DNA of 21,215 bases from a virus. The stretch spans positions 1-21,215 of the IMG/VR virus record IMGVR_UViG_3300022200_003589. One strand, 5' to 3'. Shown in pieces: positions 1-21,215 of this stretch; the first letter of the stretch is position 1, and every line of letters begins with the position of its first letter. Below the pieces are notes generated by a model, which was given only the letters and a program-made list of their open reading frames with translations, was not told the DNA's origin and made no database searches. The translations under genes and the position numbers were made by a program.

Positions 1-1669
1 GATTTGCTGCAATATCTTCTGTTGCTATTCCAATAAAATAGAGTTCGTCAATTGTATTGTCAGCAATAAACTTTGCTACCGTAATTCTACCTGTTGCACC
101 TACTGCCCCTGTAGCATATACTGCTTGCCCATTTCTAATAGTCTCATCTGCCTTTACTCGTATAAACTGTTCTTGACCTACTTGAAGCGTAGCATTTCCT
201 CCTTTTAATCCTAAGTCTAAAGTTCCATCTGTATCGTTCCATCTTAACACTCCTACACCTGCTGCTTGCGTAGGGGTTTGATCAAAAGTCACTTGACCTG
301 CATCTATTTGAAACTCTCCTAAGTCTACGTTTTGAGTCGCGCCTGTGTAAGGCACTAATCCACTTAAATCTTGGTCGCCTGTATTAGTTCCGCTTGTGTT
401 TCCTATAACTGCTAACTGAGCATCTGTAACATAGTTCGCATCTGTATCTTCGGTAATATCTCCAGTAGTTAAGACTACTGCCCCTGTTTCCCCATTTACA
501 GAGTCTACTGCTCCGCCACCCCCTCCTGTAATTGCTACAGTTACGTCTCCACTACCGTCATCCGTTACTGTTGCTCCAGTAAATGTTATGTTGTCTACTG
601 TGTTTACTGTTGTAACTCCGTCTGTTACCGTTAGTGTAGGGGAGTTCTCTATTGTTAGAGTTACCTGCCCGTCCCCGTTGTCTGTTAACGTTGCTCCGGA
701 AAATATTATGTTATCTACATTCTGTACTTCTAGGGAAGCATCAGATATAGTCATAGTAATTTGAGAAGAGGCTCCGTAAACCCTTCTACTAGCCTTTGAA
801 CTTGCGGTGGGGGGTACTCCTGCCCCAACTATATATTTTATTTGGGATAAGATGTCTTCTGCCGCAGCAGTTTTATCACAGGTTATAGCCTCTCTAAATT
901 GAGACATCAAAGCCCCAACATACTGATAATTAGATAGTAGTGTAGCGTAATCCCCTCTTCTTGAGATATTTGCTGCGTATACTTTTTCTCTCAGTAAATT
1001 AATATTATCGTATAGGTCACAAAGAGTATTTTCTTCGTCTACTTCAATAGGTTCGTAACCTGATCCAATTTCTTGATAAGTAAAATCAATATAGTTACCT
1101 CCTGCGTAAGGTACTCCTAGAATAGTATAAGTTACATTATAGTTTACTGTTGCTTGTGATGCACCCGTCCATACATTATTTGTTGTAATGTATAAATCAT
1201 ACTCTATATCTGTTGTAGTAGATACTATATTGCTTTGGTTACTTCCTGCGGGGTATTTTAAGGTAAATGTTCTTGTAGAAGAAGTTACGGTGCTATTTGC
1301 AGGGGTGTAGTTTGTGTTGTCGTCTAATCTAATGTACGGAGAGTAGATGTCTACTTCTTGGTTTATAATAGGATTAAGTTCGCTTACATTAAAACCTATT
1401 TGTTGATCATCGCTTGTACCTACAGAAGCCTCAAATATAATTCTATACGTCCCTTTCTCTATCTCATTGTTTGAATCTAGGGGCATATAGATATCTGTAT
1501 TTGCAACCCCTAGTAGTATGTCCGCAGTACCCCCAGATAAATTATTATAAATATCTGTGCCGTTATATTGTATTTTTAGCTGACCTGTATCAGCACTGCC
1601 AGCTGTAACAATTAGCTTATTATCAGTAGTTTTACTACCTTGTCTTAATATCTTTACAGCTATAGCCAT
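1..1669 (-). CDS. Tail fibre / virion appendage protein, C-terminus cut off by window edge
   Basis: The minus-strand frame is open from the ATG at 1669 (MAIAVKILRQG...) to the window edge, at least 556 codons with no stop. The protein is rich in Thr, Asn, Gly and Val, as expected for a beta-rich structural protein. Around residues 325-380 there are two imperfect copies of a motif of the type VDNIxFxGATxTDxGxGxVT, followed by a Gly/Thr-rich stretch (GDQDLSGLVPYTGATQNVDL). Near the truncated end is a segment of the kind seen in phage fibres (VRADxxIxNGxxVYxxGATG pattern, here KADETIRNGQAVYATGAVG). It is the gene downstream of the terminase and has its own promoter. I infer a fibre or baseplate-type role, probably host recognition. 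No enzymatic motif was seen. Confidence 0.7.
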   Translation of the reverse strand, partial: MAIAVKILRQGSKTTDNKLIVTAGSADTGQLKIQYNGTDIYNNLSGGTADILLGVANTDIYMPLDSNNEIEKGTYRIIFEASVGTSDDQQIGFNVSELNPIINQEVDIYSPYIRLDDNTNYTPANSTVTSSTRTFTLKYPAGSNQSNIVSTTTDIEYDLYITTNNVWTGASQATVNYNVTYTILGVPYAGGNYIDFTYQEIGSGYEPIEVDEENTLCDLYDNINLLREKVYAANISRRGDYATLLSNYQYVGALMSQFREAITCDKTAAAEDILSQIKYIVGAGVPPTASSKASRRVYGASSQITMTISDASLEVQNVDNIIFSGATLTDNGDGQVTLTIENSPTLTVTDGVTTVNTVDNITFTGATVTDDGSGDVTVAITGGGGGAVDSVNGETGAVVLTTGDITEDTDANYVTDAQLAVIGNTSGTNTGDQDLSGLVPYTGATQNVDLGEFQIDAGQVTFDQTPTQAAGVGVLRWNDTDGTLDLGLKGGNATLQVGQEQFIRVKADETIRNGQAVYATGAVGATGRITVAKFIADNTIDELYFIGIATEDIAAN

Positions 1670-1690
1670 GTATTTATTTTTAATAAAAAA

Positions 1691-1698
1691 CAAAAATA
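1691..1698 (-). promoter_or_regulatory. Bacteroidota-type -7 element for the fibre gene
   Basis: The minus-strand sequence TATTTTTG matches the Bacteroidota sigma-A -7 consensus TAnnTTTG. It lies 21 bases before the fibre ATG at 1669, giving a predicted leader of about 15 nt. No clear -33 TTTG is present. The match is short, and position is the main support. Confidence 0.5.
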
Positions 1699-1722
1699 AT
1701 TTACATATGCCACTTTCTTTTG

Positions 1723-1730
1723 TATATTTG
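1723..1730 (+). promoter_or_regulatory. Plus-strand promoter between terminase and fibre genes
   Basis: TATATTTG is a perfect match to TAnnTTTG. The surrounding 13 bases, TTTGTATATTTGC, are identical to those at the plus-strand promoters at 15550 and 18283. No ORF follows; a terminator follows within about 60 nt. Confidence 0.55.
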
Positions 1731-1735
1731 CATAC

Positions 1736-1797
1736 TCAGTTAATTTTTACATTTGTTGCTGATAAACCCGGAAAGTTCCACATTTTCGGGTTTTTTA
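1736..1797 (+). ncRNA. Candidate small RNA (about 60 nt)
   Basis: A strong plus-strand promoter match (1723-1730) is followed after about 35 bases by a hairpin with a T-rich tail (1764-1797). The space between has no start codon or ORF. It runs opposite to both flanking genes, and its 3' end overlaps the last codon of the terminase on the other strand. The start is inferred from the usual promoter-to-start distance. Alternatively the hairpin serves mainly to stop minus-strand transcription and the promoter match is chance. Confidence 0.4.
1764..1797 (+). terminator. Rho-independent terminator
   Basis: An 11-bp stem (1764-1774 with 1783-1793, one G-T pair) has an 8-base loop, with the T-rich run TTTTTTATTT at 1791-1800 overlapping the end of the 3' arm on the plus strand. 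On the minus strand it directly follows the terminase stop codon but has only three T after the stem, so the plus-strand reading is the stronger one. It may work weakly in both directions. Confidence 0.65.
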
Positions 1798-3876
1798 TTT
1801 AATCCTTTTAGATATTCCTCCGCTATTGCTGTACTTAGGTAGCCAATCATTTGCCGAATAGACAAACTCTTCTTTCTGTTTTACCTTCTTTGTAGCTATT
1901 AGTGCCATGCCCGCTGACATAGCGCAGTCATACTCTGTTCTATTATTAGGTTCAAACTTCTGCCAGTCACTGATTAACTCTAAAAATGGACAGAATCCAA
2001 ATGATTTTGTTTCGTGATTAAATCCTAAGTAGTCTGAGATATGAGCTTGTGTAATACTAGATAGTGCTTCGCCTGCATCTGCACCTGTCATTGGCATACC
2101 TCTTGATCCTTTTACTCTCTTTTTTGTTGATTCAGGGTCTAGCGGGTTATACATACAGTATCCATCATATCCTCTTTTGTGGAATGTATCTAGTACACCA
2201 TATACGTTTTTCTCGCACAAGAATGGAGAAGAATACATTACACACTGCATTATCATATCCTCTGCCTGTTCGTGGGGGTGTTCGGGTCTAGCTAAATACT
2301 GGCATACCCAAGACATCTTCATATTCGGAAACTTGTAGTGAGATTCTAATATAGTATGTGCAGCACCCATAGAGCCTTTGCCCGTAACTTGTCTGTGTGC
2401 AAAAGGGTCAGCCCCTGTCTTACAGAAATCCCTTGTTGGAGTCCAGTGTGTGCCTATCCTTTCTTTTTTGTTTCTGTCTTCTTCTGGGGGGAGCCATGCA
2501 ACTAGCCACTTACCATTATCTTCAGGGTAAAATACTACTTCTGAATCTTTTATACCATCTTTCCATTGGAAGTTTCCCCTTATTGGTTGGTCTATCGGGT
2601 CGAGTGCCATCGAATGTCTGTACTGCTCATACAGCTTTCTTTGGTTGTAGTTGTTGGAGTTTCTTCTGATGGCAAAGCAGTCATCAATATTTCGTGGGAA
2701 TTTCCTCTTCCAATCTAATAGGTCTTCGCCCTCAAGTGCTTTCTCTTCGTTATCTAACCATTGAGATGCTAGTTCTATCTTTGAGTATCCCCATTCGTCA
2801 ATGAACCCGCCCTCAAATAGCCCGTACTCGGCAGGAAAAAATAGTCTTATGATAGTAGAGTTAGTCCTTCCGTTTAGGGACAGTTTAGAAGGGTCTGAAG
2901 CGTCCCAAATCTTTTTTGCAGCTTCTCCTCCACCTTTCTCCATTTCTTCTACTGTAGTAGCCCAAAATGCAAATCCTACTTTCTTCCTTCCTACTACGCA
3001 ACAGATTTTAGTAATTTGCTGTGTCTTGTATGAATCTGAATCTTGGCGTTTACCGAACTCATCTTGGAATTGGAACGTGGTACGCAGACCATCCATTGCA
3101 GCCTCTGTAGACGGGAAAGCATATATCCTAGAGTTAAGTACTTCTTTATACTCCCTTTTCTCCCCTTTTGTGCTTTTTCTTTGGGGTTCTGAGAACATAA
3201 GCTCTCGACTTACGGTAGTATATCCTGTATCAATGGGTTTAAGGAACGATGGGAGCCTTTGCCAAGAAGATACTAGTTTACCCAACAAAGACTTAGAGTC
3301 GCCATCAGTCTTAGATTGTATACCGAACAGCGCATTATATTTCTCTGTTGTATCGAAGTATCCATGTCCTAATCCAAGAATAGACTTTCCGGAACGTCTT
3401 GTTCCTAAATAGGCTAGTCCTGTATGCTCTTCGTGGCCTCTACCCCACCAAATAGCATAGCTTATGTCTCTGTGTAAGTCTACAAACTTAGGGTTTCCAA
3501 ACCCACCATCCATGTCTTCAATCGGAATAAGCCAATAGTTTAGGATCATGTAGTGGTGTCCTGTAACCCATTCTAGATTGTCTCCGTTATAAAACCAAAA
3601 TCCATTCCTTCTTCTTTCCCACATCTCATCCGTATGCTGTACTCTCTTAGGGTCACTTAGCGGCATAGAGTCAATGTCTTTTATATAAGACTGATCTAAA
3701 TAAGGGAAAGTTCTTTCTGATTTAGGAAGTCCATAGTTAGCTATAGACTTATAGTCCTTCGGGGGTTCAGGGAGTTCAATGTCTATATCCCATACACAGT
3801 TCTTTACGTCTTTACTGAAGTTTCGATTTCTGTTGAAGTTATCCCACGCAAGCTTGCATTCTTGTTTAGGTGTCAT
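1795..3876 (-). CDS. terL: Terminase large subunit (packaging ATPase/nuclease)
   Basis: This 693-aa protein is the motor that pumps DNA into the prohead and cuts it. The Walker A motif is GTRRSGKS at residues 158-165. The Walker B is FQFQDEFG at about 268-275, with D272 and the catalytic E273. Acidic residues expected of the RNase H-fold nuclease are D490 in TGADPF, E555 in the CEKN segment and D650 in EYDCAMSAG. Length and motif order fit a full TerL; the N-terminal region of about 130 residues before Walker A is longer than in many. The ATG at 3876 lies one base after the stop of the upstream 109-aa gene, suggesting translational coupling. The gene ends at the hairpin at 1764-1797. Confidence 0.93.
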   Translation of the reverse strand: MTPKQECKLAWDNFNRNRNFSKDVKNCVWDIDIELPEPPKDYKSIANYGLPKSERTFPYLDQSYIKDIDSMPLSDPKRVQHTDEMWERRRNGFWFYNGDNLEWVTGHHYMILNYWLIPIEDMDGGFGNPKFVDLHRDISYAIWWGRGHEEHTGLAYLGTRRSGKSILGLGHGYFDTTEKYNALFGIQSKTDGDSKSLLGKLVSSWQRLPSFLKPIDTGYTTVSRELMFSEPQRKSTKGEKREYKEVLNSRIYAFPSTEAAMDGLRTTFQFQDEFGKRQDSDSYKTQQITKICCVVGRKKVGFAFWATTVEEMEKGGGEAAKKIWDASDPSKLSLNGRTNSTIIRLFFPAEYGLFEGGFIDEWGYSKIELASQWLDNEEKALEGEDLLDWKRKFPRNIDDCFAIRRNSNNYNQRKLYEQYRHSMALDPIDQPIRGNFQWKDGIKDSEVVFYPEDNGKWLVAWLPPEEDRNKKERIGTHWTPTRDFCKTGADPFAHRQVTGKGSMGAAHTILESHYKFPNMKMSWVCQYLARPEHPHEQAEDMIMQCVMYSSPFLCEKNVYGVLDTFHKRGYDGYCMYNPLDPESTKKRVKGSRGMPMTGADAGEALSSITQAHISDYLGFNHETKSFGFCPFLELISDWQKFEPNNRTEYDCAMSAGMALIATKKVKQKEEFVYSANDWLPKYSNSGGISKRIK

Positions 3877-3877
3877 C

Positions 3878-4207
3878 TTACTTCTTTGATATGTAGGACT
3901 CTAAAGAACCTTCTTTAGCTGAAACTCTTTGTTTTTCTTGCTCTCTTAAGATAGTAGTATCTATCTTAGCTAGGATGTTTTCTAGATTGTTTGTGAGATT
4001 CATAGACTCCTTACCCCAAATAATAAAGTTCTTAAATGGTGCGGAGTCTTCCTTAAAATCTATATCGGTGTTTTCTATCTCCTTCGATAGCTTACTTATC
4101 TGTGATTTTATTGAAAAGTATATATCACAGTAAGGGGAATTGTAAAAGTCTTTTAGTATAGACTTTGCCTTCTGTTCTGACAATTTATCAATGTCTTGTG
4201 CTTTCAT
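3878..4207 (-). CDS. Unknown 109-aa protein directly before terL, possible small terminase subunit
   Basis: The product is 109 aa (MKAQDIDKLSEQKAK...), charged and predicted mostly helical, with Lys/Glu/Asp-rich stretches at about 35-55 and 85-100. There is no clear helix-turn-helix motif. Its stop is one base from the terL start, and it is the first gene after a predicted promoter, the usual place for a small terminase subunit. Length is within the range of small subunits. That role is inferred from position only; sequence similarity is not evident to me. Confidence 0.7.
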   Translation of the reverse strand: MKAQDIDKLSEQKAKSILKDFYNSPYCDIYFSIKSQISKLSKEIENTDIDFKEDSAPFKNFIIWGKESMNLTNNLENILAKIDTTILREQEKQRVSAKEGSLESYISKK

Positions 4208-4228
4208 TTTAAGTTTAATTTATAAACC

Positions 4229-4236
4229 CAAAACTA
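4229..4236 (-). promoter_or_regulatory. Promoter for the packaging genes
   Basis: Minus-strand TAGTTTTG matches TAnnTTTG and sits 22 bases before the ATG at 4207. It would start a transcript covering the 109-aa gene and terL. The -33 element is not recognisable. Confidence 0.45.
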
Positions 4237-4250
4237 CAAAGTCGACATTT

Positions 4251-4538
4251 CTATTTTTTGTATTTACCGCCTCTTGCTCTCTTGTCTCCTGGGCTGTCTG
4301 ATTTAGACCCCCTATTGGCAGCAGAACTTTTTAACCGGAGTCCGTTTTTTGTGTGGGCTACGTCTTTACCTTTTACAGATTTACCATTTCTTTCGGCAGT
4401 CTCTCTAAATTTTTTTCGCTCGGCTCTACTTGCGTTTTCTGTAGCTTTATTCTTTTTATAGTACGCTCTTCCATAGGCATTTTTTTTGTCTCTTGATGCC
4501 TTATTCTTTTTGTAGTTTCTTGCAGACTCAGATGCCAT
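4251..4538 (-). CDS. Small very basic conserved phage protein
   Basis: The 95-aa product is extremely rich in Lys, Arg, Asn and Ser. It starts MASESARNYKKNKASRDKK and ends with the segment HTKNGLRLKSSAANRGSKSD followed by PGDKRARGG. From memory, proteins with the same two blocks (MASESARNY and (S/H)HTK.G...NR) recur in marine T7-like and T4-like phages as uncharacterised genes, often near structural or packaging genes. The charge suggests nucleic acid binding, but this is inference. The ATG at 4538 lies one base after the endonuclease stop. Confidence 0.8.
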   Translation of the reverse strand: MASESARNYKKNKASRDKKNAYGRAYYKKNKATENASRAERKKFRETAERNGKSVKGKDVAHTKNGLRLKSSAANRGSKSDSPGDKRARGGKYKK

Positions 4539-4539
4539 A

Positions 4540-4908
4540 TTATTTCTTTTTTTCTTTTAACCATGCTGTCGGTACTTTATCCCCGTCAGCCCATTTAATA
4601 TTGTTTTTGTCACACCACATTGCGTAACTTGTTTTTGATACTTTAGATAATTTTACATTACTATTCATAAATAGCATACGTATATCTAAACTAGGATTCT
4701 GCTCTATTACACACAACATCTTTGCTCTGTCTGATGCAGTAAACCTTCCTTTAGCCTCAACTATTATACCATTAGGTAATATAAAGTCTGGGGTGTATGT
4801 CCTAACTTTTATAGGAGGAATCCATTTAAGCTTTAAAGTCTCGTAGGATATATCCTTTGGAGAATTCTTTGCAATCCTAGCTTCGTATTTTGATCTGTAA
4901 GTAGCCAC
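4540..4908 (-). CDS. T7 endonuclease I-type Holliday junction resolvase
   Basis: The protein cuts branched DNA such as four-way junctions and in T7 helps resolve DNA before packaging. The core (from about residue 38) YTPDFILPNGIIVEAKG matches T7 endonuclease I (YTPDFLLPNGIFVETKG). Counted from the GTG start, E9, D41, E51 and K53 correspond to the T7 catalytic set E20, D55, E65, K67. The following part (DIRMLF, SYAMWCDKNNIKWAD, PTAWLKE) also aligns with T7. I chose GTG at 4908 (122 aa) because its G is the last base of the upstream stop (TAGTG) and residues then begin where the T7 fold needs them; a TTG at 4920 would add four residues. It lies in a chain of small, tightly packed genes ahead of the packaging promoter. 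Confidence 0.9.
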   Translation of the reverse strand: MATYRSKYEARIAKNSPKDISYETLKLKWIPPIKVRTYTPDFILPNGIIVEAKGRFTASDRAKMLCVIEQNPSLDIRMLFMNSNVKLSKVSKTSYAMWCDKNNIKWADGDKVPTAWLKEKKK

Positions 4909-5051
4909 TAAGAACCACAAGTTAGGCAGCCCTCATCGTCTATGTCACAAGACATATTGAATGGTGCAATTACTGGTTTTGTTTTATCTTGCTCCTCTGC
5001 TTGTTTAAGAAGGGCTTCTAGTCCGTTTGATTCCTCTGTAATGTTTGCCAT
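4908..5051 (-). CDS. Small acidic protein with C-terminal cysteines
   Basis: The 47-aa product (MANITEESNGLEALLKQAEE...) is acidic and ends in three cysteines with spacing C-x6-C-x2-C (CDIDDEGCLTC). I chose the ATG at 5051 because it lies one base after the stop of the previous gene; an upstream extension would overlap that gene heavily. The stop overlaps the GTG of the endonuclease gene by one base. Function is unknown. The cysteines could bind a metal or form a disulfide. Confidence 0.6.
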   Translation of the reverse strand: MANITEESNGLEALLKQAEEQDKTKPVIAPFNMSCDIDDEGCLTCGS

Positions 5052-5052
5052 G

Positions 5053-5199
5053 CTACTTCTTTTTGGCTGTCTTAGCAGCCTTTTTAAATTGTTTAGTGGT
5101 TGGCGCACCTTTGGTTCCAGGCTTTCTCATTTGCTCCCCAGAGCCTTCTTTAATCCTTTTGCGCTTGGCGTGAATGTTTGCGTATAATCCTTTTTTCAT
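5053..5199 (-). CDS. Small basic conserved phage protein (KKGLYANIHAKRKRIK type)
   Basis: The 48-aa product starts MKKGLYANIHAKRKRIK and continues with GSGEQMRKPGTKGAPT and a Lys-rich tail. I recall this pattern as a recurring small protein of T7-like and other marine phages with no assigned function. The ATG at 5199 is four bases after the preceding stop; an in-frame upstream start at 5274 would overlap the 84-aa gene and lacks the conserved beginning. Charge and repeated linkage to endonuclease I and terminase genes hint at a role near DNA, as inference only. Confidence 0.75.
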   Translation of the reverse strand: MKKGLYANIHAKRKRIKEGSGEQMRKPGTKGAPTTKQFKKAAKTAKKK

Positions 5200-5203
5200 A
5201 TTG

Positions 5204-5458
5204 CTATTTTTTTGATTTAGCTCCAGAACACTTCCATCTTTTTCTTGATAAGTTGTTAGGTGTGTTCGGGTCATTCTGTTTTGCCTTAGGTAATCCTTTT
5301 TTTATGCCAAGGCTTCTAGCACAGTAAGAGTCGCCTTTAGATGTTCCAGGTTTAACTCGTGGGCCACCTCCTTTAGCTTGACCTGCTTGACCATAGCTAA
5401 CTTTTTTTCCAGACGATGTTATCTTTACTTTTGCTTTTCCTTTCCTAGGTGTTGCCAT
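5204..5458 (-). CDS. Small basic Cys-containing conserved phage protein
   Basis: The 84-aa product has a Lys/Gly-rich first half and a conserved-looking second half: SYCARSLGI, then NDPNTPNNLSRKRWKCSG. The SYCARS...LSRKRWKC block recurs, as I remember it, in small phage proteins of unknown function. Two cysteines (in YCAR and RWKC) bracket the block and might bind metal. The start lies one base after the spanin stop, so it is translated as part of the same mRNA. No function is assigned. Confidence 0.75.
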   Translation of the reverse strand: MATPRKGKAKVKITSSGKKVSYGQAGQAKGGGPRVKPGTSKGDSYCARSLGIKKGLPKAKQNDPNTPNNLSRKRWKCSGAKSKK

Positions 5459-5459
5459 C

Positions 5460-5927
5460 TTATCTCAGTAACTTAAAGGTAAATCTTATGCCTAGTATAA
5501 CTAGTACTATTAGCAGCAATGATACAGCAATACCCTTGACATTATTTGTCAATTGCTTTACTATGCCCTGCTCCCTTACTACAACCTTATCAAATGGTAC
5601 TTTGACGACCTGAATGACTGTATCACCCTTGCACTCCCCTTGGATATGTACTGTATCACCAACCTTAACGTACTTAATTCGTAGCTTGTCTCGATATACA
5701 TAAGTAGTATCGCCAGGAATATCAATGAACGATGTATCAATCTTGACTTCTTTAGTAACAATGCTAACCGTGTCATATAGTGTATCTTTTTGTAGTAGCT
5801 GGGGGTATTTAATTGTTAGTTTCTCTATCTTCCTTTCGGCCTTACGGAGCTTTTTCTCCATCTTGCCTTCAAATGAACAGCTAGATAGTACGAGTGCAAA
5901 TATACATATTAAGTAATTAAGCCTCAT
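5460..5927 (-). CDS. Candidate unimolecular spanin (outer-membrane lipoprotein with C-terminal membrane anchor)
   Basis: Starting at the ATG at 5927 the product is 155 aa. Residues 1-17 form a lipoprotein signal with lipobox LSSC, so C17 would be lipidated. Residues 20-46 are charged and predicted helical. The middle (about 48-118) is beta-rich with repeated DT(V/S) motifs. Residues 132-148 form a hydrophobic transmembrane segment followed by a short basic tail. An N-terminal outer-membrane lipid plus a C-terminal inner-membrane helix is the layout of u-spanins such as T1 gp11, which fuse the two membranes at the last step of lysis. It directly follows the holin-like and DUF5675 genes and overlaps the latter by 11 bases. 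A longer in-frame start at 6017 is rejected because it would bury the signal peptide. Confidence 0.72.
   Translation of the reverse strand: MRLNYLICIFALVLSSCSFEGKMEKKLRKAERKIEKLTIKYPQLLQKDTLYDTVSIVTKEVKIDTSFIDIPGDTTYVYRDKLRIKYVKVGDTVHIQGECKGDTVIQVVKVPFDKVVVREQGIVKQLTNNVKGIAVSLLLIVLVILGIRFTFKLLR
5897..5904 (-). promoter_or_regulatory. Possible internal promoter within the spanin gene
   Basis: Minus-strand TATATTTG is a perfect TAnnTTTG match inside the 5' part of the spanin gene. It could give extra transcription of the small basic genes and endonuclease I downstream. As it encodes part of the signal peptide, it may be chance. Confidence 0.25.
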
Positions 5928-6357
5928 CGAGGTACTGTATTGTAACTTCCTTGCCATCCTCAAGTGCCTTGGCGACCTTTGGGTACATCTTCTTGTAAGC
6001 GTCAACACTTCTACCAATCACTCCGCTAAGGTCTGCTGTTTCTCCTACTAAAAGGCATCCTTCTGTATGCTCGTCCGTGTTGCCTGTGTGTATAAGTATC
6101 CACTGAAAGTTTGGTACGTCCTGTACGTGTAGCATACCTTTATGCATAGAACCATACTTTGCGGCATACTTTGCGTGGAATCCCCCTTCTTTTCTGAACT
6201 TGATCTTGTATGTTCCTGCGGGGATTCTTGTCTCTCCCTTTACCTTAACGTCTCTGTGTTCGTCCTCTAAAGTAAAGCACTGAAATACTCCGTCAATAAA
6301 CATTGCGCCTACTGTAGCGTCTCCTGTGTCGTGCAGTCTTTGTACTCTAATCTTCAT
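5917..6357 (-). CDS. DUF5675 protein, possible Cys/His peptidoglycan-active lysis enzyme
   Basis: From the ATG at 6357 the product is 146 aa and matches the DUF5675 family pattern (MKIRVQRLHDTGDATVG, then FTLEDEHRDVKVKGETRIPAGTY, then GSMHKGMLHVQDVPNF). The ATG overlaps the holin-like gene's end by 11 bases; an in-frame ATG at 6402 would overlap more and lacks family support. The segment ILIHTGNTDEHTEGCLLVG (H90, N93, C101) resembles the H...(S/T)xGC active site of YkuD L,D-transpeptidases, and RIPAGTYKI resembles their TPxGxF strand. I infer a cell-wall-active fold. No classical lysozyme or amidase is in the window, and this gene lies between a holin-like gene and the spanin. The function of the family is not established to my knowledge. 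Confidence 0.8.
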   Translation of the reverse strand: MKIRVQRLHDTGDATVGAMFIDGVFQCFTLEDEHRDVKVKGETRIPAGTYKIKFRKEGGFHAKYAAKYGSMHKGMLHVQDVPNFQWILIHTGNTDEHTEGCLLVGETADLSGVIGRSVDAYKKMYPKVAKALEDGKEVTIQYLDEA

Positions 6358-6586
6358 CCTTTTCTTTTTTGCCGAATATTTCTCCTGCGGCAGATATACC
6401 AAACGTACCTAATGTAATGTAAACAAATGAGTTAAAGATTATGTCATTTATTACTAACTCTTTACCCCATATACCTGTACCAATATCTACAGCCGCAAAT
6501 AATGACATCATTGCAAACGAAAGAAATCCTACAATGTTCTTTTCGTTGTACTTGTTCCTGTTGTTGAATATATCCCAGAACGCCAC
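6347..6586 (-). CDS. Holin-like protein with two membrane segments
   Basis: The 79-aa product has hydrophobic stretches at about residues 18-38 and 50-70 with a short loop between, a charged N-terminus (NNRNKYNEKN) and an acidic/basic tail (KKEKDED). Small size, two transmembrane segments and position before the DUF5675 and spanin genes fit a class II-type holin, which would open the inner membrane at lysis. It begins two bases after the stop of the 103-aa gene. The family is not recognised; the call rests on topology and neighbours. Confidence 0.65.
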   Translation of the reverse strand: MAFWDIFNNRNKYNEKNIVGFLSFAMMSLFAAVDIGTGIWGKELVINDIIFNSFVYITLGTFGISAAGEIFGKKEKDED

Positions 6587-6588
6587 GG

Positions 6589-6900
6589 CTAATCTACTTT
6601 TGGTTTTCTTGAAGATACTCTAGACTTAGCAGCGTGAATCACCCTTTCTTCTAGTCTTGCTATTGTAGCAGTTTGCTCTAATAGTAGCTTATTGTATTCC
6701 TCTAACTTTTCTCTAAGTTCTTGGATTTCTTTACGAAGTTCTGCAATAGTTTCCTCGTGCTGTCTTACAATGGCCGCAGCCTGTAACGTACTCATTAACC
6801 AGTCTCGCTTAAAGTATCCGAAGATAATTAAACCAAAGAATATCACTGTTGATACTCCGTACTGTTGTACTAACTCTAGTACGCTCTTTAGTAGTTCCAT
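6589..6900 (-). CDS. Membrane-anchored coiled-coil protein in the lysis cluster
   Basis: The 103-aa product has one hydrophobic segment at about residues 14-30 (VSTVIFFGLIIFGYF) followed by a long heptad-rich coiled coil at about 42-90 (HEETIAELRKEIQELREKL and onward), and a basic tail. The layout is like some phage lysis accessory proteins or holin partners, or an inner-membrane spanin-type protein. Because the neighbouring lipoprotein already has both anchors, I favour holin accessory or antiholin, with low certainty. The gene starts seven bases after the 67-aa gene. Confidence 0.65.
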   Translation of the reverse strand: MELLKSVLELVQQYGVSTVIFFGLIIFGYFKRDWLMSTLQAAAIVRQHEETIAELRKEIQELREKLEEYNKLLLEQTATIARLEERVIHAAKSRVSSRKPKVD

Positions 6901-6907
6901 GTTGTTA

Positions 6908-7111
6908 TTAAATATCTAAGTTAGGGTCGTTCATTACAATATCCTCAATGCTTACAATATACTGACTGATGTCTCCAAGGATACTTTCAATATGTTCGAG
7001 TTTATCCATGTTGTATCTAAATGTATCTGTAGGTAAATAGTTTTCTATTCCAACTATTACATCTGTGTCTACTTGTTTGTTTAATGGGCTGGGTAAGTTA
7101 ATTAAATCCAT
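6908..7111 (-). CDS. Small acidic protein of unknown function
   Basis: The 67-aa product (MDLINLPSPLNKQVDTDVIVG...) is acidic, has no cysteines and no membrane segment. It begins two bases after the fibre-like gene ends and ends seven bases before the coiled-coil gene, so it is part of one transcript. The tail is predicted helical (MDKLEHIESILGDISQYIVS). No family is recognised. Position suggests a late protein. Confidence 0.6.
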   Translation of the reverse strand: MDLINLPSPLNKQVDTDVIVGIENYLPTDTFRYNMDKLEHIESILGDISQYIVSIEDIVMNDPNLDI

Positions 7112-7113
7112 AC

Positions 7114-7971
7114 TTAGGGTCTTATGTTATTTACAAATAATTGGTAAGAAGCTTCAAATGCTTGCACTTCCGCTAGACTCATGCCCTCTGCAATATAATG
7201 CCCCATACATTTATCAGTAGAAAAAGAAGTAACAGTTCCGTTTGAGTTATACGCACAGTTTATACCCATTTTTGCGTTAAGCAGTGCAGTTGAGATTGCT
7301 CCGCTATATATTTGTGAGCCTGTTTGTCCGTTGATCGATACGTAGCCGTTTGTTGGGGTTGTTATAGAAGAAAAGTAAATATTACTCCCTAATGTAGGTC
7401 TAGTACCTCTAGATTGCTGTGCTGAAGTGTTGTGGTAGCCTATCATTTGGTTACTAGTAATATAAGACCCATGAATAATACTACCTTGGTACAATCCATA
7501 CTTTATACCTTGACCAACTGGATTAAAGTTATCGTGAAAAAATCCCCATTGGTGATCTCTATAGTTACTCACTATACTTCCGTAGTTTGCGTCAGTTAAC
7601 ATATACTTGGTAGCACCATCTCCTGTCCAACCTTGCACTGGATCTACATCACTATTAAGTATGTTTTGCTGAAAACATAGGTTTGTTGTTATTGAATCTA
7701 CTAGTATGGAGTTGGCTGTTCCTCCTATCATAGGAATTAATCTTCTAACTTTAGATAGGTTATTAGAAAGCTTTTCTCGAAGAATAAAGTCGTTATACTC
7801 GCCCTTAACATTTTCTGCTAATGTGCCACCTTGAGCCTCTACAGCAGAGAAATAAGCCGCTGCTTCAGGTTCATAGCTACTACCTCCACCAGGGGCTTGC
7901 GGTATTACCGCGTCTTGCCCAAGGTTAGTAAATACTTGTATCCCCTTATATTTAATTCCTAAGAATGCCAT
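7114..7971 (-). CDS. Probable fibre / receptor-binding protein
   Basis: The 285-aa product has a short N-terminal part (MAFLGIKYKGIQVF), a Gly-rich linker at about 26-32, a helical stretch around 35-75, and a long Asn/Ser/Gly/Thr-rich region likely to form beta structure (about 85-255). It ends in a helical piece (GMSLAEVQAFEASYQLFVNNI) of the kind often found at the end of concanavalin-like domains of Bacteroidota phage appendage proteins. I infer an adhesion or virion decoration role. It lies upstream of the lysis cluster, as fibres often do. No enzyme motif seen. Confidence 0.55.
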   Translation of the reverse strand: MAFLGIKYKGIQVFTNLGQDAVIPQAPGGGSSYEPEAAAYFSAVEAQGGTLAENVKGEYNDFILREKLSNNLSKVRRLIPMIGGTANSILVDSITTNLCFQQNILNSDVDPVQGWTGDGATKYMLTDANYGSIVSNYRDHQWGFFHDNFNPVGQGIKYGLYQGSIIHGSYITSNQMIGYHNTSAQQSRGTRPTLGSNIYFSSITTPTNGYVSINGQTGSQIYSGAISTALLNAKMGINCAYNSNGTVTSFSTDKCMGHYIAEGMSLAEVQAFEASYQLFVNNIRP

Positions 7972-8024
7972 TTTGTAAAATAAGAGTGTAAAACTACTTT
8001 ACTAAAATGGTGTTTTTTTGTAGT

Positions 8025-8375
8025 TTACTTATACTTAGAATTAAAGAAAATATTACTCTTGTAAGTATCGTTATCCCAGTATAAATCTTCATCAAAAGCT
8101 TTGCAAACAGTAATAAGCTCTCCAATTGTTTTTGGGTAAGCTTGTATCGGCTGTCCCTTGCTTATAACTGCACACAACGGACTATCTCTTCCTAAATCAT
8201 ATACCGAAACTGAACCACTGTTACATACTAAGTATTTTCTGTAATTGGCCTCTGTCAATGGCTTAGAGTATATGCTAATTATATCAATAAGCTTTTCTCT
8301 AAATTTTGTGGGGGTTCCTCCTAGTTCTTGGATATACTCCTCAAAAGGGATTGCTAAATGTGTTCCTACTGACAT
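8025..8375 (-). CDS. Unknown 116-aa protein
   Basis: The product starts MSVGTHLAIPFEEYIQELGG. No membrane segment or known motif was found. It contains two cysteines in its middle part and aromatic residues near the C-terminus (WDNDTYKSNIFFNSKYK). It lies three bases after the previous gene and 53 bases before the fibre-like gene; that gap contains a weak 7-bp inverted repeat. Possibly a virion-associated or fibre chaperone protein by position, which is only a guess. Confidence 0.6.
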   Translation of the reverse strand: MSVGTHLAIPFEEYIQELGGTPTKFREKLIDIISIYSKPLTEANYRKYLVCNSGSVSVYDLGRDSPLCAVISKGQPIQAYPKTIGELITVCKAFDEDLYWDNDTYKSNIFFNSKYK

Positions 8376-8378
8376 CTT

Positions 8379-8657
8379 TTATAGTTTACAAGTAATTGTT
8401 ATTGGTGTGTCTACTAATACTTTCCACAAAAATTCTTCCCCGCTTCCGTTCTCTAAAGTACCAAAAATCTTTGCCTTTATAATTCCGTGGTCAGTTATAT
8501 AATTCTCGTCTATTTCTATTCCTGTGATTACTATAGGGTTAGCTCCTTTTTTAAGGTATGTATTCCCAACAGTAAATCGTAAATCTTCCTTTGGGTTTGT
8601 GCCAACGGTTATTTCGTGAATGTTATCGTTATCTATAAAGTGTACACTATGATCCAT
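8379..8657 (-). CDS. Unknown 92-aa protein, first gene of the leftward late unit
   Basis: Starting at the ATG at 8657 the product is 92 aa (MDHSVHFIDNDNIHEITVG...). An in-frame ATG at 8678 lies inside the predicted -7 element and would precede the transcription start, so the inner ATG is preferred. The sequence alternates hydrophobic and polar residues, suggesting a small beta-sandwich. It ends three bases before the 116-aa gene. No family is recognised. Confidence 0.6.
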   Translation of the reverse strand: MDHSVHFIDNDNIHEITVGTNPKEDLRFTVGNTYLKKGANPIVITGIEIDENYITDHGIIKAKIFGTLENGSGEEFLWKVLVDTPITITCKL

Positions 8658-8675
8658 AATACTATATTTAAGAAA

Positions 8676-8683
8676 CAAATATA
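8676..8683 (-). promoter_or_regulatory. Promoter of the leftward fibre-lysis unit
   Basis: Minus-strand TATATTTG perfectly matches TAnnTTTG, 18 bases before the ATG at 8657. It is divergent from the plus-strand promoter at 8726 with about 43 bases between, so the two may compete for factors. Confidence 0.6.
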
Positions 8684-8725
8684 AATAAAATTATATTTAA
8701 AATAACAATATACGTATAATTTTTT

Positions 8726-8733
8726 TATCTTTG
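8726..8733 (+). promoter_or_regulatory. Promoter of the glycosyltransferase/GroES-like unit
   Basis: TATCTTTG matches TAnnTTTG. The ATG of the glycosyltransferase follows after only five bases, at or next to the expected transcription start, so the message may be leaderless. Confidence 0.55.
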
Positions 8734-8738
8734 ATATT

Positions 8739-9704
8739 ATGAAAATACTTTCAATCCAATCAACTGAATCAGGTGTATACTATCACAGGCAATTTATACC
8801 TCACTATCATTGGGTAGATTCCGGAGACGATCATGCGGATGACTTTGTTGCTATTGTAGAAACAAAGCACACTGATAAGATAGAATACTTGATAAATAAT
8901 CATCACTTTGATATCGTTCAGTTTTCTGTAGGGATTGTAGGTGTGCCTGGTATGGATATGTTTATTCCTTATATGAAAAGGAGAGGCTCTAAAATTGTAC
9001 TTGACGTAGATGATAGATATAATCTAAAAATAAGAAAAGATGTAAAAAAGTCAATTGAGACTGCTGATGCAATTACTACTGTATCTGAGAATTTAGCTAG
9101 GTACTACTTTACTCACTGTAAAATAAAAAAATACCCATACGTAATTGAAAATGGCATTGACTCTGAAGTAGACCAATTTAAACACGTACCTGTTGATAAC
9201 GATGAAGTAGTGTTTGGGTATTTAGGGTCTACTCGTCACGAGGCTGACTTGCTGTCAATGCGTTATGATTTCTACGATAATAAGCTGTTTACTGTTTGTA
9301 AAGAATACTCTGACTTGCTTTGTGTAGATAAATGCAGTGGGTTAAAGAATTACTTTGAATACGCTTGGGAATACAATGGTATTGATGTAGCACTTGCGCC
9401 ACTTGTCCCTAATCCTTTTAATGAAGGAAAGTCTTTTTTAAAGGTGATTGAGGCAGGGTTTAAGAAGAAGGCAATTATATGTACAGACACCGAACCTTAT
9501 AATAGAAATATACACAGCGAATTTAAGGGCGTTATAGACCTTATTCCTTACGGTACGTCTTGGGAGCAAAGAGTTAAATCTTACAGCCTTACAGAGGCTA
9601 AGGAGAAGGGTGAGAGGCTTTTTGAACTCGTGCAACCATTTGAAATTAAAAACCTGAATAAAAAACGTAGAGAAATCTACCAATGGATAATAGAAAAACA
9701 CTAA
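8739..9704 (+). CDS. GT-B fold glycosyltransferase (GT4-like)
   Basis: The 321-aa product (MKILSIQSTESGVYYHRQF...) looks like a complete two-domain GT-B enzyme that would transfer a sugar from a nucleotide sugar to an unknown acceptor. The N-terminal domain contains IVLDVDDRYN at about 87-95 and ADAITTVSENLARYY at 109-123, a typical end of the first domain. The second domain begins near VVFGYLGSTRHEADL (157-171) and has the donor-site-like segment PFNEGKSFLKVIEAGFKKK at 226-244, with E229 and E238 close to the E-x7-E pattern. Phage copies commonly modify phage or host glycans, or DNA bases. It is co-directional with the GroES-like gene four bases downstream and opposite to the surrounding late genes. 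Confidence 0.85.
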   Translation: MKILSIQSTESGVYYHRQFIPHYHWVDSGDDHADDFVAIVETKHTDKIEYLINNHHFDIVQFSVGIVGVPGMDMFIPYMKRRGSKIVLDVDDRYNLKIRKDVKKSIETADAITTVSENLARYYFTHCKIKKYPYVIENGIDSEVDQFKHVPVDNDEVVFGYLGSTRHEADLLSMRYDFYDNKLFTVCKEYSDLLCVDKCSGLKNYFEYAWEYNGIDVALAPLVPNPFNEGKSFLKVIEAGFKKKAIICTDTEPYNRNIHSEFKGVIDLIPYGTSWEQRVKSYSLTEAKEKGERLFELVQPFEIKNLNKKRREIYQWIIEKH

Positions 9705-9708
9705 AATT

Positions 9709-10500
9709 ATGTTAAAAGACATTAAAAACTTCTTGCCTACTAATGCCTACTTTGTAAAGGTAGATATGGAGGCTCCTAAAACCTACACTACTGAAAACGG
9801 TTTTGAATTTTATCATCCGGATAATGAAGGAGATATTTATCAGAATAAGCCTTTTCATGGTGTTCTTTGTAACGCGCCTAAAAATTGTATTATCCCTATT
9901 GGAGAAACTGTCTATATGCACTATCAATCATTCGATACTGCTACTAAAATAGATGGGGAATGGTATTACATTATTAAAGATGATGCCATACTTGGTTATG
10001 GGGATATAGGCAGTATTCAAGCTTACAAGAATATACTGGTAGAACCAATAAAAGAAGAAGTAGATAAATCTAAAATATCAGTAGATGTTTCGGTAGATGA
10101 ACTCGTGAATGCTGTAGCTGCTTCAAATAAGCCTAAGGCATTTACATCTAAAGCAGTTGTACTGTCTGTTTCACCTGAGATAGATTTTGTTAAGGTGGGG
10201 GATACAATTGAGTACCCTAAAGATTTGGATTGGGAATTTATAGTAAACAGAACCGTTTACTTTTATATCAAATGGACTCACCAAATTATCAGAGTTAATG
10301 GAGAGTTAGTGAACGACTACAACGAAATAGTTCCTCAGCCAGCTAACATTGAGAAGTTTGGTCTAATACTCCCAAATACTGAAAGATTCAATGAATGTAT
10401 TGAAGGTAAGTTTGAGGGTAAAAGGATTTTACCGGACAGAAAAAGAATTGAACTAAGTAAGTATATCAAGAGCCAATTTATATTTGGTCACTTAGAGTAA
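9709..10500 (+). CDS. Possible tandem GroES-like (Cpn10-fold) protein
   Basis: In this 263-aa product I see two stretches with the order of features of a GroES barrel. The first (about 13-98) has AYFVKVDMEAPKTY, a Gly-Val entry (GVLCNAPKNC) and the turn IPIGETVYMHY at 62-72, then EWYYIIKDDAILGYG. The second begins YKNILVEPIKEE (106-117), resembling the start of GroES, and has AVVLSVSPEIDFVKVGDTIEYP at 149-170. A Val/Asp-rich linker (about 118-140) takes the place of a mobile loop. If right, it would be a two-barrel co-chaperonin working with the host GroEL, as T4 gp31 does for the capsid. The last part (about 205-263) is unassigned. It may be a different beta-barrel family. Confidence 0.55.
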   Translation: MLKDIKNFLPTNAYFVKVDMEAPKTYTTENGFEFYHPDNEGDIYQNKPFHGVLCNAPKNCIIPIGETVYMHYQSFDTATKIDGEWYYIIKDDAILGYGDIGSIQAYKNILVEPIKEEVDKSKISVDVSVDELVNAVAASNKPKAFTSKAVVLSVSPEIDFVKVGDTIEYPKDLDWEFIVNRTVYFYIKWTHQIIRVNGELVNDYNEIVPQPANIEKFGLILPNTERFNECIEGKFEGKRILPDRKRIELSKYIKSQFIFGHLE

Positions 10501-10639
10501 AGTAATCTCCTACTTCTTTATTAAACCATAGGTGTGTATCTCCTACTTTTACATGACCTTTAGCATAAAAGCCTACGCCCTCAAAGTGTAGGTTTTTTGT
10601 TATGACCCAATCCTCAATCATTGTTATTTGTACTTTCAT
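10478..10639 (-). CDS. Small unknown protein (53 aa)
   Basis: A minus-strand ORF from the ATG at 10639 (MKVQITMIEDWVITKNLHFE...) encodes 53 aa with a beta-rich look and several aromatics (HLWFNKEVGDYFTL). It is one of a run of small genes on the same strand with ATG starts preceded by an A-rich stretch (ataaataaa). It overlaps the end of the opposite GroES-like gene by 23 bases. No family is recognised. It fills a stretch that otherwise has no gene. Confidence 0.5.
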   Translation of the reverse strand: MKVQITMIEDWVITKNLHFEGVGFYAKGHVKVGDTHLWFNKEVGDYFTLSDQI

Positions 10640-10658
10640 TTTATTTATCGGTTAGTAC

Positions 10659-10925
10659 TCAGCATTGCTCCGACACAAAGACCTTCCAATCTTCAGGAGA
10701 AATTTCTGAAATGCTAATTAAAGTTACTTCATACATATTTGGGAACTTCTTGTTAGAAAGTTCTATACACCTTTTAAAGGTAGGATGTCCGTATGTAGTT
10801 TGAATATCAAAGCTGTTAAAACCTATTGTTCCGTTCGGATGTTTACCCATTGTACAAACGAAAAAATAACGAGTGCTAACAACACCTATATTCAATTGCG
10901 GGTTTTGTGATTTATTTGTGTTCAT
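10659..10925 (-). CDS. Unknown 88-aa protein
   Basis: The product (MNTNKSQNPQLNIGVVSTRY...) is 88 aa, mixed alpha/beta in appearance, with cysteines at about 24, 53 and at the very C-terminus. There is no membrane segment. It lies 19 bases upstream of the 53-aa gene. It belongs to a cluster of small minus-strand genes that differ from the structural genes and are probably accessory. No function can be assigned. Confidence 0.55.
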   Translation of the reverse strand: MNTNKSQNPQLNIGVVSTRYFFVCTMGKHPNGTIGFNSFDIQTTYGHPTFKRCIELSNKKFPNMYEVTLISISEISPEDWKVFVSEQC

Positions 10926-10953
10926 ATTTTCTAATTTAATTTTGTTAATAATT

Positions 10954-11002
10954 CAAGTTTCGTGCTTCTAAATCCGCAACTAAATATAGCTGCAAAACGT
11001 TG
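10954..11002. repeat. Bipartite imperfect palindrome
   Basis: An inner stem pairs 10976-10982 with 10987-10993 (7 bp, one A-C or G-T position, 4-base loop). An outer stem pairs CAAGTTT (10954-10960) with AAACgTTG (10995-11002), leaving one unpaired G. It lies in the 84-base gap between the 88-aa and 41-aa genes. The two-part stem with an extrahelical base recalls folded recombination sites of integron cassettes (attC), but the flanks do not match the R-box consensus. A terminator is unlikely because no T run follows on either strand. Confidence 0.35.
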
Positions 11003-11009
11003 TGTACCA

Positions 11010-11135
11010 TTAAGGATGAATGCCGCCCCCATGCACATCATCATCGTCACTTAACCATTCAAAACCATCTGTTATTACGGCTATAATTACAAATAATCCT
11101 ATTACTATTAATCCTACAATTCTATACCATTCCAT
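11010..11135 (-). CDS. Small single-pass membrane protein with Asp/His/Gly tail
   Basis: From the ATG at 11135 a 41-aa product reads MEWYRIVGLIVIGLFVIIAV then a polar tail ITDGFEWLSDDDDVHGGGIH and a final P. Residues 5-21 form a transmembrane helix. The tail carries four Asp in a row and two His separated by Gly, which could bind a divalent metal, as inference. It starts 14 bases after the 100-aa gene. It is unlike the lysis genes and its family is unknown. A real gene is supported by the ATG, tight spacing and clean topology. Confidence 0.55.
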   Translation of the reverse strand: MEWYRIVGLIVIGLFVIIAVITDGFEWLSDDDDVHGGGIHP

Positions 11136-11149
11136 ATTTTACTGCTGTT

Positions 11150-11452
11150 TCATTTTATTCCTGCTTTTTCTAATGCTTGTATAAGTCTTAATCTTTGTTC
11201 ATCGTAAACAACCTCGCTGTAAGGTCTTTTGTAACACGCCCAAAATACTTCTGTTAAGTCCTTTTCTAAAAGAAACGCTATCTTTTCCATTTGGATTATT
11301 GTAAAGTATTCCCAAGGTCTAGCAAGTGCTTTAATGTACTCGTAACTATCTTCTAATTTTATAATTTTTCTGACTGTCTCTTGGGTGAAATCCCTGTCAT
11401 AGTGTAGCCACTTCTCTAGTACTGACCTATATGTTTTAGTTTCGGTCTTCAT
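11150..11452 (-). CDS. Unknown 100-aa helical protein
   Basis: The product starts MKTETKTYRSVLEKWLHYDR and is predicted almost fully helical, rich in Lys, Glu, Tyr and Trp. The 45-aa gene upstream overlaps its start by 17 bases in another frame, implying coupled translation. No DNA-binding or enzyme motif was recognised. It sits in the accessory cluster 10478-11834. Confidence 0.6.
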   Translation of the reverse strand: MKTETKTYRSVLEKWLHYDRDFTQETVRKIIKLEDSYEYIKALARPWEYFTIIQMEKIAFLLEKDLTEVFWACYKRPYSEVVYDEQRLRLIQALEKAGIK

Positions 11453-11573
11453 AGTATTTTGTTAAATATCTGAATATTCTATCTGCATCCTCAAAGTCTT
11501 TTCTTCCATCTATTGACTGTGCTTGCTGTATTGAGATTATTCTGCATATTCTATTGTAGATGTTTTTAATCAT
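11436..11573 (-). CDS. Small unknown protein (45 aa)
   Basis: An ORF from the ATG at 11573 (MIKNIYNRICRIISIQQAQS...) ends at 11436, 45 aa, basic in the first half and amphipathic helical throughout. The ATG is preceded by the same A-rich stretch (ataaataaa) seen before other genes of this cluster. It overlaps the next gene by 17 bases. Gene status is supported by position and filling of a 145-base gap; function is unknown. Confidence 0.5.
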   Translation of the reverse strand: MIKNIYNRICRIISIQQAQSIDGRKDFEDADRIFRYLTKYYEDRN

Positions 11574-11597
11574 TTTATTTATTAGTTATGTGCAATA

Positions 11598-11834
11598 CTA
11601 CTCTCGGTAGTAATCATATATTTCGATAGTTCCTTCACCTACAATTATTTCGCCCCATTTATCCGCAAATTGGATTAATTCGTTTAGGTCTTTTATTTCA
11701 ATTGTTGGTTTACCTAAAATTATAAAATTTTTATAGTCATCGCTTGGCTTAAATGTAAATCCAAGTTGCTCAAGTTCGGTTCTTCTTTCTTTGTTAGGGT
11801 AAAAGTACCCAGATGTAGTTATTGTAAATTTCAT
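11598..11834 (-). CDS. Unknown 78-aa protein
   Basis: The product (MKFTITTSGYFYPNKERRTE...) is 78 aa with a beta-alpha-beta look, acidic overall, ending YDYYRE. It is the first gene after a predicted promoter and after the terminator of the head operon, so it starts an independent unit of small genes. Similar short proteins starting with this kind of strand followed by LEQLGF are common as hypothetical genes in Bacteroidota phages, to my recollection. No function is assigned. Confidence 0.6.
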   Translation of the reverse strand: MKFTITTSGYFYPNKERRTELEQLGFTFKPSDDYKNFIILGKPTIEIKDLNELIQFADKWGEIIVGEGTIEIYDYYRE

Positions 11835-11857
11835 AAAGTACTGTTCAATATCTAAAA

Positions 11858-11865
11858 CAAAGGTA
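11858..11865 (-). promoter_or_regulatory. Promoter of the small-gene cluster
   Basis: Minus-strand TACCTTTG matches TAnnTTTG, 24 bases before the ATG at 11834 and just beyond the head-operon terminator, so it would restart transcription for the small genes. Confidence 0.5.
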
Positions 11866-11872
11866 AAACAAA

Positions 11873-11903
11873 AATCCCCAACAAAACAAATTCGTTGGGG
11901 ATT
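11873..11903 (-). terminator. Rho-independent terminator of the head operon
   Basis: A perfect 10-bp stem (AATCCCCAAC at 11873-11882 with its complement at 11894-11903) has an 11-base loop. On the minus strand a T-rich run (TTTGTTTT) follows. It lies 26 bases after the stop of the 345-aa gene. Confidence 0.85.
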
Positions 11904-11929
11904 ATTCTGTAAGTATTTACTCTATCAGA

Positions 11930-12967
11930 TTATAACAGTCTGGCTGCTAGGGCTTTTTTGTTTTTCTCTACGTACTGTGTAAGGTTGTCTTTTCCTTTGA
12001 TTTGCTTTCCGTCTATCAAAAAGAAAGGTGCTTCCCAAGAAATGATTTTCTCTTTTTTCAACTCAATCATAAGCTCCTCTGTATCAATTTCAGATAGTTT
12101 CTCTGATGCACTTGAAGCCCCTTTTGTGATGGTATTGGCATCTTCTGCTGGGGTGCTTGTTTTGTTGATTAATCGAGTAATCTCTTTCCACACTGTAGCG
12201 TAGTTGTTATCAAAAGATACTTCTGCTAGATGTTCTAACGGCTCTTTATTTAGTGGGGTGTCTAGGATTTGTCTTCCATCTGCCCAAGAAACTTGTTGAC
12301 CCATTACTCTAATTACTCCTCGCTTTACAGCAAGTTTAGCATCCGAGTATCTTGAAATAATTGGACTATCCAACAGCTCGATAAATCTTTCTGGGTTAGC
12401 TCTTGCGTATGTATCTACATCCCAAAGAACTAAATCTGATTCTTTATCTGTTGAAAAACCTAAGTACTCTGCAATTGGTACAATCTTAGTTAAGAAATCT
12501 GAGTCGTAAACAAATCGAGATGCGTTAATTACTTGCTTGTTCTTTTTGTTAAGCTCTTGTGCAATCTTAGCTGGGTTTCTTTCTCTGAACATTGCTTTCT
12601 GTCCATCTAATCCCCAATGTTGATTTTGTTCGTTTGCCGGGTGATTTCTGAGGAACTCTAATAGATTTTTTTGTGTAGGATTTACTGCGAGAATACCATC
12701 TGTAAATTGTGGCTTAGACATTATTCTCCACAGTTTTACATTTGGATCAAGGTCTTCGTCCTGAATATCTTTAAATGGAGATTTATGAGATTTTACGTAT
12801 CTGATAGTTCTTATATAAGAATCTCCATCCTCATCTTCATATAGCATGATTGCCTCAGCACCTAATCCTAATGATCTAATTGAGTTTCTTCTATTACCTA
12901 GAGAATCTTCGTAGCTGCTTTTTAATGTAGTGCATAGCTCAAAAACTACTGTTTGATTTGGTTTCAT
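11930..12967 (-). CDS. Unknown 345-aa protein following the capsid gene
   Basis: The product (MKPNQTVVFELCTTLKSSYE...) is soluble-looking with mixed structure. An Asp/Glu-rich segment occurs at about 43-50. The C-terminal 60 residues hold a charged helical stretch (IDTEELMIELKKEKIISW) then a short beta/helix piece (FFLIDGKQIKGKDNLTQYVEKNKKALAARLL). It is last in the portal-scaffold-capsid unit and separated from the capsid gene by a hairpin terminator that would reduce its expression. Head-completion, decoration or internal virion protein are all possible by position. I do not recognise the family. Confidence 0.75.
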   Translation of the reverse strand: MKPNQTVVFELCTTLKSSYEDSLGNRRNSIRSLGLGAEAIMLYEDEDGDSYIRTIRYVKSHKSPFKDIQDEDLDPNVKLWRIMSKPQFTDGILAVNPTQKNLLEFLRNHPANEQNQHWGLDGQKAMFRERNPAKIAQELNKKNKQVINASRFVYDSDFLTKIVPIAEYLGFSTDKESDLVLWDVDTYARANPERFIELLDSPIISRYSDAKLAVKRGVIRVMGQQVSWADGRQILDTPLNKEPLEHLAEVSFDNNYATVWKEITRLINKTSTPAEDANTITKGASSASEKLSEIDTEELMIELKKEKIISWEAPFFLIDGKQIKGKDNLTQYVEKNKKALAARLL

Positions 12968-13002
12968 TTTTTAATTTTAAATTGATTGTAAGAAAAAGAA
13001 AG

Positions 13003-13028
13003 AAAGGAGAGGCATAAGCCCCTCCTTT
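13003..13028 (-). terminator. Attenuating hairpin after the capsid gene
   Basis: An 11-bp stem with one mismatch (13003-13013 with 13018-13028) has a 4-base loop, followed on the minus strand by a pyrimidine-rich run (CTTTCTTTTTC). It lies 13 bases after the capsid stop and 35 before the next ATG. No promoter is visible between, so partial read-through is likely needed for the 345-aa gene. Confidence 0.7.
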
Positions 13029-13041
13029 AATTTTAAATGTA

Positions 13042-14472
13042 TTATACAAATAATCCGAAACGGTTAAGTGCAGATACTTCAAGACCACTATGAGACAAGA
13101 AGTGTACTTCGAAGAAGTCATCACCGCTAGTAGCAGCGTTCATTCCTTTACCTGTAACCCATTCCATGTAATCTCTACCTTCCATAGACACTAATTGAAG
13201 TGATGGAACAGTAACACCTGAAGATGAGTTCATGCTGTTATAAACAACAGTATTATCCATAGGAATTACAATACCCATACTACCGTAAGGTGCATTAGAT
13301 GCGCCAAGGAAATTAGGATCAGAGAAGATGTCAAGAACTTTAGGTGCAAATTTGAATCCACCAAACTCGATAGCATCAACAGAGAAGCTAACTGTTTGAT
13401 CCATACCTGAAAATGAAGCGAATTCAACACCTCCGTTTTTCAAGAAATCGTTTTGCAATACCATGTAGTCAAAATCAATCTTGAAGTCGTGACCACAGTA
13501 AACCATATTTTCTCTAGAACCGCGATTCTTTTGAAGTGATTTAGTCATGTTCTCTAAATCAAGTAGGGTCATGCCTCCAATACCAGCACTTCCAGCAGCA
13601 ACAAGTTCTACGTTACCATCAGCAGAGATTTGTGGGATCAAACCTTTAGTAAATGTAACAGAGTTACCATCACCAAAAGAAGTACCACCTGTTACTGAAA
13701 GACCTGCCAAGTTGTTTTGGAAATCTTCACCAGTAAGCAAAATCGCTTCTCTTTCATTTAAGAAACGGTGATACTCATCTTTAATACCTTGTAGATACCA
13801 AAAATAACCTCTTTCGCCATTCTTACCTGTAACTTCAATCCAAGACTTAGTAGCTGATTCAGTACCAGTTACTTTGTGACTTCTACGCATAATTTGAACG
13901 TAGTTGCTGTATGAAATCATACGGCTGTTTCTTGAATCAGGAGCAGATGATCCTTCAGGGCTTGCCTGACCTTTGATGATAATTTCATCATTAACTGCGA
14001 TAGCACCTAAACTTCCATTAGAAGGTACTGCTGTAATTGCAGAACCGTTAACAGTTTTTACCCAAAGAGTCTGTCCATTTACTTCAAGAACATCATTTAC
14101 AGAAATATTGCTATTGCTGAAAGTTGTTGATGAATTTACTGCGTAAGGAGACTGAGTTGTATAGTCGTAGTTACTTGATGCAGTTGCAATACTAAGCGTA
14201 ACTGTAGCTGCTGTTTGGGCGGCTGCGGAAACTCCAACTTTTGCAACACCGTGAATTCTCTCTTGCTCGTAGTGAGAAAATTTTGGGTTGTTTACTGTTT
14301 TCTTGTTTCCAAGAAGTTCCATAAGACCTGTTACGTCTTGACGACCAAATCGTTGTACGTACTCAGATGATTGCTCTGGCTTGTGGAAACCGTTAGCTAG
14401 AGACAATGAGTTTAAATAGTTATATTCCGTTGCTACTTTAGTAGTTGCCGGACTTAAAGACGTTACTGCCAT
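13042..14472 (-). CDS. Major capsid protein
   Basis: The 476-aa product begins MAVTSLSPATTKVATEYNYL and has the length and composition of an HK97-fold capsid protein: an N-terminal arm with helical part (about 1-70), an inserted beta-rich region (about 80-170, Ser/Asn/Thr-rich), a spine-helix-like region (GYFWYLQGIKDEYHRFLNE near 220-240) and a C-terminal beta/alpha region. It is three bases downstream of the scaffold gene and is followed by a strong hairpin, as expected for the most abundant virion protein. Call rests on context, size and general sequence character; no motif is strictly diagnostic. Confidence 0.8.
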   Translation of the reverse strand: MAVTSLSPATTKVATEYNYLNSLSLANGFHKPEQSSEYVQRFGRQDVTGLMELLGNKKTVNNPKFSHYEQERIHGVAKVGVSAAAQTAATVTLSIATASSNYDYTTQSPYAVNSSTTFSNSNISVNDVLEVNGQTLWVKTVNGSAITAVPSNGSLGAIAVNDEIIIKGQASPEGSSAPDSRNSRMISYSNYVQIMRRSHKVTGTESATKSWIEVTGKNGERGYFWYLQGIKDEYHRFLNEREAILLTGEDFQNNLAGLSVTGGTSFGDGNSVTFTKGLIPQISADGNVELVAAGSAGIGGMTLLDLENMTKSLQKNRGSRENMVYCGHDFKIDFDYMVLQNDFLKNGGVEFASFSGMDQTVSFSVDAIEFGGFKFAPKVLDIFSDPNFLGASNAPYGSMGIVIPMDNTVVYNSMNSSSGVTVPSLQLVSMEGRDYMEWVTGKGMNAATSGDDFFEVHFLSHSGLEVSALNRFGLFV

Positions 14473-14475
14473 TTT

Positions 14476-15528
14476 TTAGCGTTTTTTTCGTGTTGTTTGT
14501 AAAAGATACTGCTCACGAATTTGGTCTTCCATGCTTTTTGCGATTTGTCGCTTTTGTGCTGATACATCTTCTGATGCATTTTCAATGACATCTGCAACTT
14601 CATCTTTACCCACAGAAATACCCTGTTCGAAAACAGTTTTAATAATGTTATCAAAGTCGTAGATTCTTGTCATATCTCTTCTAAGTCTTTCAAAATCAAT
14701 GTTACCTTCTTTAACATAATTGTCAAGGAAGAACGACTCATTGTTAATAATAGAAGATTCTACAAACTTCTTTGTTTCGTTACTTGGAGCGTATTTAATC
14801 TCCAAATTTTCTTTGAGCTTTATAGGTTCTTCAGTGTAAGACTGTACATTCTTTCTTACGTCTAAGACGAATGCTTCTCTTGCTGCCTTACTCTGAGCTT
14901 CCATTTGCTCCTTTTCTTGAAGATTTACTTTGGGAAGCGTTAGCTTCTCTTTGTGCTGTTTTAGCTTAGTAGTGCTTCTAACAGCATCAATTGATAAATC
15001 TTCCATTGCCTCTTGATACTCAGTATCGTTGGCATCAAATGAACTATCAAAAAGTACAGGATAACTTCTTTTAAGAAGTCTTTGGATTTGAGTTTTATTC
15101 AATGTTGGGTTCTCTATCTCTAGTTCAAGACGTTTAAGTTCCAACGCATCCTCTACTTTAGTAGTGTCAAATTTCTCTATATCTGTAACTTGCCATTTCC
15201 AGAAATCTTCTGAGTCAACATCAATTCCCGCTGCGGCAAGTTCGTTTAATTTTTTAATTGACTCATTAGCAAATTTTGGTTCGTTTTGTACTTTGCTTTT
15301 GTACTCTTCCTCAATTTGCTGTCTAAGCTCTTGTTCTAATTGCGCCCGTAAGTCGGCATCTGTTGTAGTCGGTGCTTCGGCTGCTGGTTTCGCAGGCTCT
15401 ACAGGTTCTACAGGCTCAACCTGATCAAACACTTCCGGATTCATCGGTTCTGGAGCATCTACAGCATTTAGAGTATCTCCAAATTGCTCTTGTAGAGCTT
15501 CCGTCAACGACTGCTCAAATTTGTTCAT
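14476..15528 (-). CDS. Scaffolding protein
   Basis: The 350-aa product is highly charged and predicted largely helical. Residues about 35-50 hold a VEPVEPVEPAKP repeat, then a Glu/Gln-rich coiled coil (LRAQLEQELRQQIEEEYKS), and the C-terminus is helical and basic (QIREQYLLQTTRKKR). This pattern, and its place directly before the capsid gene, is that of phage scaffolds, which assemble the prohead and then leave or are cut. The C-terminal basic helix would contact the capsid, as in P22 and phi29. The ATG at 15528 follows a predicted promoter that overlaps one on the opposite strand. Confidence 0.82.
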   Translation of the reverse strand: MNKFEQSLTEALQEQFGDTLNAVDAPEPMNPEVFDQVEPVEPVEPAKPAAEAPTTTDADLRAQLEQELRQQIEEEYKSKVQNEPKFANESIKKLNELAAAGIDVDSEDFWKWQVTDIEKFDTTKVEDALELKRLELEIENPTLNKTQIQRLLKRSYPVLFDSSFDANDTEYQEAMEDLSIDAVRSTTKLKQHKEKLTLPKVNLQEKEQMEAQSKAAREAFVLDVRKNVQSYTEEPIKLKENLEIKYAPSNETKKFVESSIINNESFFLDNYVKEGNIDFERLRRDMTRIYDFDNIIKTVFEQGISVGKDEVADVIENASEDVSAQKRQIAKSMEDQIREQYLLQTTRKKR

Positions 15529-15549
15529 ATTTTCTCTTGATTTAATTTG

Positions 15550-15557
15550 TATATTTG
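15550..15557 (+). promoter_or_regulatory. Promoter of the XRE regulator gene
   Basis: TATATTTG within the 13-mer TTTGTATATTTGC shared with promoters at 1723 and 18283. The expected start (about 15563) gives a leader of about 34 nt to the ATG at 15597. It overlaps the footprint of the opposite scaffold promoter. Confidence 0.6.
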
Positions 15558-15560
15558 CTA

Positions 15561-15568
15561 CAAAATTA
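15561..15568 (-). promoter_or_regulatory. Promoter of the scaffold-capsid unit
   Basis: Minus-strand TAATTTTG matches TAnnTTTG, the same octamer as at the portal promoter. The expected start is about 15555, 27 nt before the ATG at 15528. The site lies over the start of the opposite transcript, so both promoters cannot be occupied at once. Confidence 0.55.
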
Positions 15569-15596
15569 TTAAAGGTATCCCCATAAAATTTGTAAA

Positions 15597-15839
15597 ATGG
15601 ATAAAGAAACTATACTTAAAATAAATAAGTCTCAGTTAGCCAAAGGTTTATTTGGTTTACGTAAGTCAAAGAACTTAACTCTTGAAGATTTAGCCTTCTA
15701 TCTTAATAAGGATATTGCTTATCTTTCTCGTATCGAGAACATGAAAACATCTCCTAGATTAGAAACTATATCTGATATTTTATCTTTCTATGATATTACT
15801 ATTAAAGAGTTCTATGATAAACTTGATCAATATCTTTAA
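15597..15839 (+). CDS. XRE-family helix-turn-helix regulator
   Basis: The 80-aa product is almost only an HTH_3/XRE domain. The helix-turn-helix comprises LTLEDLAFYLN (27-37) and the recognition helix around IAYLSRIENMK (40-50), with the family hallmark SRIENMKTSPRLETI. A fourth helix follows (ISDILSFYDITIKEFYDKL). There is no extra sensor domain. It is the only plus-strand gene inside the minus-strand head module, and its promoter overlaps the scaffold promoter, so it is well placed to control itself and the scaffold-capsid unit. Its stop overlaps the portal stop by three bases. Alternatively it governs host genes. Confidence 0.88.
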   Translation: MDKETILKINKSQLAKGLFGLRKSKNLTLEDLAFYLNKDIAYLSRIENMKTSPRLETISDILSFYDITIKEFYDKLDQYL

Positions 15840-18220
15840 GCTGTTGGTATTGTAGGTGTTACAGATGGCATACGGGATCCGCTTGCTTTAGGTAAATCTA
15901 TTTTATCGTAAGCTGTAGACTCTCCGTTAGATTTGTTCTGCATACTTACTTTATTGTTTTCTACCTCCGCTGCCTTTTCGATAAGTTCTTTCTTGCCGTC
16001 AAGTTCTAAAGCAATAGTCTTACGCTTTTCATCTTCAAGCTGAGTTTGATTTCTTAATTCAAGGTCATACTTCAATTGAAGGTTTTGTGCATCTAGTTGT
16101 GCTTGAGCCTGAGAAGATTGCATTTTAGCTTGCTCTGCTGCCTGGGCTACCTGGGCCTGCATTTGTGCATTTTGCTGTTGCATTAATTGCTGCCTCTTCT
16201 CATTTTCTTTCCTTCTTCGCTTTTCTCTTACAGAAAGTAGTTGCTCTGCCTTATCGACATCTTCATCCATTACCCTGCGAATAGCAAAGACATCTTCTAA
16301 ATTAATCATTTGGTTTTGAAGGGCTAACTCAATCTTAGCATCTAAGAATGCTTTTTCCTCTTCTTCCGGAAGCATCTTAATACTGATAGCAAAATCACTT
16401 GTAGTAAGATCAGTTAAACCTAATTGCTTAACTACTTCCTCCCCTACCATTGCTTCAAATACAGGTAGATTGATTTTTCTTCGTATTAATTGCTGTGCTA
16501 ACATTGCTACTTGTCTTCCAATGTCCTCGTTCATTTTAAGGTAAGCATTGAATAAAGTCTTAAGTGCATTCTTAGTTCCAGCAGCAGAAAGCTTCTGTAC
16601 GCCTACCGCAGCCCTTTTATCGGCTTGGGATGAGTCTACTGCGTCATTCATACCAACAGTCTCTTTCATGCGCTCTACGGTAGCTATATAAGCTTGAGAG
16701 AGAAGCATGATGCTGTTGTCTAAACCGTTTGGTAGGTTTGTAACAGCAGGCTGACCTCCTGTTATTGATGTACCATCTTCTCTGAGGGCTTTGTAGTATA
16801 TGTCTCCGATTTGATCTCGCATAGATCTAGCATCGAGTGGTGTCATTCCACTTAATCCCATACCCTGAAGTCCCCCAATTACAGCATCAATATTAATTGC
16901 GTATCCAGAAGGTGCAGCTTTACTTATTATCTGTTGCATCTTTAGTTGGATACGGATAAGCTCATCAGCGTAAGGAATCATCTCCTCTACTTTTGACTTA
17001 TTCTCCATGTCGTAGATGTCTGGCGCATTTATAATGAAACCTAATGAAGTATTAGTACTGAATTTACCATTCAATCTTTCGCGTATAATATGCTCTTTTA
17101 AACCAAAATCAAAAATATAGTCTGTATCTACAATGTACTTACCTGTATATACATTTTTAATCTTTTTGCTTCTTGTTTCTTTTTCCGCTTTTGAGTTCTT
17201 TGGGTCTTCGTTGATCAGCGTTTTATAACCGCCATTCTTCGCTTTTACTTTAGTAAGGCTAAGAGTGTCAGTAGAAAACATTTCAAAGTCTAATACAGAT
17301 ACTTTGAACTTGTCTACTTTTTCCCAATCAAAGTTATTGTCGTAGTACCTTTTATTTAGGCCGTCCCAATTAGAGTTTCCGTACTTACCTGCTACTGTCT
17401 TTGCAATTTTAAATAAGTCTTCCTCTGTTATTTGCCCATTGGATATCACTCGTAAATCTTCCAAGGTAATCTCATCTAGTACCCCTGCGTGCTTAATGTC
17501 CTTAAAATCAGGACGTTTAGTGTAAGAAGTTACTAGGTCTACTGGGTCAATGTACTTTACTTGTATGTTTTTATTTTCATCTAGGCAAACTCTTGCCGCA
17601 ACTATTTTAATATCAATAAGGTCTTTTGATATTCTGTCGTTGATGTAGTCAATGTCGTTGTCTTCAAGAATAGCTTTTGTAATGCTTTCCATGGCAATAC
17701 ACTGTGCTAACTTGAAAGACGATTCCATCATTATCTGAAGTTCGTCATCGTCCTCTGGAAGATTGTCTTTTGATTTTACTATTCCCTCTTGCTCCAAAGG
17801 CCCCAGCTGTTCTTTTAGAACCATCTCGGCCTTAATAACCTTTTTTTCTCTGTCGTACTTTGTAAGGGATGTAGAATCTACAGCTTTAAAGTCTAGCTTA
17901 AAAGGCTGGTTAATCATTTGACCCCGCATTACCTCAACTAATTTAGGTAGTGGGGTAGATACTTGCCAATCAAAATTTAAGTAGGTATTGTCGCCATCAA
18001 TAGAGAACTGTTGCTTGAATTTCTCAATTGACTGTAAACCAGCAGAATACTTTCTGTTGTTGATGTATCTGTCTTTTCTTGTGTTAAAGGCGTATGAAGA
18101 TGATTGGTTTTTAGCCTCTCTCCATAGATCTTTAGCGTAATTCAAAAGATATTCCTTACTTCCTTTTACTTCTTTAGGCTCAAAGGATGATGGGAACTGG
18201 TTTTCGGACTCAAATGCCAT
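15836..18220 (-). CDS. Portal protein
   Basis: The 794-aa product forms the ring through which DNA enters the head. The N-terminal part has NTYLNFDWQVSTPLPKLVEV near 75-95, a YLN.D.....P.(I/L)PK pattern that I recall from large portal proteins of Bacteroidota podoviruses, including crAss-like phages. The centre has repeated segments expected of the wing and stem (QIGDIYYKALREDG; VERMKETVGMNDAVD). A Glu-rich stretch (MLPEEEEKAFLDAKIELA) leads into a long Gln/Ala-rich coiled coil near the C-terminus (QQQNAQMQAQVAQAAEQAKM), a common barrel extension. Length is at the large end for portals. It is first in the head module, after its own promoter. Confidence 0.85.
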   Translation of the reverse strand: MAFESENQFPSSFEPKEVKGSKEYLLNYAKDLWREAKNQSSSYAFNTRKDRYINNRKYSAGLQSIEKFKQQFSIDGDNTYLNFDWQVSTPLPKLVEVMRGQMINQPFKLDFKAVDSTSLTKYDREKKVIKAEMVLKEQLGPLEQEGIVKSKDNLPEDDDELQIMMESSFKLAQCIAMESITKAILEDNDIDYINDRISKDLIDIKIVAARVCLDENKNIQVKYIDPVDLVTSYTKRPDFKDIKHAGVLDEITLEDLRVISNGQITEEDLFKIAKTVAGKYGNSNWDGLNKRYYDNNFDWEKVDKFKVSVLDFEMFSTDTLSLTKVKAKNGGYKTLINEDPKNSKAEKETRSKKIKNVYTGKYIVDTDYIFDFGLKEHIIRERLNGKFSTNTSLGFIINAPDIYDMENKSKVEEMIPYADELIRIQLKMQQIISKAAPSGYAINIDAVIGGLQGMGLSGMTPLDARSMRDQIGDIYYKALREDGTSITGGQPAVTNLPNGLDNSIMLLSQAYIATVERMKETVGMNDAVDSSQADKRAAVGVQKLSAAGTKNALKTLFNAYLKMNEDIGRQVAMLAQQLIRRKINLPVFEAMVGEEVVKQLGLTDLTTSDFAISIKMLPEEEEKAFLDAKIELALQNQMINLEDVFAIRRVMDEDVDKAEQLLSVREKRRRKENEKRQQLMQQQNAQMQAQVAQAAEQAKMQSSQAQAQLDAQNLQLKYDLELRNQTQLEDEKRKTIALELDGKKELIEKAAEVENNKVSMQNKSNGESTAYDKIDLPKASGSRMPSVTPTIPTA

Positions 18221-18250
18221 AGTACAGACTTATAGTTAAAATATGTCTCG

Positions 18251-18258
18251 CAAAATTA
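18251..18258 (-). promoter_or_regulatory. Portal promoter
   Basis: Minus-strand TAATTTTG matches TAnnTTTG; the predicted start is about 25 nt before the ATG at 18220. It is divergent from the promoter at 18283 with 24 bases between the two -7 elements. Confidence 0.55.
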
Positions 18259-18282
18259 ATTAGGACTTACAGAAATAATTTG

Positions 18283-18290
18283 TATATTTG
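18283..18290 (+). promoter_or_regulatory. Promoter of the rightward operon and structured RNA
   Basis: TATATTTG within TTTGTATATTTGC, the 13-mer shared with two other plus-strand promoters. Expected start is near 18296. No other good promoter match is seen before the first gene of the operon at 18655. Confidence 0.65.
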
Positions 18291-18295
18291 CAGTC

Positions 18296-18533
18296 ATTGA
18301 TAAGCGTTTCTAAGGGGTAGGCTTCAACTCAACCCAACCACAGCAGGCAGGACTCTGCTGGATAGAGTTAAATTAACTGGGGTAAATCCAAGCTCTGTTC
18401 ACGGAGTAACAACTTGGTCACAAGCGATGCAGTAGAGATGCTGTTACATGATCCCCGCCATTTGCAGGTATGGTATAGTTAAGGAGGCTGGTAGGAGTTA
18501 AAGAGTCCCACACTGTTTTTCTTTTCTTTTTTG
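18296..18533 (+). ncRNA. Candidate structured RNA (free RNA or long leader)
   Basis: About 240 bases without a credible ORF lie between a strong promoter and a T-rich run (18515-18532). Hand folding gives compatible helices. (a) A closing stem of GGG, CTT and AACTC (18314-18330) with GAGTT, AAG and CCC (18495-18509). (b) CAGCAG/CTGCTG (18341-18346/18355-18360). (c) TTAACT (18373-18378) with AGTTAA (18477-18482). (d) GGGG (18379-18382) with CCCC (18453-18456). (e) CCAAG/CTTGG (18388-18392/18413-18417) enclosing CTCTG-TTCA-CGGAG. (f) GCCAT/ATGGT (18457-18461/18470-18474). TAACA (18407-18411) can pair with TGTTA (18442-18446) as a pseudoknot. An alternative pairing AACTC (18326-18330) with GAGTT (18365-18369) competes with (a). 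No signature of tmRNA, RNase P or a group I core was found. Confidence 0.6.
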
Positions 18534-18654
18534 TCTTAGGGCACAAGAAGATAAGTATCGCAGGTAAAGACTCCTGTGCCTAGAAATAAATAAAATATTA
18601 CCTACTTGTTTGTCCAGTTTTTTACTACTTTTACCGGACATAAAAAAAATAGCT
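18534..18654 (+). other. Non-coding stretch between structured RNA and first operon gene
   Basis: A hairpin pairs AGGGCACA (18538-18545) with TGTGCCT (18575-18581), one G bulged, with a 29-base loop. A second weak stem pairs TGTCC (18611-18615) with GGACA (18636-18640). No promoter match or ORF was seen. If transcription passes the T run at 18515-18532, this is the end of a roughly 360-nt leader. Confidence 0.4.
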
Positions 18655-18981
18655 ATGAAAGGATGGTTTCTATTTAACTACGGTATACTGTTAGACAACC
18701 TAACATCTTTAGTTGAAAAACACGCAGACAACGTATGGAGTAAGAAGTCTGTGTTTAATTACGCAAAAAGGAATAATCTACTCCAACCAAGTCCAGGTTA
18801 TGTACCTGAGCAAGAGGGTATGCTGGAGTACGATATTCAAGTTACTAACCCAGGATTCGACAGTTTCACAGACACACAGAAAAAAGCTATTCTACTGCAA
18901 AGTATGTTAGAGGTATGTGTTACTGAAGAGTACTATGAGGTAGCTGCTGTTTTAGAAAAAGAAATGAGTAAGATAAAATGA
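18655..18981 (+). CDS. Unknown 108-aa protein with UVR-like helical C-terminus
   Basis: From the ATG at 18655 the product is 108 aa (MKGWFLFNYGILLDNLTSLV...). An in-frame TTG further upstream lies in the leader and is not favoured. The last 25 residues (EVCVTEEYYEVAAVLEKEMSKI) resemble the two-helix UVR motif that mediates protein contact in UvrB/UvrC and in several adaptor proteins, though the pattern is short. The gene opens the rightward operon and its stop overlaps the next start (ATGA). Function unknown. Confidence 0.7.
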   Translation: MKGWFLFNYGILLDNLTSLVEKHADNVWSKKSVFNYAKRNNLLQPSPGYVPEQEGMLEYDIQVTNPGFDSFTDTQKKAILLQSMLEVCVTEEYYEVAAVLEKEMSKIK

Positions 18982-19175
18982 AAAAAGCACCTACTTTAAA
19001 TAAAGAGATAGCAAAACATAACTATCTTAATAAAGAAGACGGAGAACTTTTTTACAACATAGACTACAATAACGCACTAGACCTTGTAAACTCAGGAGAG
19101 TACGGACTTGCATGGATAAGTGTAGAGTGCAAAGACACTAAAGAGGATAAATATTTTTGGTACGTAACAAAATAA
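18978..19175 (+). CDS. Unknown 65-aa protein
   Basis: The product (MKKAPTLNKEIAKHNYLNKE...) is charged with several aromatics and a single cysteine, and looks like a small alpha/beta fold ending in a strand (KYFWYVTK). It starts within the stop of the previous gene (ATGA overlap), evidence of coupled translation, and ends five bases before the next ATG. No family is recognised. Early or middle expression is inferred from the operon. Confidence 0.65.
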   Translation: MKKAPTLNKEIAKHNYLNKEDGELFYNIDYNNALDLVNSGEYGLAWISVECKDTKEDKYFWYVTK

Positions 19176-19180
19176 GTAAT

Positions 19181-19579
19181 ATGAGAAAGTTTTACAACAA
19201 ATTCCACCCAGAGGTGAGCGCAACACAAAGAGAAGATGGTAACTACAACATCTACGAAAATGAAAATACCACTTACACTATCCAAACAAAAGATCAGATA
19301 GAGTATAATCCTAATTGGGTAAGTAATCCACAAGTAAAAGAATCTGTTAATTATAACGTGCCGGATGAGAATCTGTCGTCAATAAACCCCGACCATTATA
19401 AAACAGGCGGTAAGCAGGTGTGGGAGATGATGATAGAACTGTACGGAGTAGAGAAGTACAAAGCCTTCTGCGAGCTAAACAGCTTCAAGTACCGAATGAG
19501 AGCTGGGAAGAAGTCTAGTAAGATATACGAAGACATCAAAAAGGCGATGTGGTACGAAAGTAAACTTGAGGAACTGTAG
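19181..19579 (+). CDS. DUF3310 (SaV-like) phage protein
   Basis: From the ATG at 19181 the product is 132 aa. The first 75 residues are a polar, probably flexible extension. The last 60 hold the DUF3310 block: INPDHYKTGGKQVWEMM, then ELYGVEKYKAFCELNSFKYR, then AGKKSSKIYEDIKKAMWYE. This family is widespread in phages and sometimes labelled nucleotide kinase-like, but its function is not settled. Its place next to the PhoH-like gene fits an early nucleic-acid metabolism module. A TTG start at 19157 is possible but lies inside the preceding gene. Confidence 0.85.
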   Translation: MRKFYNKFHPEVSATQREDGNYNIYENENTTYTIQTKDQIEYNPNWVSNPQVKESVNYNVPDENLSSINPDHYKTGGKQVWEMMIELYGVEKYKAFCELNSFKYRMRAGKKSSKIYEDIKKAMWYESKLEEL

Positions 19580-19580
19580 C

Positions 19581-19763
19581 ATGAATAAAAAAGAGCTTAA
19601 GTGGGAGTGCGAAGAGTGCGGAAGCAGTCAAACATCCAACCCCAAGGAAAGACACACAATGGACTGGTGCAAGTGCGGAAAGTCTGCTGTAGATTTAGAG
19701 GAACATTACGAAAGGTTTGTGGGAAGTGTTAAAATAATAGATACTGAAGATGACGGAAAATAA
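19581..19763 (+). CDS. Small zinc-ribbon-like protein
   Basis: The 60-aa product starts MNKKELKWECEECGSSQ and carries C-x2-C near 10-13 and C-x-C near 30-32 (WCKCGKSAVDLEEHYER), likely holding a zinc ion. Small proteins with WCKCGK(S/A)xVDLEE recur in phages with unknown role. It starts one base after the DUF3310 stop and overlaps the PhoH-like gene by 14 bases, so it is a translationally linked member of the operon. Confidence 0.72.
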   Translation: MNKKELKWECEECGSSQTSNPKERHTMDWCKCGKSAVDLEEHYERFVGSVKIIDTEDDGK

Positions 19764-20406
19764 AGACAAGAGACAGCTAAAGACTGAGCCAAGGCTGAGA
19801 ATAAAACTGACAGAGGAGCAAAAGGAAGTAGCTAGGCTGTTCTACGAGTACGATGTCAACTTTATAATTGGAGACTTCGGGAGCGGAAAGACCCTTACTG
19901 CTGTTTATCTTGCCCTAACATCCTTCAGAAAAAAGGAATTTAACAAAATATGGATCACTCGCCCGATGCTTAAGACCAAGTTAGCGGCCCTTCCTGGAAG
20001 TATTGACGAGAAGATGCAGCCGTACGTGTTCCCAATCTACCAAAACATAGGAGAGTGTCAGGCTGAGGCTTCGACAGAGAAGATGATAAAGGATGGTGTG
20101 CTTAAGATCATGCCTATTGAGGTTGCAAAGGGTGTAACATTCATGGACTCCTGCGTGATTGTAGACGAGTTTCAGGACATGGACTACCAAGACTTCAGGA
20201 CCATCCTTACAAGGCTCGGGAAGGACTCTAAAATCATATTCTGTGGCTCCCCCCAGCAGGTAGACAAGACCATGGAGAAGACTAGCTGTTTAAAAGAGGT
20301 ACTTAGACTTCGAGACAGTGGCATAGTAGGCTTCACAGAACTAAAGGCTAACCACCGTAACCCAGTACTCTCTAAGATAATAGACTACCTAGAAGGAAAG
20401 AAATGA
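19750..20406 (+). CDS. phoH: PhoH-like ATPase
   Basis: The 218-aa product is a P-loop ATPase of the PhoH family. Walker A is GDFGSGKT at 41-48 and Walker B is CVIVDEFQ at 135-142. It also has the family block FCGSPQQVD near 164-172 (sensor region) and the C-terminal ELKANHRNPVLSKIID with the conserved Arg. In bacteria the family relates to phosphate starvation and to RNA helicase/RNase modules; phage copies are common in marine genomes and their role is unknown. Length is near the PhoH core with no KH or PIN domain. The stop overlaps the next start by four bases (ATGA). Confidence 0.9.
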   Translation: MTENKDKRQLKTEPRLRIKLTEEQKEVARLFYEYDVNFIIGDFGSGKTLTAVYLALTSFRKKEFNKIWITRPMLKTKLAALPGSIDEKMQPYVFPIYQNIGECQAEASTEKMIKDGVLKIMPIEVAKGVTFMDSCVIVDEFQDMDYQDFRTILTRLGKDSKIIFCGSPQQVDKTMEKTSCLKEVLRLRDSGIVGFTELKANHRNPVLSKIIDYLEGKK

Positions 20407-20924
20407 AGATTAAAGATTTAAAAGTTGACATAATAACTCCTTGCAGTAGACCAGAACTACTTAAGGAGATAAAAAAGACAATACCAAAAGAGTGCAATTG
20501 GATAATTGTGTACGATTTAGGGCTAGAACCCGAAAATATTGGGGACGTAGAGATAAAATCAGTAGATAAGTCTATTTTCGGTAATAATTTACGGAATATC
20601 GGACTAGATATTACGTCTGCGGACTGGGTTTATTTCCTTGATGACGATAATATCATACATCCGGATTGGTGGGATACTGTAAAAGAATTAGAAGTGGATG
20701 ATCACGAGATGATTAATTGGGGTCAGCTGCTAAAAGATGATTCTGTTCGACTTCTCCCCGCAAGAAATCCAAAAGTAGGTAATATTGATACAGCTTGTTT
20801 TATGGTAAAGAACACAGAAAAAAGATGGAATGAGAACGAGTACGTAGCAGACGGACTATTTGCATCCATACACAAGCCTTACACAATAAACGAGTATATC
20901 TGTTACTATAATTACCTGAGATGA
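20403..20924 (+). CDS. Small GT-A fold glycosyltransferase
   Basis: The 173-aa product starts MKIKDLKVDIITPCSRPELL, typical of a GT2-like nucleotide-binding strand. It has NNLRNIGLDITSADWVYFLD at 61-80 ending in DDDN (80-83), the DxD metal site, then HPDWW and later DTACFMVKNTEKRW. It lacks the extra domains of larger GT2 enzymes and looks like a minimal catalytic unit. It could modify phage DNA, virion proteins or host surface sugars. It is coupled to the PhoH-like gene by a four-base overlap. It is distinct in fold from the GT-B enzyme at 8739. Confidence 0.82.
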   Translation: MKIKDLKVDIITPCSRPELLKEIKKTIPKECNWIIVYDLGLEPENIGDVEIKSVDKSIFGNNLRNIGLDITSADWVYFLDDDNIIHPDWWDTVKELEVDDHEMINWGQLLKDDSVRLLPARNPKVGNIDTACFMVKNTEKRWNENEYVADGLFASIHKPYTINEYICYYNYLR

Positions 20925-21052
20925 TGAACAAAGACAGGTACATAAAACCTCTGGTAGGAATATTTATAACTTTATTCATTGTTATTGGACTATTCCCTTT
21001 TATATTTGCACTTATATCCCTTTTACTGGCAATAGCGGGGGTATTAAAATAG
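20921..21052 (+). CDS. Small hydrophobic membrane peptide
   Basis: A 43-aa product begins at 20921 (two adjacent in-frame ATGs) inside the stop of the previous gene. After a basic start (MMNKDRYIKP), residues 11-41 are almost all hydrophobic with a Pro in the middle, enough for one long or two short membrane helices. It might be an early inhibitor or superinfection-exclusion-type peptide, which is inference. Its stop codon shares its last base with the predicted 5' end of the tRNA-like gene. Confidence 0.6.
   Translation: MMNKDRYIKPLVGIFITLFIVIGLFPFIFALISLLLAIAGVLK
21001..21008 (+). promoter_or_regulatory. Possible promoter for the tRNA-like gene
   Basis: TATATTTG followed by CAC matches TAnnTTTG inside the membrane peptide gene, with an expected start about 38 bases before the tRNA-like gene. 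It encodes IFA in frame, so it may be chance. Confidence 0.25.
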
Positions 21053-21136
21053 TCAGGTGGCGGAATTGGTAGACGGATGCTTCCCAACTGAACAGCATAC
21101 CTTTAACGGTTACAGGTTCGAATCCTTGTCCTGACG
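21052..21136 (+). tRNA. tRNA-Leu-like gene with irregular anticodon arm
   Basis: The D-arm segment TGGCGGAATTGGTAGACG is that of bacterial tRNA-Leu. A 6-bp acceptor (GTCAGG with CCTGAC), a long variable arm (ACC...GGT at 21099-21110) and a T loop TTCGAAT (21117-21123) fit a class II tRNA, 85 nt long. Irregular points: the best anticodon stem ATGCT/AGCAT (21077-21081/21094-21098) leaves a 12-base loop. A standard 7-base loop can be drawn (CCCAACT at 21083-21089, anticodon CAA, leucine) only with a mismatch and no T at position 33. The T stem has one bulged T. No CCA is encoded. It may be degenerate or non-canonical. Confidence 0.6.
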
Positions 21137-21148
21137 AAATCAAATGGA

Positions 21149-21173
21149 GGAAGGTGCGTAAAAAACACCTTCC
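21149..21173. other. Perfect hairpin after the tRNA-like gene
   Basis: An 8-bp perfect stem (GGAAGGTG at 21149-21156 with 21166-21173) has a 9-base A-rich loop. No T run follows on the plus strand (AAAATTTAG), so it may be a processing or factor-dependent terminator signal. Confidence 0.45.
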
Positions 21174-21201
21174 AAAATTTAGTTATTCAAAAGATAGTTC
21201 G

Positions 21202-21209
21202 TATATTCG
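21202..21209 (+). promoter_or_regulatory. Near-consensus promoter at the right edge
   Basis: TATATTCG differs in one base from TAnnTTTG and shares GTATATT with the other plus-strand promoters. The gene it might serve lies outside the window. Confidence 0.25.
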
Positions 21210-21215
21210 TGACTA

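Follow-up and report, generated by a model that had tools for sequence, protein, structure and literature searches.

The put antitermination RNA of phage HK022 is a structured RNA that lies directly after an early phage promoter and is not bound to one gene, and its put sites are short, with two adjacent hairpins. GOLLD and ROOL are large structured phage RNAs that are ornate, conserved and non-coding, with unknown function; the phi29 packaging RNA (pRNA) is a branched phage RNA that has its own promoter and lies near the boundary between genome modules; and cis-regulatory leaders (riboswitches and protein-binding leaders) combine a pre-operon position with conserved unpaired stretches and a multi-helix fold. 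Here, we describe a phage RNA of about 290 nt, known so far in three phages from metagenomic records only. By analogy it resembles put RNA in following a promoter and in having no tie to a single gene, but it is predicted to be multi-branched, with eight helices. The traits listed above for GOLLD and ROOL apply to it as well, yet it is smaller, occupies another genome location and has no Rfam match at a useful score. It shares with pRNA the branched form, the promoter and the position near a module boundary, but it has no family match and is not coupled to the portal sequence. It is like cis-regulatory leaders in all three respects, whereas its distant member has unrelated downstream genes, and no Rfam family matches it.

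The window analysed here is the whole of a 21,215-base virus record, a phage fragment (IMG/VR IMGVR_UViG_3300022200_003589, positions 1-21,215), and a near-identical IMG/VR contig (L001) encodes a portal 100% identical to that of the window. A leftward block of terminase, head protein and portal genes and a rightward block of small genes, DUF3310, PhoH and a glycosyltransferase-like gene are separated by a gap of 434 nt (18221-18654), the largest in the listed gene layout, so the preliminary description was right to place 18296-18533 in the largest ORF-free stretch. The sole ORF of at least 50 aa in this gap is a TTG-started extension (18610) of the downstream gene. The portal is about 26-28% identical to those of named phages of Cellulophaga, Flavobacterium, Tenacibaculum and Maribacter, including Cellulophaga phage phi38:1; as these are all phages of Flavobacteriia, a Bacteroidota bacterium is the most likely host. 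The 108-aa product of the first rightward gene had no Pfam or PHROG match, and among viral contigs its family (MKGWFLFNYG...) occurs only in the phage of the window and in the homologue V described below. Both in the window (15597-15839, plus strand) and in the contig of homologue X (L002, 4361-4603, minus strand), a small gene for an HTH regulator, in antisense orientation, separates the portal gene from the next structural gene.

The closest homologue, V (L029/L074, contig IMGVR_UViG_3300006802_013820), carries an RNA 97% identical to that of the window (287/296 over 18295-18590), against 32% identity for the portal, and the similarity begins inside the promoter. The 108-aa gene product is 50% identical to that of the gene at this position in V. 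Given these portal and next-gene identities, the RNA was probably exchanged between phages together with part of the right block. A distant copy, X (L002, contig IMGVR_UViG_3300025832_000042), lies upstream of a portal 69% identical to that of the window, has no counterpart of the 108-aa gene beside it, and can be aligned to the RNA over its full length. It was found at 36.9 bits by a covariance model (R1) built from the window and V with the structure of the preliminary description; a model with a revised core and 5' end (R2), still with only the window and V as input, scored it at 62.5 bits (E=8e-20), the match covering 18293-18494 of the window. In all three phages the RNA sits where a leftward structural block and a rightward block meet, but V differs in the left neighbour gene and X in the right neighbour genes, indicating that the RNA is not tied to one gene.

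Further searches returned no additional member. Two DNA-pattern scans of viral contigs found the window and V and no others, and two gapped-motif scans found the window, V and X, the remaining matches being chance. Matches from a motif scan of genome contigs were not recognised by the covariance model, blast against phages and plasmids gave no match to the RNA, and in the whole records of 26 relatives from portal and pattern scans and 36 PhoH relatives (blast and/or model) the RNA was present in V and X alone. Several weak candidates were rejected: matches of 17-20 bits in 395 Bacteroidota genomes, four of which were viewed, collapsed the model or sat in coding sequence; among four named phages with a related portal, a 14-bit match in Cellulophaga phage phi38:1 was confined to the 5' segment, lacked the helices and was treated as chance; and weak blast matches in L016, L078, L079, L081 and L083 proved on viewing to be coding DNA or chance. 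In another relative (L003), the spot that holds the RNA in the window and X is occupied by a TnpB-like protein gene (5085-5918) just upstream of the portal, with a transposase-like ORF further upstream, both judged by eye.

The promoter that had been proposed before the RNA is present, but as a -7 box of the Bacteroidota type, for which a consensus has been described (PMC7366714), and not as a sigma-70 promoter. The box lies just upstream of the RNA in the window and V, where nothing intervenes, and in X it precedes the conserved start by about 85 nt. Between box and RNA, X has a strong 16-bp terminator-like hairpin with a T-run (L002 ~1574-1535, minus strand), which might hint at conditional read-through. 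The HTH gene at 15597 of the window is preceded by the same -7 box, TATATTTGC. Transcription would start just upstream of CATTGATA, from the box at 18283.

The folding energy of the region was no better than chance (z=0.17 against dinucleotide shuffles), with core values of about -0.2 to -0.4 in the window and V and -1.9 in X, and forcing the stems of the preliminary description cost 7.6 kcal/mol relative to the minimum-energy fold. A single sequence therefore says little here, and homologues were needed. The comparison, effectively one deep comparison of the window and V against X with three members in all, revealed many compensatory changes, the check that the preliminary description had proposed. 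In a hand alignment of the window and X, which was fitted to the structure, 24 of the 39 comparable pairs carried two-sided changes, four were changed on one side, 11 were unchanged and none was broken; when partners were slid by 1-3 columns, two-sided changes fell to 0-5 and 18-27 pairs were broken. The model-made alignment, which also leans towards the structure, showed two-sided changes in 17/37 pairs with 97.2% of cells pairing, compared with at most three such pairs and 28-47% of cells pairing after sliding, and none of 500 shuffles reached the observed values. As a check independent of the alignments, P2, P3, P4, P5, P5b, P6 and P7 (Table 1) all appeared in the unconstrained minimum-energy fold of X. 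Folding the window and V alone recovered most of the inner core, with P5 taking an alternative. Paired positions were less often identical between the window and X (26/78, 33%) than unpaired ones (63/100, 63%), the pattern expected if pairing and not sequence is kept. Moreover, G-U pairs of the plus strand in P1, P5b, P6 and P7 are A-C mismatches on the minus strand, identifying plus as the sense strand. Taken together, these comparisons indicate that the region almost certainly encodes a real conserved structured RNA on the plus strand.

Table 1. Coordinates of the RNA, its parts and its flanking genes in the window, with the corresponding sequences in homologues V and X.
Feature	Position	Strand	Remarks
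Portal protein gene, left neighbour	15836..18220	-	phrog_6547, E=5e-93
Promoter -7 element TATATTTG	18283..18290	+	Bacteroidota TAnnTTTG type; found in window, V and X
Conserved structured RNA, whole extent (CATTGATA ... CTGTGCC)	18295..~18581	+	Homology to V and X
P1 5' strand GCTTC	18321..18325	+	Partner 18484-18488 GAGGC; X ACCTT/GAGGT, 1 two-sided, 2 one-sided, 2 unchanged
Conserved unpaired stretch AACTCAACCCAACCA	18326..18340	+	13/15 positions identical in X
P2 hairpin CAGCAG/CTGCTG	18341..18360 (18341-46/18355-60)	+	X: 6/6 pairs changed on both sides; V: one compensatory change, 18343/18358, G-C to U-A
P3 5' strand TTAACT	18373..18378	+	Partner 18477-18482; X ACTAC/GTAGT, 5 two-sided changes (hand alignment), 4 (model-made)
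P4 5' strand GGGG	18379..18382	+	Partner 18453-18456; X GGGTT/AACCC, one two-sided change
P5 (CCAAG/CTTGG) with inner P5b (18393-97/18402-06, CTCTG/CGGAG)	18388..18417	+	X CCAGG/CCTGG and TGAC/GTCA; two-sided changes: P5 1, P5b 3
Conserved, mostly unpaired GGTCACAAGCG	18416..18426	+	X GGTCATAAGCG
P6 hairpin GCAGTA-GAGA-TGCTGT	18429..18444 (18429-34/18439-44)	+	X AGTTAC-TAAC-GTAACT; 5 two-sided and 1 one-sided (hand alignment), 2 two-sided (model-made)
P4 3' strand CCCC	18453..18456	+	
P7 hairpin CCAT/ATGG, loop motif TGCAGG (18463-18468)	18458..18473	+	X CAGT/GCTG, identical loop motif; 2 two-sided changes, 1 one-sided
P3 3' strand AGTTAA, one G, P1 3' strand GAGGC	18477..18488	+	GGAGG invariant in X
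Pyrimidine/T-rich tract	18516..18532	+	Read directly; X has an A/T-rich hairpin instead
3' conserved segment AGTATCGCAGGTAAAGA...CTGTGCC	18554..18580	+	X AGTACCGCAGGAATAGA...CTGTACC; consensus AGTAyCGCAGGnAnAGA...CTGTnCC
First gene of rightward operon, 108 aa, unknown family	18655..18981	+	DUF3310 and PhoH genes come after

Most helices listed in the preliminary description (the P2 hairpin, TTAACT/AGTTAA, GGGG/CCCC, CCAAG/CTTGG with CTCTG/CGGAG, and CCAT/ATGG) are kept by two-sided changes, and a further hairpin, P6, is also supported. Its outer closing stem (18314-18330 with 18495-18509) was not kept; this has no equivalent in X, and P1 is the helix supported instead. The proposed AACTC/GAGTT switch likewise failed, as AACTC is invariant in X while both GAGTT partners are lost. 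Nor does the RNA end at the T-run: homology continues to about 18581, and no terminator was called there, with no G+C-rich hairpin directly before the U-run. A pairing of the T-run with downstream purines was rejected, as X gave it no support, and in the 3' domain the folds proposed for the window and V differ from that of X. The preliminary reading is supported as regards a structured non-coding RNA just downstream of a promoter, but it erred in the outer fold, in the switch and on where the RNA ends.

In the revised fold, P1 would close a junction and be followed by P2, while P3 and P4 would form a long-range stem around P5/P5b and P6, with P7 placed between P4 and P3 on the 3' side of that stem. 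P1 and P3 are nearly stacked. The invariant unpaired stretches AACUCAACnCAAnCA, UAAAUCC, GGUCAnAAGCG, UGCAGG and CGCAGGnAnAGA are likely contact surfaces; within the window, GGUCAnAAGCG had no antisense targets above chance. The Shine-Dalgarno-like GGAGG is paired within P1 and so is not a free ribosome site, and SD sequences are in any case absent from the mRNAs of Bacteroidota (PMC6847099). The motif GCAGG recurs in the P7 loop (18464-18468) and the 3' segment (18560-18564), both copies being kept in X, and in the window and V also in the P2 loop; it is possibly a repeated binding motif. The window further contains an internal 16-nt direct repeat of 81% identity (18357-18372, GCTGGATAGAGTTAAA; 18487-18502, GCTGGTAGGAGTTAAA).

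No known family accounted for the RNA. None of the 4227 models of Rfam 15 reached its gathering score in the window, where searches at E up to 10 gave only chance minus-strand matches far below the cut-off, and nothing came near the cut-off in X, in agreement with the earlier statement that the region matches neither tmRNA, RNase P nor 6S RNA. This whole-library search included the GOLLD and ROOL models, without a match in the window or X, and the phi29 pRNA model, without a match in the window; ARAGORN found no tRNA or tmRNA in the window or L002. A conserved reading frame across the region, which the preliminary description had named as evidence against an RNA, was not found: there is no ORF of at least 50 aa inside 18295-18581, and the alignment of the window with X contains indels of 1-6 nt. 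Judged by these comparisons, the RNA represents a family of structured phage RNA that is new with respect to Rfam, though its general kind is known; candidate lists have also been published outside Rfam (e.g. PMC8040213). Its carriers are relatives of the crAss-like phages of Bacteroidota.

On its anatomy, we tentatively favour a new structured phage RNA that may act in cis as a leader heading the operon, and propose the cis mechanism taken by itself a shade more cautiously. The RNA and the operon are on one strand, the first ATG comes about 75 nt further downstream with no terminator call between, and TATATTTG lies directly upstream of the RNA. The RNA would make up the 5' portion of the transcript of the rightward (early) operon and act on that transcript, whichever genes follow, through contact with a protein or RNA polymerase (attenuation or antitermination). 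Against this reading, the downstream genes of X are unrelated, and the terminator-like hairpin between -7 box and RNA in X does not fit a simple leader transcribed from that promoter.

Nearly as likely is a free-standing structured RNA acting in trans from its own promoter, independently of the downstream operon, which would serve as a scaffold or bind to RNA polymerase, to the ribosome or to a protein of host or phage. Its standing derives from the exchange of neighbours (the left gene in V, the right genes in X), through which sequence and fold were kept, and from the arrangement in X, where the hairpin intervenes between upstream promoter and RNA and the next ORF lies about 180 nt beyond the RNA, past further hairpins; the long conserved unpaired stretches also agree with it. 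However, no terminator follows the RNA in the window, and the position heading a rightward gene block is kept in 3/3 phages. A more specific version, in which a new class of trans-acting phage RNA docks early in infection, through its conserved unpaired surfaces, on a protein of host or phage (e.g. RNA polymerase or the ribosome) and has passed from phage to phage as a cassette that includes its promoter, is somewhat less likely.

A replication or packaging element, DNA or RNA, at the divergence point, such as an origin transcript or a pRNA-like packaging RNA, is improbable. The RNA does lie at the junction of divergent modules, where the base skew changes sign, and the window, V and X have one portal family in common, with one terminase family common to the window and V. 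But the skew is accounted for by gene direction, there are no iterons and the few repeats are short two-copy pairs, the contrast between RNA and portal identity in V means that the RNA does not co-evolve with the portal, and the whole Rfam library gave no match. Still less probable is the narrower leader that the preliminary description had envisaged, a riboswitch or protein-binding leader specific to the genes of the PhoH operon: the downstream operon is common to the window and V, but X has no relative of these genes beside the RNA, and blast and model searches found no copy of the RNA at 36 further viral loci where a related PhoH gene occurs. Finally, conserved DNA (operators), or chance sequence kept after recent transfer, could by itself explain the similarity between the window and V and the shuffle-like folding energy, but is hardly credible in view of the two-sided changes in X, which sliding abolishes for the most part, and the plus-strand G-U pairs.

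Conserved structured RNAs that match no Rfam family are not often found, and the RNA biology of Bacteroidota phages, which are abundant, is little known. The fold supported by covariation, together with the named invariant motifs, provides a ready search model and defined mutants for this RNA.
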